Shown here: piece by piece, positions 1 to 64,000 of the stretch | How positions within the stretch are numbered: the first letter of the stretch is position 1 | Layout of the letters: each line of letters opens with the position of its first letter | Assembly: GCF_900107095.1 (NCBI RefSeq) | Contig: NZ_FNOR01000004.1 | Location: 1 to 64,000, forward strand | Origin: Collimonas sp. OK242 | GTDB lineage: Bacteria; Pseudomonadota; Gammaproteobacteria; Burkholderiales; Burkholderiaceae_D | Length of the DNA stretch: 64,000 nucleotides | Direction: 5' to 3' | Notes under the pieces: generated by a model | The model's input: only the letters and a program-made list of their open reading frames with translations | Databases searched by the model: none | What the model was told of the DNA's origin: nothing | Program-made: the position numbers and the translations under genes

Positions 1-788
1 ACGCCCGGCACCGTGTCGCTGACGGCATAGCCGTTGCTGCCGCCGACGGCATTGACCGCCGTCACCGCCAGCCAGCCGCTTTGCAGGTCGGAGAACAAGC
101 TCGGCAGGCTGGCATTCAGAGTCGGCTGCGCGGCGCCGTCATTGCCGGTAGACCAGATGAACAAACTCTGCTGGGCCACATACGGCTGGTACAAGGCATG
201 CAGCGACAGCGCCAGGCCGACCGACGCGCCGGTGGAACTGACGCCGTTGGATTGGTTGAAGATCCGCACCCCCTTGGCAAACAGATCCTGGTACATCTGG
301 TTATTGAGCAGCAGACCGTTGCCGGTAGTGCCGGCGGCGGCGGCTTGCAAGAAGGCGCCGGGGGCGACGCCTAAAGTATTTCCCGCCAAGACCTCCGCCA
401 CTTCCGTGCCGTGCATATTGCCGTTGGCGCCGCCGACGCTGTAGACCGTCTTGCTGATGCGTCCGGCCAGCTGGGGATCGCTTACATCGAAATCGGTATC
501 GACTATGCCGACCGTGATCCCGGCTCCGGTCAGGCCCTGGCTGTGGGCAGCCCTGGTATTGCTGGGGTCCTGCACGTTCAGCATGCTCGGTGGCGGCGGG
601 ACTATCGCGTTGCCGCTGTTGCTATCCTGTGCGGGAGTTGCCGTAACAGGCGGTGCGCTTGGTACTGCGGGTGCAGACGGGTTGCTATCGGCACTGCCGC
701 CGCCGCCCCCGCCGCAACCCGAGATCACGACCGATACGGCCATGGCAATCATCGACAACGAACATCCGGCAGACAGTTCCCTGTTCAT
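1..788 (-). CDS. S8 (subtilisin-like) serine protease, lipoprotein type, partial (C-terminus beyond left edge)
   Basis: The first 262 or so codons of a secreted serine protease are present; the rest lies beyond the window. The N-terminus is a lipoprotein signal peptide: a hydrophobic stretch ends in a lipobox (VVISGC) followed by a glycine run and a Pro/Ala/Ser-rich linker. The peptidase S8 fold begins near residue 80, with the catalytic Asp in TVGIVDTDFDV and the catalytic His in MHGTEVAEVLAG. The expected catalytic Ser is not in view. This pattern resembles the NalP/SphB1/AspA group of autotransporter subtilases, but the beta-barrel cannot be checked here. The ATG at 788 opens the signal peptide directly. 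It is the last gene before the motility cluster and probably unrelated to it. Confidence 0.8.
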   Translation of the reverse strand, partial: MNRELSAGCSLSMIAMAVSVVISGCGGGGGGSADSNPSAPAVPSAPPVTATPAQDSNSGNAIVPPPPSMLNVQDPSNTRAAHSQGLTGAGITVGIVDTDFDVSDPQLAGRISKTVYSVGGANGNMHGTEVAEVLAGNTLGVAPGAFLQAAAAGTTGNGLLLNNQMYQDLFAKGVRIFNQSNGVSSTGASVGLALSLHALYQPYVAQQSLFIWSTGNDGAAQPTLNASLPSLFSDLQSGWLAVTAVNAVGGSNGYAVSDTVPG

Positions 789-958
789 AACATCCTCAGA
801 ATATTTGCTTCCATCATTGGCCAGACAGGCCATCCGTTTACTGTATTAACGGACGTCGTCAGACTTTCTTGAACGGCAAATTACGAGATTGTCAGGAGCT
901 GTCTCTTTACATTTATATTTCAGAAAAACAAATTCAAAAAACCTGCAAAAATCACCTG

Positions 959-1411
959 TTAAACCGCGCTTCCTCTCATCACCAGGCCAACCCAATGCGA
1001 AGTCGATTCGTCTGCGCCGGCTGGCTTATTTCTAGCGCCGTCCACCTTGCCGAGCGCCGAGTTGTAAACCAGTTTCTTCGCGCGCCTTGCCAGCCTTTGC
1101 TTGATGCGCCCGGTTTGCTGATCGCCATACGCTACGATCTCGTGGAACATGGATTTCAGAAGCGGATCATCGTACATATCCTGTTCCAGCTGACGCCAGA
1201 TATCGCACTCATTCCAGCGCCGGAAGCGCATATAGGTGGTATTCCATTTACCGAACTCGGAAGGCAGGTTACGCCATATGGATTTATTGCTGATGACCCA
1301 AAGCACAGCATCGATAAACAAGCGGTTATCGCGCCCTTTGGCGCCAGGATCGCCTTGTTTCCCTATCATTAAAGGTTCCAGCTTTTGCCATTGACTATCG
1401 TGAAGTTTCAT
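959..1411 (-). CDS. Stand-alone IS5-type transposase N-terminal (DUF4096-like) domain protein
   Basis: A 150-residue protein. Residues 1-75 have the helix-turn-helix N-terminal domain of IS5/IS1182-group transposases, including DNRLFIDAVLWVIS, IWRNLPSEFGKWNT and the following RFRRW. The catalytic DDE domain that should follow is absent, and the C-terminal 50 residues are basic (KQRLARRAKK) and unlike a transposase core. I see no terminal inverted repeats flanking it. It is either a remnant of an insertion element or a small domesticated DNA-binding protein. It lies 40 bases downstream of cheW on the same strand, so it could be co-transcribed with the flhDC-motAB-che operon. The start is the ATG at 1411. 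Confidence 0.6.
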   Translation of the reverse strand: MKLHDSQWQKLEPLMIGKQGDPGAKGRDNRLFIDAVLWVISNKSIWRNLPSEFGKWNTTYMRFRRWNECDIWRQLEQDMYDDPLLKSMFHEIVAYGDQQTGRIKQRLARRAKKLVYNSALGKVDGARNKPAGADESTSHWVGLVMRGSAV

Positions 1412-1451
1412 CTCTACATTCCTGTCGTCATGCGCCTATACCGTCGCTACC

Positions 1452-1952
1452 TCAGGCTGCTTCCGCGGTTTCAAACAAAGCCATGTCCGGACTGCACATG
1501 AGCTTTTCTATATCGATCAGTATCAACATGCGCTGCTCCACCGTGCCCAGGCCGCTCAGGTATTCAGCCGACAAGGCCGCGCCGAATTCCGGAGGCGGCT
1601 TGATTTCATCGCGGCCTAAAGTAAGCACATCGGAAACGCCATCAACCAATATGCCGACCACGCGCTCGGCGATATTCAAGATGATCACAACTGTTTGATG
1701 GTTATATTGGATATTCTTGAGATGGAACTTAATCCGTAAATCGACGATAGGCACGATGATGCCGCGCAAATTGGTGACGCCTTTGATGAAGTCCGGCGCA
1801 TGAGCAATCCTGGTCACCGCTTCGTAATCGCGGATTTCCTGCACTTTCAAGATATCAATCCCGTATTCTTCGCTGCCAAGCGTGAACACCAGGAATTTTT
1901 GTCCCTCGGACTCGTCCTGTCCCGTCAGAATTTCATTGTGATCGTTAACCAT
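1452..1952 (-). CDS. cheW: Chemotaxis coupling protein CheW
   Basis: CheW bridges chemoreceptors to the kinase CheA in the polar or lateral signalling array. The 166-residue product has the complete CheW double beta-barrel: [20 protein letters not shown], then [24 protein letters not shown] and a C-terminal [10 protein letters not shown]. It directly follows cheA (59 bases) at the end of the flhDC-motAB-cheYAW run. The start is the ATG at 1952, behind a purine-rich ribosome site. A second CheW gene lies at 11977-12492; the two share the same core but differ in their N-termini. This copy is the one paired with CheA by operon position. Confidence 0.95.
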
Positions 1953-2011
1953 GTCGTTCTCTCTCTTCTTTCAAGATTTCTTACGCTATGCGCCGCTTTT
2001 CATCTGACATT

Positions 2012-4060
2012 TCAAGCTGCCGCCAACAGCGGCGTTTTCTCGCGGTTGGCGCGCTGCAACGCCGAGACATCCACAATCAGGGCAACACTGCCGTCGCCAA
2101 GAATGGTGGCGGCAGAGATGCCAGGGACTTTGCGATAATTGGTTTCCAGATTTTTCACCACTACCTGGTGCTGGCCGACCAGCTGATCCACCAGCAAAGC
2201 GAAACGTTTTCCTTCGCCGTGCAAAATCACCACGATGCCTTGGGTAGGATCGGTGCGCGCATCGGCAACGTTGAACACGCGATGCAACTCGGTCAATGGC
2301 AGATACTCCCCGCGCACATGCAAGACCTGCTCCTCATTGCTCACGGAATGAATGTCCTCGGCACGCGGCTGCAAGGATTCGATGACAAAGTTCAGCGGCA
2401 GGATATAGACTTCATTGCCGACCTTTACCGACATGCCGTCAAGAATCGCCAGCGTCAACGGCAGCACGATCTTGGTAGTGGTGCCGTTGCCCTGACGTGA
2501 GGAAATTTCGACATGGCCACCCATTTCCTGGATATTGCGCTTGACCACGTCCATGCCGACACCGCGCCCTGAAACATCGGTAATTTTTTCAGCGGTGGAA
2601 AAACCAGGGGCAAAAATCAATTGCCAGACTTCGTCGTCGCTGATCGTTTCGCTGATCGCCATGCCTTGCTGGATCGCCTTTGCCAGGATTTTTTCCCGGT
2701 TCAATCCGGCGCCGTCGTCGCTGACTTCAATCACGATATTGCCGCCCTGGTGCTGGGCCGACAGCAGCAATTGGCCGGCCGGGTCCTTGCCGGCAGCGAT
2801 CCGCTGCTCGGGCTTTTCAATGCCGTGATCCAGGCTGTTACGTACCAGATGCGTCAAGGGATCGATGATGCGCTCGATCAGACTCTTGTCCAATTCCGTG
2901 GCTTTACCAAAGGTCACCAATTGCACCTGCTTGCCAAGCTTGTCGGTCAGATCCCTTACCAGGCGCGGGAAACGGCTGAATACATAATCCATCTGCATCA
3001 TGCGGATCGACATCACCGATTCCTGCAGATCGCGCGCGTTGCGTTCCAGCTGCCCCATGCCGTTCAGCAGGCGTTCATGCAACACCGGATCCAATGTCGC
3101 CGCGGTCTGCGCCAGCATCGATTGGGTGATCACCAGCTCGCCGACCAGGTTGATGATCTGATCGACCTTTTCCACATCGACGCGGATCGAACTGGACTCC
3201 TTGGCGGCTGCGGGCGCAGCCGGATTGGCTGCAATTGCCGCAGCCTTGGGTTGTGTCGGCGCTGCCGCCGTCGCGATAGCGATTACCTTCGCCGCCACAG
3301 GTTCCGCCACCGCAATGGATGGCGCTTCGGCTAGCGGTTGCGCAGCTGCCGCAGAGTCCGCCGATGCAACGGCTTCTTGCGCGATATCGATCTGATCGAT
3401 ATCGATGATGAAACAGCACACTGCGATGATGTCGTCTGCCTTGCAGCTGGTTTCCAGCCACAGGGTCAGACTGTCCTCGCTTTGTGTCTGCGCCACCACT
3501 TCCCCCAGATTCTCCAGTTCCGAACTGAGCAGCTTGCGATCGCTTTCGGATATCCTGGAAAACTTTACCCGTAGTTGCGAACTATCAGCGACAACGGCAG
3601 ACGATGGCCCGGCCACCGGCGCCGCACTGGCGATCGGCGCCGGCGCCGCAAGCGCCGGACTAGCGGCGCCTGCGCTTTCTTCATGCGCCAATTGTTGCAA
3701 TACCGCGCAAATCCGCGCGACCATCTCAGGATCTGGTTCAGTACCGGCCCGATAAGCACTTATCTGTTCTTGTAGCACGTCTTTGGTTTCCAAAAAAGCG
3801 TCGATCATTTCCTTGCGCAGTCGTATTTCCTGATGACGGGCACGGTCCAGTAAATTTTCCAAAAGATGCGTAGTGTCGGTCAACGCCACAAATCCGAAAG
3901 TGGCGGCGCCGCCCTTGATCGAATGCGCGGCGCGAAATATGGCGTTCAGATGCTCGCTGTCGGGCGCATCCATATCCAGCCCCAGCAGCAACTGCTCCAT
4001 CTCGGCCAGCAGTTCGTCCGCTTCTTCAAAGAAGGTCTGGTAAAACTCGGTAATATCCAT
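2012..4060 (-). CDS. cheA: Chemotaxis histidine kinase CheA
   Basis: CheA autophosphorylates under receptor control and passes phosphate to CheY and CheB. The 682 residues carry the full domain order: P1 Hpt with the phospho-accepting His46 in RAAHSIKGGAATFGF, an alanine/proline-rich linker with a P2-like region (about 110-270), the P3 dimerisation helix starting at SSSIRVDVEKVDQIINLVGE, the P4 ATPase with the N-box NSLDHGIE, the G1 box EVSDDGAGL and the G2 box GRGVGMDVV, and the CheW-like P5 domain at the C-terminus. The start is the ATG at 4060. It lies between the CheY-like gene and cheW. The Ala/Pro linker is low complexity, which is usual for CheA linkers. Confidence 0.97.
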   Translation of the reverse strand: MDITEFYQTFFEEADELLAEMEQLLLGLDMDAPDSEHLNAIFRAAHSIKGGAATFGFVALTDTTHLLENLLDRARHQEIRLRKEMIDAFLETKDVLQEQISAYRAGTEPDPEMVARICAVLQQLAHEESAGAASPALAAPAPIASAAPVAGPSSAVVADSSQLRVKFSRISESDRKLLSSELENLGEVVAQTQSEDSLTLWLETSCKADDIIAVCCFIIDIDQIDIAQEAVASADSAAAAQPLAEAPSIAVAEPVAAKVIAIATAAAPTQPKAAAIAANPAAPAAAKESSSIRVDVEKVDQIINLVGELVITQSMLAQTAATLDPVLHERLLNGMGQLERNARDLQESVMSIRMMQMDYVFSRFPRLVRDLTDKLGKQVQLVTFGKATELDKSLIERIIDPLTHLVRNSLDHGIEKPEQRIAAGKDPAGQLLLSAQHQGGNIVIEVSDDGAGLNREKILAKAIQQGMAISETISDDEVWQLIFAPGFSTAEKITDVSGRGVGMDVVKRNIQEMGGHVEISSRQGNGTTTKIVLPLTLAILDGMSVKVGNEVYILPLNFVIESLQPRAEDIHSVSNEEQVLHVRGEYLPLTELHRVFNVADARTDPTQGIVVILHGEGKRFALLVDQLVGQHQVVVKNLETNYRKVPGISAATILGDGSVALIVDVSALQRANREKTPLLAAA

Positions 4061-4141
4061 ATCGTTGTGATCTCCTTACTGCTCTTCTGATTGTTTGACG
4101 TGCTGCACTCCAACGGTAAAACGCATAACAAGCCGTCATCG

Positions 4142-4516
4142 CTACTCTGCATCCAGCAAACTGGCGACCACTTCCAGCAAGGTGGCGGGTTCTATCGGTT
4201 TTCTCAGCCAGCCGCTGGCGCCTGCCGCGCGCGCGTCGGATTTTTCCGTATCGCTAGCCTCGGTGGTGAGCACCAGGATCGGCGTCTCGGCATAATTTTC
4301 CAGCTGACGCAGCTCACGAATCAGCAGATGACCGCCCATGATCGGCATATTCCAATCGGTCAGGACCAGATCGACCGCCGCTGCACGTGCATGTTGCAGC
4401 GCTGCCGCGCCATCCGCCGCCAGCAGAACCTGATAGACGCTGTCGGCCAAAGTCGCTGCAATCAGCTTGCGCATTACCGTCGAGTCGTCCACCACCAATA
4501 TTGTCTTAGTTGTCAT
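4142..4516 (-). CDS. CheY-type single-domain response regulator
   Basis: A 124-residue receiver-only protein. The acidic pair DD (10-11), the phosphorylated Asp54 in LVLTDWNMP, the switch Thr in LVLTTEA and the Lys in RKPI are all present. It has no output domain, so it should act by protein contact. It lies 81 bases upstream of cheA and directly after motB. A better CheY candidate that binds the switch sits beside cheZ at 53972-54370, so this copy may be a second CheY or a phosphate sink fed by CheA. The residue before the conserved Gly after the Asp loop differs (PIMGG rather than PNMDG). Confidence 0.9.
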   Translation of the reverse strand: MTTKTILVVDDSTVMRKLIAATLADSVYQVLLAADGAAALQHARAAAVDLVLTDWNMPIMGGHLLIRELRQLENYAETPILVLTTEASDTEKSDARAAGASGWLRKPIEPATLLEVVASLLDAE

Positions 4517-4528
4517 ATAGGCCCGCGT

Positions 4529-5461
4529 TCATGGCTTTTCAGGATGGTCCGCTGCATTTGGCGACGGCCTGGACGTACCCTCTCGCAACTGGCCTGCGCT
4601 GTCCTTCTGCGCGTCGAGCTTGAGGCCGGCATCGCTGCCGCCGGCATTTTCCTGTTCTATCTGCGTCTGCGCACGTCGATTCAGCACAACGATGCTGATA
4701 CGCCGATTGATCGGATCCAGCGGATCGGCCTTGTTCAGATCCATGGTCGAAGCCACTCCCATCACACGCAACACCTTCTGCTCGGTCATGCCGCCGCCAA
4801 TCAACTCGCGTCGCGACGCATTGGCTCTATCCGCCGACAACTCCCAGTTGCTGTAATACTTTGATCCGAGCACATAAGGCGTGGCGTCGGTGTGTCCGGC
4901 CAAAGTGATTTTGTTTGGCAGTTCATTCAGCACCGGCCCTATCTCGCGCAGGATGACGCTCATGTACGGCTGCACCTTGGCGCTGGAAAGATCGAACATC
5001 GGCCGGTTGCGGCTATCGACGATCTGAATCCGCAGCCCTTCGCTGGTGATGTCAATCAGCAGTTGCGGCCGAAACTGCTTGAGTACCGGATTGGCGTCAA
5101 TCACCTGCTCCAGCCGTTTCTTCAAGACCCGCAATCGGTCGCTATCGACGGTATCGGTATTGCTGCGCTTGTCGTCCCCATCCACTTGCGTGAAATCAGT
5201 TCCGCCACCGGGAATTACGCTGCTGCTGGAGCTGCTTTTCTCGCCGCCGCTGATAGCAACTTTCAGCGGCATTTTGAAATACTCGGCGATCCCTTCCTTT
5301 TGCTTTGGCGAGGAAATGGATAGCAGCCACATCACCAGGAAAAACGCCATCATCGCCGTCATGAAGTCAGCGTAAGCGATTTTCCAGCTACCGCCATGCG
5401 CTTGATGCTTTCCAGCAACTATCCGTTTGACGATGATGCGCTGTTTGTTAGTCTTGCTCAT
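4529..5461 (-). CDS. motB: Flagellar motor stator protein MotB
   Basis: MotB anchors the proton-driven stator to peptidoglycan. The 310-residue product has one N-terminal membrane helix that contains the proton-binding Asp in [19 protein letters not shown], a plug/linker region rich in Gly and Ser, and a C-terminal OmpA-like peptidoglycan-binding domain ([36 protein letters not shown]). I place the start at the ATG at 5461 because a GGAGG site lies just before it. A TTG further upstream at 5488 would extend the protein by 9 residues without such a site. It follows motA by 27 bases. Confidence 0.96.
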
Positions 5462-5488
5462 GCGGCCTCCGTCTTGAGTCCGGAACAA

Positions 5489-6349
5489 CTAGCGGCTCTT
5501 GACTTGGCGCACATGGTCATCCAGTTCCGTGAACGAAGGACGCTCGGTCGAATACAGCACCTTGCGGCCGAATTCCACCGCCAGCTGCGGCGCATAGCCG
5601 TTCAGGTTCGCCAGCAAAGTGACCTTGATGCATTGGTACACTTTCGCCGATTCCGCGACCTGGTGCTCGATCAATGTCGCCAGCGGCGACACGAAGCCGT
5701 ATGCCAGCAATATCCCGAGGAAAGTACCGACCATTGCGTGCGCAATCAATTCCCCCATTTCCGATGGCGGCAAATTGGCGGAGGCGAGCGCGTGCACTAC
5801 TCCCATTACCGCCGCCACGATGCCAAACGCAGGCAAGGCGTCGCCAACCTTGGCCAAGCAGTGCGCAGGTACTTCAGCCTCGTGCTTGTAGGTCTCTATT
5901 TCATGGTCCATCAGCGACTCGATTTCAAAGGCATCCATATTGCCGCTGACAATCAGGCGCAGGTAGTCGGTGAGGAATTCAATCACGCGCGGATCATGCT
6001 GCACCAGCGGATACTGTGCGAAGATGGAACTGCTCAAGGGATCGTCGATATCCGCTTCCAGCGCCAGCATGCCGTCTTTGCGCGCTTTCGCCAGTAGTAC
6101 ATACAGCAAGGCCATGAGCTCCATGTACAATTCTTTATTGTGCTTCGAACTGCGCAGCAACTTCGGCAATTCCTTGAGAGTAGCCATGATGGCCTTGCCA
6201 TCGTTGCCGACCACAAAAGCGCCAACCCCGGCGCCGCCGATCATCAGCAATTCAACCGGCTGAAACAACACTCCGAGATGGCCGCCCAACATGGCATAAC
6301 CGCCAAACACAGAAGCTATAACAACGATATAGCCGACAAAAACTAGCAC
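5489..6349 (-). CDS. motA: Flagellar motor stator protein MotA
   Basis: MotA forms the cytoplasmic and membrane part of the stator ring and pushes on FliG. The 286 residues contain four membrane segments: two near the N-terminus (residues about 1-50, with FGGYAMLGGHLGVLFQPVELLMIGGAG) and two after residue 165 (VGDALPAFGIVAAVMGVVHAL and MVGTFLGILLAYGFVSPLAT). Between them lies the large charged cytoplasmic loop. The conserved prolines near the channel (ALPAFG and VSPLAT) are present. The start is a GTG at 6349 with an AAGGGG site 8 bases upstream; no in-frame ATG would keep the first membrane segment. It is 77 bases downstream of flhC. Confidence 0.96.
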   Translation of the reverse strand: MLVFVGYIVVIASVFGGYAMLGGHLGVLFQPVELLMIGGAGVGAFVVGNDGKAIMATLKELPKLLRSSKHNKELYMELMALLYVLLAKARKDGMLALEADIDDPLSSSIFAQYPLVQHDPRVIEFLTDYLRLIVSGNMDAFEIESLMDHEIETYKHEAEVPAHCLAKVGDALPAFGIVAAVMGVVHALASANLPPSEMGELIAHAMVGTFLGILLAYGFVSPLATLIEHQVAESAKVYQCIKVTLLANLNGYAPQLAVEFGRKVLYSTERPSFTELDDHVRQVKSR

Positions 6350-6426
6350 TTTTGATTCCCCTTGAAATAAACCTCATACGGTTGAAGCTGCCGGGTCGCC
6401 CGGCTCTGCCCGGAGTTACCACATGC

Positions 6427-7053
6427 TCAGGCGGCACTGCCCTTGGCATGACTCGCAATCCACTGCGGCACCGGCCGGTATCCGTGCGCCGGATCATGGT
6501 TCTGGTCCGACTCTTGATCGATAAGCGGGGAACTCGACTTGCGGGTCTTGCCGGCACGTGACGGCGGCCTGCACAAGACACAGACGAAACCGTTTTGCAG
6601 GTCATGGGCGTGCGCTACGAAGCGGCCGCCGCAGCGGCTGCAGGTGCTCAGCTGCAGCATGCCGCTGTCGAAGAAACGGGTCAGGGTCCAGGCGCGGGTG
6701 AAATCCAGCATCGGCTTGCCGCCCTGCCGTTCAACCTGCTCCAGATAGAGCCGGTAACTCTTGACCACCGCGACAATCTGCTGGCCGTCGCCATGCGCCA
6801 GCATGAAGCGATAGATGTTGTAGAACATCGACGAATGGATATTCGACAGCCAGGTCATGAACCAGTCGGTGGAAAACGGCAGCAATCCCTTGGGTGGTGA
6901 AATTCCTTTGATTTCCTTGTACAGCTTGATCAGGCGATCGCGGCTCAAGGAGGTTTCCGCCTCCAGAAATTGCAGGCGCGCGCCGAGCTTGATCAGATCG
7001 ATGGCCAATTGGATTTCCTGGGCTTCCAGGATCACGCTTTTGTTAGTAGCCAC
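6427..7053 (-). CDS. flhC: Flagellar master regulator subunit FlhC
   Basis: FlhC forms the FlhD4C2 activator that turns on class II flagellar promoters. The product (about 208 residues) has the family core QLAIDLIKLGARLQFLEAE, KGLLPFSTDWFMTW and the zinc-binding cysteines in STCSRCGGRF and FVCVLCRPP. I place the start at the GTG at 7053 because it aligns with the N-terminus of the family; a TTG at 7080 would add 9 residues, and neither has a strong ribosome site. The C-terminal 40 residues after the zinc site form a basic, polar tail longer than in enterobacteria. It follows flhD with about 50 bases between. Confidence 0.93.
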   Translation of the reverse strand: MATNKSVILEAQEIQLAIDLIKLGARLQFLEAETSLSRDRLIKLYKEIKGISPPKGLLPFSTDWFMTWLSNIHSSMFYNIYRFMLAHGDGQQIVAVVKSYRLYLEQVERQGGKPMLDFTRAWTLTRFFDSGMLQLSTCSRCGGRFVAHAHDLQNGFVCVLCRPPSRAGKTRKSSSPLIDQESDQNHDPAHGYRPVPQWIASHAKGSAA

Positions 7054-7104
7054 GATTGCCGGCCCCGAAAGTGAAAGCAATGTCGACGATCAGAATGGAT
7101 GGCT

Positions 7105-7422
7105 TCATCGGACGCCTTCCAGTGGTTGTCCTGCCAGCAGGATCGAGGCGTGCGCCTGCTGTAGTGCATGGTCTTTGTCGCTATGCGTCAGCGATGAAAG
7201 AATCGCGTGATCGTCGAACCGGAAGCGGCACAACAGGAGGCTCGATGCCGCCAGCTTTACCACTTGCGACAAAGAGAGATTGCCGAGCAAGTCGGCCAGT
7301 TCCCGGCTCAATCCCATACGGAGCATGGCTGTCGCTTTATCCTCGCGCAACAGCCGTTGCGCCAGCAGCAGATAAGAGAGATTGACTTCGCTTACCTCGT
7401 TTACAAATCCATTACTGTCCAT
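7105..7422 (-). CDS. flhD: Flagellar master regulator subunit FlhD
   Basis: FlhD is the partner of FlhC and contacts DNA and RNA polymerase as part of FlhD4C2. The 105-residue protein shows the family pattern [44 protein letters not shown], with the loop before the C-terminal helix (LCRFRFDD). The start is the ATG at 7422. The 236 bases upstream (7423-7658) are free of genes and must hold the promoter region of the flhDC operon, unless it is read through from the kinase/REC-Hpt genes upstream on the same strand. Confidence 0.95.
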
Positions 7423-7587
7423 GCTTGTCCCCAGACTGAAACTACTTGTTAGTGTTTACGGCAATTGGTTAGCAATCTTTTAGTTTCTTGTCTTTTTTTC
7501 GCTGCTTCCAGGCAATTATGGGATGTTTCAAAAAAGAAATAAGTCGGCAAGGTTCTCGATATGAATGAAATATTCGGCTGATTTGAT

Positions 7588-7604
7588 GTAGGCATTATTC
7601 CTAC
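7588..7604. promoter_or_regulatory. Inverted repeat in the flhDC upstream region (RcsAB/BvgA-box-like)
   Basis: On the minus strand the site reads GTAGGAATAATGCCTAC: arms GTAGG and CCTAC around a 7-base AT-rich centre. It lies about 165 bases before the flhD start, inside the only gene-free stretch before flhDC. Its form resembles the RcsAB box known upstream of enterobacterial flhDC (TAAGAATATTCCTA type), a site for NarL-family regulators. Binding by the NarL-type regulator encoded at 12692-13345 is only a suggestion. Confidence 0.35.
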
Positions 7605-7658
7605 GTCAGTGCCGCATTGCGCGGCTGCCAGGGGAGAATGAAGATGAGGGAAAAACTT

Positions 7659-8366
7659 TTACAACGATCTCGGCAGAGACGCTGCATGGCTTGCCTTGAG
7701 CTGCAAAGCCAGCTTGTCCAGCGCATTTTGCAAACGGCGGTAAGCTTCTTCCGTAACCTCAGATGCATTATTGCGGGATTGGTTCTCGATTTCAGCTGAA
7801 AATTGTGAAATTTCTGTCTGTTGCAATACGGCGGCTGCGCCGCGCAAGCCATGCGCGATGGTCGCAGTCTCCTCCCATCGCCTGTTTTTAATGCTTGATT
7901 CGAGACTGGCCAGTTGCAGATAAGCAAACTGTAGAAAATCCGTCAATAAGTCATCGGGGGCGCTAGAGCTTGTCGACACCGGTTCCTGCGGAACCACCGG
8001 CGCCAGCGTTTGCCGCAGTTGCGCGCGGCTGATGGGCTTGGTGAGGATGGCGGTGCAATCCAGGCCTCTTGATTCACGTTGCAGATATTCGAGCGACATA
8101 CCGCTGTACAGAATCATCGGGATCGGCGGCAATGCCGATGTATCGGCTTCCCAGCGCCTGACCCGCTGCAGCAGTTCGACACCGGTCATGTCTTCCAGCA
8201 CGTAATCGGTGATTACCGCCAGCGGCCGGGTATGCGTCAGCCATAGCAAGGCTTCGGCGCCGGTAGCGACCAGTTCGCTTTGCCACCCTTCAGCCGCGAG
8301 CTGTGCCTGCAGCATGCGACGGTTGATAGGATGATCTTCAACCACAAGAATTAACGCCGAACGCAT
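7659..8366 (-). CDS. Response regulator receiver-Hpt phosphotransfer protein
   Basis: A 235-residue protein with a receiver domain (residues about 5-122; acidic Glu10-Asp11, phospho-Asp54 in AVITDYVLEDM, Ser in ILYSGMS, Lys110 in LTKPIS) joined by a short Ser/Pro linker to a histidine phosphotransfer domain (about 140-235) with the probable phospho-His172 in IAHGLRGAAAVL. There is no DNA-binding or enzyme output domain. It should therefore relay phosphate: kinase to Asp54 to His172 to another regulator. It lies 40 bases downstream of a histidine kinase that itself lacks a receiver, and just upstream of flhDC. The ATG at 8366 has AGGAGG 5 bases before it, which decides it over the adjacent GTG. 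Confidence 0.88.
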   Translation of the reverse strand: MRSALILVVEDHPINRRMLQAQLAAEGWQSELVATGAEALLWLTHTRPLAVITDYVLEDMTGVELLQRVRRWEADTSALPPIPMILYSGMSLEYLQRESRGLDCTAILTKPISRAQLRQTLAPVVPQEPVSTSSSAPDDLLTDFLQFAYLQLASLESSIKNRRWEETATIAHGLRGAAAVLQQTEISQFSAEIENQSRNNASEVTEEAYRRLQNALDKLALQLKASHAASLPRSL

Positions 8367-8385
8367 CACCGCCTCCTAGGGCCTG

Positions 8386-8409
8386 GCGCTCCGCCTAGCG
8401 CTCCGCCTA
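8386..8409. repeat. Exact 12-base tandem duplication covering a stop codon
   Basis: GCGCTCCGCCTA occurs twice in tandem. On the minus strand each copy begins with TAG, so the histidine kinase ends at the first TAG and meets a second in-frame TAG 12 bases on. Confidence 0.9.
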
Positions 8410-10131
8410 GCGCGCATTCAGAGGTATGCTCAGATTGACCACAGTGCCGATTCCCACTTCCGAGTCGATGCGAATGCTACCGCGTATCAAATCGGTAAAC
8501 TCCTTGGCCAGCGACAAACCCAAACCCAAGCCGCGGCTACGACCGGCGCGCACCGATTCAGCTTGATAGAAATACTCGAATAAATGCTTCAGCTCTCCTT
8601 TGGAGATGCCAGGGCCGGTATCCAACACCTTGATCTTAAGTTTATTCATGAACGTAGTCACTTCTACCGTAACACCACCGGTCACGGTAAATTTGACAGC
8701 GTTATCAAGCATGTTATTGAGAATTTGCGACAGCCTGACGCGATCGCACAGGAAATTGCCAGGCAAGTCCGGCGCCAGCCGCATCTGGAAACTCAAGCCC
8801 TTCTTGTCGGCATTGATTTTATGCATGGAACCGATGTATTCGAAAAAATTCAGCGTATCGATATTCTCGTGGAATATCACTACCCTGCCGGCTTCGATGC
8901 GCGCCAGGTCAAACAAAGTATTCAACAAGCCATGCAAATAGATCGCGCTTTGATGAATCAGGTCGCCGAACTCGCGGCTCTGTGGATCGTTGCTGGTATC
9001 CCGCACCAGCTCGGAATAGCCGTGGACGCCGCTTAAGGGAATGCGCAGCTCATGCACGACGGTCGCCAGAAAACGCGATTTCCGTTTGTCGGCATCGCTC
9101 GCGCGGCGCCGTAAGGAATCATATTTTCGCACCACCTCATATTGTCGCTTGATGGTGCGGTAGGTCAGCGTGATCAACAACAAGATCAACAAGGTCGGCA
9201 CGCAGGCGTACATGATGTATCCCGTCAGTTTGGAATCGTCCTGGCCCCGCAACGGTTCCGGATCGGGCAGTTTCACCGACAACAGGAGTGGATAAGGTTC
9301 CAGTTTGCGCGACACCCACGAATGCTGGTCATCAGGCGCTTTCTGATCGGCGAACAATTGCTCTCTGTTGAGTTCGCTATTGTCCAGTTCCATGATCGTT
9401 TCATCAATCCGGCGCAAGATCATTTTCTCGTTTACGTGCGACGTCTCGGAAGCTATGCCGTCGCTGCCGACTACCTGCTGCTGGCCGGCACGAATCCTGT
9501 CGAGACTCGCGTACAGCGCCGGCAGCCGATCTACCGCGAATTCCAGCTCCACCATGCCGACGAATTCTCCCTTGTCAGAGAACATGCGGCGCGCCATACG
9601 CATCAGCCATTGATCACTGCCGGGTAATCTGCGCGGACGGGCAAACCGCAACGAGTCGTCCAGATGATCGCGCTGCGCAACATACAATTCATTGCCGCTC
9701 CAATCGGCAGCGGCCGTACTACGGGTTGAGGCCAGCAGACGCCCGCTCTGGTCAACCAATGTCAACTGCGTGTATAAGCCGCCAAATATCGCTGTATAGC
9801 GCTGCAGATCGATTTTTCCACCGACAATCTGGTAATCGCCGCGTACCAGTTTAAGCAAGCGGTCGCGTTCGTCTATCGATCGCAGCAGGCGTTGGGAAAA
9901 ATCGCGCACCACGATGGTGTGGCTAAGCTGAATGGTTTTAATGTCACGTTCGTAATCGGAACCGATTTGATAACCGGCGTACAGCCAGACGTAGCCAATG
10001 ATAAGAATGGCAATTACGACGATAGCGTAGACAAGGCGCGTGAAACGCGAGCCGCAAAACAGGTTATCCGTCTTTGAAGCAGCTAGCAGGCGGCGCCAGG
10101 CAGAGGTGAATCTTTGCATTACGATGGGCAT
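8407..10131 (-). CDS. Membrane-bound sensor histidine kinase
   Basis: A 574-residue kinase. A first membrane helix (about 34-54) and a second (about 300-325) bracket a periplasmic sensor domain of about 245 residues; the segment GRLLASTRSTAAADWSGNEL and the later DKGEFVGMVELEFAVDRL look like a dCache-type ligand domain. The cytoplasmic part has a HisKA domain with the phospho-His in VVHELRIPLSGVHGYSEL and a HATPase domain with N-box NMLDNAVKFT, G1 VLDTGPGIS and G2 GLGLGLSLAKEF. No receiver or Hpt follows. The gene downstream encodes a receiver-Hpt protein, which makes a split phosphorelay likely. The ATG at 10131 lacks an obvious ribosome site; another ATG is 12 bases inside. Confidence 0.9.
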   Translation of the reverse strand: MPIVMQRFTSAWRRLLAASKTDNLFCGSRFTRLVYAIVVIAILIIGYVWLYAGYQIGSDYERDIKTIQLSHTIVVRDFSQRLLRSIDERDRLLKLVRGDYQIVGGKIDLQRYTAIFGGLYTQLTLVDQSGRLLASTRSTAAADWSGNELYVAQRDHLDDSLRFARPRRLPGSDQWLMRMARRMFSDKGEFVGMVELEFAVDRLPALYASLDRIRAGQQQVVGSDGIASETSHVNEKMILRRIDETIMELDNSELNREQLFADQKAPDDQHSWVSRKLEPYPLLLSVKLPDPEPLRGQDDSKLTGYIMYACVPTLLILLLITLTYRTIKRQYEVVRKYDSLRRRASDADKRKSRFLATVVHELRIPLSGVHGYSELVRDTSNDPQSREFGDLIHQSAIYLHGLLNTLFDLARIEAGRVVIFHENIDTLNFFEYIGSMHKINADKKGLSFQMRLAPDLPGNFLCDRVRLSQILNNMLDNAVKFTVTGGVTVEVTTFMNKLKIKVLDTGPGISKGELKHLFEYFYQAESVRAGRSRGLGLGLSLAKEFTDLIRGSIRIDSEVGIGTVVNLSIPLNAR

Positions 10132-10260
10132 ACAATCAATTGGGAACTGTGACAGAGATTACCGCCACAATACGCGAAGCACGTCGGTGGCCATGGTTTT
10201 AGTACCGGAGTAACTTGCACGTACCCGCTATTATCCCGCATCGTGGAAGCTGGCGGCGGA

Positions 10261-11931
10261 TCAATTTACACTAGCCAGTGTCGGTATCGGCCGGCCACCG
10301 GCGCCATGCGTCTCGGGCGAGTCCAAAGATGGCTTCGGCTCCGTCAAATCTTGCTTTTCCAATATGTCCGAATCTATCCGCCCGGCTTCCGCTTCCAGAC
10401 GGAAGATACTGACTGCTTGCAGCAGTTCCCCAGCCTGTTCCTGCAAACTGTGCGCTGCCGCTGCCGCCTGCTCTACCAGAGCAGCATTCTGCTGCGTGGC
10501 CTGATCCATTTGCCCCACCGCCTGGTTGACTTGTTCGATGCCGCTACTCTGCTGCTCGCTGGCGGCGGCAATCTCGGCCATGATATCGACCACGCGCCGG
10601 ATCGAAGCGACGATCTCGCTCATCGCCGCGCCAGCCGCGTCGACCTGCTTGCTGCCAGCGTCAACCGTGTCGACCGATGTCCCGATCAATACCTTGATGT
10701 CCTTGGCGGCGACCGCTGAACGCTGGGCCAGATTGCGCACCTCGGCAGCCACCACTGCAAAACCGCGGCCCTGCTCACCGGCGCGCGCCGCTTCCACGGC
10801 AGCATTCAGCGCCAATATATTTGTCTGAAAAGCAATGCCATCAATGACGCCGATGATATCGCTGATCTGGTGCGAGCTGCCCTTGATCAGGGCCATGGTG
10901 GCGACCGCCTCGGACACCATTCGACCGCCGCCCAAGGCGACCGACGCTGCATTTTCAGCTAATTGGTTGGCTTGCCGCGCATTGTCGGCATTTTGCCTGA
11001 CGGTCGAGGTCAACTGCTCCATCGAAGCCGCGGTTTGCTCCAGGCTGGCGGCCTGTTCTTCGGTGCGACTGGATAAATCCAGGTTGCCGGCGGCAATCTG
11101 ACGCGAGGCTGTCACGATATTTTCCGTGCCGTTGCGCACCCGGCTGACCGTGTCGCGCAAGGAGAAAATCATCTCTTTAATACCTTGCAGCAGCTGCCCG
11201 GTTTCATCTCGGCTCCTTACTTCGATGCTGGAACTAAGGTCACCTTGCGCCACGCGCTGCGCCACGGCGACAGCATCCTGCAGCGGCTTGACGATGCCAG
11301 CGCTCAAGCGCCACGCGAACATGGCTCCGAGCAAGATTGCCAGAACGCCAAACGTGACCAGCAAAATCCTGCCGGAGCGATAGTTGGCGGCAATATCCAG
11401 CGCAGCGACATCAATTGCCTGGCGTTGCACATCGACGAACTTCTGCAGCTTGTCCGTGTACTCCTTGCGCGCCGGATCCAGATCCTTCTCGATCATGGCC
11501 GTCGCACTTTCTGCGCTGCCGTACTGCCGCGTGGTCAATACGGTGTCCCGCATTTCAGTGTAGGCGGCGCGGGCCGCGGCTATTTCCGCCAATGCTTGCC
11601 GCCCCTTATCGTCAGACAGCCCATGCAGCTTGGTTTGCAAATCCGAGGCTCGCTCCGACGTTGCGCCCATTTCCGACTGAAAAACTTTCTGGACTTTACT
11701 GTCGTCGCTGCGGACTACCGCCATCGTGCGCACCGCGTTGACCGCTACCGCATCCTGCCATTCCGCCGCCAGTCTTTCGCGTACCAGGAATTGCGACACC
11801 ATGTTCTCGACTGCGGCGCCGGTCTGCTGCAAGCGCCAGATGCCTATCCCTGTAATTGCCACGACCAGTAATAATATGGACGTAAACCCGACTGCCAGCC
11901 GGACTCCTATTCTTGTATTTGCAAACTGCAT
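10261..11931 (-). CDS. Methyl-accepting chemotaxis protein (Tar-like)
   Basis: A 556-residue chemoreceptor. Two membrane helices (about 8-30 and 186-207) bracket a periplasmic four-helix-bundle sensor. A HAMP domain follows (ending in [19 protein letters not shown]), then a methyl-accepting coiled-coil with the highly conserved hairpin [20 protein letters not shown]. The C-terminus is a Pro/Gly-rich tail without the NWETF-type tether for CheR/CheB. The start is the ATG at 11931 with GGAGGGG just upstream. It lies 45 bases downstream of a cheW gene and is probably co-transcribed with it. The ligand cannot be told from the sequence. Confidence 0.95.
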
Positions 11932-11976
11932 GTCCCCTCCAGTTTCAACGACTGAGCCGGTGCGGCGGTCAGGTGC

Positions 11977-12492
11977 TCAGCTTGCTGCCAGCTTGTCAAT
12001 CAAGCCGATTTCATCGCTCGACATCAATTTGTCGATATCCAGCAAAATCAGCATGCGGTCGTCGAGCGTACCCAAGCCGATCAGATAATCTGTGTTGAGG
12101 ACCGTCCCCATTTCCGGCGCCGGTTTGATTTGCTGGCTTGACAAGGTAATCACGTCGGACACGCCGTCTACCACCATGCCTACCGTGCGCTGCCCCAGAT
12201 GCAGGATCACGACCACGGTAAACTGGTCATAGCTGGAAGCGTCCAGCTTGAACTTGATGCGCATGTCGATGATGGGCGTAATTACCCCGCGCAGATTGAC
12301 CACCCCTTTCAGGAAATCAGGCGCGTTAGCAATTTGGGTGACATTGTCGTAACCGCGCAATTCCTGTACTTTGAGAATGTCGATCCCGTATTCTTCCTTA
12401 CCCAAGGTAAAGGTCAGGAATTCGTGGCCGGCTACTTCATGTTGAACGGCAGAACGGCGCATCTGAGTCGGCGTTTGAGCGGCAAGCGTCAT
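11977..12492 (-). CDS. cheW: Chemotaxis coupling protein CheW (second copy)
   Basis: A 171-residue CheW with the core [44 protein letters not shown] and [10 protein letters not shown]. The N-terminal 25 residues differ from the copy at 1452-1952. The ATG at 12492 is preceded by AAGGA at good spacing; upstream codons in the same frame encode nothing CheW-like. It is directly upstream of a chemoreceptor gene rather than cheA, so it may be the coupling partner for that receptor or simply extra dosage. Confidence 0.94.
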
Positions 12493-12611
12493 GAACTTGA
12501 TCCTTGATAAATTGAAATGCACTTGCTGCCGTACCGAATGGAGGAAATCCGGCTTCATGCAGCAGGCTAAGTGACTCAATATAAACAGGAGCAGGCGCTA
12601 TCGATGGTGGG

Positions 12612-12644
12612 AAAAGGGCCTGAAACAGCCCTCTATTCAGGGCT
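12612..12644 (-). terminator. Possible intrinsic terminator after the NarL-type regulator
   Basis: On the minus strand GCCCTGAA and TTCAGGCC flank an 11-base loop and are followed by CCTTTT. It lies 48 bases beyond the regulator's stop codon and before cheW. The T run is short. Confidence 0.4.
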
Positions 12645-12691
12645 TAGATGGGTGATCATCTTGCCGCCAGGACGGGTAAACGTCCGCAGGC

Positions 12692-13345
12692 TTATTCGAG
12701 CAAACCGTGCTCGATGGCGTAGTGGGTCAGCTCGGCGTTGGTGTTCACCCCCATTTTCTCAAGTACGCGCGAACGATAGACACTCACGGTCTTGGGGCTG
12801 ATGGAAAGACTTTTTGCAATCTCGGCGCGGGTCTGGCCCGAGGCGATCATCCGCACCGTCTGGAATTCCCGGTTGGACAATTGTTCATGCGGCATCAGCT
12901 TGTCTTCTTCAATGACGTGATTCGCCAGCGATTCGGCCAAGCTTTTGCTGATGTATTTACGACCGCGCGCGACCACCTTCACCGCTTCCACCAGTTCATC
13001 GGGAGCGCCGTCTTTGGTCAGATAGGAGGCCGCACCCGCCTTCAGGGCACGCACGGCAAATTGTTCCGGGCTGTGACTGCTTAGCACCATGATGCGCAGC
13101 TCAGGTTCACGCTTTTTGAGCAAATGCAGGATTTCAATGCCGTCTTTGCCAGGCATGGAAATATCCAGCAACAGAACATCGCACTGCTGCTCTCTCAGGG
13201 TATCGATAATGCCGTTATAGTCGCTGGCCTCGCCGATCACGGTGATACCTGGGCTGGCATTCAGAATATGCTGCAGCCCACGCCTGACAATGCGATGATC
13301 ATCAGCGATCAATACCCGAATCGGTGACGCAGCTTTCATATCCAT
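12692..13345 (-). CDS. NarL/FixJ (LuxR-type) response regulator
   Basis: A 217-residue regulator: receiver domain (residues 9-125) with DD15-16, phospho-Asp61 in VLLLDISMP, Ser in MVLSSHS and Lys in YLTKDG, then a LuxR-type helix-turn-helix domain (about 150-213; LSNREFQTVRMIASGQTRAEIA, SPKTVSVYRSRVLEKM). It resembles GacA/UvrY/BvgA-class regulators in layout. No cognate kinase is adjacent; the nearest are the orphan kinase and REC-Hpt protein 2-5 kb downstream on the same strand. A perfect palindrome lies in its upstream region at 13480-13494. The start is the ATG at 13345. Confidence 0.92.
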   Translation of the reverse strand: MDMKAASPIRVLIADDHRIVRRGLQHILNASPGITVIGEASDYNGIIDTLREQQCDVLLLDISMPGKDGIEILHLLKKREPELRIMVLSSHSPEQFAVRALKAGAASYLTKDGAPDELVEAVKVVARGRKYISKSLAESLANHVIEEDKLMPHEQLSNREFQTVRMIASGQTRAEIAKSLSISPKTVSVYRSRVLEKMGVNTNAELTHYAIEHGLLE

Positions 13346-13479
13346 GATTCTTTGATAATCTCATTTCACAATCGAAGACCGAGCATTATCGATCTGCAAA
13401 TATGTCTGCGCAATGCGACAGAAACAACTTTACCTACAACATGCGCACATTTTGCCGCAATGTCACCCAATTATATTAA

Positions 13480-13494
13480 ATACATAATATGTAT
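13480..13494. promoter_or_regulatory. 15-base perfect palindrome upstream of the NarL-type regulator
   Basis: ATACATA-A-TATGTAT, a perfect inverted repeat in an AT-rich stretch, 135 bases before the regulator's start and 28 bases beyond the stop of the flhB-like gene. It could be an operator; no protein can be assigned. Confidence 0.4.
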
Positions 13495-13522
13495 CTGCGG
13501 CCGGTCTTCAATCTTGCAAGGT

Positions 13523-13810
13523 TCAAGCGGACTCCGGCTGCTTCTGGCCATCTTCCAAGCTATATATCCACGCCAGCAATTCAGCTACCGCCAGATAAAG
13601 CTGCGGCGGAATCTGCTGGTCCAGATCAACGTGCATCAACAGCTTCACCAGATCGGGCGAAGCATGTGCATACAAGCCGTTTTCGCGCGCCCGCTGCACA
13701 ATGGCGTCGGCCACCGCGCCATAGCCTTTTGCCACAGCCACCGGCGCCGAGTCCGGGCGAGCATATGATAACGCTACCACGTCTTTACGGTTTGAATTTT
13801 CAGTTTCCAT
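13523..13810 (-). CDS. FlhB-like protein (C-terminal export-gate domain only)
   Basis: A 95-residue protein matching only the cytoplasmic C-terminal domain of FlhB/YscU: VALSYARPDSAPVAVAKGYG, ENGLYAHASPDLVKLLMHVD and IPPQLYLAVAELLAWIYSL. The membrane domain is missing and so is the NPTH self-cleavage motif; it starts where the cleaved FlhB-CC fragment of full FlhB would. Similar small paralogues (FlhX-type) occur in other bacteria and can partly replace the cleaved FlhB fragment. The full FlhB is at 51571-52713. It is 101 bases downstream of a second FliK-like gene, so the two export substrate-switch proteins are paired again here. The start is the ATG at 13810. Confidence 0.85.
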   Translation of the reverse strand: METENSNRKDVVALSYARPDSAPVAVAKGYGAVADAIVQRARENGLYAHASPDLVKLLMHVDLDQQIPPQLYLAVAELLAWIYSLEDGQKQPESA

Positions 13811-13911
13811 AGTGGCTCACCGGCTTGCCAAGGCCATGCGTTTGCGCCATTCCAGCTTGCCATGCACGCGACAAACGTGTCCCGCAGGCAAAAAACATTG
13901 CCCCAATACAA

Positions 13912-14898
13912 TTAATTACTTTTGCTGTCATTTTTTTCATCCGATGCGTCTTCGGTTGCCGCTTGCGGCAATTGCGCCATTTCCAAGCCGCTCAGGAGCA
14001 AGCCGGCAGCCGAAAATCGCTGCCGCAAATGCGCGCTGTCGGCGCGCATGGCGTTAAGCGTGGCAAGCTCGGCAGCGCCAAGATACGCACGCCAGCTATC
14101 GTTTGCCAGACTCAGGCGTAACTCGATGTTGCCGAGCCGCGGCAAAGTCATGCTCAGGCGAGTACTCCAGGCGTGCAGCTCGCCAGCCGAGCCATTATTG
14201 CCGGTACCGCCTTGCTGGCGCCGCCCTTGCTCCGTGACCTCCCATTCCATGCCGGCATTCGGCCAGGCTTCACCGCTCCAGCGGAATTGCGACAGCGCCA
14301 GCAGCTCAAGCTGCTGGCGCACCAGGGGAATCGCTTCCGCAGCCATGCTTGCCGCGACGTGGCTAGCGCCGGGAGTAGTTGGAGCCTCGGCAGCCGCTAA
14401 CGGCAGCCTCAGGTGCGCCTGCGGTTCTTGCAGCAACTGGGCCAACGAACGCTGGCCGCTGAAAAATTGCAACAGATGGGATTCGTAAAATAAACCGCTG
14501 TCCGCCACGCTGCGCGCCAGTGCGGCGGACAGTTGTTGCGGTTCCAGCGCAGCGGCTGTCGGCCACAAGGGCGTGCTGCCGCGTACCGCCTCGCTCATGG
14601 CTGGCGCGCTACCCAGCAACTCGCTGATGACGCGCGCAGCCGCACTCAAGCTGGCGCCGTCAGCAACGCCGGGCGGCGGCCGGGCGGTGCCTGGCTGCGC
14701 CGGCTGGCCTAGGTCGACGCCGAGCTGGCGGTCAACCGCTGCACGCGACGGCAGGCGGGTATCGTTCGCTATCGCTTCGATGTCGGTAATCACATCCGGC
14801 GCATAGATGGCGAGCTGCCCTTTCAGCGGCACCAGGTCAGAGCGTTGCGCCGTTGCCGGCGCCAGCAACTTGTCAATCAGGGGCGTGCCGCCGCTCAT
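13912..14898 (-). CDS. FliK-like hook-length control family protein
   Basis: A 328-residue, Ala/Leu/Gln-rich soluble protein. Its C-terminal third has the FliK-type pattern TRLSMTLPRLGNIELRLSLA, WRAYLGAAELATLNAMRADSAHLRQRFSAAGLLLSGL, the domain that contacts the FlhB gate when the hook reaches length. The N-terminal part is unlike the main FliK (25903-27273). It sits between fliT and the FlhB-like gene, all on the same strand, which suggests a role in late substrate export rather than a chance duplicate. The start is the ATG at 14898, 15 bases after fliT stops. The exact function is not established. Confidence 0.75.
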   Translation of the reverse strand: MSGGTPLIDKLLAPATAQRSDLVPLKGQLAIYAPDVITDIEAIANDTRLPSRAAVDRQLGVDLGQPAQPGTARPPPGVADGASLSAAARVISELLGSAPAMSEAVRGSTPLWPTAAALEPQQLSAALARSVADSGLFYESHLLQFFSGQRSLAQLLQEPQAHLRLPLAAAEAPTTPGASHVAASMAAEAIPLVRQQLELLALSQFRWSGEAWPNAGMEWEVTEQGRRQQGGTGNNGSAGELHAWSTRLSMTLPRLGNIELRLSLANDSWRAYLGAAELATLNAMRADSAHLRQRFSAAGLLLSGLEMAQLPQAATEDASDEKNDSKSN

Positions 14899-14913
14899 GG
14901 CACATGCTCAAAA

Positions 14914-15240
14914 TTACTGGCCGTAAGCATGGTTAAGATGTTGCTGGCGATGCATATTGCCCAGCAAACTGCTCAATTGCGCCAGTTCCGGCGTAACGAT
15001 GTCGCGGATTTCTGCATCATCGGCCAGGATCCGGCTCAGCAAATCATGCTTGCGCACCAGTTGCGACGGCTCCAGAGGTGCCGCCAGCTCAATCTCTTTC
15101 AAGCGCTCGACGCAAGAACGGAACTGCTGTTCCAGCAACATCAGACCTTCCCAGTCGCCGGCGCGCGCCAATTCCAGCATGCGGCCGGTCAACGGCGCGA
15201 TTTTCTCGTAGCAATCCATCACATCATGTCGAGACGCCAT
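14914..15240 (-). CDS. fliT: Flagellar chaperone FliT
   Basis: FliT is the export chaperone of the filament cap FliD and, in enterobacteria, also an antagonist of FlhDC. The 108-residue protein is almost wholly helical: YEKIAPLTGRMLELARAGDW, LLEQQFRSCVERLKEIEL, LLSRILADDAEIRDIVTPELAQLSSLL. The ATG at 15240 has AAGGGG at good spacing and is one base past the fliS stop, so translation is coupled. A longer upstream reading in this frame would only shadow fliS. Identity rests on size, helix pattern and position in fliDST. Confidence 0.85.
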   Translation of the reverse strand: MASRHDVMDCYEKIAPLTGRMLELARAGDWEGLMLLEQQFRSCVERLKEIELAAPLEPSQLVRKHDLLSRILADDAEIRDIVTPELAQLSSLLGNMHRQQHLNHAYGQ

Positions 15241-15241
15241 A

Positions 15242-15703
15242 TCATCCCCTTGCCGAACGATCGGAAGCCGCCGCATGGTTTTGCGTGACGCTGATCTCGC
15301 GCCAGGCCGATGCGATGTTTTCCAACAGCCGGTCAGCCTCGTCCAGCAAACCAGGATCATTGCGCAGATTGGCGTACAACAAACGCTGATTGATGTAGTC
15401 GTAGAGCGACGACAGGTTTGCCGCCAGCTCGGCGCCGGCGCTGCCCCCTGCATCGGGATCCAGGCTGGCTTTGAGGCCGCTGTCGATGATGCTGACAGCT
15501 TTCGAGATGGCATTGCCTTTGGCAACCGTATCGCCGCTTGCCATATGATGGCGGGCCATGCTGATGGCCGCCTTGGCGCCGTCGAACAGCATGCTCAGCA
15601 ACTGTTGCGGCGAAGCGCTCATGACGGCGCTTTCGATGCCGACCCGAGCATAGGCGCGAGCGCCAGGATTCAGCACTGGCGTGGCTGCAGATGATGTGTA
15701 CAT
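15242..15703 (-). CDS. fliS: Flagellin chaperone FliS
   Basis: FliS binds the C-terminus of flagellin in the cytoplasm and delivers it unfolded to the export gate. The 153-residue product has the family motifs ARAYARVGIESAVMSASPQQLLSMLFDGAKAAI, with the helical core and the NLSSLYDYINQRLLYANLRND segment. It is longer than most FliS proteins (about 130) by an N-terminal and a C-terminal polar tail (NHAAASDRSARG). It lies 11 bases after fliD and just before fliT. The start is the ATG at 15703. Confidence 0.95.
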   Translation of the reverse strand: MYTSSAATPVLNPGARAYARVGIESAVMSASPQQLLSMLFDGAKAAISMARHHMASGDTVAKGNAISKAVSIIDSGLKASLDPDAGGSAGAELAANLSSLYDYINQRLLYANLRNDPGLLDEADRLLENIASAWREISVTQNHAAASDRSARG

Positions 15704-15714
15704 GAAACCTCGCC

Positions 15715-17172
15715 TTATTTGGAAGTGGTGCCGTTGATGGCAGCAAATTGCTGGGTCAGATAACTGCTGGTCTGATTCATCCCGGCGACCAGCGTATCGA
15801 GATCGACAAACTGCTTGGTATAGCGCGCAATCGTGGTACTTATCATTGACTGCGTGCTGGTCATCTGCGTCGCCAGCGTTTTCAAGGAATTGTTGAGGCC
15901 ATCGGTAGCCGACTTCAGCGGCCCGTTGCTGGCAGTAAATCCGCTGAGCAAGGTCGACATCTTCGAACCGAAGCCAGTAGTACCGGAAGCGCTGGAAAAC
16001 AGGTTTTGCACACCGCTCAGATTAGTAGCAAGGGCGCTGGTCAGCTTGGTCGTGTCAATCGCCATGCTGCCATCTGACTGGAACGTCACGCCGATCTGCG
16101 CCAGCATCGTCAATGGCGCACCGCTGCCGCTGGCAGGTTGCGGCGTGTTCATGGTATCGCGGATGCGCGTCTGGATATTGCGCAGGGTCGAATCCCCGTT
16201 CAGCGGCGCCTGCGACTGTGACGCCGTATCAAAAGCAGTATATTGCTTAGTCAGGGTTTGCAAGCTGTTATAGGTGGTGACAAAATTCGTAATCGCCGCT
16301 TGTACGGTAGCAGTGTTACTCTGCAACGAAAGACTGCTGGCGCCGGTGCCGGCCAGCGTCATGGTCACGCCCTGCACCGCTTCCTTGACGGTATTGCTGG
16401 CGCTGGTGACAGCGATGCCGTTGACCGTCAGCTGCGCGTTTTTGCCCTCAACGGTTTGCTGCAGGTTTTGCGTTCCGGCAGGATCGTTGGACAACAGATT
16501 CGACAGCGCCGCGTCACCGCTCACGCTAATCTGCATGGTCGACGTTGCGCCAGTCTGGTTGGAGGTCAACACCAGACGATTCGGAGCGCTGCTGCCGTCG
16601 TTGACGATGGTAGCCGTGACGCCAAGGCTTGTGTTTTTATTGATGGCGTCGCGAATCCCTGCCAGCGTATTGCTGCTGGAATCGATCGTGATCGAAGCCG
16701 CAGCACGCGTGCTGTCAGCGGTAAACGTCGCCCCGCTATATTTGCCGGTAGCAGCATTCAATGTGCCGCCGGAAATGCTGCCGAATTGCACGGTGACAGT
16801 GCCGGTTCCTATGCCGGCGGTCGTGCTGGCCACGCCGCCGGTTGCCAGCGACTGCGCCTGCGCCAGCTGGCCGACGTTGATCGCATACGTTCCGCTGCCT
16901 GCGGCTGCAGTCCCAGTCGCGCTCAGCACCGAGGTTGCGCTCGAAGCAGCCGTGACATTCTGAAACAGCGTAGGATTGCCCAGCTGGGCGGCCGCCGCCT
17001 GCAATGTGCTCAGGGCGTTTTGTATGGTGCCGTAGGCCGACAGCTTGGCGTTATAGGCGCTCTGCTGGTTGCTCATTGCGGTGAGAGGCAGATTTTCCGA
17101 GGCGGTAATACTGCTCAGCAAAGTAGCCAGCGGCAGTCCGGATGCAGCCCCCAGGTTGGTAACTAACGCCAT
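15715..17172 (-). CDS. fliD: Flagellar filament cap protein FliD (HAP2)
   Basis: FliD forms the cap under which flagellin subunits fold at the growing tip. The 485 residues begin with the FliD N-terminal domain (SGLPLATLLSSITASENLPL) and end with the C-terminal coiled-coil (MSTLLSGFTASNGPLKSATDGL to MNQTSSYLTQQFAAINGT). The middle is rich in Thr, Ala, Gly and Ser, as is usual for the surface-exposed part. The start is the ATG at 17172. It is 54 bases downstream of flaG and leads fliS-fliT. Confidence 0.95.
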   Translation of the reverse strand: MALVTNLGAASGLPLATLLSSITASENLPLTAMSNQQSAYNAKLSAYGTIQNALSTLQAAAAQLGNPTLFQNVTAASSATSVLSATGTAAAGSGTYAINVGQLAQAQSLATGGVASTTAGIGTGTVTVQFGSISGGTLNAATGKYSGATFTADSTRAAASITIDSSSNTLAGIRDAINKNTSLGVTATIVNDGSSAPNRLVLTSNQTGATSTMQISVSGDAALSNLLSNDPAGTQNLQQTVEGKNAQLTVNGIAVTSASNTVKEAVQGVTMTLAGTGASSLSLQSNTATVQAAITNFVTTYNSLQTLTKQYTAFDTASQSQAPLNGDSTLRNIQTRIRDTMNTPQPASGSGAPLTMLAQIGVTFQSDGSMAIDTTKLTSALATNLSGVQNLFSSASGTTGFGSKMSTLLSGFTASNGPLKSATDGLNNSLKTLATQMTSTQSMISTTIARYTKQFVDLDTLVAGMNQTSSYLTQQFAAINGTTSK

Positions 17173-17226
17173 ATCAATTCCTTTATATTCAATTACGTTT
17201 TCAGTCGGTCCGACAGCCAGCGATCG

Positions 17227-17613
17227 CTACGCAGTCTTTTCCAGCAATACGCCCTTCATCTGGTCCATTACCTTGGCGATCCGCACCACTTCTTCACTGG
17301 GAATCTGCAAGAGCACTTTGCCGTCCTGCTGATCCAGCACCTTCAAAATCACGTCTTTATAACCAGGTTCAATCTGGAACTGCACGCTCACCGCCTTCAG
17401 TTGCAGCTGGCGATTGATATCGTCGATCTTGCTTTGGATCTGCCCCCGCTCTGGCACACCCGCAGGCTTGCCGGCGCTAGCGTCCTGCGCTCTATTCGCA
17501 ACACCGGCGGTATCAGCAACGGCTTTCGCATTGACAGCGGCTGCAGCTTCGGCAACGGCGCCGTCGGCCGGCGTCATCCTGCCGGCGGAACCCATATTGA
17601 TTGAATTTGGCAT
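17227..17613 (-). CDS. flaG: Flagellar protein FlaG
   Basis: FlaG is a small protein encoded next to flagellin and thought to affect filament length. The 128-residue product has an Ala-rich N-terminal region (to about 65) and a conserved C-terminal half: INRQLQLKAVSVQFQIEPGYKDVILKVLDQQDG and LLQIPSEEVVRIAKVMDQMKG, which is the FlaG/YvyC signature. The ATG at 17613 is favoured over the adjacent GTG because the AAGAGG site then has 5-base spacing. It lies between fliC and fliD. Confidence 0.93.
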   Translation of the reverse strand: MPNSINMGSAGRMTPADGAVAEAAAAVNAKAVADTAGVANRAQDASAGKPAGVPERGQIQSKIDDINRQLQLKAVSVQFQIEPGYKDVILKVLDQQDGKVLLQIPSEEVVRIAKVMDQMKGVLLEKTA

Positions 17614-17731
17614 CACATCCTCTTCCGGCTATACCTTGTCCGCTCAGGTCTGCAAGCGCAAACCTGACTGGGCAAAACATCTGGAACTGGAAGGCGGCCG
17701 CACGACCGGCCACCCTCCAGTTTTGGCAAAC

Positions 17732-17762
17732 TCCGCAAACGCATCAATCTGCAGTTTGCGGA
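17732..17762 (-). terminator. Stem-loop downstream of fliC
   Basis: TCCGCAAAC and GTTTGCGGA form a perfect 9-base-pair stem with a 13-base loop, 25 bases beyond the fliC stop. No long T run follows on the minus strand, so it may stabilise the flagellin mRNA end rather than fully stop transcription. Confidence 0.5.
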
Positions 17763-17786
17763 ATCAACTCAGTGCTGGCTCGACGC

Positions 17787-18875
17787 TTATTGCAGCAGTG
17801 TCAAAACGCTTTGGGTCGATTGATTCGCCTTCGCCAGCACCGAAGTACCTGCTTGCTGCAGAATCTGCGAACGTGTCATGTTCGACACTTCAGTCGCGTA
17901 GTCTGCATCTTGAATGCCTGAGCGGGAAGAAGACAGGTTGGTTACTGTCGTGCCCAGGTTGGCGATGGTCGAAGCAAAACGGTTTTGCACCGCACCCAGC
18001 GAGCTGCGCAGGCTGTCAACTTGCGACAAGGCGCTGTCCATCGCTGTCAACGGGCTGCCGCTGGCGGCTGTCAACGATTTCGACGAATCGTAAGTGACGG
18101 TCGCGGTAGGATTGGCAGCGGTTGCACCTTGGGTAGCGTCAGCTACAGTCACAGTGGCGGCGTAGAAATTAGCGCCGTTCTTGACATAGGAATTGCCGCG
18201 TGCGTCAGTAACCAGATCGGCGACAGTCGCTGTGAAGCCTGCTGCCGGATCGCGGTTGACAGCAGTGAAGCCGCCTGCAACCACGGCAACCGAAGCACCG
18301 GTGTTGTCTTTGCCGGTAGGTGTCAAGGCAGCTGTCGCGCCGGTAGGACCAGCCAGGTTCAGCGTGTTCAGTTTCAGCGCAGTCGAATCAATCTTTTGCA
18401 AACCGATGCCGATGGTCTGGCCGTCGTTGGCGCCGACCTGGATATTCAGAGTCTGATTGGTTGCCAATACTTTGACGCCGTTGAAGTCGGTTTGCGAAGA
18501 AATACGGTCGATTTCCTTCAGGCGTTGGCCAACTTCATCCTGGATCGATTGCAGATCGCTGGAAGAATTGGTGCCGCTGGCTGCCTGTACCGACAATTCA
18601 CGGATACGTTGCAAGTTGTTGTTGACTTCAGTCAGCGCGCCTTCAGTCGTTTGCGCCAGCGAGATGCCGTCGTTGGCGTTACGCGATGCTTGTGTCAGGC
18701 CAGTGATGTTGGCTGTGAAACGATTGGCAATTGCCTGGCCTGCAGCGTCGTCCTTGGCGCTGTTGATACGCATACCGGAGGACAGACGTTGAATAGCCGA
18801 ACTCAGCGAAGATGCCGATTTGGTGAGGTTGTTTTGTGCTACCAGCGAGAGAATATTGGTATTGATGACAGACAT
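17787..18875 (-). CDS. fliC: Flagellin
   Basis: The main filament subunit. The 362 residues show the conserved N-terminal D0/D1 helices ([76 protein letters not shown]) and C-terminal D1/D0 helices ([17 protein letters not shown]-like segment, then [21 protein letters not shown] and VLTLLQ). The central variable domain is short, about 110 residues, rich in Thr, Ala and Val, so the filament has few surface domains. It is the only flagellin gene in the window. A sigma-28 promoter lies about 110 bases upstream and a stem-loop follows the stop. Confidence 0.98.
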
Positions 18876-18984
18876 GGCATGACTCCTGTTGCTAAAGTTT
18901 ATGGGTTCCGGCTAAGCCGCCGTAACGCTGGACCGCTTCTTGGCAGAAACAACCACCAAGATCAGCAAGCCACCGTTATTCAGG

Positions 18985-19012
18985 TTATCGGCAGTTGCCT
19001 GGAAAACATTTA
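18985..19012 (-). promoter_or_regulatory. Sigma-28 (FliA) promoter of fliC
   Basis: On the minus strand: TAAA, 16 bases, then GCCGATAA, a perfect match to the sigma-28 -10 and -35 elements with one base more than the usual 15-base spacing. It lies 110 bases before the fliC ATG, leaving a long 5' untranslated leader. Confidence 0.85.
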
Positions 19013-19048
19013 GGCTCCGTCATAAAATAAAGCGGCAGCGGCGCCGCC

Positions 19049-19729
19049 TCAGACGCTCAACAAGCCGCCAAGGCTCTGCCGGGCCTGATCCAGGTCGACG
19101 TAATAACAGCCGAAATGGTTGATGACGCCATCCGCCCCCTGTACGCAGCGGCTAAACACCACCCGCAAATCCACCAGCAAGCGGCCGGAAGAACGAAAAT
19201 CCAGCACCGCCGCCGGCAGGATGGTGCCGACCGGCAGCGCTTGCAAGGAGACATAGGTCGAGCGCAAACCGATGCCGCGTGCACTCAAATCGTGGACATC
19301 GAGCACAAAATCGTTGCCGTCGCGCCGTTTCGCGCGCACTACGCAAGCCTCGACCGGCTGCATTCCTATCCGGATGAATTTCTGATGCGGATAGTATGCA
19401 ATGCAAGCGGGCAGCGTCGCCGCTAGCGCCGTCCGCCAGGGATTCATGCTGTTGCGCGCGGCACTGGTCACGAAACGAACCCCGGCGCCATCCAGCGCAC
19501 CGTCGAAACACAGCAATTCGCCTGGCATGTAATGCGCCCCGCTGCCTTCGGCGTCACCTGCATGGATAAAGATGTCATGCGCCAGCGCCACCGCCACCAG
19601 ACGGGTAGCGACGCTATCGCCGCCAGTCACGAGGCGCATGGTCATCGGGCTGTTTTGACGCTCCAGCTCACGCAGGACGCTTTCGATGTCGGTCGCGTCC
19701 TGCAACAGATAACTATCGCCCTGCTCCAT
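19049..19729 (-). CDS. ycgR: YcgR-type flagellar brake protein (YcgR-PilZ domains)
   Basis: YcgR binds cyclic di-GMP and slows the motor. The product (226 residues from the ATG at 19729; a TTG at 19744 is possible) has an N-terminal YcgR domain (residues about 10-105) and a C-terminal PilZ domain. The PilZ second motif DLSARG is present. The first motif, normally RxxxR, reads QKFIR here (in YYPHQKFIRIG): the second arginine is kept and the first is glutamine. Ligand binding may therefore be weakened or altered. It lies 24 bases downstream of fliE and before fliC on the same strand. Confidence 0.88.
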   Translation of the reverse strand: MEQGDSYLLQDATDIESVLRELERQNSPMTMRLVTGGDSVATRLVAVALAHDIFIHAGDAEGSGAHYMPGELLCFDGALDGAGVRFVTSAARNSMNPWRTALAATLPACIAYYPHQKFIRIGMQPVEACVVRAKRRDGNDFVLDVHDLSARGIGLRSTYVSLQALPVGTILPAAVLDFRSSGRLLVDLRVVFSRCVQGADGVINHFGCYYVDLDQARQSLGGLLSV

Positions 19730-19753
19730 ACATGCTTGGTCCAAAACTGACTT

Positions 19754-20071
19754 TCAGGCTGGCATATTCATAATTTCCTGATAAGCGGCAACCACGCGGT
19801 TACGCACTTGCAGGCCCATCTGAAAACCAACATTCGCCTTTTGCAAATCGATCATCACGTCATTCAGCGATACGCCGGGCTTACCCAGCTCGAATGCCTC
19901 GGCCTGGCCGGCCGCGTGCTGTTGGCCGGTGCTGATGCGTTCCAGCGTTTTTTTCATTTCGTCGGCAAAGCCGCCGCCGGCTATAGCGTTGTTAGCCGCT
20001 GCGCTGCCGCCGGCGATTTGCGCCGTCGCCGTTAATTGCTGCAATACCGATTCGATCGCCGCTATCGCCAT
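19754..20071 (-). CDS. fliE: Flagellar basal-body protein FliE
   Basis: FliE joins the MS ring to the proximal rod and is the first rod-type protein exported. The 105-residue product ends in the conserved [55 protein letters not shown] helix pair. The ATG at 20071 has an AGAGGA site; upstream codons in frame encode an Arg/Ser/Asn-rich stretch with no family likeness. It is transcribed away from fliF across a 349-base spacer, an arrangement also seen in other FlhDC bacteria. Confidence 0.95.
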
Positions 20072-20420
20072 ATTCCATCCTCTCTTGCCTGGTTTTTCCG
20101 AATTCTCATTTCTCGTCGTCGCCGTTGAATCCGACCTGTGCGCCGCCCGGTCCTGACGAGAATTGTTAGCTGTTGCCAAGCAGCGTAACAGCAATGATTT
20201 TTTTGCATAGCGGCAAATGATGGGAAAAACCGCAGCTATTCGAGCGATCGAAACACGGCCCAGCCGTTGACAATCATTAGCGTCGACACAGGCTGTCTTG
20301 GATTACCTTTGTTGACATCTGTTATCCCATTCTAAGGAAAGCTTGCTGTATGTCCGATACACAGAAGCGCATAGTGAACAGCAGTAGCCGTTACAGCCAT
20401 ACTTCATCCGAGGTGGCTGC
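20072..20420. other. fliE-fliF divergent intergenic region (349 bases)
   Basis: No gene is supported here. The stretch must hold the divergent class II promoters for fliE-ycgR (minus) and the long fliF operon (plus). Two TTGACA hexamers occur on the plus strand (20277 and 20322) but neither has a convincing -10 at standard spacing, as expected if FlhDC is needed. I see no sigma-28 site. Confidence 0.6.
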
Positions 20421-22127
20421 ATGAACGCAGCCGCGACGGGCGCCGACCGCGCTGGCGACAAGAGGCCGGCGCTGCTGGAACAATTGCGCACCAATCCAAA
20501 GCTGCCGTTGATCATCGGCGCTTCGCTCGCAGTAGCAGCCATCGCCGCTTTCTGGCTCTGGAGCCGAACTCCCGATTATCGTGTCCTGTACAGCAATCTG
20601 TCAGACCGCGATGGCGGCGCCATCATCGCCTCGCTGCAGCAAATGAACATTCCCTACAAGTTCGCCGAAGGCGGTGGCGCGGTACTGGTCGCCGCCGAAC
20701 AGGTCCACGAAGCGCGCTTGCGGCTGGCGTCGCAAGGTCTGCCCAAGGGCGGATCGGTCGGCTTTGAACTGATGGACAATCAGAAGTTCGGCGTTAGCCA
20801 GTTTGCCGAGCAGGTCAACTACCAGCGCGCGCTGGAAGGTGAACTGGCCCGTTCGATAGAATCGATTTCAGCAGTTGAAGCAGCGCGTGTCCATCTGGCG
20901 CTGCCCAAACCTTCGCTATTTGTGCGCGACCAGCAAAAACCCAGCGCATCGGTAATCCTCACCTTGCATCGGGGACGCTCCATCGATGATGGCCAGGTCA
21001 GCGCCATCGCCCACCTGGTTTCGAGCAGCGTGCCGGAACTGAGCGCCAAGAATGTAACGATAGTCGATCAGAGCGGGAATCTGCTGTCGACGCCGGCCAC
21101 CGGCAATCGCGGCCTGGATGCGAGCCAGCTCAAATATGCGCAGGAAATCGAACAGAGTTATATCCGCCGGATCGAAGCAATCCTGCAACCGATAGTCGGC
21201 GCCAGCAATGTGCGTGCACAGGTTGCGGCAGACATCGACTTCTCGACGGTCGAGCATACCGACGAAAAATACACGCCGAATCAAGATCCGGCCAAGGCCG
21301 CTATCCGCAGCCAGCAGTCGAGCGACGCCAACCAGCAAGGGGCGACTCCGCCGGGTGGGATTCCCGGCGCTTTGTCGAATCAGCCGCCGGCCAATCCGAC
21401 TGCGCCCGTTAGCCTGCCCCCGACCGCCGCGGCCAATGCGCAAGCCAATCCGGCCGGCGCTGCAAATGCAGCCAATAGCGCCGCTCGCAGCGGCGGTTCC
21501 AGCAACGTCCGCCGCGACGTCACCACTAACTACGAAGTGGATAAATCGATCAGCCATGTGCAGCAGAGCGCCGGCGCCATCAAACGCCTGTCGGTAGCGG
21601 TGGTGGTGAACTACCGCGGCGCCGCCAACGCCCAGGGCAAGGTGGTCACGCAAGCACTGCCGGCGGCCGAGCTGGAGCAGGTGAAAAACCTGGTCAAACA
21701 GGCAATGGGTTATAGCGTCGAGCGCGGCGATTCGCTGAATGTGGTGAACAGCCAGTTTGCCGGCGATGCGGCGGAACCGGAGTTGCCAGTCTGGCGCCAG
21801 GCCGACAACATCGAATTGGCCAAGAGCGTAGGCAAGTATCTGCTGCTCGGCATGCTTGGCCTGTGGCTGTGGTTCGGTCTGGTCCGCCCGCTGTTGCGCA
21901 AGCATCTGCAAGGGCCGCAGCCCGCCGCATCTGCGGTCGCCGGAGCAAGCGCCAAAGCAGCGGATGCGCAGGAGCTGTCGCCGGAGCAAATCAAGTTGAG
22001 CGAAGAGGCGAAACAACGCCAGGCAGACCGCCATCAAGACAATATGCAGCACGCACAAAGCCTGGCCGAGAAAGATCCACGCCTGGTCGCCATGGTAATC
22101 AAGAACTGGATGGGCAACAATGAGTGA
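20421..22127 (+). CDS. fliF: Flagellar MS-ring protein FliF
   Basis: FliF builds the membrane MS ring on which the rotor and export gate assemble. The 568-residue product has membrane helices at about 31-48 (LPLIIGASLAVAAIAAFWLW) and 470-490 (YLLLGMLGLWLWFGLVRPLL). Between them are the ring-building domains (RVLYSNLSDRDGGAI, AARVHLALPKPSLF, SASVILTLHRGRSID) and a long Ala/Pro/Asn-rich linker (about 295-355). The C-terminal tail beyond residue 495 would bind FliG. The ATG at 20421 has a GAGG site. It overlaps fliG by 8 bases and heads the operon. Confidence 0.97.
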   Translation: MNAAATGADRAGDKRPALLEQLRTNPKLPLIIGASLAVAAIAAFWLWSRTPDYRVLYSNLSDRDGGAIIASLQQMNIPYKFAEGGGAVLVAAEQVHEARLRLASQGLPKGGSVGFELMDNQKFGVSQFAEQVNYQRALEGELARSIESISAVEAARVHLALPKPSLFVRDQQKPSASVILTLHRGRSIDDGQVSAIAHLVSSSVPELSAKNVTIVDQSGNLLSTPATGNRGLDASQLKYAQEIEQSYIRRIEAILQPIVGASNVRAQVAADIDFSTVEHTDEKYTPNQDPAKAAIRSQQSSDANQQGATPPGGIPGALSNQPPANPTAPVSLPPTAAANAQANPAGAANAANSAARSGGSSNVRRDVTTNYEVDKSISHVQQSAGAIKRLSVAVVVNYRGAANAQGKVVTQALPAAELEQVKNLVKQAMGYSVERGDSLNVVNSQFAGDAAEPELPVWRQADNIELAKSVGKYLLLGMLGLWLWFGLVRPLLRKHLQGPQPAASAVAGASAKAADAQELSPEQIKLSEEAKQRQADRHQDNMQHAQSLAEKDPRLVAMVIKNWMGNNE

Positions 22128-23118
22128 CGAAGGAATCAGAAAGAGCGCGATCCTGCTGATGTCGCTGGGCGAGGACGGCGCCGCTGCCGTGTTCCAGCAC
22201 CTGACCCCGCAAGACGTGCAAAAACTCGGCATGGCGATGTCCAAGCTGCGCCAGGTAACGCGTGAACAGATTGCTGAAGTCATGGAAGAATTCCGGCTTG
22301 AAACGGAGCAGTTCTCGGCGCTCAACCTGGATTCCGGCAGCTATATCCGGGCGGTGTTGAACAAGGCGCTGGGCAGCGACCGCGCCGCCAGCCTGATCGA
22401 AGACATTCTCGAATCCGGCAACAATTCCACCAACGGCATCGATACCTTGAACTGGCTGGAAGCCAACGAGGTGGCAGAGCTGATCCGCGACGAACATCCG
22501 CAGATCATCGCCACCCTGCTGGTGCACCTGGACCGCAGCAAGGCATCCGAGGTGCTGGAATTATTCACCGAGCGCTTGCGGCATGACGTGATCCTGCGGG
22601 TTGCCACCTTCGGCGGCGTACAACCGGCGGCGCTGAGCGAATTGACCGATGTGCTGTCCGGCCTGTTGTCGGGCCAGGGCGTCAAGCGCAGCCGCCTGGG
22701 CGGCGTCCGAGCCGCAGCGGAAATTCTCAATCTGATGAGCAGTACGCAGGAAGAAAGCGTGATCCAGCATGTGCGCGAACACGACGGCGACCTGGCGCAA
22801 CGGATTATCGACGAAATGTTCTTGTTCGAGAATCTGCTGGAGATCGAAGATCGCGGCATCCAGCTGCTGCTCAAGGAAGTCGAATCGGAATCGCTGATCA
22901 TCGCCCTCAAGGGAGCGGCGCCGGAGTTGCGCGAGAAATTCTTGCGCAACATGTCGCAACGCGCTGCCGAAATGCTGCGCGAAGACCTGGAAGTGCGCGG
23001 CCCGGTCAGAGTTTCGCAAGTCGAGAGCGAGCAAAAGAGCATCCTGCAGATCGTACGGCGCCTGGCGGATTCCGGCGAAATCGTGATCGGCGGACAGGGC
23101 AGCGACGCCTATGTCTGA
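22120..23118 (+). CDS. fliG: Flagellar motor switch protein FliG
   Basis: FliG receives torque from MotA and sets rotation direction with FliM. The 332 residues include the N-terminal FliF-binding domain (IRKSAILLMSLGEDGAAAVFQHLTPQDVQKLG), the middle domain (HPQIIATLLVHLDRSKASEVL, with the EHPQ-type surface DEHPQ) and the C-terminal torque helix (IQLLLKEVESESLIIALKGA, LREKFLRNMSQRAAEMLREDLE). The charged torque residues of the last segment are present. The ATG overlaps the fliF stop (ATGAGTGA) by 8 bases, so translation is coupled. Confidence 0.97.
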   Translation: MSDEGIRKSAILLMSLGEDGAAAVFQHLTPQDVQKLGMAMSKLRQVTREQIAEVMEEFRLETEQFSALNLDSGSYIRAVLNKALGSDRAASLIEDILESGNNSTNGIDTLNWLEANEVAELIRDEHPQIIATLLVHLDRSKASEVLELFTERLRHDVILRVATFGGVQPAALSELTDVLSGLLSGQGVKRSRLGGVRAAAEILNLMSSTQEESVIQHVREHDGDLAQRIIDEMFLFENLLEIEDRGIQLLLKEVESESLIIALKGAAPELREKFLRNMSQRAAEMLREDLEVRGPVRVSQVESEQKSILQIVRRLADSGEIVIGGQGSDAYV

Positions 23119-23878
23119 ACTCGCTCAAGGTTACGGCAAATTGTCGTCCCGTCGCAAAGCGCCGCTTGCCGCAAATCTGCCAAAACAGCCGATGAGCGCC
23201 TGGCAGCGCTGGGAGATGGGAGACGTGCAGCAGCCGGCAGACCGGTCCGCCGCAGATTTGTCAGCGCCGTCGCCCACTACCGAGCCGTTGCTGGCAGAGC
23301 TGGAACCGAAACTGCTGATAGACGAAGCCGAACTGCAGCGCCTGCGCGAGCAGGCGCAACAAGCCGGCGCCAGCGAAGGCCGCCAGCAAGGCCATGCCGA
23401 AGGCTGGCAAGAAGGTTATGCCGCCGGTCTGGCAGCTGCACGCAAAGAAGCCGACGGCTTGCATGCATTGAGCCTGGCCATGCCCGGCGCACTGCGTCTG
23501 GCGGAAAAGGAACTGGCCGATGATTTATTGACTCTGGCGCTGGATATTGCGCGCCAGGTAGTGCGTCAGGCACTGACGGTAGAACCGCAGCTGATCCTGG
23601 CCGTGGTAAGGGAACTGCTGCAGACCGAACCGGCGTTGAGCGGCACCCCGCGCCTGCTATTGCATGCCGACGATATGGCGCTGGTGCAGCAGTACCTGAC
23701 GGAAGATCTGCAAGCTGCCGGCTGGCTGTTGCGCAGCGATCCGGCCATTACCCGCGGCGGCTGCCGGGTGCAAGCCAGCAGCGGCGAACTCGACGCCACC
23801 ATGGAAACCCGCTGGCAGAGAGTAGCGGCGGCACTTGGCCGCAGCCAGGCCAGCGTGGCAACACCATCCCATGACTGA
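23111..23878 (+). CDS. fliH: Flagellar export stator protein FliH
   Basis: FliH dimers hold and restrain the FliI ATPase and tether it to FliN. The 255-residue protein has a disordered N-terminus with a tryptophan pair ([11 protein letters not shown]) that in the family anchors it to the gate, a glycine-repeat helix ([25 protein letters not shown], the GxxxG pattern) and a C-terminal domain ([23 protein letters not shown]). It overlaps fliG by 8 bases (ATGTCTGA) and fliI by 8 bases (ATGACTGA). Confidence 0.94.
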
Positions 23879-25316
23879 CGCCTATAAGCCGGCCGGCGCC
23901 GATCAAGCGGCAAACAATCGCCATCTGCAAGCCTGGCGTAACACGCTTGGCAACGCCAGCATAAGCGTGGGCCGCAGCATTCCGATCCGCACCTATGGCC
24001 GCCTGACCCGTGCGGTCGGCCTGGTGCTGGAAGCCGTCGGCCTGCGGCTGCCGGTAGGCAGCGATTGCCTGATTGAACTGCCGCCGGGTTATGCGCAACG
24101 CACGACCGAAGCCGAAGTAGTCGGCTTCGCCGGCGACCGCCTGTTCCTGATGCCGCAAACCGAAGTCGCAGGATTATTGCCCGGAGCGCGTGTCTATCCG
24201 CTCGAAGCTGCCGCAGTGTCTGGCAACGGCAGCCCGCCGGCTGAACCTGGCAGCAAACGCCTGCCGGTCGGTGAAGCCATGCTGGGACGGGTAGTCGACG
24301 CCGCAGGCCGGCCGCTGGACGGTCTCGGCCCTTTGGATTTCAGCCGCGAAGTGCCGCTGTCGGCAGCACCCGTCAATCCATTGGCGCGCGCGCCTATCGA
24401 CAGCGTGCTGGATGTCGGTGTGCGCGCCATCAATGCCCTGCTGACTGTCGGACGCGGCCAGCGCATGGGATTGTTTGCCGGTTCCGGAGTCGGCAAAAGC
24501 GTATTGCTTGGCATGATGGCGCGCTATACCAGCGCCGAAGTCATCATTGTCGGCCTGATCGGCGAGCGCGGCCGCGAAGTCAAGGATTTCATCGAAAACA
24601 CCTTAGGCGTGGAAGGACTGGCGCGGGCAGTTGTCGTCGCCGCTCCTGCCGATACTTCACCGCTATTGCGCTTGCAGGGCGCCGCCTATGCCACCTCGCT
24701 GGCCGAATACTTCCGCGATCAAGGCAAGGATGTCTTGCTGATCATGGATTCGCTCACCCGTTACGCCATGGCGCAACGCGAGATCGCCCTGGCGGTGGGC
24801 GAACCGCCGGCCACCAAGGGCTATCCGCCATCGGTATTCGCCAAACTGCCGGCGCTGGTGGAACGTGCCGGCAACGGCGCCCGCGACGCCTCCGGCAAAG
24901 GCGGCGCGATTACCGCCTTCTATACCGTGCTGACCGAAGGCGACGATCAGCAAGACCCGATTGCCGATGCCGCGCGCGCGATCCTGGACGGGCACGTGGT
25001 GCTCTCGCGCAGCCTGGCCGAATCCGGCCACTACCCTGCGATCGACATCGAAGCCTCGATCAGCCGCGCCATGACTTCCCTGATCGAACCGGCCCAGTTC
25101 GATGCGGTGCGGCGCTTCAAGCAAATGTTGTCGCGATATCAGCGCAACCGCGACCTGATCAGCGTCGGCGCTTATGCCCCGGGCCATGACCTGCAACTGG
25201 ATAAGGCGATTGCGCTGTATCCGAAAATCGAAGCTTTTTTGCAGCAGGGAATGACCGAGCGCGCCGACTATATGGAAGCGATTGCGCAACTGGAGCAATT
25301 GTTTCAGCCGGAGTAA
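23871..25316 (+). CDS. fliI: Flagellar export ATPase FliI
   Basis: FliI is the F1-beta-like hexameric ATPase of the flagellar export machine. The 481-residue product carries the Walker A motif [13 protein letters not shown] (about residue 197), Walker [19 protein letters not shown] and the conserved [13 protein letters not shown] loop and [16 protein letters not shown]. The N-terminal domain begins with [10 protein letters not shown] start it at the ATG at 23871 because it gives the same 8-base overlap found at the two upstream junctions; a start at 23835 would lie well inside fliH. Confidence 0.97.
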
Positions 25317-25429
25317 GCCAATCAAGCACAGCACAGCGCATCCAAGCGCTTCTGCATTTTTTATGAAAGTTGCCGTTAACTTACAGATACGCCGCAATGA
25401 AAACGGATACCGAGGTTTGAGAGGACATC

Positions 25430-25885
25430 ATGTCAAATACGTTACCGCTCGCCATGTTGATTGAACTAGCCCAGAACAAGACCGACGAAGCGACCCGTCG
25501 CCTGGGACAGTTGCAGCGCACCCAGATCAGCGCTGCGGAAAAGCTGGAGCTGCTGATCCGCTATCGCCAGGAATACTACGATCAGTTGCAAACCCAGATG
25601 CAGGATGGGGTGTCGTCGTCACGCTGGCGCAATTTCCAGCACTTCATCGGCACGCTGGACGGCGCTATCGAACAGCAACGCGCAGTGGCCGCCCAGGCCG
25701 ATTCACGGCTGGCGCGCGGGCGCAGCGACTGGCAACAGGACAAGCGCCGCCTGAGTTCGTTCGACACGCTGGCCGCGCGCGTCAGGCAGCAACAGGCGCA
25801 ACTGGTCAATAAACGCGAACAGCACGCCAGCGACGAACACGCAGCCCGGCAATTCCGGCTGCGCATGCTCGCTGCAGCAGAATAA
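25430..25885 (+). CDS. fliJ: Flagellar export chaperone FliJ
   Basis: FliJ is the central stalk of the export ATPase and links it to FlhA. The 151-residue protein is one long charged coiled coil: LIELAQNKTDEATRRLGQLQRTQISAAEKLELL, YRQEYYDQLQTQM and DWQQDKRRLSSFDTLAARVRQQQAQLVNKREQ. Size and position after fliI fit the family well. The ATG at 25430 follows GAGAGGACATC. A 113-base gap separates it from fliI. Confidence 0.94.
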   Translation: MSNTLPLAMLIELAQNKTDEATRRLGQLQRTQISAAEKLELLIRYRQEYYDQLQTQMQDGVSSSRWRNFQHFIGTLDGAIEQQRAVAAQADSRLARGRSDWQQDKRRLSSFDTLAARVRQQQAQLVNKREQHASDEHAARQFRLRMLAAAE

Positions 25886-25902
25886 TCCATCGAGGAATCG
25901 TC

Positions 25903-27273
25903 ATGTCTATCATTGTTTCATCCGGCACCGCTGCCCTGCAGACGGCGCCTTCAACCAGCGGCGCCGGCAACAACGCGCATGCACAGCAGCCGGACGCCGA
26001 TCATTTCGGCAAGGTATTGAACCGTTCACTCGCGGGTTCCGACAAGTCTGCCGAGAATGTCGCAAGCAGCGCCAAGCCGGCCGAGCGCGCAGCAGCGCAT
26101 CGGCAGGCCAGTGCCAATACCGGGAATGACCGCGAACATCAGCAGGATCCGGCCGCAGCGCCGGCGTTAGCGTTCCTGGCTTCGCCACAGATCGCTGCCA
26201 AAGCGATCGAGGCCCCTCCTCCGTCCGGCGGCGAGAATCAGCTGCAATCGGCCGCGGAGAGCCAACTCAATGCAGCAATTGCCGCCGCCGGCGGCAGATC
26301 CGGTGCGCCTGCCGCGACGACTGCAGCGACCGCGGAAACCTCCGATAAAAGCACGTCCCCCGCTGGATCTGCCCTGCCCTCGGCGTTTCAAATGGCTGCT
26401 CACACCAGTCCAGCCGGTGCAACACCCTCTAAACAGAGTGCTCTGGCGAACCAGGAGCCAGGTAGCGCAGAGTACACCTCGTCGCCACATAATCCGCAGC
26501 AGTCGATCCACCAGATAGCAGCAGGCGATGGCGCCGGACAGCAGGCGGCACATGACGACGGCAAGCGTGACAAGTTGGAAAAATCGGAACGCCCGGATAG
26601 TCTGACCGCAGCCAAGGTCGACGCCGGCAAGACAGACCTTGCGGCTGGCGCCAATGCGAGCGGCAGTGGCGGCGCCGTCACGGCAGCCACGGCGGCCGCC
26701 GGCAACTCCGGCGCGCCAAATCTGGACATGACAGCGCAGGTGAATCCAGCCGTGACGCACACGCAAACGACAGCAGCGGCGGCTAGCTCAGCACCGCCGA
26801 CCCCGGTCAAGCTGGCGCTATCGCCCGTGGTCGGCAGCGATGGCTGGGGCACGGCACTCGGCAAACAAGTGATCTGGATGGGCAACACCAACAACCAGAG
26901 CGCCGAACTGCACCTCAACCCGCCGGACCTGGGGCCGTTGAAAGTGACGTTGACCATTAACGACAACCAGGCGCAAGCCATGTTTGTCTCGGCCCATCAG
27001 TCGGTACGGTCGGCGCTGGAAGCAGCCCTGCCGCAGTTGCGCAGCAGCCTGGCCGAGAGCGGCATCAGCCTGGGCAACACATCGGTCAGCGCAGACGCCC
27101 AGCAACCGCAACAACAGCAGCAAAGCGCATTTGCCCAGAATCAGAGCGGCCACAGGGGTTCAAACAATCAATCCCAATCCGGCACAGCGGTAAACCAGCT
27201 AAGCGGCAACGTGGAACGTAGCGCAGTCCCGCTTAGCAGGAATGGCAATGGCAAGGTCGATATTTTTGCCTAA
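25903..27273 (+). CDS. fliK: Flagellar hook-length control protein FliK
   Basis: FliK measures the hook and switches the export gate from hook to filament substrates. The 456-residue protein has a long disordered Ala/Ser/Gly/Gln-rich N-terminal ruler and a folded C-terminal domain near 310-395 (WGTALGKQVIWMGNTNNQSAELHLNPPDLGPLKV, VRSALEAALPQLRSSLAESGISLG), the Flg_hook signature. A Gln-rich stretch (QQPQQQQQSAFAQNQSG) follows. It is 17 bases after fliJ with a GAGG ribosome site. A second FliK-like protein is at 13912-14898. Confidence 0.94.
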   Translation: MSIIVSSGTAALQTAPSTSGAGNNAHAQQPDADHFGKVLNRSLAGSDKSAENVASSAKPAERAAAHRQASANTGNDREHQQDPAAAPALAFLASPQIAAKAIEAPPPSGGENQLQSAAESQLNAAIAAAGGRSGAPAATTAATAETSDKSTSPAGSALPSAFQMAAHTSPAGATPSKQSALANQEPGSAEYTSSPHNPQQSIHQIAAGDGAGQQAAHDDGKRDKLEKSERPDSLTAAKVDAGKTDLAAGANASGSGGAVTAATAAAGNSGAPNLDMTAQVNPAVTHTQTTAAAASSAPPTPVKLALSPVVGSDGWGTALGKQVIWMGNTNNQSAELHLNPPDLGPLKVTLTINDNQAQAMFVSAHQSVRSALEAALPQLRSSLAESGISLGNTSVSADAQQPQQQQQSAFAQNQSGHRGSNNQSQSGTAVNQLSGNVERSAVPLSRNGNGKVDIFA

Positions 27274-27401
27274 CAGAAAAAAAACCGAACTTCCCGGCGC
27301 AACAAATGCAGGATCTGAAGCGCTTTCTCCCTTTATATCAGCAGATGGTTCGAAGCCCTTTTGGCAAAGAATGGACGCTGAAATCTGATGCAGGAAAAAC
27401 C

Positions 27402-27875
27402 ATGGCAACCATCACCGACGACGCAGTGGCAGCACCCAAAAAAAGCAAGCTTGGATTGATCTTGATCGTCCTCACCGCGGCCCTGGTTGCGGCCGGAGCC
27501 GCTTATTATTTCACCCGCATGCAAGCAGACAGCAAGACCGTCGCAGCGCCAGTCCCGGAGACACCGATCTTTGTCGCCCTGGATCCATTCACCGTCAACC
27601 TGCAGGCGGAAGACCGCGATCGTTTCCTGCACATCGGCCTGACCTTGAAAGTGGCGGACGCCAAGACCCAGGCGCAGATTGCCCAGTACTTGCCAGAGAC
27701 GCGCAGCCGGATTCTCAGCCTGTTGTCGAACCGCGATCCGAATTCGCTGGTCACTGCCGACGACAAGAACAAGCTTGCTGCAGAAATCCTCAAGGCATTG
27801 AACAAGCCCCTGGCCAGCAGCCAGCCGCCGCAACACATCACCGATGTGTTGTTTACCGCCTTCGTGGTGCAGTGA
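27402..27875 (+). CDS. fliL: Flagellar basal-body-associated protein FliL
   Basis: FliL supports the stator-rotor contact during load. The 157 residues contain one N-terminal membrane helix (LGLILIVLTAALVAAGAAYYF, about 19-39) and a periplasmic FliL/stomatin-like domain (VALDPFTVNLQAEDRDRFLHIGLTLKV to NSLVTADDKNKLAAEILKALN). The ATG at 27402 has an AGGA site; upstream codons in frame have no family likeness. It opens the fliLMNOPQR set after a 128-base gap, so a separate promoter is possible. Confidence 0.95.
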   Translation: MATITDDAVAAPKKSKLGLILIVLTAALVAAGAAYYFTRMQADSKTVAAPVPETPIFVALDPFTVNLQAEDRDRFLHIGLTLKVADAKTQAQIAQYLPETRSRILSLLSNRDPNSLVTADDKNKLAAEILKALNKPLASSQPPQHITDVLFTAFVVQ

Positions 27876-27890
27876 AACCGAGACCCAGCT

Positions 27891-28901
27891 ATGGCTTATG
27901 AACAGCTACTGTCTCAGGACGAAGTAGACGCACTACTGCAAGGGGTCACCGGCGAAGCCGATGTCGCCGCTGCGCCGGCGCCGAATCCGGAAGGCGTACA
28001 AGCCTACAATCTTGGCACCCAGGAACGTATCGTGCGCGGCCGCATGCATACGCTGGAAATCATCAATGAGCGCTTTGCGCGTCAGTTGCGCAGCTCGCTC
28101 TTCAATTTCATGCGCCGCAGCGCCGATATCTCGGTAGGTGCCGTGCAGGTTCAGAGATATGGCGAATTCATCCGCCATCTGCCGGTTCCCGCCAACATCA
28201 ACCTGCTGCACATGAAACCGTTACGCGGCACGGCGCTATTCGTATTCGATCCAAACCTGGTGTTCCTGGTAGTCGACAATCTGTTCGGCGGCGACGGTCG
28301 TTTCCACATGCGGGTCGAAGGGCGCGATTTTACGCTGACCGAGCAACGCATTATCACCCGGCTGTTGAACCTGGCGGTGGAAAGCTATGGCAGCGCCTGG
28401 AATCCGATCTACCCGCTCGACTTCGAATACGTACGATCGGAAATGCATACCAAGTTCGCCAATATTGCGACGCCGAATGAAGTAGTGGTAAACACCACCT
28501 TCCATATCGAGTTCGGGCCTATCGGCGGTGCTTTGCATATCTGCATCCCCTATTCGATGATAGAACCGATACGCGACTTGCTCTCCAATCCGGTTCAGGA
28601 TGAGGTCGAAGTCGACAAGCGCTGGGTCAAGCAACTGTCGCAGCAGGTGCAAAGCGCCGATGTCCAGCTGAAAGTCGATTTCCAGACCCTGCCGTCGACC
28701 ATAGGTCAGCTTCTCAAACTGAAAGTCGGCGATGTGCTGCCGATAGAAATGCCGGAATCGATTATCGCCAAGGTAGACGGCGTACCGGTGATGGAATGCG
28801 GGTACGGCACTTCCAACGGCCGTTATGCGCTGCGGGTAGAAAAAATGATCAATCACCGCGAAGGTGATTCAGGTGATACAAAGGGAAATGAACATGAGTG
28901 A
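27891..28901 (+). CDS. fliM: Flagellar motor switch protein FliM
   Basis: FliM forms the middle of the C ring and binds phospho-CheY. The 336 residues begin with the CheY-binding and anchoring helix LLSQDEVDALLQGVTGE, followed by the middle domain (GTQERIVRGRMHTLEIINERFARQL, MKPLRGTALFVFDPNLVF, VDNLFGGDG) and the FliN-like C-terminal domain (VDFQTLPSTIGQLLKLKVGDVLPIEMPE). The GGxG signature GGDG is present. It is 16 bases downstream of fliL and overlaps fliN by 8 bases. Confidence 0.97.
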   Translation: MAYEQLLSQDEVDALLQGVTGEADVAAAPAPNPEGVQAYNLGTQERIVRGRMHTLEIINERFARQLRSSLFNFMRRSADISVGAVQVQRYGEFIRHLPVPANINLLHMKPLRGTALFVFDPNLVFLVVDNLFGGDGRFHMRVEGRDFTLTEQRIITRLLNLAVESYGSAWNPIYPLDFEYVRSEMHTKFANIATPNEVVVNTTFHIEFGPIGGALHICIPYSMIEPIRDLLSNPVQDEVEVDKRWVKQLSQQVQSADVQLKVDFQTLPSTIGQLLKLKVGDVLPIEMPESIIAKVDGVPVMECGYGTSNGRYALRVEKMINHREGDSGDTKGNEHE

Positions 28902-29316
28902 CGAAAACAAGCCGGATCCAAACGCCGAAGCCGCCGACGACTGGGCCAGCGCGCTCGCCGCCCAGACCGCTGCTACGCAGCCGGCGCCGGCTGCCGCCCC
29001 TGCTGCTGCCAAGGTATTTCAGCCGCTCAGCGGTGAAACCGCCGAAGTAGCCAAGACCGATATCGACATGATCCTGGATATCCCGGTGCAGATGACTGCC
29101 GAGCTGGGACGCACCAGGATCACTATCAAGAACCTGTTGCAGCTGTCGCAAGGATCGGTAGTCGAACTGGATGGCCTGGCCGGCGAACCGATGGACGTGC
29201 TGATCAACGGTTACCTGATCGCTCAGGGCGAAGTAGTGGTGGTCAACGACAAATTCGGGATCCGCCTGACCGACATCATCACGCCGTCCGAACGCATACA
29301 CAAACTGAATCGATGA
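28894..29316 (+). CDS. fliN: Flagellar motor switch protein FliN
   Basis: FliN forms the base of the C ring and docks FliH. The 140-residue protein has an acidic, Ala/Pro-rich N-terminal tail (to about 48) and the SpoA domain: DIDMILDIPVQMTAELGRT, LLQLSQGSVVELDGLAGEPMDVLINGYLIAQGEVVVV and FGIRLTDIITPSERI. The ATG at 28894 overlaps the fliM stop (ATGAGTGA) by 8 bases, which sets the start over an in-frame site 30 bases upstream. Confidence 0.97.
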   Translation: MSDENKPDPNAEAADDWASALAAQTAATQPAPAAAPAAAKVFQPLSGETAEVAKTDIDMILDIPVQMTAELGRTRITIKNLLQLSQGSVVELDGLAGEPMDVLINGYLIAQGEVVVVNDKFGIRLTDIITPSERIHKLNR

Positions 29317-29795
29317 CACCTTTAATGATGCTGCGGCGGAGCTTAGGACTACTGCTGCTGTCGGCATACCTGGCCCTGCCCGCTTCGGCCATGATCGCTA
29401 CGCCTCCTGTCGCAATAGCTTCCACAGCGGCGCCATCCTGGGGCGCGGCAGGTTTGCTGCAAGCGGCTTCCGGCCTGGCGGTGGTACTTGCGCTGATTTT
29501 CCTGTGCGCTTGGGCGGCGCGCCGCATGGGACTGCAAAAGCACAACAGCGGTCGGCTGGTGAAAGTGATTGCCAGCACATCTATCGGCCAACGCGAACGG
29601 GTGGTGGTGATTGAAATCGGCGGTACCTGGCTGGCGCTGGGAGTAACACCGGGACAGATTCAATCCCTGCACAGCATGCCGGCGCAGGAACTGGCGGAGG
29701 ACGCCAAGCTACCGACCGGACGCGGCGCCATTGCGGCCACCAATGCCGCCGGCGCCTTCGCGCAAAAACTGCGAGAGTCGCTGGGACGCAAATAA
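29313..29795 (+). CDS. fliO: Flagellar export component FliO
   Basis: FliO helps the export core FliP assemble. The 160-residue product has an N-terminal hydrophobic segment (about 10-28), a single membrane helix ([21 protein letters not shown], about 54-72) and a cytoplasmic domain ([36 protein letters not shown]) typical of the family. The ATG overlaps the fliN stop by 4 bases (ATGA). Low sequence conservation is normal in FliO; position between fliN and fliP supports the call. Confidence 0.92.
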
Positions 29796-29847
29796 ATATA
29801 CCGCGCTCAAGCCACACACTATTCATTTATTCGAAACGACAGGCAGA

Positions 29848-30627
29848 ATGCGCCCTCTCTCCTTCCTTGCGCGACACCGTAAACTGCGGTCGGCGCTTTT
29901 GCCAATACTATCTCTGGCAATCAGCCTGCTGCCAGCCATAGCCGCCGCACAAGCGCTGCCCGGCATCACCAGCAGCGCCGGACCGGGCGGCAGCCAGACC
30001 TGGTCGCTCAGCGTCCAGACCATGCTGCTGCTGACCTCGCTCTCGTTCCTGCCGGCACTGCTGCTGACGATGACCAGTTTCACCCGCATCATCATCGTGC
30101 TGGGCTTGCTGCGCACCGCCATCGGCGCCCAGAGTTCGCCACCCAACCAGATCCTGGTCGGACTGGCGCTGTTCCTGACCTTCTTCATCATGTCGCCGGT
30201 ATTCGACAAAGCCTACAGCGACGCCTACAAGCCGTTCTCCGACAACAAGATCAGCGCCGAACAAGCGCTCGAGCGCGGCATCCAGCCGTTCAAGCAGTTC
30301 ATGTTGAAGCAGACCCGCGAAGGCGATCTGGCCTTGTTTGCCAGGCTGGCGCAAACACCGCAGATGCAAGGTCCGGAAGAAGTGCCGCTAAGGATACTGG
30401 TGCCAGCTTTTGTCATCAGCGAGCTCAAGACAGCGTTCCAGATCGGCTTCACCATCTTTATCCCGTTCCTGATCGTCGATCTGGTGGTGGCCAGCGTCCT
30501 GATGTCGATGGGGATGATGATGGTGCCGCCTGCCACCATCTCGCTGCCGTTCAAGCTGATGCTGTTTGTGCTGGTCGACGGCTGGCAACTGCTGATCGGC
30601 GCATTAGCCCAAAGTTTTTATACCTGA
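29848..30627 (+). CDS. fliP: Flagellar export gate protein FliP
   Basis: FliP pentamers form the core of the export channel. The 259-residue protein has a cleavable signal peptide (about 1-30, ending ALP), then FliP signatures: [54 protein letters not shown] and [16 protein letters not shown]. Membrane segments lie at about 45-70, 85-108, 185-210 and 220-245. The ATG at 29848 is chosen because it directly begins the signal peptide; a longer reading upstream would lie inside fliO. Confidence 0.95.
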
Positions 30628-30636
30628 GGCACTAAC

Positions 30637-30906
30637 ATGACTCCTGAATCGGTAATGGCGCTCGGCTACCAAGCCATGAAAATGACTCTCCTGCTGGGTG
30701 CGCCGCTGCTGCTGGTGGCCTTGATCAGCGGCTTGATCATCAGTCTGTTTCAAGCCGCCACCCAGATCAATGAAATGACCCTGTCATTCATTCCGAAATT
30801 ATTAGCCGTGTGTGCGACCATGGTCATTGCCGGTCCGTGGATGCTGAACTCCATCCTGGATTACATGCGCCAGTTGTTTTCCAGCATTCCGCAACTGGTT
30901 GGCTGA
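30637..30906 (+). CDS. fliQ: Flagellar export gate protein FliQ
   Basis: FliQ is a small two-helix gate component. The 89 residues begin with PESVMALGYQAMKMTLLLGAPLL and carry the second helix LLAVCATMVIAGPWMLNSILDYM, with the conserved LFQAATQINEMTLSFIPKL loop. It follows fliP by 9 bases and overlaps fliR by one base (TGATG). Confidence 0.96.
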   Translation: MTPESVMALGYQAMKMTLLLGAPLLLVALISGLIISLFQAATQINEMTLSFIPKLLAVCATMVIAGPWMLNSILDYMRQLFSSIPQLVG

Positions 30907-31700
30907 TGTCGCCGGTCCTGTCAGTCACCTCTACGCAACTCAGTGTCTGGATAGCGGCATTTGTGTGGCCCTTCGTCAGGATGCTGGCCCTGATCAGCAG
31001 CAGTCCGATATTCGGCGAAAAAAAAGTGGCGCATCAGGTCAAGGTCGGCCTGGCAGCATTGCTGGCGATTGCCATCGGTCCTACCCTGGGCGCCATGCCG
31101 TCCGTGCCACTGGTTTCCGCCGGCGGCGTGTGGATTCTGATCCAGCAAGTACTGATCGGTTCGGCCATGGGCTTTTCCATGCGGCTGGTGTTTGCCGCGG
31201 TACAAGCTGCCGGCGATTATACCGGCTTGCAGATGGGCTTGTCCTTCGCCTCCTTCTTCGACCCCAACAGCGGCGGCAACACCATGGTGCTGGCCAGTTT
31301 GCTGAATATGCTGGCGATGCTGATTTTCCTGGCGGTAGACGGCCATCTGATGGTAATCAGCACGCTAGTCGAAAGCTTCCACGTTCTACCGATTTCCGAT
31401 GCGCCGCTAGCGGCCGAAGGCTGGCATTTCCTGGCATTGGCCGGCGCCAATGTTTTTTCGGCAGGCCTGATGCTGGCGCTGCCCCTTGTCGCCGCCCTGC
31501 TGACCTTGAATCTGGCCATGGGCATTCTCAACCGGGCTTCGCCGCAGCTGAGCATCTTTGCCGTCGGCTTTCCCTTGACTCTGCTGGGCGGCATCACGAT
31601 GCTGCAACAACTGATCCCGCACCTGGGGCCATTCCTGGAACAGGAGTTCGCGCTTGGCCTGGCCAACATGCTGCACGTAGCGCAGGCCTTGCGGCCGTAG
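30906..31700 (+). CDS. fliR: Flagellar export gate protein FliR
   Basis: FliR completes the FliPQR channel. The 264-residue product is hydrophobic with about six membrane segments; the family motifs FVRMLALISSSPIFGEKKV, KVGLAALLAIAIGPTL, YTGLQMGLSFASFFDPNSGGN and ISMFAVGFPLTL-like (LSIFAVGFPLTLLGG) are visible. It starts at the ATG at 30906 that shares a base with the fliQ stop. Its stop is only 11 bases from the convergent flgL stop, so transcripts of the two operons meet without room for a separate terminator on each side. Confidence 0.96.
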   Translation: MSPVLSVTSTQLSVWIAAFVWPFVRMLALISSSPIFGEKKVAHQVKVGLAALLAIAIGPTLGAMPSVPLVSAGGVWILIQQVLIGSAMGFSMRLVFAAVQAAGDYTGLQMGLSFASFFDPNSGGNTMVLASLLNMLAMLIFLAVDGHLMVISTLVESFHVLPISDAPLAAEGWHFLALAGANVFSAGLMLALPLVAALLTLNLAMGILNRASPQLSIFAVGFPLTLLGGITMLQQLIPHLGPFLEQEFALGLANMLHVAQALRP

Positions 31701-31711
31701 GGTCAAATGTA

Positions 31712-32923
31712 TTAAAGATAATTCAGCAGCGAAATCTTTCGAATCTGGACGAAGGTCTGCTGCGTTGCCTGCAATGCAGTCTGACGCTGGTACAACTCGG
31801 TAATTGCGCTGCTGTAGTCCAGATCCTGGATGCTAGACAAATAGCTTTTATCCGATAAATTGCGGGCATCGCCATTCGTGTTGAGCGTGTCGAGTTCCTG
31901 CATGCGTGAGCCCACCGACGACCGCACCGTCAACACGTTGTCCAGCGAATTGGATAACTTGACGTTGGCTGTACTCAGCGAATTCTGCAATTGCGCCTTG
32001 GCCGCGGCAGTGCCGTTGTCGACCGGCGTCTTGAGGGCGCCTATCAAATCCTTGAGCGCGCCAAACATATCCGGATTCGCATTTTTTGCGGTATTGACAT
32101 TAAAACTGTCGCCGCTGGCCGGCGCACCGGTCAGGGTAATCTGCAAACCGCCGAATTGAATCGGCGCGCCGGACGTGTAAGTTCCTGTCGTCGCTACCGG
32201 CGGCGTATCGGAATTGGTCACGGTGAACGTGGTGGCCGAAGTAAAACTGATCGAAAAATTCTTGCCGAAATCCGGATTGCTGGCATCTATCACGGAAGTG
32301 GCGCCGTATACGCCGTCACCGGCATTCGTAGCTGCCGAAGTCATGACATAACCGGCACCGCCTTGCGCACTTTGAAAAATGCTGCGGCCGTCATCCGTTC
32401 CCGCCATCTGCCGTGAGACGTCGACTTGCAATAGCTGCTGACCTTGATCGCCGACATACTGCACGCCACCGCCGGCTTGCTGCACGAAGGGCGCACTACC
32501 GCTTTTGAAACCGGCGAACAGAAACTGGCCATTGCCGTCATCGGTATTCGCCAAGCCAAGCAGTTGATCGTAATTACTTTGCAAGCTGGTGGCCACCGAA
32601 TTGCGGTCGGCATCGGTCATCGTGCCGTTACCCGCTTGTACCACCAGGCCCTTGATATTTTGCAACAGCGTGGTGACACTTTGCAGTGCATTGTCTTCCA
32701 GCCCCAGCGTGCGCGATGCCTGGGCGCGGCTGGTCGAATATTGATCGTTGAGCGAAATCGATTGCGATGCGGCGAGCGCTCGGGTTGCGCCTAGCGGATC
32801 GTCAGAAGGTGTCAGAATTTTTGTCATGGAACCGATCTGCTGTTGCACGCGCAACAAACTGGTTTGCTGGGAGCCCATCGCAGACAGGCTCTGATCATAA
32901 AACGATTGGGTACTGATGCGCAT
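31712..32923 (-). CDS. flgL: Flagellar hook-filament junction protein FlgL (HAP3)
   Basis: FlgL joins the hook, through FlgK, to the filament. The 403 residues have flagellin-like ends: MRISTQSFYDQSLSAMGSQQ, LRVQQQIGSMTKILTPSDDPLGATRA at the N-terminus, and LSSIQDLDYSSAITELYQRQTALQATQQTFVQIRKISLL at the C-terminus. The middle is Ala/Thr/Gly-rich and variable. It lies 61 bases downstream of flgK. The start is the ATG at 32923. Confidence 0.95.
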   Translation of the reverse strand: MRISTQSFYDQSLSAMGSQQTSLLRVQQQIGSMTKILTPSDDPLGATRALAASQSISLNDQYSTSRAQASRTLGLEDNALQSVTTLLQNIKGLVVQAGNGTMTDADRNSVATSLQSNYDQLLGLANTDDGNGQFLFAGFKSGSAPFVQQAGGGVQYVGDQGQQLLQVDVSRQMAGTDDGRSIFQSAQGGAGYVMTSAATNAGDGVYGATSVIDASNPDFGKNFSISFTSATTFTVTNSDTPPVATTGTYTSGAPIQFGGLQITLTGAPASGDSFNVNTAKNANPDMFGALKDLIGALKTPVDNGTAAAKAQLQNSLSTANVKLSNSLDNVLTVRSSVGSRMQELDTLNTNGDARNLSDKSYLSSIQDLDYSSAITELYQRQTALQATQQTFVQIRKISLLNYL

Positions 32924-32984
32924 CTTGTTCTCCTTTATTACTGCAGCTCATCCTGCTGGCCAATGCGGCCGCCACAAACGCCGA

Positions 32985-34958
32985 TCAGGCGGCGATCCCG
33001 AGGATCGCATCAAACATGGTCGAAGCTGTCTGGATCACCTTGGCATTGGCTTGATACATTTGCTGGAACATCAGCAGATTGGCGGTTTCTTCATCTTGAT
33101 TCACCCCCGATACCGATTGCTGCGCCGCCTTGATCTGTCCGGACAGGCTGGTTTGCGCGGTATTGGCGATGCTCAATTGGTTGGCTTTATTGCCAATCGT
33201 GCTGACCAGCTGGCCGTAGACATCGGTATAGCTGGCGGTGCCGCCGGCCAGGGTTTTCTTGTTTTGCAAAGCACCTAGCAGCAAAGCGTTGCTGCCGTCC
33301 GAAACGCCGCCGGTATTCGGCCCGATGGTGAAACTATCGCCATTCACCGGCTTGCCGCTGACGGTGGCGGTGATGCCATTGAAACTATAGGCGGCGCCCG
33401 CAGTGTAGGTGACGCTGGCGCCAGCAGCGTAGTTGACCACCGTGCCGTCCGGATTGCTTACCGTGACGGCAGCACTGGCAGGAAAGCCGGACAAGCTGGC
33501 TGGCGCGGTGGTGCTATCGTATTTGAGCGTCACCGGCGTAGTCAGCGGCGTCGCCAGATACGAGGCGTCGACCTTGCCGGCACTGATACTGGCGCTGCCC
33601 TGATTGCCCGCGGCATTGCCGGTGACGATAGGCGAAGCCGCGGCTATCTTGGCCGGATCGGTGACCATCACGGCCAGATCGCGCGCGCCGGTGCGCGTCG
33701 GCTGCACCAGGAAAGAGTCGCCGACTTGCGGCGCGCCGCTGGCAGCTTGCAGCGAGACGCCGTCGAAGGTGACCGGCAAACTTGCATAGCTGCCCAGCAC
33801 TTTATTATCGGCCAGACGTGTCACCGAATATTGCGGACTGCCGGCGACGTTGACGACGTCGACCCGGTAATCGCTGGCAGTCAGCTGGCTGGTATCGCTG
33901 AACGATGGCGTGACTACCAGGTTGCCCGTATTGCGGGCATTGGCAATTGCAGCTGGACTGGCTTGTGAAAAGAAATCCTGGCCGGCGCCGCCGTTCAGGT
34001 CTATGCCTAGCTTGTGCTGGGCATTGAACGTATCGGCCAAACCGATCGCCATCCGCCCCAAGGCGTTCTGGGCATCGCCCAGGGTCTGGTCACGAAATTG
34101 CATCAGCCCGCCCAGCGAGCCGCCGCTGAGGACAGCGTCTTGCATCTCCACCGCGACGCCGGCGGCATTCACCAAGGCGACCGAAGTATGGCTGGGGTCG
34201 GCAGCGGCGGTGACTGCCTTCAAAGTCGAAGCCTTGTCGCCCAGCACCAGGGTCTGGCCGCTGCCGATAAATACATTGTATTGGCCGCCGTCCTGCACCA
34301 CCACCTTGGTCGCCACCAATTGGCCCAGGCCATTCACCAGGCTGTCACGCTGGTCCAGCAAGTCGTTCGGCGCCTGGCCGCCGGCAGCATTGCTGAGCAA
34401 GGCGATCTGCTTGTTGATGCTGGCGATCTGGGTGGCATACGTATTGATCTGGTCGACAGAACCGGAAATCTGATCGTTAACATTGCCGTTCAGGCCGGTC
34501 AGCACCTGGCTCATGGTGCGGAACTGATTGGCAAGGGCCTGGCCCGAACTGATCAGCTGCTGCCGCGCCGCTGCATCGGCCGGCGTATTGGCTACCGCCT
34601 GCACACCTTTGAACATGGTCTGCAGCATCGGCGCCAGGCCGGTAGTCTGGTTGGCCAGCAGATTGTTGATCTGGTTGATCTGGGTAGAGTACGTCGTCAG
34701 CGCTTGATTGGTCGATTGCGCCTGGTTCAGTTGAGAGCTCAGGAATTGATCGTAGCTGCGGGTGACATCCACCACTTGCGCGCCGTTGCCGAAAAAACCT
34801 ACGCTAGGGGTATAGGTGCCGCCGGCGGATACTACTTGCGCCGTTTGCCGGCTGTAGCCAGGCGTATTCACGTTGGCGGTGTTGTGGCCGGTAGTGATCA
34901 ATCCTGCTTGCGCCGCGTTGAGCCCGCTGAGCCCGGTAAAAAACATGCTGTTGGCCAT
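32985..34958 (-). CDS. flgK: Flagellar hook-associated protein FlgK (HAP1)
   Basis: FlgK is the first junction zone between hook and filament. The 657 residues start with the family pattern MFFTGLSGLNAAQAGLITTGHNTANVNTPGYSRQT and end with QDEETANLLMFQQMYQANAKVIQTASTMFDAILGI. The central domain is large and rich in Ala, Thr and Val. It is transcribed from its own sigma-28 site (35015-35041) and leads flgL. The start is the ATG at 34958. Confidence 0.97.
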   Translation of the reverse strand: MANSMFFTGLSGLNAAQAGLITTGHNTANVNTPGYSRQTAQVVSAGGTYTPSVGFFGNGAQVVDVTRSYDQFLSSQLNQAQSTNQALTTYSTQINQINNLLANQTTGLAPMLQTMFKGVQAVANTPADAAARQQLISSGQALANQFRTMSQVLTGLNGNVNDQISGSVDQINTYATQIASINKQIALLSNAAGGQAPNDLLDQRDSLVNGLGQLVATKVVVQDGGQYNVFIGSGQTLVLGDKASTLKAVTAAADPSHTSVALVNAAGVAVEMQDAVLSGGSLGGLMQFRDQTLGDAQNALGRMAIGLADTFNAQHKLGIDLNGGAGQDFFSQASPAAIANARNTGNLVVTPSFSDTSQLTASDYRVDVVNVAGSPQYSVTRLADNKVLGSYASLPVTFDGVSLQAASGAPQVGDSFLVQPTRTGARDLAVMVTDPAKIAAASPIVTGNAAGNQGSASISAGKVDASYLATPLTTPVTLKYDSTTAPASLSGFPASAAVTVSNPDGTVVNYAAGASVTYTAGAAYSFNGITATVSGKPVNGDSFTIGPNTGGVSDGSNALLLGALQNKKTLAGGTASYTDVYGQLVSTIGNKANQLSIANTAQTSLSGQIKAAQQSVSGVNQDEETANLLMFQQMYQANAKVIQTASTMFDAILGIAA

Positions 34959-35014
34959 ACATTCGTCCTTTAAGAGGGCAACCGCCCGGCGTCTCCGCCA
35001 AGCTCACTTAAGAT

Positions 35015-35041
35015 ATAACGGCAGCAGCCTGGAAAATTTGA
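35015..35041 (-). promoter_or_regulatory. Sigma-28 promoter of flgK-flgL
   Basis: On the minus strand: TCAA, 15 bases, GCCGTTAT. The -10 is identical to that of the flgM promoter and the -35 differs from TAAA by one base. It ends 57 bases before the flgK ATG. The spacer shares TTTTCCAGGC with the fliC promoter. Confidence 0.7.
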
Positions 35042-35104
35042 GGGTAACGACAGAACTCATTTCATATATATCGCTGAGACGCGATCCGGTTCCATGTAAC
35101 GAAA

Positions 35105-36079
35105 TCAGAGGATTTGCTTCATGATGCGCACCAGCTTCTCGCCATACTGCGGATCGGTGGCGTAACCTGCGCGTTGCAAGCCATGTGCCGCCTCGGCCGG
35201 ATCGCGCGTCGCCAGCACCTGCGCGTAACGCGGATTGCCTGCCAGGAATCGGGCGTAGTCGGAGAATGCCTCGTCGTACGAAGCGTAGGCGCGGAACGAA
35301 GCCCTGGTCTGCTGCGGCACGCCATCCACGTATTCGGTGGTGACAGCCTGGACCACCGGCCCTTTCCAAGCCTTGCCGGCCTTGATGCCAAACAGGTTAT
35401 GGCTGCGGCTGCCGTCGTCGCCCTTGATTTCGCGCTTGCCCCAACCCGATTCCAATGCCGCTTGCGCCAGGATCAGTTGCGCCGGCACGCCGCTGGCCTG
35501 GCTGGCAACTTGCGCCGAAGAGCTCATACGGGACAGAAACTGGTCAACATGCGCCTGCGAATTGCCGGCGGCGCCGCGCCCGTAACCATAGTCGGCAGCG
35601 TCGTACAGGGACAGATTCTGCAAATTAGCAGGGCTCGAATTTAAATTCGGCGTTGCCGCTGCGGCAGGCTGGGCCGGATGCTGATCTATCAGGGGTGCCG
35701 GCATCTTGCTGAGCGGCGATGCCTGCTGCTGGGACGGATCTACGGCGCGGCTAAGCTGGGCCTGCATGGCTTCGGCCAGGCCCAGCCCGCGCCCCGACAG
35801 ATTCTGCGCCAGCTGCTGGTCCAGCATGGAGGTATACAGTTTTTCTTGCTGGCTATCGAACATGCCGTCCGACGGCGTCGCCTCGCGCATGCTTTTCAGC
35901 ACCATCTGCATGAACATCGCTTCAAACTGGCGCGAAACCTGTTTCAAGCCGTCTTGCGGCGAGTTCCTGGTGGTGCGGCGCAAAGCATCCACGCCCTGCA
36001 CATCCAGCGCAAAGCGCTGATCCAGATCGCCGCTGCGGCTGTTGCCATTGATAGTACCTGCAGGCCCGGAGACACTCAT
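35105..36079 (-). CDS. flgJ: Flagellar rod cap and muramidase FlgJ
   Basis: FlgJ caps the growing rod and cuts peptidoglycan to let it through. The 324 residues combine an N-terminal rod-binding domain (about 15-115; PQDGLKQVSRQFEAMFMQMVLKSMREA) and a C-terminal GH73 glucosaminidase domain (about 180-324; AQAALESGWGKRE with the likely catalytic Glu210, HNLFGIKAG, ASFRAYASYDEAFSDYARFL). A Pro/Gln-rich linker joins them. The two-domain form is the beta/gamma-proteobacterial type. It is 8 bases after flgI. Confidence 0.96.
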   Translation of the reverse strand: MSVSGPAGTINGNSRSGDLDQRFALDVQGVDALRRTTRNSPQDGLKQVSRQFEAMFMQMVLKSMREATPSDGMFDSQQEKLYTSMLDQQLAQNLSGRGLGLAEAMQAQLSRAVDPSQQQASPLSKMPAPLIDQHPAQPAAAATPNLNSSPANLQNLSLYDAADYGYGRGAAGNSQAHVDQFLSRMSSSAQVASQASGVPAQLILAQAALESGWGKREIKGDDGSRSHNLFGIKAGKAWKGPVVQAVTTEYVDGVPQQTRASFRAYASYDEAFSDYARFLAGNPRYAQVLATRDPAEAAHGLQRAGYATDPQYGEKLVRIMKQIL

Positions 36080-36087
36080 GCGCTACC

Positions 36088-37227
36088 TCAAATGATTTCA
36101 AGTTCGGCGCGCAAGGCGCCTGCGGCTTTCATCGCCTGCAGGATCGACACCAGATCCTGCGGGTTGGCGCCCAGCGTATTCAAGCCCTTCACCACATCGG
36201 CTAGCGAAGCGCCGTTCGTGACCACCTGCAAAGCACCGCCGGCCTGGTTCACCTGGATTTGCGAAGTCTGCGTAAGCACGGTGCTGCCGCCTGAAAACGG
36301 GCCAGGCTGGCTGATCACCGGCTGGGTATTGATCACCACCGACAAATTGCCATGCGCCACCGCGCAGTCCAGTACCCGCACAGTCTGGTTCATCACCACC
36401 GAACCGGTGCGCGCGTTGATGACTACCCGCGCCGCCGCCTGCGCCGGTGTGATATCGATATTTTCCATGCGCGCCAGGAAACTCACGCGTGCTTCCGCCT
36501 GCGCCGGCGCAGCTACCTGGATCACCCGCGCATCGAGCGCACTGGCGGTACCGGCGCCGAAGCTGCGATTGATCGCATCGACCGCTTTCTGCGCCGTGCC
36601 AAAATCGGAGACATTCAATTCCAAGGTCAAGGTGTTGGCGTCACCCAGCGGCGAAGTCACCGCGCGCTCGACGATGGCGCCGGCTGGAATCCGGCCGGAG
36701 CTAAGCTGATTGATTTGCACCTTGCTGCCATTGGCCGAAGCGCCGGCGCCGCCCACCACCATATTGCCCTGGGCGATCGCATACACCGTGCCGTCGGCGC
36801 CTTTGAGCGGCGTCATCAGCAAGGTGCCGCCGCGCAGGCTCTTGGCATTGCCCATCGAAGACACTGTGACATCGATGTTTTGTCCAGGGCGTGCAAACGA
36901 CGGCAAGGTTGCGGTCACCATCACTGCCGCCACGTTCTTCAGCTGCATGTTGGTGCCAGGCGCCATCGAGATGCCGAGTTGCGACAGCATATTGTTCAAG
37001 GTCTGCGTGGTGAACGGTGTCTGCATGGTCTGGTCGCCGCTGCCGTCCAGGCCGACCATCAGGCCGTAGCCGATCAGCGGGTTATCGCGCACACCCTGGA
37101 TGCTGGCCAGCTCCTTGAGCCGCTCCGCATGCAATGACGGCGTGCTGCACATCATGCAAAGCATCAAACAGAAGCCGCCGCGACTGCATGCGGCACGTTG
37201 TAGAAATCGCTGGATTCGTGATCGCAT
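36088..37227 (-). CDS. flgI: Flagellar P-ring protein FlgI
   Basis: FlgI forms the bushing ring in the peptidoglycan layer. The 379-residue precursor has a signal peptide (about 1-33) and the family core: [81 protein letters not shown] and the C-terminal [35 protein letters not shown]. The ATG at 37227 follows the flgH stop by 2 bases. Confidence 0.97.
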
Positions 37228-37229
37228 GG

Positions 37230-37913
37230 TCAGAACGGTAAGACGTTGAGGAAGAAACGCTGCAGCCAGCCCATGGTTTGCGCCTCGTCGATATAGCCTT
37301 TGGCGCTATATTCGATTCTGGCGTCCGCCACCTGGGTCGAGGCCACGCTATTGTTGCCGCTTACCGTGCGCGGATTGACCACCCCGGAGAAACGAATGAA
37401 TTCCGTGCCCTGGTTGATCATCATCTGCTTCTCGCCGCTGACCATCAGGTTGCCGTTTCCCAGCACTTCAGTCACGGTAACGGTAATCACCCCGTTGAAA
37501 GTATTGGCCGCATTGGCGCCGCCCTTGGCGGTGAGTGCGTTGCTGGCCTTGCCCTCGGCATCCAGATTGCCGAACAGGCCGCCGAAGATTTTCGGTATCG
37601 CCGTCAGGGCGCTGCTGGTGCTGCCGTTGCGGCTGGCATTGGCGGCTGAATTCTTGCTGGCATTGACGTTTTCACTGACGATAATCGTCAGGATATCGCC
37701 GACATTGCGCGGCCGCCGGTCTTCAAACAAGGCCTGGCTGCTGAAGCCGGATTGATAGATGGCGCCATTCACCGCTGCCGCCGGCCGCACTTCGGCGCGG
37801 GCAGTCATCGGCTGCTGCACCAACGGCTCGCGCGGCAATTGCGCACAGCCACCGAGCAACACAGCCGTCAGCAATACACACCTGGCGCAATATTTCAATG
37901 TCGGCTCCGTCAT
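37230..37913 (-). CDS. flgH: Flagellar L-ring lipoprotein FlgH
   Basis: FlgH forms the outer-membrane bushing ring. The 227-residue precursor has a lipobox (LLGGC) ending a signal peptide at about residue 23, so the mature protein is a lipoprotein. Family motifs follow: [53 protein letters not shown], and [49 protein letters not shown]. The ATG at 37913 shares a base with the flgG stop; a GTG one codon upstream is less likely. Confidence 0.96.
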
Positions 37914-38695
37914 CACAACTGCGTCAGGCGCTGCAACATCTGGTCTGAAGTGGTGACCGCCTTGCTGTTGATTTCGTATGAACGCTGGGTCTGGATCATG
38001 TTCACCAGTTCCTCCACCACATTCACGTTCGACGATTCGGTATACCCTTGGCTCAGCGTGCCGGCGCCGTTCTGGCCCGGGGTGGTCTGGTTAGCCGTGC
38101 CGGAAGCATTGGTTTCCGTGTACAGGTTCTCGCCATTGCTTTGCAGGCCGGTCGAATTCAAGAAGGTCGCCAGCTGGATTTGGCCAACCTGGACGCTGGC
38201 AGTGCTGCCAGCCTGGGTTACCGATACCGTGCCGTCCTTGGCAATCGTCATGCTGGTCGCATTTTGCGGAATGGTGATGGCCGGTTGCACCGGGTAACCG
38301 CTGGCAGTCACCAGCTGGCCGGTCGAATCGGATTGAAACGAACCGTCGCGCGTGTAGGCTGTGGTGCCGTCGGGCATTTGCACCTGGAAAAAACCGTCGC
38401 CGGTGATCGCCACATCCTTGGTATTGTCGGTCTTGGTAGGATTGCCTTGGGTATGGATGCGCTCGGTCGCCACCAACCGTACCCCGGTGCCGATCTGCAA
38501 ACCGGACGGCAAATTGGTTTGATCCGAAGTCTGGCCGCCTACCTGGCGCAGGTTCTGATACATCAAGTCTTCGAACACCGCGCGGCTGCGCTTGAAGCCG
38601 GTAGTGCTGACGTTGGCCAGGTTATTGGAAATCACGTCGAGCTGCTGCTGTTGCGCGTCGAGACCGCTTTTGGCAATGGAAAGGGAACGCATCAT
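37913..38695 (-). CDS. flgG: Distal rod protein FlgG
   Basis: FlgG builds the distal rod. The 260 residues show the rod/hook family N-terminus [46 protein letters not shown] and C-terminus [44 protein letters not shown]. The length of 260 is the standard FlgG size. It follows flgF by 39 bases. Confidence 0.97.
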
Positions 38696-38734
38696 GGTGA
38701 AGCTCCTGTCAAAAAAATAAACTAATGCAGTAAA

Positions 38735-39481
38735 TTAACTGCTCATGCTCAGCAGCTGGTTCGCGCGCTGGTCATTTTCATCGGCGCTCTTGACCGCCTT
38801 CATCTGCATTTCAAAACTGCGCGCATTGGCGATCATGTCAACCATCGCCGACACCGGATTGACATTGCTGCCTTCGACCGCACCGGTCTGCAGCGTCACC
38901 GCCGGATCGGCATCCGGCGCTGCGGCGCCGGCGCGCATGCGAAACAGGCCGTCGTCGCCGCGCTGCAGATCGGCGGCGGCCGGATTAACCAGCTTCAAAC
39001 GGCCGACCTGGGCCACATTGGTGGCCGGATCGCCGGCGCCGATGGCGCTCACCAGGCCGTCGGCAGAGATCATCACTGCGGCGCCGGGCGGCACCGCCAT
39101 CGGTCCCGCATCGCCGACTACCGGCAACTTGTTCATTGTCATCAGCTGGCCGTCGGCGCCGACCTGCAAATTGCCGACCCGGGTATACGCCTCGCCGCCG
39201 TCTGCAGTCTGCACCGTCAGCCAGCCGTCGCCGCGCACCGCGACATCCATCGGCCGCCCGGTTTCCGTTATCGGCCCGGTACTCATGTCGGCGCCCGGCG
39301 TTGCCGTCACCACAAAGGCCCTGGTTGCCGCCTCCTGGCCGACTACCGGCACAGCCCGGAAATTATTCAGCTGGGCCCGGAATCCGGGAGTCGACACGTT
39401 CGCCATATTGTTGGCCACCGAAGCTTGCTGCTCCATGGCCTGTTTGGCGCCGCTCATGGCGATATAGATCATGCGATCCAT
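38735..39481 (-). CDS. flgF: Proximal rod protein FlgF
   Basis: FlgF is a proximal rod subunit. The 248-residue product has MIYIAMSGAKQAMEQQASVANNMANVSTPGFRAQLNNFRAV at the N-terminus and EGSNVNPVSAMVDMIANARSFEMQMKAVKSADENDQRANQLLSM at the C-terminus, the FlgF pattern. It lies between flgE and flgG. The start is the ATG at 39481. Confidence 0.96.
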   Translation of the reverse strand: MDRMIYIAMSGAKQAMEQQASVANNMANVSTPGFRAQLNNFRAVPVVGQEAATRAFVVTATPGADMSTGPITETGRPMDVAVRGDGWLTVQTADGGEAYTRVGNLQVGADGQLMTMNKLPVVGDAGPMAVPPGAAVMISADGLVSAIGAGDPATNVAQVGRLKLVNPAAADLQRGDDGLFRMRAGAAAPDADPAVTLQTGAVEGSNVNPVSAMVDMIANARSFEMQMKAVKSADENDQRANQLLSMSS

Positions 39482-39539
39482 GTTTTCTCCCAGATAGTTG
39501 CGATCCCGGCGACAGCACTTACGCTAGCGAGATCCATCA

Positions 39540-40742
39540 TCAACGCATGCTGACCAAAGTCTGCATGACCTGATCCTGCGTTTTAACGGTTTGCGCATTG
39601 GCTTGATAGGTCCGTTGCGCGATGATCATGTTGACCAGCTCTGCAGTGAGGTCGACATTGGAAGATTCCAGCGCACCGGAAGTCAAAGAACCTACCTTGG
39701 TTCCCGCACCCGCAGTCCCTACCAGAGGCTGGCCTGATGCAGCTGTTTCAGACCAGACATTGCCGCCCATGGATTTCAAGCCGTCCGGATTGGCAAATGA
39801 AGTCAGGACGATCTGGCCCAGGGTTTTGGTCTGTTCGTTAGAATACTTGCCGGTTACCGTGCCGTCCGAATTGATGGCAAACGCAGTGAGAGTGCCGGAG
39901 GTATAACCGTCCTGGGTCTGCTTGGCGACCGCATTGTCATTGCCGAACTGCGTAGTACCGGTCAGGTTGATCGTGAAATTCAACGGTGCGGCGCCGTTCG
40001 CCAGCGGTATTGCGGCGGGGGCCAGGGTGCCGGCAGCCGGCGTCAGCATCTTGCCTGCCGTATCGAATGTCAGTGCGCCGATCTTGCTGCTGGCGCCGCC
40101 GTCGACGGTTTGATAGACATCCCAGGCGTTGGCCGCGGTCTTCACAAAGAAATTCGTGATTTCATGCGGGTTGCCCAGCGAGTCGTAACCGGTAACCGCA
40201 TTCTGATAATTGAAACTGGTCGAATCCGTTGCGTTGAACGGTGTGGTGATCGGTACCGTGCTGCGCGAATCGATATTGTATTGCGCGTTGATCTTGGTAG
40301 TCGCATTCGGGGTCATTGCGGTAGCCGGCAGTTGCAGCGCTGCCGGCGTGCCGCCAGCGATGCTGCCGTTGGCGCCGACCTGGTAGCCGGTCACCCGCAG
40401 GCCGCCGGAATTGACGATGTAGTTATCCTTGTCGATATTGAACTGGCCATTGCGTGAATAAGATACTTCACCGGAAGGGCTGGCCAGGCGGAAAAACCCG
40501 TCGCCATTGGTGATCGCCACATCCAGTGCGCGCGTGCTGGTCTGCACCGCTCCCTGCGTGAAATTTTGCGAAACGCCTGCCACTTGGGTGCCGAGGCCGA
40601 CGCGCGACCCTGCATACACGTCGGCAAACAACACGCTGCCGGCCTTGAAACCCACGGTACCCGAGTTGGCAACGTTATTGCCGATCACATCGAGATTGCT
40701 GGAACTTGCATTCAATCCGCTTACGCCTTGTTGAAAACCCAT
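39540..40742 (-). CDS. flgE: Flagellar hook protein FlgE
   Basis: FlgE forms the hook. The 400 residues begin GFQQGVSGLNASSSNLDVIGNNVANSGTVGFKAGSVLFADVYAG and end SNVDLTAELVNMIIAQRTYQANAQTVKTQDQVMQTLVSMR, both typical. The domains between (about 100-330) are Thr/Asn/Gly-rich. It lies 58 bases upstream of flgF on the same strand and 75 bases downstream of flgD. The start is the ATG at 40742. Confidence 0.97.
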   Translation of the reverse strand: MGFQQGVSGLNASSSNLDVIGNNVANSGTVGFKAGSVLFADVYAGSRVGLGTQVAGVSQNFTQGAVQTSTRALDVAITNGDGFFRLASPSGEVSYSRNGQFNIDKDNYIVNSGGLRVTGYQVGANGSIAGGTPAALQLPATAMTPNATTKINAQYNIDSRSTVPITTPFNATDSTSFNYQNAVTGYDSLGNPHEITNFFVKTAANAWDVYQTVDGGASSKIGALTFDTAGKMLTPAAGTLAPAAIPLANGAAPLNFTINLTGTTQFGNDNAVAKQTQDGYTSGTLTAFAINSDGTVTGKYSNEQTKTLGQIVLTSFANPDGLKSMGGNVWSETAASGQPLVGTAGAGTKVGSLTSGALESSNVDLTAELVNMIIAQRTYQANAQTVKTQDQVMQTLVSMR

Positions 40743-40817
40743 GGTCCACTCCTTTTGAAATCAATTTGCAGCATTTTTTCAGCTTCCGAATAGCGGAAGA
40801 ACAATGAAAAAAACGGT

Positions 40818-41480
40818 TTATAGAAATTGCTTAACGTCGCTCAATGCCGCCGTACCGGCCGCCCCCAGGTTCAATGTGACGCCGCTGGCTGTCTGCGCCA
40901 CGCTCGCAACTTGCGAATACGTCAGCGTGTTGGCAGCAACTGCGCTGCCGCCAACGGCGGCGGCCACGCTGATCTTGTAGGCGCCATCGCCCATCGCGGT
41001 ACCGGCATCGTTCTTGCCGTCCCATGACAAGGTCTTGGTGCCCTGAGGCAGCGCTCCCACGTCAATCGTACGTACCGTATTGCCGGCGGCGTCTGTAATG
41101 GTGACCTTGACCGTATCGGCAGCACCCTGCATGTCGAGCCCGAACGAAGTCGCCGCGCCGCCCGTGAGCGCGACATTGCTGCCCGGCGTCAATACCGTAT
41201 GGCCTATCAGTGACGCCGCCTGCAGGGTCTGGCTGGCGCCGGTTTGCGCCACCAGTGAGTTCAGCGTGCCGTTCAGGTTTTCGATGCCGCTGACGGTGCT
41301 CATCTGCGCCAGCTGGGAAGTCAGTTCCGAGTTACTTAACGGATTCAGAGGATCCTGGTTATTCAATTGGGTAACCAGCAATTTGAGAAAGCGCTGCTCT
41401 TGATCCGAACTGCTGGAGGTAGCTCCCGCCAGCGCATTTGCGGCACTGGTATCCGTTGATGTGACGCCCGAAACTGCCAT
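40818..41480 (-). CDS. flgD: Hook cap protein FlgD
   Basis: FlgD caps the growing hook. The 220 residues have the family N-terminus RFLKLLVTQLNNQDPLNPLSNSELTSQLAQMSTVSGIENLN and, after residue 110, a beta-rich domain (VKVTITDAAGNTVRTIDVGALPQGTKTLSWDGKNDAGTAMGDG), the FlgD Ig-like fold. It is 111 bases downstream of flgC. The start is the ATG at 41480. Confidence 0.96.
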   Translation of the reverse strand: MAVSGVTSTDTSAANALAGATSSSSDQEQRFLKLLVTQLNNQDPLNPLSNSELTSQLAQMSTVSGIENLNGTLNSLVAQTGASQTLQAASLIGHTVLTPGSNVALTGGAATSFGLDMQGAADTVKVTITDAAGNTVRTIDVGALPQGTKTLSWDGKNDAGTAMGDGAYKISVAAAVGGSAVAANTLTYSQVASVAQTASGVTLNLGAAGTAALSDVKQFL

Positions 41481-41591
41481 GGTGGTTCTCTCCTGATGCG
41501 GTATTACACCGCGAATTAGTCAATCAACTGAGTCAATCAATTGATTCTGAATTTAATGTCGCACTACCTGCTGCACTGCTTGCTGATCTGC

Positions 41592-42020
41592 CTACTGACC
41601 GATCGTCAGTGTTTTCAGCATCATGGTCTTGGCGGTATTGAGCACCTCCACGTTGGCTTGATACGAGCGAGAAGCTGAAATCATGTTGACCATTTCTTCC
41701 ACCACATTGACGTTCGGCATGGTGACGTAACCGCTGGCATCGGCTAATGGATGCTTCGGGTTGTACACCATCCTCAGCGGCGACTGGTCTTCCACCACGC
41801 CCGCCACCTGCACGCCGCCGACAGCCGCGGACGAGTCTTGCTGATCGCCTGCCGCCACCGCAAACACCACCTGCTTGGCGCGATACGGCTGGCCGTCGGG
41901 GCCGGACACGCTATCGGCATTGGCCAGGTTGCTGGCGGTGACGTTCATGCGCTGCGACTGCGCGCTCATGGCGGAACCCGCAACGTCGAAAATATTCATG
42001 GAAACATTGGAAGCTGACAT
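41592..42020 (-). CDS. flgC: Proximal rod protein FlgC
   Basis: FlgC is a proximal rod subunit. The 142-residue protein has [35 protein letters not shown] and [10 protein letters not shown] in the first half and the C-terminal [42 protein letters not shown], all FlgC hallmarks. It is 39 bases downstream of flgB. The start is the ATG at 42020. Confidence 0.96.
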
Positions 42021-42059
42021 ACCTGATTCCTTGGCTATGACGGAAAGCTCATTGAATGA

Positions 42060-42467
42060 TCATTGCTGTATGGCTGACAGCAATGACTTGATTTGTGCGC
42101 CTATGACGGTCAGGCCGGATTCATAATGCACAGCGTTGTCGGTAAAATTGACGCGCTCCACATCCATCTCCACCGTGTTGCCGTCAATGCTGGATTGGGT
42201 TGGCACCCGATACAGCAAATCCGGATCGCTGGCGACTGTCGCTTCGCCCTGGATGTGACGGCCGGAGGTGGTTGCCATGCTGATCGACTGCGCCTGCCGG
42301 CCTTGCTCCATGGCTTGCGTCAGACTGCTGCTGAAATCGAAATCGCGCGCCTTGTAATTAGGCGTGTCGGCATGCGCGATATTCGACGACAGAACCTCTT
42401 GCCGGCGTGCCCGCAAATTCAGTGCTTCCTGCTGAAAGCGCAATGCCGCATCCAGTTTATCAACCAT
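42060..42467 (-). CDS. flgB: Proximal rod protein FlgB
   Basis: FlgB is the first rod subunit of the flgBCDEFGHIJ run. The 135 residues show LRFQQEALNLRARRQEVLSSNIAHADTPNYKARDFDFSSSL at the N-terminus and DGNTVEMDVERVNFTDNAVHYESGLTVIGAQIKSLLSAI at the C-terminus. It heads the long minus-strand flg operon; the 130 bases upstream (42468-42597) should hold its class II promoter but show no sigma-28 site. Confidence 0.96.
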   Translation of the reverse strand: MVDKLDAALRFQQEALNLRARRQEVLSSNIAHADTPNYKARDFDFSSSLTQAMEQGRQAQSISMATTSGRHIQGEATVASDPDLLYRVPTQSSIDGNTVEMDVERVNFTDNAVHYESGLTVIGAQIKSLLSAIQQ

Positions 42468-42597
42468 CTTGTACCTACCCTCAACAGACCTTTTGATGAA
42501 AGCGATTATAGGTAGCGGCGGCTGGAGGCAATCGCTGGAACAGGCGGCTGATTGGGCTTTAATTCAAGATTCAATATCCAGAATTAAAGACAGACCA

Positions 42598-42867
42598 TCA
42601 TCGTTTTGGATTGGGAAAATATCTGGCCACTTCATCGAAACTTAGCTGGTAGCCGGCGAGTACTCGCTTGATGGTCGAACCGCTGGGATCGATCACCCTG
42701 CCGGTCTCGAGCTTGCTCAACACCGGCACCGACAAACCGCAGCGCCGGTGCATTGCCGTCAACGACATTCTCTTGCCGTTCTCGCCCGTTTGCTTCAAAC
42801 GCATCTGCCGCAGAAAGCCTGCCAGCGTAGCCGGGATTTCTTCATTGCATTCGCCCACATTCGCCAT
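42598..42867 (-). CDS. Small Xre/Cro-type helix-turn-helix regulator
   Basis: An 89-residue protein with a lambda-repressor-like helix-turn-helix between residues about 14 and 82: FLRQMRLKQTGENGKRMSLTAMHRRCGLSVPVLSKLETGRV, then a short tail. The SKLETGR segment is the usual recognition-helix end. It has no effector domain. It lies upstream of flgB on the same strand and is divergent from flgA, so it could control either flagellar promoter, but no such role is known to me. The ATG at 42867 has no strong ribosome site. I do not recognise the exact family. Confidence 0.7.
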   Translation of the reverse strand: MANVGECNEEIPATLAGFLRQMRLKQTGENGKRMSLTAMHRRCGLSVPVLSKLETGRVIDPSGSTIKRVLAGYQLSFDEVARYFPNPKR

Positions 42868-43078
42868 CGGATATCCTTAGTTTACAGAGCGCCGGCCGCC
42901 AGATATTTGCGCCGGCACGACAAATTTCCACAATTCATTATAGGTAGGGGATTTCAATCCAATGGCCCAAACAACACGTGAATCGCTACCCAGTTCGGCG
43001 CTTGGCGATGCCGGGCTATTGTCTAGAATCTGATAGCGGCTATTCGGCCGCGCTGGATTTTGAATAAGGAAGGTTTTT

Positions 43079-43849
43079 ATGCGTGCAAATTTATGCCGGT
43101 GGCGTCGTTCTGCGCGCCGTTCTGTAAATCCGTGCTTGCACTTCCTGTACCTGCTTGTTGCCGCCGGCTTGAGCATCAGCAGCCATCCCGCATTCGCCAG
43201 GGCGACGGAACTAAGCGGCGGCGCCAAACCCGTGATTGAGCAGTTCCTGTTGACCCAGACCAGCGGCCTGCCGGGCAAAGTCAGCATCCGCATCGACACG
43301 CCCATGTCGGGCGCCCTGCCCGACTGCAATGCGCTCGAAGCTTTCCTGCCCAACGGCGCCCGGGTGTGGGGCCGCGTCTCGGTCGGCCTGCGCTGCAATG
43401 GCAACAACAGCGGCGACGGCCCCGCTACGCCATCGTGGACCCGCTATGTTCCCGCCTATGTGGCGGTAGAGGCGAATTATTATGTGGCCGGTCGCCCCAT
43501 CAACGCCGGCGACACCTTGAGCGTTGCCGATATCCAGCTACGCCAGGGCGATCTCAGCGCCCTGCCGCGCGGCGTGATTACCAATCCGCAGCAAGCCAGC
43601 GGCATGGTGGCATCGAACCGGATTGCCTTGGGCGCACCGCTGCGGCTGGAACTGCTGCGCGGCGCAACTGTGATACAACAGGGACAAAATGTCAAAGTAC
43701 AATCCCAGGGTTCCGGATTCGTAGTCAGCACCGAAGGACGGGCGATGACCAACGCCGCTGCCGGTGCGACTATCCAGGTCAAGACCCAGGCCGGCCAGAC
43801 GCTGAGCGGCATGGTCCGGGCCGACGGCTCGGTGGAATTGCCGAATTAA
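43079..43849 (+). CDS. flgA: Flagellar P-ring chaperone FlgA
   Basis: FlgA is the periplasmic chaperone for FlgI. The 256-residue precursor has a basic N-terminus and a signal peptide (about 18-42, LHFLYLLVAAGLSISSHPAFA), then the SAF-type domain (YVAVEANYYVAGRPINAGDTLSVADIQLRQGDLSALPRG, ASNRIALGAPLRLELLRGATVIQQGQNVKVQSQGSGFVVSTEGRAMTNAAAG). The ATG at 43079 follows AAGGAAGG. It is read away from the Xre-type gene and toward flgM. Confidence 0.95.
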   Translation: MRANLCRWRRSARRSVNPCLHFLYLLVAAGLSISSHPAFARATELSGGAKPVIEQFLLTQTSGLPGKVSIRIDTPMSGALPDCNALEAFLPNGARVWGRVSVGLRCNGNNSGDGPATPSWTRYVPAYVAVEANYYVAGRPINAGDTLSVADIQLRQGDLSALPRGVITNPQQASGMVASNRIALGAPLRLELLRGATVIQQGQNVKVQSQGSGFVVSTEGRAMTNAAAGATIQVKTQAGQTLSGMVRADGSVELPN

Positions 43850-43888
43850 TATCAACTCTTGCAATAAACACTATTTTTGTCGTAACCC

Positions 43889-43915
43889 TAAACTTTCCGC
43901 AGCAGCTGCCGTTAT
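43889..43915 (+). promoter_or_regulatory. Sigma-28 promoter of flgM-flgN
   Basis: TAAA, 15 bases, GCCGTTAT on the plus strand, ending 28 bases before the flgM start. It lies between flgA and flgM, so flgM can be made both from a flgA transcript and from its own FliA-dependent site, as in enterobacteria. Confidence 0.8.
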
Positions 43916-43943
43916 ACCGGACAGATCCCTTAGAGGAAACATC

Positions 43944-44288
43944 TTGAAAATCGATCAACCTGCAAAGCCGCTTAGTAGTGTGCCGAACCAAGCCAATGTG
44001 GCGTTCAACAAGGATAACGCGGCCCGTGCCGCATCCATTGACGCCGCGGCTACCGGCACCGCCAACAGCGCCAGTCCGCCTATGCCAGCCGCCCTGAATT
44101 CATTGTCTGCGCAAGTGCGCCAGCTGCAAACCCAGTTATTGCGACCCGGCGCCGGCGATTTCGATGCGGCCAAGGTGGCGCAAATCCGCCAGGCTATCAG
44201 CGAAGGCCGCTATCAGATCAATCCCGAAAAAATCGCCGACGGCTTGCTCGATACGGTGCGCGACCTGCTGGGCAAGAAACCATCATGA
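43944..44288 (+). CDS. flgM: Anti-sigma-28 factor FlgM
   Basis: FlgM binds FliA until the hook is done, then is exported. The 114-residue protein has a flexible N-terminus (Ala/Ser-rich) and the conserved C-terminal FliA-binding part (FDAAKVAQIRQAISEGRYQINPEKIADGLLDTVRDLL). It starts with TTG at 43944 behind AGAGGAAAC; no in-frame ATG exists before residue 47. The rare start may limit FlgM translation. It overlaps flgN by 4 bases. Confidence 0.95.
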   Translation: MKIDQPAKPLSSVPNQANVAFNKDNAARAASIDAAATGTANSASPPMPAALNSLSAQVRQLQTQLLRPGAGDFDAAKVAQIRQAISEGRYQINPEKIADGLLDTVRDLLGKKPS

Positions 44289-44743
44289 GCAGCGCCTTAC
44301 TCAAGCATCTGAACCAGGAGCGCGCCATCATGGAGAGCTTTCTCAGCCTGCTGGATCAAGAGGCGGAGGCGCTGATCAAGAGCCGCTTTGAGGAATTGCC
44401 GCTGATTACTGAGCGTAAGGCTGAGTTGGCCGAACGTATCACCCGGCTTGAGCAGGAACGGGAACAGCGGCAACAAGCGGTCGGCTTTGCGCCAGGGCGA
44501 GAAGGCGGCGACGCCGTAGCTGCCGCCAGCGGCAGCGATGCGCAACAGGTTTGGCACGAGTTACTGAAAAGTGCTGCCCAGGCCCGCGACAACAATCATC
44601 GCAACGGCATCATGATCCATACCCATCTGGATTTTGTGCGGCGCTCCATCAATTACCTGCGTGCCCACGGGCAATCGCTGTATGGCGCGGATGGCATGCA
44701 TAAGGTTGGGCTCGGCAACGGCCATAGCCTGGCATCGGGCTGA
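44285..44743 (+). CDS. flgN: Flagellar chaperone FlgN
   Basis: FlgN is the export chaperone for FlgK and FlgL. The 152-residue protein is helical with the heptad-rich N-terminal part LLKHLNQERAIMESFLSLLDQEAEALIKSRFEELPLITERKAELAERI and a C-terminal NGIMIHTHLDFVRRSINYLRAHGQSLYGADG, the FlgN pattern. Its ATG overlaps the flgM stop (ATGA). The gene is convergent with flhE 30 bases on. Confidence 0.93.
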   Translation: MSSALLKHLNQERAIMESFLSLLDQEAEALIKSRFEELPLITERKAELAERITRLEQEREQRQQAVGFAPGREGGDAVAAASGSDAQQVWHELLKSAAQARDNNHRNGIMIHTHLDFVRRSINYLRAHGQSLYGADGMHKVGLGNGHSLASG

Positions 44744-44773
44744 AGCGCCGCTCCGGGCCGGACTTGCGGGCTC

Positions 44774-45349
44774 CTATTCGTAGCTGACTATCACCTGGCT
44801 GGCCGATCCCTGCAACGCGGGGCTCAAGGGGTCTCGGCCGTCGATAACAAAAGCAAATACAAAATTCGAAAAGCCGTTGTCGCCTTCGAAAGCACCGGTG
44901 CTACCGCTAGCGCCGCCAAGGCCTATGCATCTGGCGTAATTGCATAAATAAGCATGGATGCCGGCAGGCGCCGCCGTCAGGAAGCTGTATTGCCATCCGA
45001 CCCGGCGCGTTTTCGAAGTTGCATTGATCCCGCTGCCGAGCGGGGCAATCTGGGCCGATTGATAGCGTACGCCACGATGAAACATCGCTGGCGCAGAAGT
45101 TGAACTGCTCCAGGAACCGGCAACCCGGCCAGCTCCGCCTTCACTGGCGCCGCTGTCGATTCGTATGGCGCCGGGGCCGGCGGCCAAATTTCCATTACGC
45201 TCAAGATAAGTGCTCAGACTGATGGCCGCGGCGGGTCTGTCGCCGGCACAGACGCTTGCCGCCGGCAACACCAGCAAGCTGGCGGCCGCGGCGCATAAAT
45301 TGCGCAGTAACGTTCGCGCCCTGGATGCGGCGCAAGTTGAGAGCGCCAT
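44774..45349 (-). CDS. flhE: Flagellar protein FlhE (periplasmic), long form
   Basis: FlhE is a periplasmic protein that in enterobacteria controls proton leak through the flagellar export apparatus. The 191-residue product has a signal peptide (about 15-37, LLRNLCAAAASLLVLPAASVCA) and a C-terminal domain that matches FlhE: WQYSFLTAAPAGIHAYLCNYARCIGL, GSTGAFEG, NFVFAFVIDGRDPLSPALQGSASQVIVSY. The cysteine pair LCNYARC fits the family (LCSQSRC-type). It is about 60 residues longer than E. coli FlhE, mainly between signal peptide and core. The ATG at 45349 is one base past fliA, not downstream of flhA as in E. coli. Confidence 0.8.
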   Translation of the reverse strand: MALSTCAASRARTLLRNLCAAAASLLVLPAASVCAGDRPAAAISLSTYLERNGNLAAGPGAIRIDSGASEGGAGRVAGSWSSSTSAPAMFHRGVRYQSAQIAPLGSGINATSKTRRVGWQYSFLTAAPAGIHAYLCNYARCIGLGGASGSTGAFEGDNGFSNFVFAFVIDGRDPLSPALQGSASQVIVSYE

Positions 45350-45350
45350 C

Positions 45351-46094
45351 TCAGGCCAGCTCGCTCCGGCTGGCTTCGCTCAGACGCACCCGCAAGCGGC
45401 TGATGGCCTGGCTATGCAGCTGACAAACCCGCGACTGGCTGACTTCCAGCACGGCGCCGATTTCCCGCAAGTTCATCTCTTGCTCGTAATACAAACTGAG
45501 CAGCAACCTTTCGCGCTCAGGCATCAGTGCAATCGCTTCCACCAGCATGTGGCGCATGCCGCTATCCAGCATCCGCTGCAGCGGATCGTCAGCACCGCCG
45601 CGATCACCGTAGCCGTGCTGCCGGTCGAGAAAGGAATTTTCGTTGCCGCCGCCTTCGCAGTCTTCGTAATACACCAGCTGCGAACCATGAATTTCCTGCA
45701 GCAGATGCTGGTAGTCTTCCAAAGACAGCTGCATCGATACCGCGATTTCACGTTCGCTGGGCGAGCGTGACAGTTTCTGCTCCAATGCCTGCACCGCAGC
45801 ATCCACTTTACGCGAGGACTGCCGCAAGCCACGCGACAGCCAGTCGTTGGCGCGCAGCTCGTCCAGCATCGCGCCTCGAATGCGCTGGCTGGCATAGGTT
45901 TCGAATTGCGCGCCCTGGTCATCCTGGTAACGATTGGCGGCGTCCAGCAAACCCAGCATGCCGGCCTGGATCATGTCGTCCAGTTCCACGCTGGCCGGCA
46001 ATTTCGCAATCAGCTGTAAAGCCAGGCGTCGCACCAGCGGCGCGTACTTCGCCAACGTATCGGATTTATCGATTTTTCCCTGAGCGGTATACAT
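45351..46094 (-). CDS. fliA: Flagellar sigma factor FliA (sigma-28)
   Basis: FliA directs class III flagellar transcription. The 247 residues have sigma region 2 (LAKYAPLVRRLALQLIAKLPASVELDDMIQAGMLGLLDAANRY, FETYASQRIRGAMLDELRANDWLSRGLRQ), region 3 (ALEQKLSRSPSEREIAVSMQLSLEDYQ) and region 4 (MPERERLLLSLYYEQEMNLREIGAVLEVSQSRVCQLHSQAISRLR). The ATG at 46094 follows GGAAGAGG. A short acidic insert with GGGNEN (about 150-170) precedes region 4. It lies downstream of flhG. Confidence 0.97.
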   Translation of the reverse strand: MYTAQGKIDKSDTLAKYAPLVRRLALQLIAKLPASVELDDMIQAGMLGLLDAANRYQDDQGAQFETYASQRIRGAMLDELRANDWLSRGLRQSSRKVDAAVQALEQKLSRSPSEREIAVSMQLSLEDYQHLLQEIHGSQLVYYEDCEGGGNENSFLDRQHGYGDRGGADDPLQRMLDSGMRHMLVEAIALMPERERLLLSLYYEQEMNLREIGAVLEVSQSRVCQLHSQAISRLRVRLSEASRSELA

Positions 46095-46162
46095 GATGGT
46101 TTCCTCTTCCTGCCTTACTCACACAGTGTTCAGATTTCGGTTAACAACAATGCGCGATTTCA

Positions 46163-47005
46163 TCAATGCGCCCGCGCGGTGGCGGCAGCCGTAGCGGCAC
46201 CCGCAGTTTCAACTGCAGTTTCAACATTACGTGGCCATTGCAGCAGCTGCCCAGCGATGCGACGAAAATCGACCGCTGCAGCACTGGTCTGGAATGCCTC
46301 TACCACACTCAGCTTGAGGCCCTGGGCGCGCGCCAGATACGGATCCGCCGCCACGCAACCGGCCGATTCCAGCGCCAATCCCAGATAACGGCTGCCGGTG
46401 GCGGCCAGGTTATTCAGCACGCGCTGCGCTTCCGGCATGCCCGCCGCCTGATTGACCATGATTCTTAAGCGCTGCAGCGCGTGCGCATAATGCAACTGCT
46501 TGATGCAGGTGTAAGCCGCGGTAATCGATGCCGCCTGCGGCCGCAACACCACAATCACATCGTCGGCTTGCGCCGCCAAAGGCGACAAGGCGCCGCTTTC
46601 ATCCAGGCGGGCGTCGATCAGGATCACCTGCCCTTGAAACACACTGCGCACCGCGGTCGCCGCCGCGGCCAAATCATTTCTGTACACGGGCAACAGCAAC
46701 GCGCCACAGGCCATGCGCGATGCGGCAAGCGGCAGCGACATGCCGCCGGCGGCAACATCCGACCAGCTGCCCGCCGCAGCTCCCGCGCACATTGCAGTTG
46801 CCGAACGCGATCCGCTCTGCTCATCCAGCAACAACACCTCTTTTCCTTGCTGCACCAGAGCCGCAGCCAGGTTCAACGCGACACTGGTGACGCCAATCCG
46901 AGGACTGCTGCCGACCAATGCAATGACATGCGCTGCCTGCATGCCTGAATGCTGCGCCATCAGGTAGCGCAAACCGTCTGCCTGATCGCTGACCACCTTG
47001 TTCAA
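46163..47005 (-). CDS. flhG: FlhG/FleN-type MinD-like ATPase homologue with altered P-loop
   Basis: FlhG pairs with FlhF to set flagellar number and place. The 280-residue product starts LNKVVSDQADGLRYLM, like the FlhG activation helix, then the P-loop region VIALVGSSPRIGVTSVALNLAAAL. The expected Walker A lysine (GKT) is replaced by Val (GVT), and the deviant signature lysine is Arg or absent. Walker B is kept (VILIDAR), as is LLLDEQS after it. The start is a TTG at 47005 with GGGAG upstream, 10 bases after flhF stops. ATP hydrolysis is doubtful; see findings. Confidence 0.85.
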   Translation of the reverse strand: MNKVVSDQADGLRYLMAQHSGMQAAHVIALVGSSPRIGVTSVALNLAAALVQQGKEVLLLDEQSGSRSATAMCAGAAAGSWSDVAAGGMSLPLAASRMACGALLLPVYRNDLAAAATAVRSVFQGQVILIDARLDESGALSPLAAQADDVIVVLRPQAASITAAYTCIKQLHYAHALQRLRIMVNQAAGMPEAQRVLNNLAATGSRYLGLALESAGCVAADPYLARAQGLKLSVVEAFQTSAAAVDFRRIAGQLLQWPRNVETAVETAGAATAAATARAH

Positions 47006-47015
47006 AGCAGCTCCC

Positions 47016-49466
47016 TCACCCTTGCAAGGCCGCTGTGCTGCTTGCCGCAGCCAGACCAGGTTCTGCGTCAAGCACATTGTCGACATCCAGCGCCAACGCA
47101 TCCAATACTGCAATCAGCTTGCCAAATCCTTCAAACAGCGCCGCCGCCGAGGCGACAGTGACGGCACTGGAGCGTATCCGATGTCCCGCCAGCTGCGCCA
47201 ACAGCGCGCGCGCCGCAACAGCCCAGCCGTCCGGCCTGTGCGCCAGCCGCCAGATGGTGGTGCCGACCTGCGCCGCCACCAGCAGCCGCTTCTGCATATG
47301 GCCGTCGCCCGGTTCGGTACAAGCATCGAGTTGCTGGATGGCCTGTTTGAGCAGCTTGTAATAAGGATCGGCGGCTTGTTTCCAGCAATACCATGCGGCA
47401 AGTTGCGATGCCGTCGCCGATGGTGCGACATTGCTCAGCAAATACCAGCTGGCGAGCAGCTTGCCGCTGTGTCGATCGACGATGCGCGTGGCCACGCAAC
47501 GCAAATTGCACAGACATGCGCCGTGCAAGGTGTCGCCACGCAAATTGACCGCCACCTCCGCCAGCGTTTGCTGCGCCGGTTTGCCTTTGTAGACGATTGC
47601 CTCGGGAGCGCTGAAGACCAGCTGCGCAGCCAGTTTTGCGAGCGTTGTCCTGCCGCCGTTAGCCGTCACGCTGGTCGTGCCGCGCGCCCGCGCCAGCCAC
47701 AGCAGGCCGTCAGCCTGCCAGGATTGAATCATGCCTGGCGCCGGCATCCTGTCGAGCAGATGCACCAGGGGCTTGCCGAAATCCTGCCGGCTAAGCCACG
47801 TCAGCTGGCGCTGCGCCGGAGTTGGCAAGGCGCCAGCTGCGTCGGCCGCCAGTGCGGTGGACAGCAATTGATGCGGCGCCGCCAGCGGCATGCCGTCGCG
47901 ATCTGACAGCAACAAGCTGGATTGCAAAGTGTAGGCATCGCCGCTGCGGCTGGCCAGCAATTCAGTCTTGCCGCTGATTGCCAGCACATGGGCAGCGCAG
48001 GCAGTATTTATTTCTGTATTCGCCTGCACCAACAACTTGCGGCTTGCCTCTTGGCTGCCGACGCTGTCGTTTGCCAGGTCGCGCCACAATGCGCTGCTGG
48101 CCTCGAAACCGATCTGGCCGTCAGCCAGCGCAGCGGCATTGGCTGCCAGCTCTTCAGCGTCATGCGCCAAGACCCGGATCAGTTGCTGGCATTGACTGCG
48201 CAGACGCTCTGTGGTTGCGGCGGCGGCAGCCAGCTCGGTGTCGTTGCTCAATGCCGCCGGCAACTCGCCCAGATCGGCTTCGCCCGGCACGAACAGAGCA
48301 CTCCGGCTTGCACTTTGGAAGACGCTGTCGACCAGCTCCGAGCGCTCGGCAATCATCAGGTTTTCCGGTACCTTCTGGCCGCAGGAGACGTAGTGCACCG
48401 GCAAGCGATGGCGTATCACGGTATCCAGCAACGCCCCGGGATGGGTTGCCTCGTCGGTTTTGGTAAAGATGCAACCTGCCAGCTGATTGCCGCCTGCGCC
48501 GTCTTTATAGGCGTGCACTACTTCGTTCAAGGTATCGCCATGACTGGCTGCATTCAGCAGCAGCAGGCGCTTGACCGGGCGCCCGGCGCCGCACAGCATG
48601 GCGACCTGGTCGGAGACGCTGCGATCGCGCTGGCTCTTGCCGACCGTATCGATCAATACCATGTGTTTATCGCGCAGGTCATCCAGCACCAGTCGCAAAT
48701 CGGCCGCATCTTTTACTGCATGCACCGATACGCCAAGAATCTTGCCGTAGATGCGCAACTGTTCGAACGCACCTATCCGATAACTGTCGGTAGTCAGCAG
48801 CGCCAGCTTGTCGGCGCCGAAGCGCATGACGCAACGTGCCGCCAGCTTCGCGGTGGTGGTGGTTTTACCGACGCCGGTCGGTCCCATCAAGGCGTAGACG
48901 CCGCCGTTGTCCATCATGGCGTCTTCGTTTTCCATCAAAGGCAGATTGCGCGCCAGTTCGGCTTTGACCCAGGCCATGCCTGTAGCAAAATTCTGGCCGG
49001 TCGGCAGATGATCCAGCATCGCCTTCGCCAGGCTGGCGCTGAACCCGGCGCCCAGCAAGGTACGCAGCAGATGGCCGCGCACCGGATCGCGGCGCTGCTT
49101 GTCATTCCACACCAGGCCGGCCAACTGCTCTTCGATCATGCCGCGCATCGAATGAATCTCGCTGATGACGCTATCGTTGCTGATGGACGCAACCGTGCTT
49201 GGCGCCGGCTGCGCCGGTGCCGGTACTGATACAGATAATGCAGTCGCCGCTGCGGCAGGTACGACAGCCGCTGGCGGCGTCAAAGGGGTCTGCAGATCAA
49301 CCGCCGTTTCCAGCATGGCGACGATTTCGGCGCCGGCTGCGGTCACCCGGTTGGAGACGATAATCGCATCCGCCCCCAGCCGCTCCCGTACCAGGCGCAG
49401 TGCTTCGCGGCTGGATGGGGCGACGATGGTGACGCGGTTCTCGATGTTGGCGGCGTTGTTATTCAT
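47016..49466 (-). CDS. flhF: Flagellar GTPase FlhF with about 420-residue C-terminal extension
   Basis: FlhF is an SRP-type GTPase that guides flagellar assembly. This product is about 816 residues, about twice normal. Residues 1-60 form the B domain (SREALRLVRERLGADAIIVSNR), 100-185 the N domain, and 190-390 the G domain: P-loop MGPTGVGKTTTTAKLAAR (about 196), LTTDSYRIGAFEQL, G3 IDTVGKSQRD (normally DTAGR) and G4 FTKTDE. Residues about 395-816 match nothing I know: first a helical Ala/Leu part, then a mixed part with Trp- and Cys-rich stretches (ACLCNLRC, LAAWYCWK). The frame is open throughout. ATG 49466 is used; a TTG 6 bases upstream has better GGAGG spacing. Confidence 0.88.
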   Translation of the reverse strand: MNNNAANIENRVTIVAPSSREALRLVRERLGADAIIVSNRVTAAGAEIVAMLETAVDLQTPLTPPAAVVPAAAATALSVSVPAPAQPAPSTVASISNDSVISEIHSMRGMIEEQLAGLVWNDKQRRDPVRGHLLRTLLGAGFSASLAKAMLDHLPTGQNFATGMAWVKAELARNLPLMENEDAMMDNGGVYALMGPTGVGKTTTTAKLAARCVMRFGADKLALLTTDSYRIGAFEQLRIYGKILGVSVHAVKDAADLRLVLDDLRDKHMVLIDTVGKSQRDRSVSDQVAMLCGAGRPVKRLLLLNAASHGDTLNEVVHAYKDGAGGNQLAGCIFTKTDEATHPGALLDTVIRHRLPVHYVSCGQKVPENLMIAERSELVDSVFQSASRSALFVPGEADLGELPAALSNDTELAAAAATTERLRSQCQQLIRVLAHDAEELAANAAALADGQIGFEASSALWRDLANDSVGSQEASRKLLVQANTEINTACAAHVLAISGKTELLASRSGDAYTLQSSLLLSDRDGMPLAAPHQLLSTALAADAAGALPTPAQRQLTWLSRQDFGKPLVHLLDRMPAPGMIQSWQADGLLWLARARGTTSVTANGGRTTLAKLAAQLVFSAPEAIVYKGKPAQQTLAEVAVNLRGDTLHGACLCNLRCVATRIVDRHSGKLLASWYLLSNVAPSATASQLAAWYCWKQAADPYYKLLKQAIQQLDACTEPGDGHMQKRLLVAAQVGTTIWRLAHRPDGWAVAARALLAQLAGHRIRSSAVTVASAAALFEGFGKLIAVLDALALDVDNVLDAEPGLAAASSTAALQG

Positions 49467-49468
49467 GC

Positions 49469-51574
49469 TCAAGACTTGCCTCCGATGGTGGCCGTTACTT
49501 TGATGGTGCGGGTATCAGGAATTTCAGCGTGCGACAGCACCTTCAGCTGAGGCAAGCTGCGGCGTAAGAAGCGCGCCAGCAAGACGCGCAAAGGATGTTG
49601 CACCACCAGCACCGGCGACAAGCCGAATTGCTCCTGGCGCGCGATGGCCGCCTGGGTCTGCGTCAACAGGCTGTCGGCCAGGCCCGGCTCCAGGCCGCTG
49701 CCGTTGGTCAGCGCCTGCAACAGGACCCGGTCAAGCGAATTGTCGAGACCGATCACCTGCAATTCGCCGCTACCTGGGAATAGTTGTTGCGTGATGGCCC
49801 GTCCCAGCGCCAGCCGCACCAGCGATGTCAACTCGTTGGCGTCGCTGACGGTGGCGCCGTGCTCCAGCAGCACATCAAGAATAGTGCGCATGTCGCGGAT
49901 CGAAACACTTTCATCCAGCAGGTTTTGCAATACTTTCTGCAAGGTGGTCAGCGACAACATCTTCGGCACCAGGTCCTCGATCAGTTTCGGCGCGTCCTTG
50001 CCTACCCTGTCCAGCAGTTGCTGCACTTCCTGCCGCCCCAGCAGCTCGGACGAATGGGCATGGATCAGATGGTTCAGATGGGTGGCGATCACGGTGCTGG
50101 CGTCGACCACGGTATAGCCGTAGATCTGAGCCTGTTCCCGCATATGGGTTTCGATCCAGACCGCCGGCAGGCCAAATGCCGGATCGACTGTCTGGGTACC
50201 TGGCAACGTAGCGCTGACCTGCCCCGGATTGATCGCCATCCATTGCCCCGGCCACGCTTCGCCTTGCGCGATCTGCACGCCTTTGAGGGTGATCACATAG
50301 GTGTTCGGCTTGAGTTCGAGGTTGTCGCGGATATGCACTACCGGCACCAGGAAACCGATGTCCTGGGCAAATTTCTTGCGTATGCTCTTGATGCGTCCGA
50401 GCAGCTCGCCGTTCTGGCTGCGGTCCACCAATGAAATCAAGCGATAGCCGACTTCCAGCCCTAGCGGATCGACCAGCGCCACGTCATCCCAGCTGGCGTC
50501 GGCTGGTTCCGCTGCAGCGGCAGACGGCGGCGGCGCCTTGGCCGCATAGTCGGCTGCAGCAGTACGTTGCAGCAAACGGCGGCCGAGATAGACCAGGCCG
50601 CCAGAGATAATCAGGAACGCCACGTGCGGCATGCCCGGCACCAGTCCCATCAGGCCGATAATACCTGCGGTCAGGAACAGCACTTGCGGATTGGAAAACA
50701 ACTGCCCCATCAGCTGCTGGCCGACATCCTCGTCGGTAGTCACGCGCGAAACGATCACGCCGGCGGCAGTGGAGATCACCAGCGCCGGAATCTGCGCCAC
50801 CAGGCCGTCGCCAATGGTCAGCAGGGTGTAATTCTTGGCCGCCACCGAAATATCCAGACCATGCTGAGCGACGCCGACGATGAGGCCGCCGACCACATTG
50901 ATCACCATGATCAGCAAACCTGCCACCGCATCGCCGCGCACGAACTTGCTGGCGCCGTCCATGGAGCCGTAGAAATCCGCTTCCTGGGCGACTTCGGCGC
51001 GGCGTTTGCGCGCCACGTCTTCACCGATCAGACCGGCGTTCAAATCGGCATCGATCGCCATCTGCTTGCCTGGCATCGCATCCAGCGTAAAGCGCGCGCC
51101 GACTTCGGCAATCCGTCCGGCGCCCTTGGTAATGACCATGAAATTGATCACCACCAGAATCACAAAAACCACGATACCCACGGCGAAATTGCCGCCCACC
51201 AGGAAGTGGCCGAAGGCTTCGATCACTTTGCCCGCGGCATCCGGTCCGGTATGGCCTTCCAGCAGCACCACGCGGGTGGAAGCCACATTGAGCGACAAGC
51301 GCAGCAAGGTAGAAAACAGCAAGACCGCAGGGAAGGCGGCGAAATCCAGCGCTTTCATGGTGTACATGCTGACCAGCAGCACCATCACCGACAGCGCGAT
51401 ATTGAAAGTGAACAGCAAATCGAGCAGGAATGGCGGCAAGGGCAGGATCATCATGCCGAGAATCATGATGATCAGCACCGGACCCGCCATGCCCTTGACG
51501 CTGTTGCCTGCCAACAGCGCCGCTCCTAAGCGTGGCAAGGCGCTGAATGAGAAATCTGAACCTGCGGGCTTCAT
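49469..51574 (-). CDS. flhA: Flagellar export gate protein FlhA
   Basis: FlhA is the large export-gate ring that couples export to ion flow. The 701 residues show about eight N-terminal membrane segments (ALLAGNSVKGMAGPVLIIMILGMMILP, NIALSVMVLLVSMYTM, FAAFPAVLLFSTLLRLSLNVASTRVVLL, FGHFLVGGNFAVGIVVFVILV, DADLNAGLIGEDVARKRRAEVAQEADFYGSMDGASKFVRGDAVAG) and a large soluble domain after residue about 330 that ends near HAEIPDTRTIKVTATIGG. The conserved cytoplasmic loop with RRAEVAQEADFYGSMDGA is intact. It overlaps flhB by 4 bases (ATGA). Confidence 0.97.
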   Translation of the reverse strand: MKPAGSDFSFSALPRLGAALLAGNSVKGMAGPVLIIMILGMMILPLPPFLLDLLFTFNIALSVMVLLVSMYTMKALDFAAFPAVLLFSTLLRLSLNVASTRVVLLEGHTGPDAAGKVIEAFGHFLVGGNFAVGIVVFVILVVINFMVITKGAGRIAEVGARFTLDAMPGKQMAIDADLNAGLIGEDVARKRRAEVAQEADFYGSMDGASKFVRGDAVAGLLIMVINVVGGLIVGVAQHGLDISVAAKNYTLLTIGDGLVAQIPALVISTAAGVIVSRVTTDEDVGQQLMGQLFSNPQVLFLTAGIIGLMGLVPGMPHVAFLIISGGLVYLGRRLLQRTAAADYAAKAPPPSAAAAEPADASWDDVALVDPLGLEVGYRLISLVDRSQNGELLGRIKSIRKKFAQDIGFLVPVVHIRDNLELKPNTYVITLKGVQIAQGEAWPGQWMAINPGQVSATLPGTQTVDPAFGLPAVWIETHMREQAQIYGYTVVDASTVIATHLNHLIHAHSSELLGRQEVQQLLDRVGKDAPKLIEDLVPKMLSLTTLQKVLQNLLDESVSIRDMRTILDVLLEHGATVSDANELTSLVRLALGRAITQQLFPGSGELQVIGLDNSLDRVLLQALTNGSGLEPGLADSLLTQTQAAIARQEQFGLSPVLVVQHPLRVLLARFLRRSLPQLKVLSHAEIPDTRTIKVTATIGGKS

Positions 51575-52713
51575 GCCGGGCTCCCTAAGATGTCAAGTGA
51601 ATCGGGAACCGGTAAATCAGCCGGCGTGCGTGGTGCTATGCCGCCTTCGCTGCGCCAGCGCTGCAATTGGTAGACCCAGGCCAGCACTTCGGCCACCGCG
51701 GTATACAGGGCGGCCGGGATTTCCTCGCCCAGGTTGGTATGGCGATATAACGCCCGGGTCAAGGGTGGCGCTTCCAGCATGGGAATCTTGTGTTCGGCGC
51801 CGATTGCGCGAATCCGCAATGCCACCAGGTCGGCGCCTTTGGCAACCACCCGGGGCGCGCGCATTTCTTTATCGCTGTATTTGAGGGCGACCGCAAAGTG
51901 GGTCGGATTGGTGACTACTACGTCGGCAGTGGCGACTTCAGCCATCATGCGACGGCGCGCCATCTGCTGTTGCTGGCGGCGAATCTGGCTTTTGACATGC
52001 GGATCGCCTTCGCTTTCCTTGTGCTCCTGCTTCAATTCTTCGCGCGTCATGCGCAGCTTGCGGTAAAAACTCCACAGCTGATATGGCACGTCGATGGCTG
52101 CCACCAGCAACAGCGACGCGATGATCAAGCTGCAGCAATTGGCCACCAGCCGTACCGTGTGCGCCAAAGCGCCATGTACCGGCTCGCTCAGCAGGCCGAG
52201 CAGATTGTCCAGGTTATGGGAAATGACCCAATAGCCGATACCGCCGACCAGTACCGATTTGGTGCACGCTTTGAATAGCTCGGCCAGGGATTGGCTGGAG
52301 AAAATGCGGCCGATGCCTGCTACGGGGTTGAGCTTTGAAAATTTCGGCGCCATCGCGTCCGGCGAAAACAGCCAGCCGCCCAGCATCACCGGTGCTGTCA
52401 GGGCGGCCAATGCCAGCATGCCAAGCAAGGGCAGCAGGGCTTGCAGCGCTTCCTGTCCGGCAGCGGCAGCCTGGGTCAGCATGTAAGAAGAATCGAAAGC
52501 GGCGGCACGCTTGAATTGCATGCCATTTCGCAAGGCGTGGCCGATGTGTTCCGCCATCGGCACGGCGGTCAGCCATAGACCGCCGATGCCGGTGCTCAGC
52601 ATGACGAAGGTGCTCAACTCGCGTGAACGCGCAGCCTGGCCTTCTTCACGCGCCTTTTCCAGACGTCGTGGAGAACCGGGTTCCGTTTTTTCGAGATCGC
52701 TTTCTTCCGCCAT
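51571..52713 (-). CDS. flhB: Flagellar export gate and switch protein FlhB
   Basis: FlhB is the export-gate protein that switches substrate class. The 380 residues have four membrane segments between about 35 and 210, and the C-terminal domain with the autocleavage site N269-P270-T-H in VVVTNPTHFAVALKY. The rest of the domain continues (YSDKEMRAPRVVAKGADLVALRIRAIGAEHKIPMLEAPPLTRALYRHTNLGEEIPAALYTAVAEVLAWVYQL). A short Pro-rich tail ends it. It heads flhB-flhA-flhF-flhG-fliA-flhE. The start is the ATG at 52713, 618 bases from cheZ across a repeat-rich spacer. Confidence 0.97.
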   Translation of the reverse strand: MAEESDLEKTEPGSPRRLEKAREEGQAARSRELSTFVMLSTGIGGLWLTAVPMAEHIGHALRNGMQFKRAAAFDSSYMLTQAAAAGQEALQALLPLLGMLALAALTAPVMLGGWLFSPDAMAPKFSKLNPVAGIGRIFSSQSLAELFKACTKSVLVGGIGYWVISHNLDNLLGLLSEPVHGALAHTVRLVANCCSLIIASLLLVAAIDVPYQLWSFYRKLRMTREELKQEHKESEGDPHVKSQIRRQQQQMARRRMMAEVATADVVVTNPTHFAVALKYSDKEMRAPRVVAKGADLVALRIRAIGAEHKIPMLEAPPLTRALYRHTNLGEEIPAALYTAVAEVLAWVYQLQRWRSEGGIAPRTPADLPVPDSLDILGSPA

Positions 52714-52864
52714 GCATGCTCCGTACCAGAAGGGACGAATTGCGCCCTATCAATGTGGATTATTGATGCAAGCGGGGTGATGCAATCGGCCAAACAAGGC
52801 GGGGATCGGCATGTTGCTCGGGCAATCGATGGAAACTGCCAGCATAGGCGCCACCAAATGCGCA

Positions 52865-52928
52865 GTTAAATGGGGTCGGAGTTTTTTTTCGCGCGCCCTT
52901 TGCGAAAATTACTCTGACCCCATTTAAC
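52865..52928. repeat. REP-like long imperfect palindrome
   Basis: Arms GTTAAATGGGGTCGGAGT (52865-52882) and its near-exact complement at 52911-52928 (17 of 18 match), with an inner TTTTCGC/GCGAAAA stem. It resembles dispersed GGGGTC-type palindromes often linked to RAYT transposases in proteobacteria. It could also end transcription from the cheZ side. No transposase is present here. Confidence 0.6.
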
Positions 52929-52931
52929 GGG

Positions 52932-52998
52932 CCACGGAGTGAGTGCCGTTGCATGCGACGAAATTTCATCGTTACTTAAAACGTTCGCTACTCCGTGG
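52932..52998. repeat. Inverted repeat CCACGGAGT...ACTCCGTGG
   Basis: Nine-base perfect arms at 52932-52940 and 52990-52998, directly after the REP-like element. It continues into a short hairpin (GCCGGG and CCCGGC near 53004-53021). Confidence 0.6.
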
Positions 52999-53029
52999 AT
53001 GCATGCCGGGGGTAGCCCGGCAGCTACTC

Positions 53030-53055
53030 ACTTTCTTTGCTTCGCCAAAGAAAGT
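53030..53055. repeat. Perfect 10-base-pair hairpin
   Basis: ACTTTCTTTG and CAAAGAAAGT flank the 6-base loop CTTCGC. This CTTTCTTTGCTTCGCCAAAG-type hairpin is part of an intergenic repeat that I recognise as common in Beta- and Gammaproteobacteria, often misread as small proteins. Confidence 0.6.
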
Positions 53056-53107
53056 AAGCAAAGAAAGGCGACCGCAAAGCCGTTGCCTTCCCTTCGGTCA
53101 GGTCCCC

Positions 53108-53197
53108 AAATGTAGCGGGTGTCAGTCGGGTGGGGAAACCAACTCGCTTCGCTCAAACATGTTCCCCCACAATTCCCGACTGACACCCGCCACATTT
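53108..53197. repeat. Long inverted repeat with 23-base arms
   Basis: Arms at 53108-53130 and 53175-53197 match at 22 of 23 positions (AAATGTRGCGGGTGTCAGTC and flanks) around a 44-base loop. The RNA would form a stable long stem. It adjoins the other repeats, suggesting one composite mobile or structural element. Confidence 0.7.
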
Positions 53198-53230
53198 GGC
53201 AACGTCTCAATGCGGAATTCACATCAAAAG

Positions 53231-53272
53231 CAACTACAACTACAACTACAACTACAACTACAACTACAACTA
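53231..53272. repeat. Hexanucleotide microsatellite (CAACTA)7
   Basis: Seven perfect copies of CAACTA in tandem, followed by a decayed copy (CAACTT CAAC). Tandem hexamers are prone to length change. It lies 60 bases past the cheZ stop and 518 bases before the flhB start. Confidence 0.95.
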
Positions 53273-53331
53273 CAACTTCAACAGCCTTGTTACCACGACG
53301 GTCCGTGATTGTTATTCAATCTGTTCGATCT

Positions 53332-53970
53332 CTAAAACCCCAGACTGGACAACAAATCATCAACCTGCCCCTGATCGGACACCGCGTCGGGATTCTCTTC
53401 CGCCTTCATCTGCGGGCCATTCAGCAAGCCGTTGCTGTCGCTACGCTTTTCCAGCGGCGTGTTGTCGATCAACACCTGTAGCAACTGCTTCTCCATCTCG
53501 TGCACGACTTCCATCATTTTCTTGATGACCTGCCCGGTCAGATCCTGAAAGTCCTGCGCCATCATGATTTCCATCAGTTGTGCATTGATGGCCGAGGCTT
53601 GCTGCGGTACGTCTTTCAGATAAGTACGGGTATCCAGCACCAGTACTCGCGCATCGTCCAGCTCTACCGGGCTGACAAACCATTCGTCCCAGCGTTGATT
53701 GAGCGCCTTGGCTTGCTTGCTTAGTTTTTCCTGGATCGGCTGGGCAACGTCAATCGCGTTAAGGGCTCTTTCAGCCGCGCGCTCGGTCATCGCCGCCACG
53801 TAATTCAAACGGTCGCGGGCATCTGGAATCGCCTGCGCTGCCTTGGCGATTTCCTGGTCCAAGCCTAGCTCCCGCATGCTCTCGCGCAGCAGGCGCGTCA
53901 AGTGCCCGATGCGGTTGACCAGCTGCTCGGCAGAATCTCCGGCGGAGGGCATCTGTATGGCGACGCTCAT
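53332..53970 (-). CDS. cheZ: CheY-phosphate phosphatase CheZ
   Basis: CheZ clears the signal by dephosphorylating CheY-P. The 212-residue product has a long helical core with the catalytic region [25 protein letters not shown] (the conserved DFQDLTGQ with the active Gln) and ends in a short C-terminal CheY-binding helix [11 protein letters not shown]. The ATG at 53970 sits one base after cheY stops. A longer reading upstream shadows cheY. The CheZ family is typical of beta/gamma-proteobacteria. Confidence 0.96.
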
Positions 53971-53971
53971 A

Positions 53972-54370
53972 TCAGGCACTCTCTTTCGCAATTTTTTCGA
54001 ATATCTTCGTGATCTTCTCCTCCAGAGTAGCCGCAGTAAAGGGCTTGACCACATAACCGTTGGCGCCGGCCTGGGCGGCGGCGATGATGTTTTCCTTTTT
54101 GGCTTCCGCAGTCACCATCAGCACCGGCAGCTTGGCCAGGACGGGATCGGCACGTATCGATTGCAACATGGTCAGGCCGTCCATATTCGGCATATTCCAG
54201 TCCGATACGACAAAGCCGAAATTGCCATCCTTGAGCTTGGCCAGTCCCGCTGCGCCGTCTTCGGCTTCGTCGACATTGACGAAATCGAGCTCCTTCAAGA
54301 GATTTCGTACAATCCGCCGCATGGTAGGAAAATCGTCCACGACCAGAATTTTGATACTTTTATCAACCAT
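53972..54370 (-). CDS. cheY: Chemotaxis response regulator CheY
   Basis: CheY-P binds FliM to change motor direction. The 132-residue protein has DD12-13, phospho-Asp57 in [14 protein letters not shown], Thr in [23 protein letters not shown] and Lys in VVKPF, which matches enteric CheY closely. Being adjacent to cheZ (one-base gap) it is the best candidate for the switch-binding CheY. The other receiver gene is at 4142-4516. The start is the ATG at 54370. Confidence 0.96.
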
Positions 54371-54503
54371 GATTACTCCGCACTAGATACTCCACACTAA
54401 AAACAAGACCTGCCAGCAATTGAAATTTGAACGAATTCCTGACGCTCTTTCCGTATAACGTCACAAATGCCCAAAAAAAACAGCTTGGGCTTGCTCGCCC
54501 CCC

Positions 54504-55586
54504 TCATACCCGGTTGGAGCGCTCTCCGTACGACATCAGACGCGCCATCAGGCGCTGGCTCATCTCATCGATTCCAGCCACCTCGTTAGCCGCGCCCATG
54601 GCAATCGCTTCGCGCGGCATGCCGAATACGACACAGCTGGCTTCGTCTTGCGCCAGGGTGTAGGCGCCGGCCTGGCGCATGCGCAGCAAACCGGCCGCAC
54701 CGTCACGCCCCATGCCGGTCAGGATCATGCCGATGGCGTTTTTGCCAGCGTGTTTGGCTACCGAATCGAACAGCACATCGATCGACGGCCGATGGCGATT
54801 GACCGGCGCTTCCTGGTCCAGATGGGCAATATAGTTGGCGCCGCTGCGCGCCAGCGACAGATGAAAGCCGCCGGGTGCGATGTAGGCATGGCCAGGCAAC
54901 ACCCGCTCGCCGTGTTCGGCTTCCTTGACGGTGATGCGGCACAAACCGTCCAGGCGCTGCGCAAAGGAACGGGTAAAGCCGGGCGGCATATGCTGCGCGA
55001 TCATGATGCCGGGACTATCCGGCGGCAGCGGCTGCAATACTTCCCGGATCGCTTCGGTACCGCCGGTGGAGGCGCCGATGATGATCAATTTTTCAGTACT
55101 CAGTAATGGACTGCGCAGCATCGGCGTCAATCCTGCACCCGCAGTTGCATCAGGGCCAGGCCGGCGTGCCGACTGCAGGCGGGCGCGGGCGGCGGCCCGG
55201 ATCTTGTCGGCAATCAGGTCGGTATATTCCAGCAAGCCTTCGCGTATGCCGAGGCGCGGCTTGGTGACGAAATCGACCGCTCCCAGCTCCAGCGCCCGCA
55301 GCGTAATTTCTGAACCGCGCTCAGTCAGAGAGGACACCATCAGCACCGGCATCGGCCGCAGCCGCATCAATTTCTCCAGGAAATCCAGACCGTCCATGCG
55401 CGGCATTTCGACGTCCAGCGTCAGCACATCCGGATTCAACTGCTTGATCAGATCCCGCGCCACCAGGGGATCGGGTGCGGTCGCCACCACCGTCATGTCC
55501 GGCTGGCTATTGATGATCTCGGTCATCAAGCTGCGTATCAACGCTGAATCGTCCACGCACAGTACTTTGATTTTTTTATCGTTCAC
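54504..55586 (-). CDS. cheB: Chemoreceptor glutamate methylesterase CheB
   Basis: CheB removes methyl groups from receptors when phosphorylated by CheA. The 360 residues have a receiver domain (phospho-Asp58 in [16 protein letters not shown], Lys in VTKPRLG) and a catalytic methylesterase domain: [16 protein letters not shown] (Ser), [19 protein letters not shown] (His) and [14 protein letters not shown] (Asp). The start is a GTG at 55586 that overlaps the cheD stop by 4 bases (GTGA). A 133-base gap separates it from cheY. Confidence 0.97.
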
Positions 55587-56272
55587 GCGCTGCTCCCACC
55601 TTGTAGTACGATCTTCTTACGGGTCGCCGCACGATTAGCCGTACGAATCGTCGTATCAAATAATTCAACTTTGCTGCGCACCGGCTGTTGCGCCAGAGTC
55701 TGCACCAATTGCTGCTCGTCACGCTGTATCTGCTCGGCGTCGTTGATGCGATGCAGCTTGCGCACCATGACCTTGCCGCTTTTCGGGAAATAGCTGATCC
55801 GCCGCGGCAGATTGCCGCGCAAATCCTGGGCCGCCACCCGCACCTGTTCCATCTGCAAATAGCGCAATACAAAATCGGCATTGCGATCGCCGATATTCAG
55901 CATCGTCATATTGGCCAGCACCGCGCCGCCGCCGAATACCTTGGCTTCCAGCCGTTCGCGGCGCGCGCCTGCCTTGAGCAACTCGTTCAGCAACATCTCC
56001 ATGGCATAAGCACCGTAGCGCATGGAGGCGGCGATGTTGCTGCCGCTGTTGGCGCAACTGCCGTCGTCCGGCAGCATGAAGTGATTCATGCCGCCGATGC
56101 CGGCAGTACTATCGCGCACGCAGGCAGACACGCAGGAACCGAGTACGGTGCTCAGCACCATGTCTTCCGGCGTGACGTAATACTCGTTCGGCAACAGCTT
56201 GACCGCCGCGATATCGAACTCGCGATCGAAATAATGGTGCGTCGCCACCGACTCTTCCGCCGCCGAAATCAT
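55583..56272 (-). CDS. cheD: Chemoreceptor deamidase CheD
   Basis: CheD deamidates glutamine residues on chemoreceptors. The 229-residue product has the family motifs [16 protein letters not shown] (with the catalytic Cys in GSCVSAC) and [11 protein letters not shown] (catalytic His), then [34 protein letters not shown]. It overlaps cheR (ATGA) and cheB (GTGA) by 4 bases. The C-terminal region beyond 190 is basic and specific. Confidence 0.96.
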
Positions 56273-57138
56273 GTGCTGTCCTTGATTTGCCTGGCATCCA
56301 GCTCATACACGGTCTGGCCGCGCAGCCGGAACGGCTGCTGGGCAGAGGAAAAATTCTCGGAATGTCCGGCAAATAACAAGCCATGCGCTTTCATCAAGGG
56401 CGCAAACCGCTGCAGGATTTTGTTCTGTGTCGGCTTGTCGAAATAGATCATCACGTTGCGGCAGAAGATGGCGTCGAACTGCTCGTTCAGTCCCCACCGC
56501 GCATCCAGCAGATTGAGCTGGCTGAATTTCACCATGGCGGCCACTTCCGGCCGTATCCGCACCTGCCCGGCACGGGCGCCGCTGCCCTTCAGGAAGAAAC
56601 GCTTGAGGCGTTCCAGCGGCAGTTTGCTGACCTGTTCCATGGTGTAGACACCGGTCGCGGCTTTTTCCAGGACCTGGGTATCGATGTCGGTCGCGATGAT
56701 GCTGGCGCCACTGGCGCGACTGCCCAGCGCTTCGATCAGGGTCATCGCGATCGAGTACGGTTCTTCCCCGGTGGAAGCGGCAGAACACCAGACTGTCACC
56801 GGTGTTGTGCAATTTTTCATATGCTCGGCCAGCAACGGGAAATGATGCGCCTCGCGAAAAAAAGCCGTCAGATTAGTCGTCAAGGCATTGGTGAAGGATT
56901 GCCATTCGGCGCTGTCTTTCTCTGATTCCAGCAAGGCCAGATACGAGGTGAAGTCGCTCATGCCGAGTTCACGCAGGCGGCGCGACAGGCGGCTGTAGAC
57001 CATCTCACGCTTCTGCTCCCCCAATGCAATGCCGGCGCGCTGGTGAATCAACGCGCGCACGCGGGAGAAATCGCTATCGGTCAGCAAAAAATCCCGTGCT
57101 GGGGTAGCAATCTGACGGGCTGTCTGCTTGATGGTCAT
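56269..57138 (-). CDS. cheR: Chemotaxis methyltransferase CheR
   Basis: CheR methylates glutamates on chemoreceptors with SAM. The 289 residues have the N-terminal helical domain ([44 protein letters not shown]) and the Rossmann-type SAM domain ([59 protein letters not shown]). It opens cheR-cheD-cheB. The start is the ATG at 57138; 193 bases separate it from the upstream chemoreceptor gene. Confidence 0.96.
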
Positions 57139-57331
57139 TCAATAAGCCTTAACATGTAACATTTATGAGACGGATGGTTAAAATATCTGCCAGTCGTCAT
57201 CGGCTGAAAACGGTGCATGGGCCCGTATTGCACTATAAGCACGACGGCAGCATGGCGATGCGGCGAACAACGACCCGAAACACCGTTTTCTCCAGCCATG
57301 AGCGCATGCCGCACAAAAACGTCATCTACGG

Positions 57332-58954
57332 CTACGCAGCTGCCCGGCGCAACATTTGCGTTTGGGGGGTGATATCGATCACTCTCTTTGTTTGCGCCGC
57401 GATCTGCGCCCGCTCCAGCTTGAAGCCGCCTACTACTTCAGCCAGCGCGCCGGCCTGGTCTTGCAAGCTGGCTGCAGCTGCAGCCGCTTCTTCCACCAAG
57501 GCGGCGTTTTGCTGGGTCACCTGGTCCATCTGGCTGATGGCCTGGTTGATCTGGTCGATACCTGCGGTCTGTTCCTGGCTGGCGGCGGTGATCTCACCCA
57601 TGATGTCGGTCACGCGACGGACGCTGGCGACGATTTCATCCATGGTGCTGCCGGCTTGATCCACCAGACGCGAGCCGATGCCGACTTTTTCCACCGAATC
57701 GTCGATCAGGGATTTGATTTCCTTGGCGGCGGCGGCCGAACGTTGCGCCAGATTGCGTACCTCTGCGGCTACCACCGCAAAGCCGCGGCCTTGCTCGCCG
57801 GCCCTTGCAGCCTCGACAGCGGCGTTCAAGGCCAGGATATTGGTTTGAAATGCGATGCCGTCGATCACGCCGATAATGTCGACGATCTTCTTCGATGAGG
57901 TATTGATGGCGCCCATGGTGCTGACCACCTGCGTCACTACCGTGCCGCCATGGATCGCCACTTCCGACGCGGACACCGCCAGTTGGTTGGCCTGGCTGGC
58001 GTTGTCGGCATTTTGCTTGACGGTCGAGGTCAGCTGCTCCATCGAAGCAGCGGTTTCTTCGAGCGAACTGGCTTGCTCTTCAGTGCGCTGCGACAGGTTT
58101 TGATTGCCCGCTGCAATCTGGCTGGAAGCCGTTGCAATCGTGTCGGTACCGCTGCGTACTTCGCCAACGATCTTTTGCAAGCCGTCGTTCATGTCTTTCA
58201 GTGCTTGCATCAGCTGCCCGGTCTCATCCTTCGACCTGACTTCGATGTCGGCCGTCAGATCGCCAGCAGCAACGCGGCGCGCCACTTCGACGGCAAAACC
58301 CAGGGGTTGCGCAACTATTCGTGCAATCCATAGCGCCAACGCAAAGCCCAGCACCACCATGCCTATCATCAGGCCGACCGTCCAGATCCTGGCTTTGTTA
58401 TAGATGGCTTCACCATTTTTTGCAGCGCTGGCGCTGCCATCGGTATTGATTTTTACCAATTGCTCAACCTGCTTATCCAGCTCTACGATGGCGGCCAGGG
58501 AATCGCCGCGTATCTCTTTTATCGCATCATCTTTTCTGAACGCACGCGAGACTTCGACGATCTTCTTGTCGATCTCCAGATACGCCGGGATTTTTTCTTT
58601 TAACTGATCGTACACAGCACGCTCCTGCTCCGTCACCATGGGCGCGTATTCGCTCATGTTCTTTTGCAGCTCGCCTTTGATATCGCTGATGAACTGGGCG
58701 CTCTTGTCCATATCCGCCACATCGTTCGACATCACGTGCTGCATCTCGATATTGCGCAGCAGCGCCAGCTTGCTCTTTATGGTGAGCAGCACCCGCACGC
58801 TCGGCAGCCAATTGGTATTGATGTCGATGGTAGTGGCGTTGACCTGCCCAAGCTGTGCAATGGAGGTCACGCCCAGCACCAGGGTCAGCATCAGTATCAA
58901 AGCGAACGACAGCAGAAGTTTGGTTGCAATTTTCAAGTTATAGAACCAGGTCAT
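57332..58954 (-). CDS. Methyl-accepting chemotaxis protein (4HB sensor)
   Basis: A 540-residue receptor. Membrane helices at about 11-32 and 190-210 flank a periplasmic four-helix bundle (residues about 35-185). The HAMP region ends [20 protein letters not shown], and the signalling part has the hairpin [20 protein letters not shown]. The tail lacks a NWETF-type pentapeptide. The ATG at 58954 is 163 bases after a sigma-28 site (59117-59143). It has its own promoter and is not part of cheRDB by necessity. Confidence 0.95.
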
Positions 58955-59373
58955 GATTTTCTTTTCAGATGGGGGTTTCGATTACACGCAAGAACATTTG
59001 GGACACGGTCGGCAAGGCAGGACTTGAATTCGCCAGAGATTCGGGATTCCAGCAGCATGTTCACGCCTCATATCCGGACGCCACATTCAGACTTCATATT
59101 CGCTTTCCTGATCGTGTTAACGGCAGTCATCGCCGTTTCTTAAGGGTTAAAGAAATCGCAGTTTCGCTTCGACCGCTTGGCCACTTATCCGTCGCACTAC
59201 GGCTAGCCCCTTCAGCTTTAGCAATAGTTGTCGTTATTAACTTTGATTTCCAGGAATTTGACCGGATGCTGTGCGCTGGTCGCCCAGCCGTAACCAACCG
59301 GCTCTGTCACGGTTGGTGTTAATCGGATCAGCACAAAAACTGCCAATTCATCTAAAAATAAAAAGGATAGTCA
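58955..59373. other. Intergenic region between two divergent chemoreceptor genes (419 bases)
   Basis: Contains a minus-strand sigma-28 site (59117-59143). For the plus-strand receptor I see no matching site of that type. Nothing else is supported; a plus-strand reading across it has no likeness to a known family. Confidence 0.6.
59117..59143 (-). promoter_or_regulatory. Sigma-28 promoter of the minus-strand chemoreceptor
   Basis: On the minus strand: TTAA, 15 bases, GCCGTTAA. The -10 matches the consensus at 7 of 8 positions; the -35 differs from TAAA at one. It ends 163 bases before the receptor ATG. Confidence 0.65.
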
Positions 59374-61335
59374 ATGAGTAACAAATTCTTCAGTAACCTC
59401 AATGTAGGCATCAAGCTCAGCCTGTTTACCTTTTTACTGGTCGCCTTGATTTTCCTGGTCTATGGCTGGGCCAGCGCCCGCTCTGCTTCAGAGCTGCTGG
59501 AGCAGCGCGGGGCGCGCGATATTTCCGGCAGGACCAGCACCATGATCCAGATGCTGGACACATTCGATGCCAGCCATAAAAGCGAAGCCGATCGTTTCTC
59601 ACTTTTGCTGGCGAGTTATTTTCCCGAAAAGTTTTCGATCGACAATGGCAAGACTGTCGACGTCGCGCGCAAGTCGATACTGGTGCTGAAGAACGGCAAC
59701 AACATCATCAACATGAATTTTTCCATCGCCGACAGCTTTACCGCTGCGAGCGGGGCGGTAGCGACGGTTTTTATTAAAAACGGCGACGACTTCATCCGGA
59801 TCTCGACCTCTCTCAAGAAGGAAAACGGCGAGCGCGCCATCGGCACCGTACTCGACCATGGCCATCCCGGATACGCGCGCCTGCAAAGCGGTCTGTCGTA
59901 TATCGGCCGCGCTACTTTGTTCGGCAAGGAGTACATGACGGCCTACAACCCGGTTAAGGATGAAGCCGGCAATATCGTCGGCGCGCTGTTTGTCGGAGTG
60001 GATATCGGCAGCGATATAGAAACTCTGAAAGCACGCATCCGCTCGGTCAAATTGGGCGATACCGGTTATTTCTACGTACTCAACGCCAATCAGGGCAAAG
60101 ACCTGGGCAAGCTGCTGATTGCGCCGGTCGACGAAGATAAAAACATACTGGCGCTCAAGGATGCCGACGGCCGCGAATTTATCAGGGAAATCCTGGAACG
60201 CAAGGAAGGTAGCACGCGCTACACCTTGCAGGAAGGTGCGGTCAAGGGTTCGGAAAAAGTCGCTGCCTTCGCCTTGTACAAGAACTGGAACTGGCTGATT
60301 GTCGGTAATGAAGACACCACCGAATTAACTCGGGAGATCACTACACTACGCAATCGCAACGCAGTATTCGGACTGGCTGCAGTATTGATCATGATCGCGG
60401 CGCTATATTGGCTGATCCGTATCAACATCAGCCAGCCGCTGGAAAGAGTCAAGCAGGCTGCGCAACTGCTGGCGACGGGTGATCTGTCCGTCATATTATC
60501 AAGCGATCGGGGCGACGAAATCGGTCAGCTGGAACAAGCTATCAACGGCATCAGCCAGGGCTTGACCGGCGTCATCGGCAATGTCCGGCGAGGCACCGGC
60601 GAGATGGCGCGCGCCTCGCAAGAAATCGCTGAGGGCAATGCCAATCTGTCGGCCCGCACCGAATCGCAAGCCAGTTCGCTGGAGCAAACCGGCAGCTCGC
60701 TGGAACAACTCACGGCTGCGGTAAAGCATAGCGCCGACAGTGCCCAGCACGCCAACCAGCTGGTCATCACTGCATCGGGACAGGCGCTTGAGGGCGGCCA
60801 GGCTGTCGGCCAGGTGGTGGCCACCATGAGCGCAATCAAGGATAGCTCGGCCAAAATCCACGACATCATCGGCGTGATTGACGGTATCGCCTTCCAGACC
60901 AATATTCTGGCGCTCAATGCCGCAGTCGAAGCCGCACGGGCTGGTGAACAAGGCCGCGGTTTTGCCGTAGTTGCGGCGGAAGTGCGTAACCTGGCCCAGC
61001 GCTCGGCCGCTGCCGCCAGGGAAATCAAAGGCTTGATCAGCGCATCGGTGGAACAGGTTGATGCCGGCGGCAAGCTCGCGGATGCGGCAGGTCAGACCAT
61101 GCAGGGCATAGTCGCCGCAGTCAAGCGAGTGGCTGACATCATGCATGAAATTACCGCCGCGACAAGAGAACAAAGCAGCGGCATCGAAGAGATCAACCGG
61201 GCCATGGGGCACATTGACGATATTACCCAGCAAAATGCCGCGTTGGTCGAACAAGCTGCAGCGGCGGCTCAAAGTCTGCAGGACCAGGCGGCCCAACTAG
61301 CGCAGACCGCCGCTGTTTTCAAGCTCAGCAGGTAA
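59374..61335 (+). CDS. Methyl-accepting chemotaxis protein (Cache3/Cache2 sensor)
   Basis: A 653-residue receptor. Membrane helices lie at about 13-33 and 325-348, with a large periplasmic sensor of about 290 residues between them. Its segments [41 protein letters not shown] and [24 protein letters not shown] look like a tandem Cache type. A HAMP domain ([20 protein letters not shown]) and a signalling hairpin ([20 protein letters not shown]) follow. The ligand is unknown; Cache receptors often sense small organic acids or amino acids. The start is the ATG at 59374 with AAGGA upstream. Confidence 0.95.
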
Positions 61336-61374
61336 GGTGGGCATGGGAGCTCACCCTACTTCTAAATATGATGA

Positions 61375-61398
61375 CAAAAAAGCCTGGCAAGCCAGGCT
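61375..61398 (-). terminator. Intrinsic terminator of ohr
   Basis: AGCCTGGC and GCCAGGCT form an 8-base-pair stem with a 2-base loop, followed by six T on the minus strand, 58 bases beyond the ohr stop. Confidence 0.85.
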
Positions 61399-61455
61399 GG
61401 GGAACTGAGGCATGCCTTCCGCCTCTATCGCTGCATCAGAAGTGTTATGTCGGAA

Positions 61456-61881
61456 TTACACCAAAGTCAGGGTAACGTCGACGTTGCCGCGCGTGGCGTT
61501 GGAATATGGGCAAACCTTGTGCGCCTTGTCGACCAACGCTTCAGCTGCGCCGGCATCCATGCCAGGCAAGGAGATTTGCAACTCTACTGCAATGCCAAAA
61601 CCGCCAGGAATCACGCCGATGCCAACCAGGCCGGTAATCGCCACGTCGGCAGGCAAGGTGATTTTTTCTTGCGCGGCGACGAATTTCATTGCGCCGATGA
61701 AGCATGCAGAATAGCCGGCGGCAAACAATTGTTCAGGATTGGTGCCGACACCGCCGGCGCCGCCCAATTCTTTCGGCGTCGTCAATTTGACGTCCAGCAC
61801 ATTGTCGGACGAGACAGCACGGCCGTCACGGCCGCCGGTTGCTGTGGCTTGCGCTGTATACAAGATATTTTCAACTGACAT
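61456..61881 (-). CDS. ohr: Organic hydroperoxide resistance protein Ohr
   Basis: Ohr is a thiol peroxidase that reduces organic hydroperoxides with lipoyl proteins. The 141-residue protein has both redox cysteines, Cys60 in [14 protein letters not shown] and Cys124 in [13 protein letters not shown], and the family start [24 protein letters not shown]. The start is the ATG at 61881. It sits beside its probable regulator OhrR. Confidence 0.97.
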
Positions 61882-62079
61882 GATTGTTTCCTTTATTGGC
61901 CGTTCGGGAAATCCTTTGGATCAAACCAGTCGGCCGTACTGACGATCCGGATCAAAAGATACAACATCAACATGACGCAAGAATGAAACTCACATAAAAG
62001 CGCCACATAAAAGCACTACAAAATCACACAATTATATTGCTCACAATTTATAACGAATAGACAACCGAGCCGTCCATCT

Positions 62080-62565
62080 TCAAGCAAGATTGCCGGCCAT
62101 CGCAGCACGCAACCGCTGCAGCTCCTTGGTCAGGGCATGCAATTCATCCAGCGAGCATTCGACACTGCAGCTCACCTGCTGCGGTATCGCCCTTGCCTGC
62201 TGGCGCAGATTTTTACCCGCGGCAGTCAGGCTGACGATCACCTGGCGCTCATCGTGGGACGCACGCTGGCGGCGTAAAAATCCGCTGCTTTCCAGGCGCT
62301 TGAGCAGCGGCGTCAGTGTGCCGGAATCCAGATACAGACGCTCGCCCAAGGCCGACACGGTAAGTTCATCGCGCTCCCACAAGGTCAGCAACACCAGGTA
62401 CTGCGGATAAGTCAGGCCCAGTTTCTGCAACAGCGGCTTGTAAATCTTGGTCATGGTCAGCGATGCCGAATACAACGCGAAGCACAACTGATTATCCAGC
62501 AACAGGCTTTCCGGCCCGAATAACTCGGACGGGATGCTTGCGCTTGGCTGTTTGCTGGTTTCCAT
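62080..62565 (-). CDS. ohrR: MarR-family organic-peroxide sensor OhrR
   Basis: OhrR represses ohr until oxidised. The 161-residue protein has the sensing Cys28 in [12 protein letters not shown] and a winged helix-turn-helix ([50 protein letters not shown]). Cys133 and Cys137 lie in the C-terminal helix; the spacing of 105 residues from Cys28 equals that of the 2-Cys OhrR of Xanthomonas, so a Cys28-Cys133 disulphide switch is likely. The ATG at 62565 begins the family-like part. Both ohrR and ohr run on the minus strand with 198 bases between. Confidence 0.93.
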
Positions 62566-62590
62566 GGCTTGAATATTACATAGTTCAAAA

Positions 62591-62621
62591 TTAAATTGCA
62601 AGCAATCTAGTTTGCATTTAA
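62591..62621. promoter_or_regulatory. Possible OhrR operator upstream of ohrR
   Basis: An AT-rich inverted repeat (TTAAATTGCAA with TTGCATTTAA) with an inner ATTGC-AA-GCAAT, 26 to 56 bases before the ohrR ATG. OhrR sites in other bacteria are AT-rich and palindromic; the match is by form only. Confidence 0.35.
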
Positions 62622-62676
62622 AACTATCGCCGGGATTGCCATTCACTATGCCCGGCGACTTGGCTTAAACACCCGC

Positions 62677-64000
62677 TTAAACGCTCATATTGCCCAAGGT
62701 GCTGGCGCGATAAGCCGCGACGAAGGTATCGAAATCGCCAGTCTGGCTACGCTCCAGGCTCTCCTGTTCGGACAGTGAGGCGGCGGCCAGAGTTTCGAAA
62801 TAATTGCGTTCTTCCGGGCTGGGAGGATGCGCCAGGAAATAAGCCGCATGCGCCTTGCTTTGACGCAGCGCAAAACTGGCAAACGATTCCTTGTTCTGCT
62901 GCAGAATAGACAATACCTGCGCCGACGGCGTCAGTTCGACCTGGTCCAGCTTGAGGCTTTGTTTTGCCAGCGATGCCGCATGGACGCCGTCGCTGCGCTG
63001 AGCGTCGAGCAAAGCCGCAGCCTTGCCGATCCGCTCCAGCAATTCCTTGCCCCAGGTTTGCAAGCCGACCGGATTACCGTCGCGCCGCAATTGCAATCCG
63101 GGACGCCGCCCTTCTTTCACCGCACGCGAGAAATTCTCGGTGTTTTCCAGGCTTTCCTCATCGCTGGTCAAGGGGCTGTCGTCCAGCGCGCAGAACAGCA
63201 GGAAGGCGTCGAGGAAGCGCGAAGTTTCCAGGCTGATGCCCATCGGCTCGAACGGATCGATGTCCATGCAGCGCACTTCGATGTATTGCACGCCGCGCGC
63301 AGAGAGCGCCTGGATCGGCCGCTCGCCCGAATTGATCACGCGTTTCGGCCGGATCGTCGAGTAGTACTCGTTTTCGATTTGCAGGATATTGGTATTGATT
63401 TGCACCCACTCGCCGTCGCGATGGGTGCCGATTGTTTCATAGGGCGGGTAAGGCTGGCTGACCGCCCGTGCCAGGCTCTTGACGTAGCTGTCGAGGCTGT
63501 TGAACTGCGGCGTCAGGCGCGCCTGGGCTGCGCTGGTGTAGCCAAGGTCGCTCATGCGCAGGCTGGTGGCGTAAGGCAGGTACAAGGTGTCCTTGTCCAG
63601 CTGTTCCAGGCGATGCTGGCGGCCGTCGAGAAAACAGGTCGACAGGGCCGGCGATGCGCCGAACAGATACATCAGCAGCCAGCTGTAGCGGCGGAAATTG
63701 CGCACCGTCGCGATATAACTTTCCGACTGAAAATGCATCGCCGTGCCGTCGGCTCCTTCAGCTTCCTGCAAGACCTGCCACAGTCCTTCCGCCAGCGAAT
63801 AGTTGTAATGGATGCCGGCGATGCATTGCATGCGCTTGCCATAGCGCAGCGCCAGGCCGCGCCGGTAGACGTGCTTCAGCATGCCCATGTGCGATGTGCC
63901 GTACCAGGCGATCGGAATCTGCTCTTCCGCCGGCAAATGGGCCGGCATCGACTGGCTCCAGAGCAATTCGTCACCCAGCTTCGAATAGACGAAACGATGG
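62677..64000 (-). CDS. gshA: Glutamate-cysteine ligase, partial (N-terminus beyond right edge)
   Basis: GshA makes gamma-glutamylcysteine, the first step of glutathione synthesis. About 441 codons of the E. coli-type (type 1) enzyme are present: [19 protein letters not shown] near the edge, [94 protein letters not shown] and [21 protein letters not shown]. The missing N-terminus should be about 80 residues. The neighbours ohr and ohrR are also thiol/peroxide genes. Confidence 0.95.

Follow-up and report, generated by a model that had tools for sequence, protein, structure and literature searches.

The flagellar protein FlhF is described in the excerpted text of a 2025 review (PMC12826062) as consisting of a B domain, a linker and an NG domain only, and the word transposase is absent from that text, in which the DQAxxLR motif is also said to act on FlhF. 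The FlhF that we consider here agrees with this known form (TIGR03499, PF00448) in its N and G domains, its GTPase motifs and the gene order flhA-flhF-flhG, but carries about 380 further residues beyond the usual C-terminus. NCBI covers such long FlhFs with the model PRK14723 (NF011312, "flagellar biosynthesis regulator FlhF", 768 positions), which aligns with residues 14 to 791 of the present protein (E 3.5e-265). The protein scores 882 bits, under the curated cut-off of 951, although it is aligned almost end to end; the description of the model is without mention of a transposase, and the transposase origin that we propose is not named by it.

The other described relatives belong to mobile elements. 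With the IS4-family/Tn5 transposases (nearest subgroup NF033590), the extension of FlhF shares homology over most of its length, and Tn5 entries are the closest Foldseek matches of its low-confidence models, but it differs in being fused to FlhF, in the loss of the catalytic triad and of the basic charge, in the lack of bounding repeats and in its single copy. The inhibitor of Tn5 transposase (1b7e), which is among the top Foldseek matches, is likewise transposase-derived. This inhibitor is encoded by the transposon and acts by pairing with the transposase, whereas the extension has become a permanent part of a flagellar protein of the host. In eukaryotes, the domestication of transposases is a familiar phenomenon. 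The present fusion is undescribed in the open-licence papers on FlhF extensions and domesticated IS4 transposases that were searched, mostly by title and the opening of the abstract.

Within the window (the whole stretch of 64,000 nucleotides that was analysed), flhF is located between flhA and flhG, as in known FlhF loci, with flhA upstream and the genes for an FlhG-like protein, fliA and flhE downstream (Table 1). The flhF frame (47016-49466, minus strand) contains no internal stop, and the protein matches TIGR03499 with E 1.6e-75. Its G-domain motifs (P-loop GPTGVGKTTT, DTVGKSQRD and TKTDEA) are all kept, and the P-loop, DTxGxSQRD and TKxDEA motifs are intact in all 25 of the long FlhFs. 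The ordinary tail aligns with the C-termini of short FlhFs, which end soon after (by-eye comparison of nine long and nine short tails, the normal tail being about 25 residues). The sequence-only reading, which described one unbroken frame from a normal FlhF into a long extension, is borne out; the extra residues that it placed at 47016-48290 and put at about 420 are real (about 400 by our count), and the transposase homology lies slightly inside these limits.

Table 1. Features of the flhF locus in the window.
Feature	Position	Strand	Evidence or remark
flhF	47016..49466	-	816 aa, ATG at 49466; GTPase with C-terminal domain, by homology transposase-derived
FlhF SRP-type G domain, residues 190-383	48318..48899	-	PF00448 E 1.7e-33
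Ordinary FlhF C-terminal tail, residues 388-414	48225..48305	-	Alignment judged by eye
IS4/Tn5-type transposase-derived domain (by homology), FlhF residues about 421-798	47073..48206	-	BLASTP and hhalign ranges; Foldseek
Gly499 replacing first catalytic Asp of DDE triad	47970..47972	-	Alignment to free transposases
Asp572 at second catalytic Asp position	47751..47753	-	Alignment; Asp in 11/24 extensions
Asp700 replacing catalytic Glu	47367..47369	-	Alignment to free transposases
FlhG-like protein	46163..47005	-	Probable TTG start at 47005; DQADGLR enhancer motif kept
fliA-type sigma factor	45351..46094	-	ORF; sigma-70 domains
FlhE, between flgN and fliA	44774-45349	-	PF06366 E 5.6e-32
flhA, upstream neighbour	49469..51574	-	ORF; PF00771 E 1.6e-272

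Sequence comparison identifies the extension as an almost complete DDE transposase of the IS4 family (Tn5 type), attached where FlhF normally ends. The first hint is a weak match to an IS4 transposase model in NCBIfam (E 0.1), where nothing else but PRK14723 matches; the extension has no match in Pfam or PHROGs, and none among the PDB sequences when searched alone with phmmer. A profile of 13 extensions finds a free open frame of 456 codons (L058, E 2.8e-58), flanked at its ends by 23-nt inverted repeats (96%), as expected of an insertion sequence. By BLASTP, for which E values are calculated for an assumed database of 1e8 residues, the extension and L058 share 27.6% identity over 387 aa (E 2.2e-37), and each of the six free transposases given matches the extension, the worst at E 8.7e-20. 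When 14 extensions are compared with the six transposases by hhalign, the probability is 100% (E 1.2e-41, 371 columns), and another sequence set gives E 2.6e-43; the controls, one reversed and five column-shuffled, give 0.1-0.4%. The group of L058 is nearest to IS4 in NCBIfam, where 6/6 match NF033590 (best E 4.5e-25; L058 itself has 74 bits, below the cut-off of 160), and in Pfam 6/6 match DDE_Tnp_1. The extensions of Cupriavidus and of family f4 match the free transposases more weakly (best BLASTP E per extension 6e-11 to 1e-3), and those of family f221 give no significant BLASTP match to transposases (best E 0.08), their assignment resting on hhalign (97.3%, E 2e-11).

Further matches come from plasmids, where tblastn with the extension alone retrieves 17 records. 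Nine of these have features annotated as transposase (best E 3e-19), including examples from Methylotuvimicrobium (E 3e-19), Acinetobacter (E 5e-18) and Serratia (E 4e-12); four are hypothetical proteins of Arsenophonus (E 3e-4), and four are from Cupriavidus, among which we read the CH34 record as FlhF. NF033590 itself, searched in 60 genomes of the order, has matches in six, mostly short pieces, with one above the cut-off. The homology has a practical consequence for annotation, as PRK14723 matches 6/6 of the free transposases (best E 1.2e-37) through its C-terminal half (the range is that for L058), and users of this FlhF model are warned accordingly.

The sequence-only reading recognised no fold in the extension and proposed HMM and structure-based searches; a recognisable relative does exist, and BLASTP, hhalign, a PDB profile search and Foldseek point to the IS4/Tn5 DDE transposase. 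The transposase profile matches Tn5 transposase chains in the PDB with E 1.4e-4. When two AlphaFold models of the extension are compared by Foldseek with 350,542 chains, the top six are Tn5 transposase or inhibitor in both cases, at E 4.3e-6 to 3.0e-5 for the first model (next 0.016) and 1.9e-4 to 3.3e-3 for the second (next 0.071). Since a scan of viral contigs for related transposases confirmed none, the alignments are shallow (12 rows) and the models are of low confidence (mean pLDDT 47.6 and 44.1), and the TM-scores of both to Tn5 are low (0.20-0.38). The fold assignment therefore draws mainly on the sequence profiles; a Tn5-type RNase H-like fold is a candidate, with Foldseek as supporting evidence only.

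The catalytic triad is lost. The count is made on 24 extensions, that is, the 25 long FlhFs minus one whose locus is cut (L086), with L062 aligning poorly and the f221 rows standing outside the count. Because the first Asp is missing from 24/24, the D-D-E triad is complete in none, and Glu is found at the third position in 11/24. Around the catalytic Glu, Y-2-R-3-E-6-K is what we take to be the transposase signature, and it reads Y-2-K-3-D-6-K around Asp700 here. The free transposases have the DDE triad in 5/7 cases (L073 has Asn at the first position, and L072 is without the region), and the first Asp is present in five of the six that reach this column.

We turn to the distribution of the long form. 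Among 15 Collimonas genomes searched, nine have an FlhF above the family cut-off and all nine carry the extension; the other six give weaker matches only (best E 4.5e-20), which are read as the related GTPases FtsY and Ffh. When 56 distinct FlhF cores are compared, the part behind the G domain falls into two length classes, 24-38 aa (n=30) and 353-448 aa (n=25, including L086, whose locus ends inside the extension), with a single core at 93 aa; as the loci were partly selected as long, this proportion is not a survey. Open frames of the short FlhFs range from 396 to 689 codons, and the upper part of this range is due to the N-terminal region. The single intermediate tail (L045, from G240) has a last part that looks frame-shifted.

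A profile of 14 extensions gives 13 matches at E 0.001 in 399 genomes of the order. Nine of them are FlhF fusions, from 6 of 158 genera: two genomes each in Collimonas (g1), g97 and Cupriavidus (g103), and one each in g80, g119 and g425. The remaining four are L127 and the weak and short L128, L129 and L130, of which L129 resembles a Tn5-type transposase on inspection and L128 showed nothing clear. L127 (from G735, same order) is a free IS4-type transposase that is related to the captured domain and has all three DDE residues. The model PRK14723 has some match in 275 of 300 genomes of the order, but it also matches the related GTPases; among the matches listed, all but seven end before profile position 490, and the curated cut-off is passed in only one genome.

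Beyond the order, 369 genomes of the class give 14 matches at E 0.1, the source genome's own included; they are free or decayed transposases, weak matches (one a chemoreceptor-like ORF) and one further long FlhF, L062 of G682. In the family of G682 (f221), 17/61 genomes match the profile A5, with open frames of 722-791 codons, and 14 of these 17 loci have the FlhF P-loop in the excised frame; the other three (L140, L141, L149) are left out of later counts. G682 itself is without an A5 match at E 0.001 in the family search, its A1 match in the class search being 3.8e-11. Across 398 genomes of the phylum, the seven matches comprise two ORFs that resemble transposases and five FlhF fusions known from the searches above. 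The named holders of long FlhF (11/11 loci) are Collimonas (3 loci), Cupriavidus (7) and Ralstonia sp. 25mfcol4.1 (1), and Cupriavidus metallidurans CH34 also carries a long FlhF. The extension is thus present in Collimonas, Cupriavidus and four other sampled genera of the order, and a strongly diverged form occurs in one further family of the class. As an addition to FlhF that recurs and is restricted to certain lineages, it is of the kind that the sequence-only reading proposed to look for.

Does the extension do anything for its host? In the 24 extensions of the tree no stop interrupts the 353-448 codons, and dN/dS is 0.11-0.40, well under 1, in 12/12 overlapping pairs, against 0-0.058 for the G domain (a simple counting method, with some dS > 0.7). 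For these reasons the extension is, on codon comparison, under purifying selection, looser than that on the GTPase domain. Across 23 extensions (L062 left out), 30 columns have one residue in at least 90% of rows. The cysteine-rich patch pointed out in the sequence-only reading (GACLCNLRC) is present here, but its CLC occurs in only 1/24 extensions and is particular to this sequence. A tolerated read-through fusion, a passenger of little function in slow decay, would account for the rate at which the extension evolves, several times that of the G domain, for a fusion found in only 9/399 genomes of the order, and for a core tree compatible with loss in the Burkholderia-like clade; against the open frames, the low dN/dS and the conserved columns, we consider this reading unlikely.

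The trees bear on how often the fusion arose. In the extension tree, the 24 extensions lie on one side of a single branch from the seven transposases (support 100/100). The tree is unrooted and drew program warnings (long branches, and unlike letter make-up in six transposases); for want of a root, it permits one origin without proving it. In the tree of FlhF cores (55 rows, without L045), two changes between long and short labels are required, only 20% of the bootstrap trees requiring one, and a Burkholderia-like short clade adjoins Collimonas. Residue 733 of FlhF is Gln in 23/24 extensions and 7/14 f221 rows, and Met or Cys in 7/7 transposases, a pattern that fits a shared ancestor after the capture. 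A single origin of the fusion is not proven.

Descent from a DNA-binding enzyme, of which the N-terminal part is still alignable, raises the possibility that the domain still binds DNA, with or without sequence specificity, and connects FlhF, or the regulation of flagella, with the chromosome. The net charge of the 24 extensions, however, is -8 to +2, compared with +9, +9, +5, +7 and +13 in the five longer free transposases (it is -3 in two shorter ORFs of 339 and 369 aa), and so, on calculated values, the extensions no longer have the basic charge seen in the longer free transposases. Even the free transposases, moreover, give at most a marginal match to the DNA-binding Pfam family (best E 0.04). 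DNA binding is accordingly a doubtful role.

The reading that we prefer is that the tail of FlhF is of IS4-type transposase origin, with the catalytic residues lost and the domain retained. We hold this to be very probable, a confidence that covers origin, catalytic loss and retention and does not extend to the present function. That the homology spans almost all of the transposase, and where the junction lies, is established at the level of sequence. An IS4-family (Tn5-type) transposase gene would have been fused in frame with flhF, at its 3' end just behind the normal tail, presumably when an insertion sequence landed at the flhF stop codon. Alignment and dN/dS show that the domain then lost its DDE residues and its basic charge, the frame and many core positions being kept under purifying selection. 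It may now be a protein-protein module on FlhF, for dimerisation or as a tether to an export-apparatus, basal-body or polar partner, that tunes where or how many flagella get built. We infer this role as a default and give it an even chance: nuclease and DNA-binding roles are disfavoured because catalysis and charge are lost, and a mere passenger is disfavoured because of the purifying selection. FlhF is a model for flagellar number and placement, and in Collimonas and Cupriavidus the extension gives it an additional module that lends itself to experiment.

The partner-binding role suggested by the sequence-only reading would still be the likeliest function, but its more specific part, that the extension compensates for the altered FlhG, finds no support in the neighbouring gene. 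The P-loop of the FlhG-like protein reads SPRIGVTS and is without the Walker-A lysine. Among 25 long FlhF rows (one of them cut), 20 have the start of a DQAxxLR protein just downstream, and 0/20 have the P-loop lysine (L062 is among the 20, and its P-loop region was not found). The four long FlhFs of family f4 (L011, L013, L014, L040) have no DQAxxLR protein in the stretch searched directly downstream. Both observations would suit an extension that acts on FlhF in cis, in the controlling role that FlhG has elsewhere. Of 31 short FlhF rows, however, 30 have the DQAxxLR motif downstream and only 7/30 keep the lysine; since the other 23 lack it too, the loss is general and not tied to the extension. 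The DQAxxLR motif, moreover, is kept in Collimonas and Cupriavidus. Control in cis in place of FlhG is therefore improbable. A wider version, in which a transposase captured perhaps once, by an ancestor shared by several betaproteobacterial lineages and one other family of the class, became a cis regulatory domain of FlhF (acting on dimer state or anchoring) and partly replaced FlhG, is likewise unlikely; if true, it would mean that a dead transposase helps decide the place and number of flagella.

Two further readings are dismissed. A still active transposase or nuclease domain is very improbable, for although Collimonas extensions keep the second Asp in 8/9 (Glu in L009) and an acidic residue at the Glu position in 9/9, the triad is complete in no extension, no pair of terminal inverted repeats bounds the domain at the flhF locus (the one 19-nt repeat pair, 79%, has an arm at 48209-48227 and the other inside the domain at 47140-47158), and the extension has a single match in the source genome, compared with the several copies expected of an insertion sequence. 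An assembly or frameshift artefact fusing two genes, the danger named in the sequence-only reading, is ruled out for practical purposes by the same single frame in 9/9 FlhF-bearing congeners, in other genera and in separately sequenced Cupriavidus records.

Two minor observations concern the neighbouring genes at other loci. At L132 (f4), the next ORF after the long FlhF is on the other strand and looks FlgN-like by eye, and at L134 a small ORF, FlhE-like by eye, lies between the FlhG-like gene and fliA.
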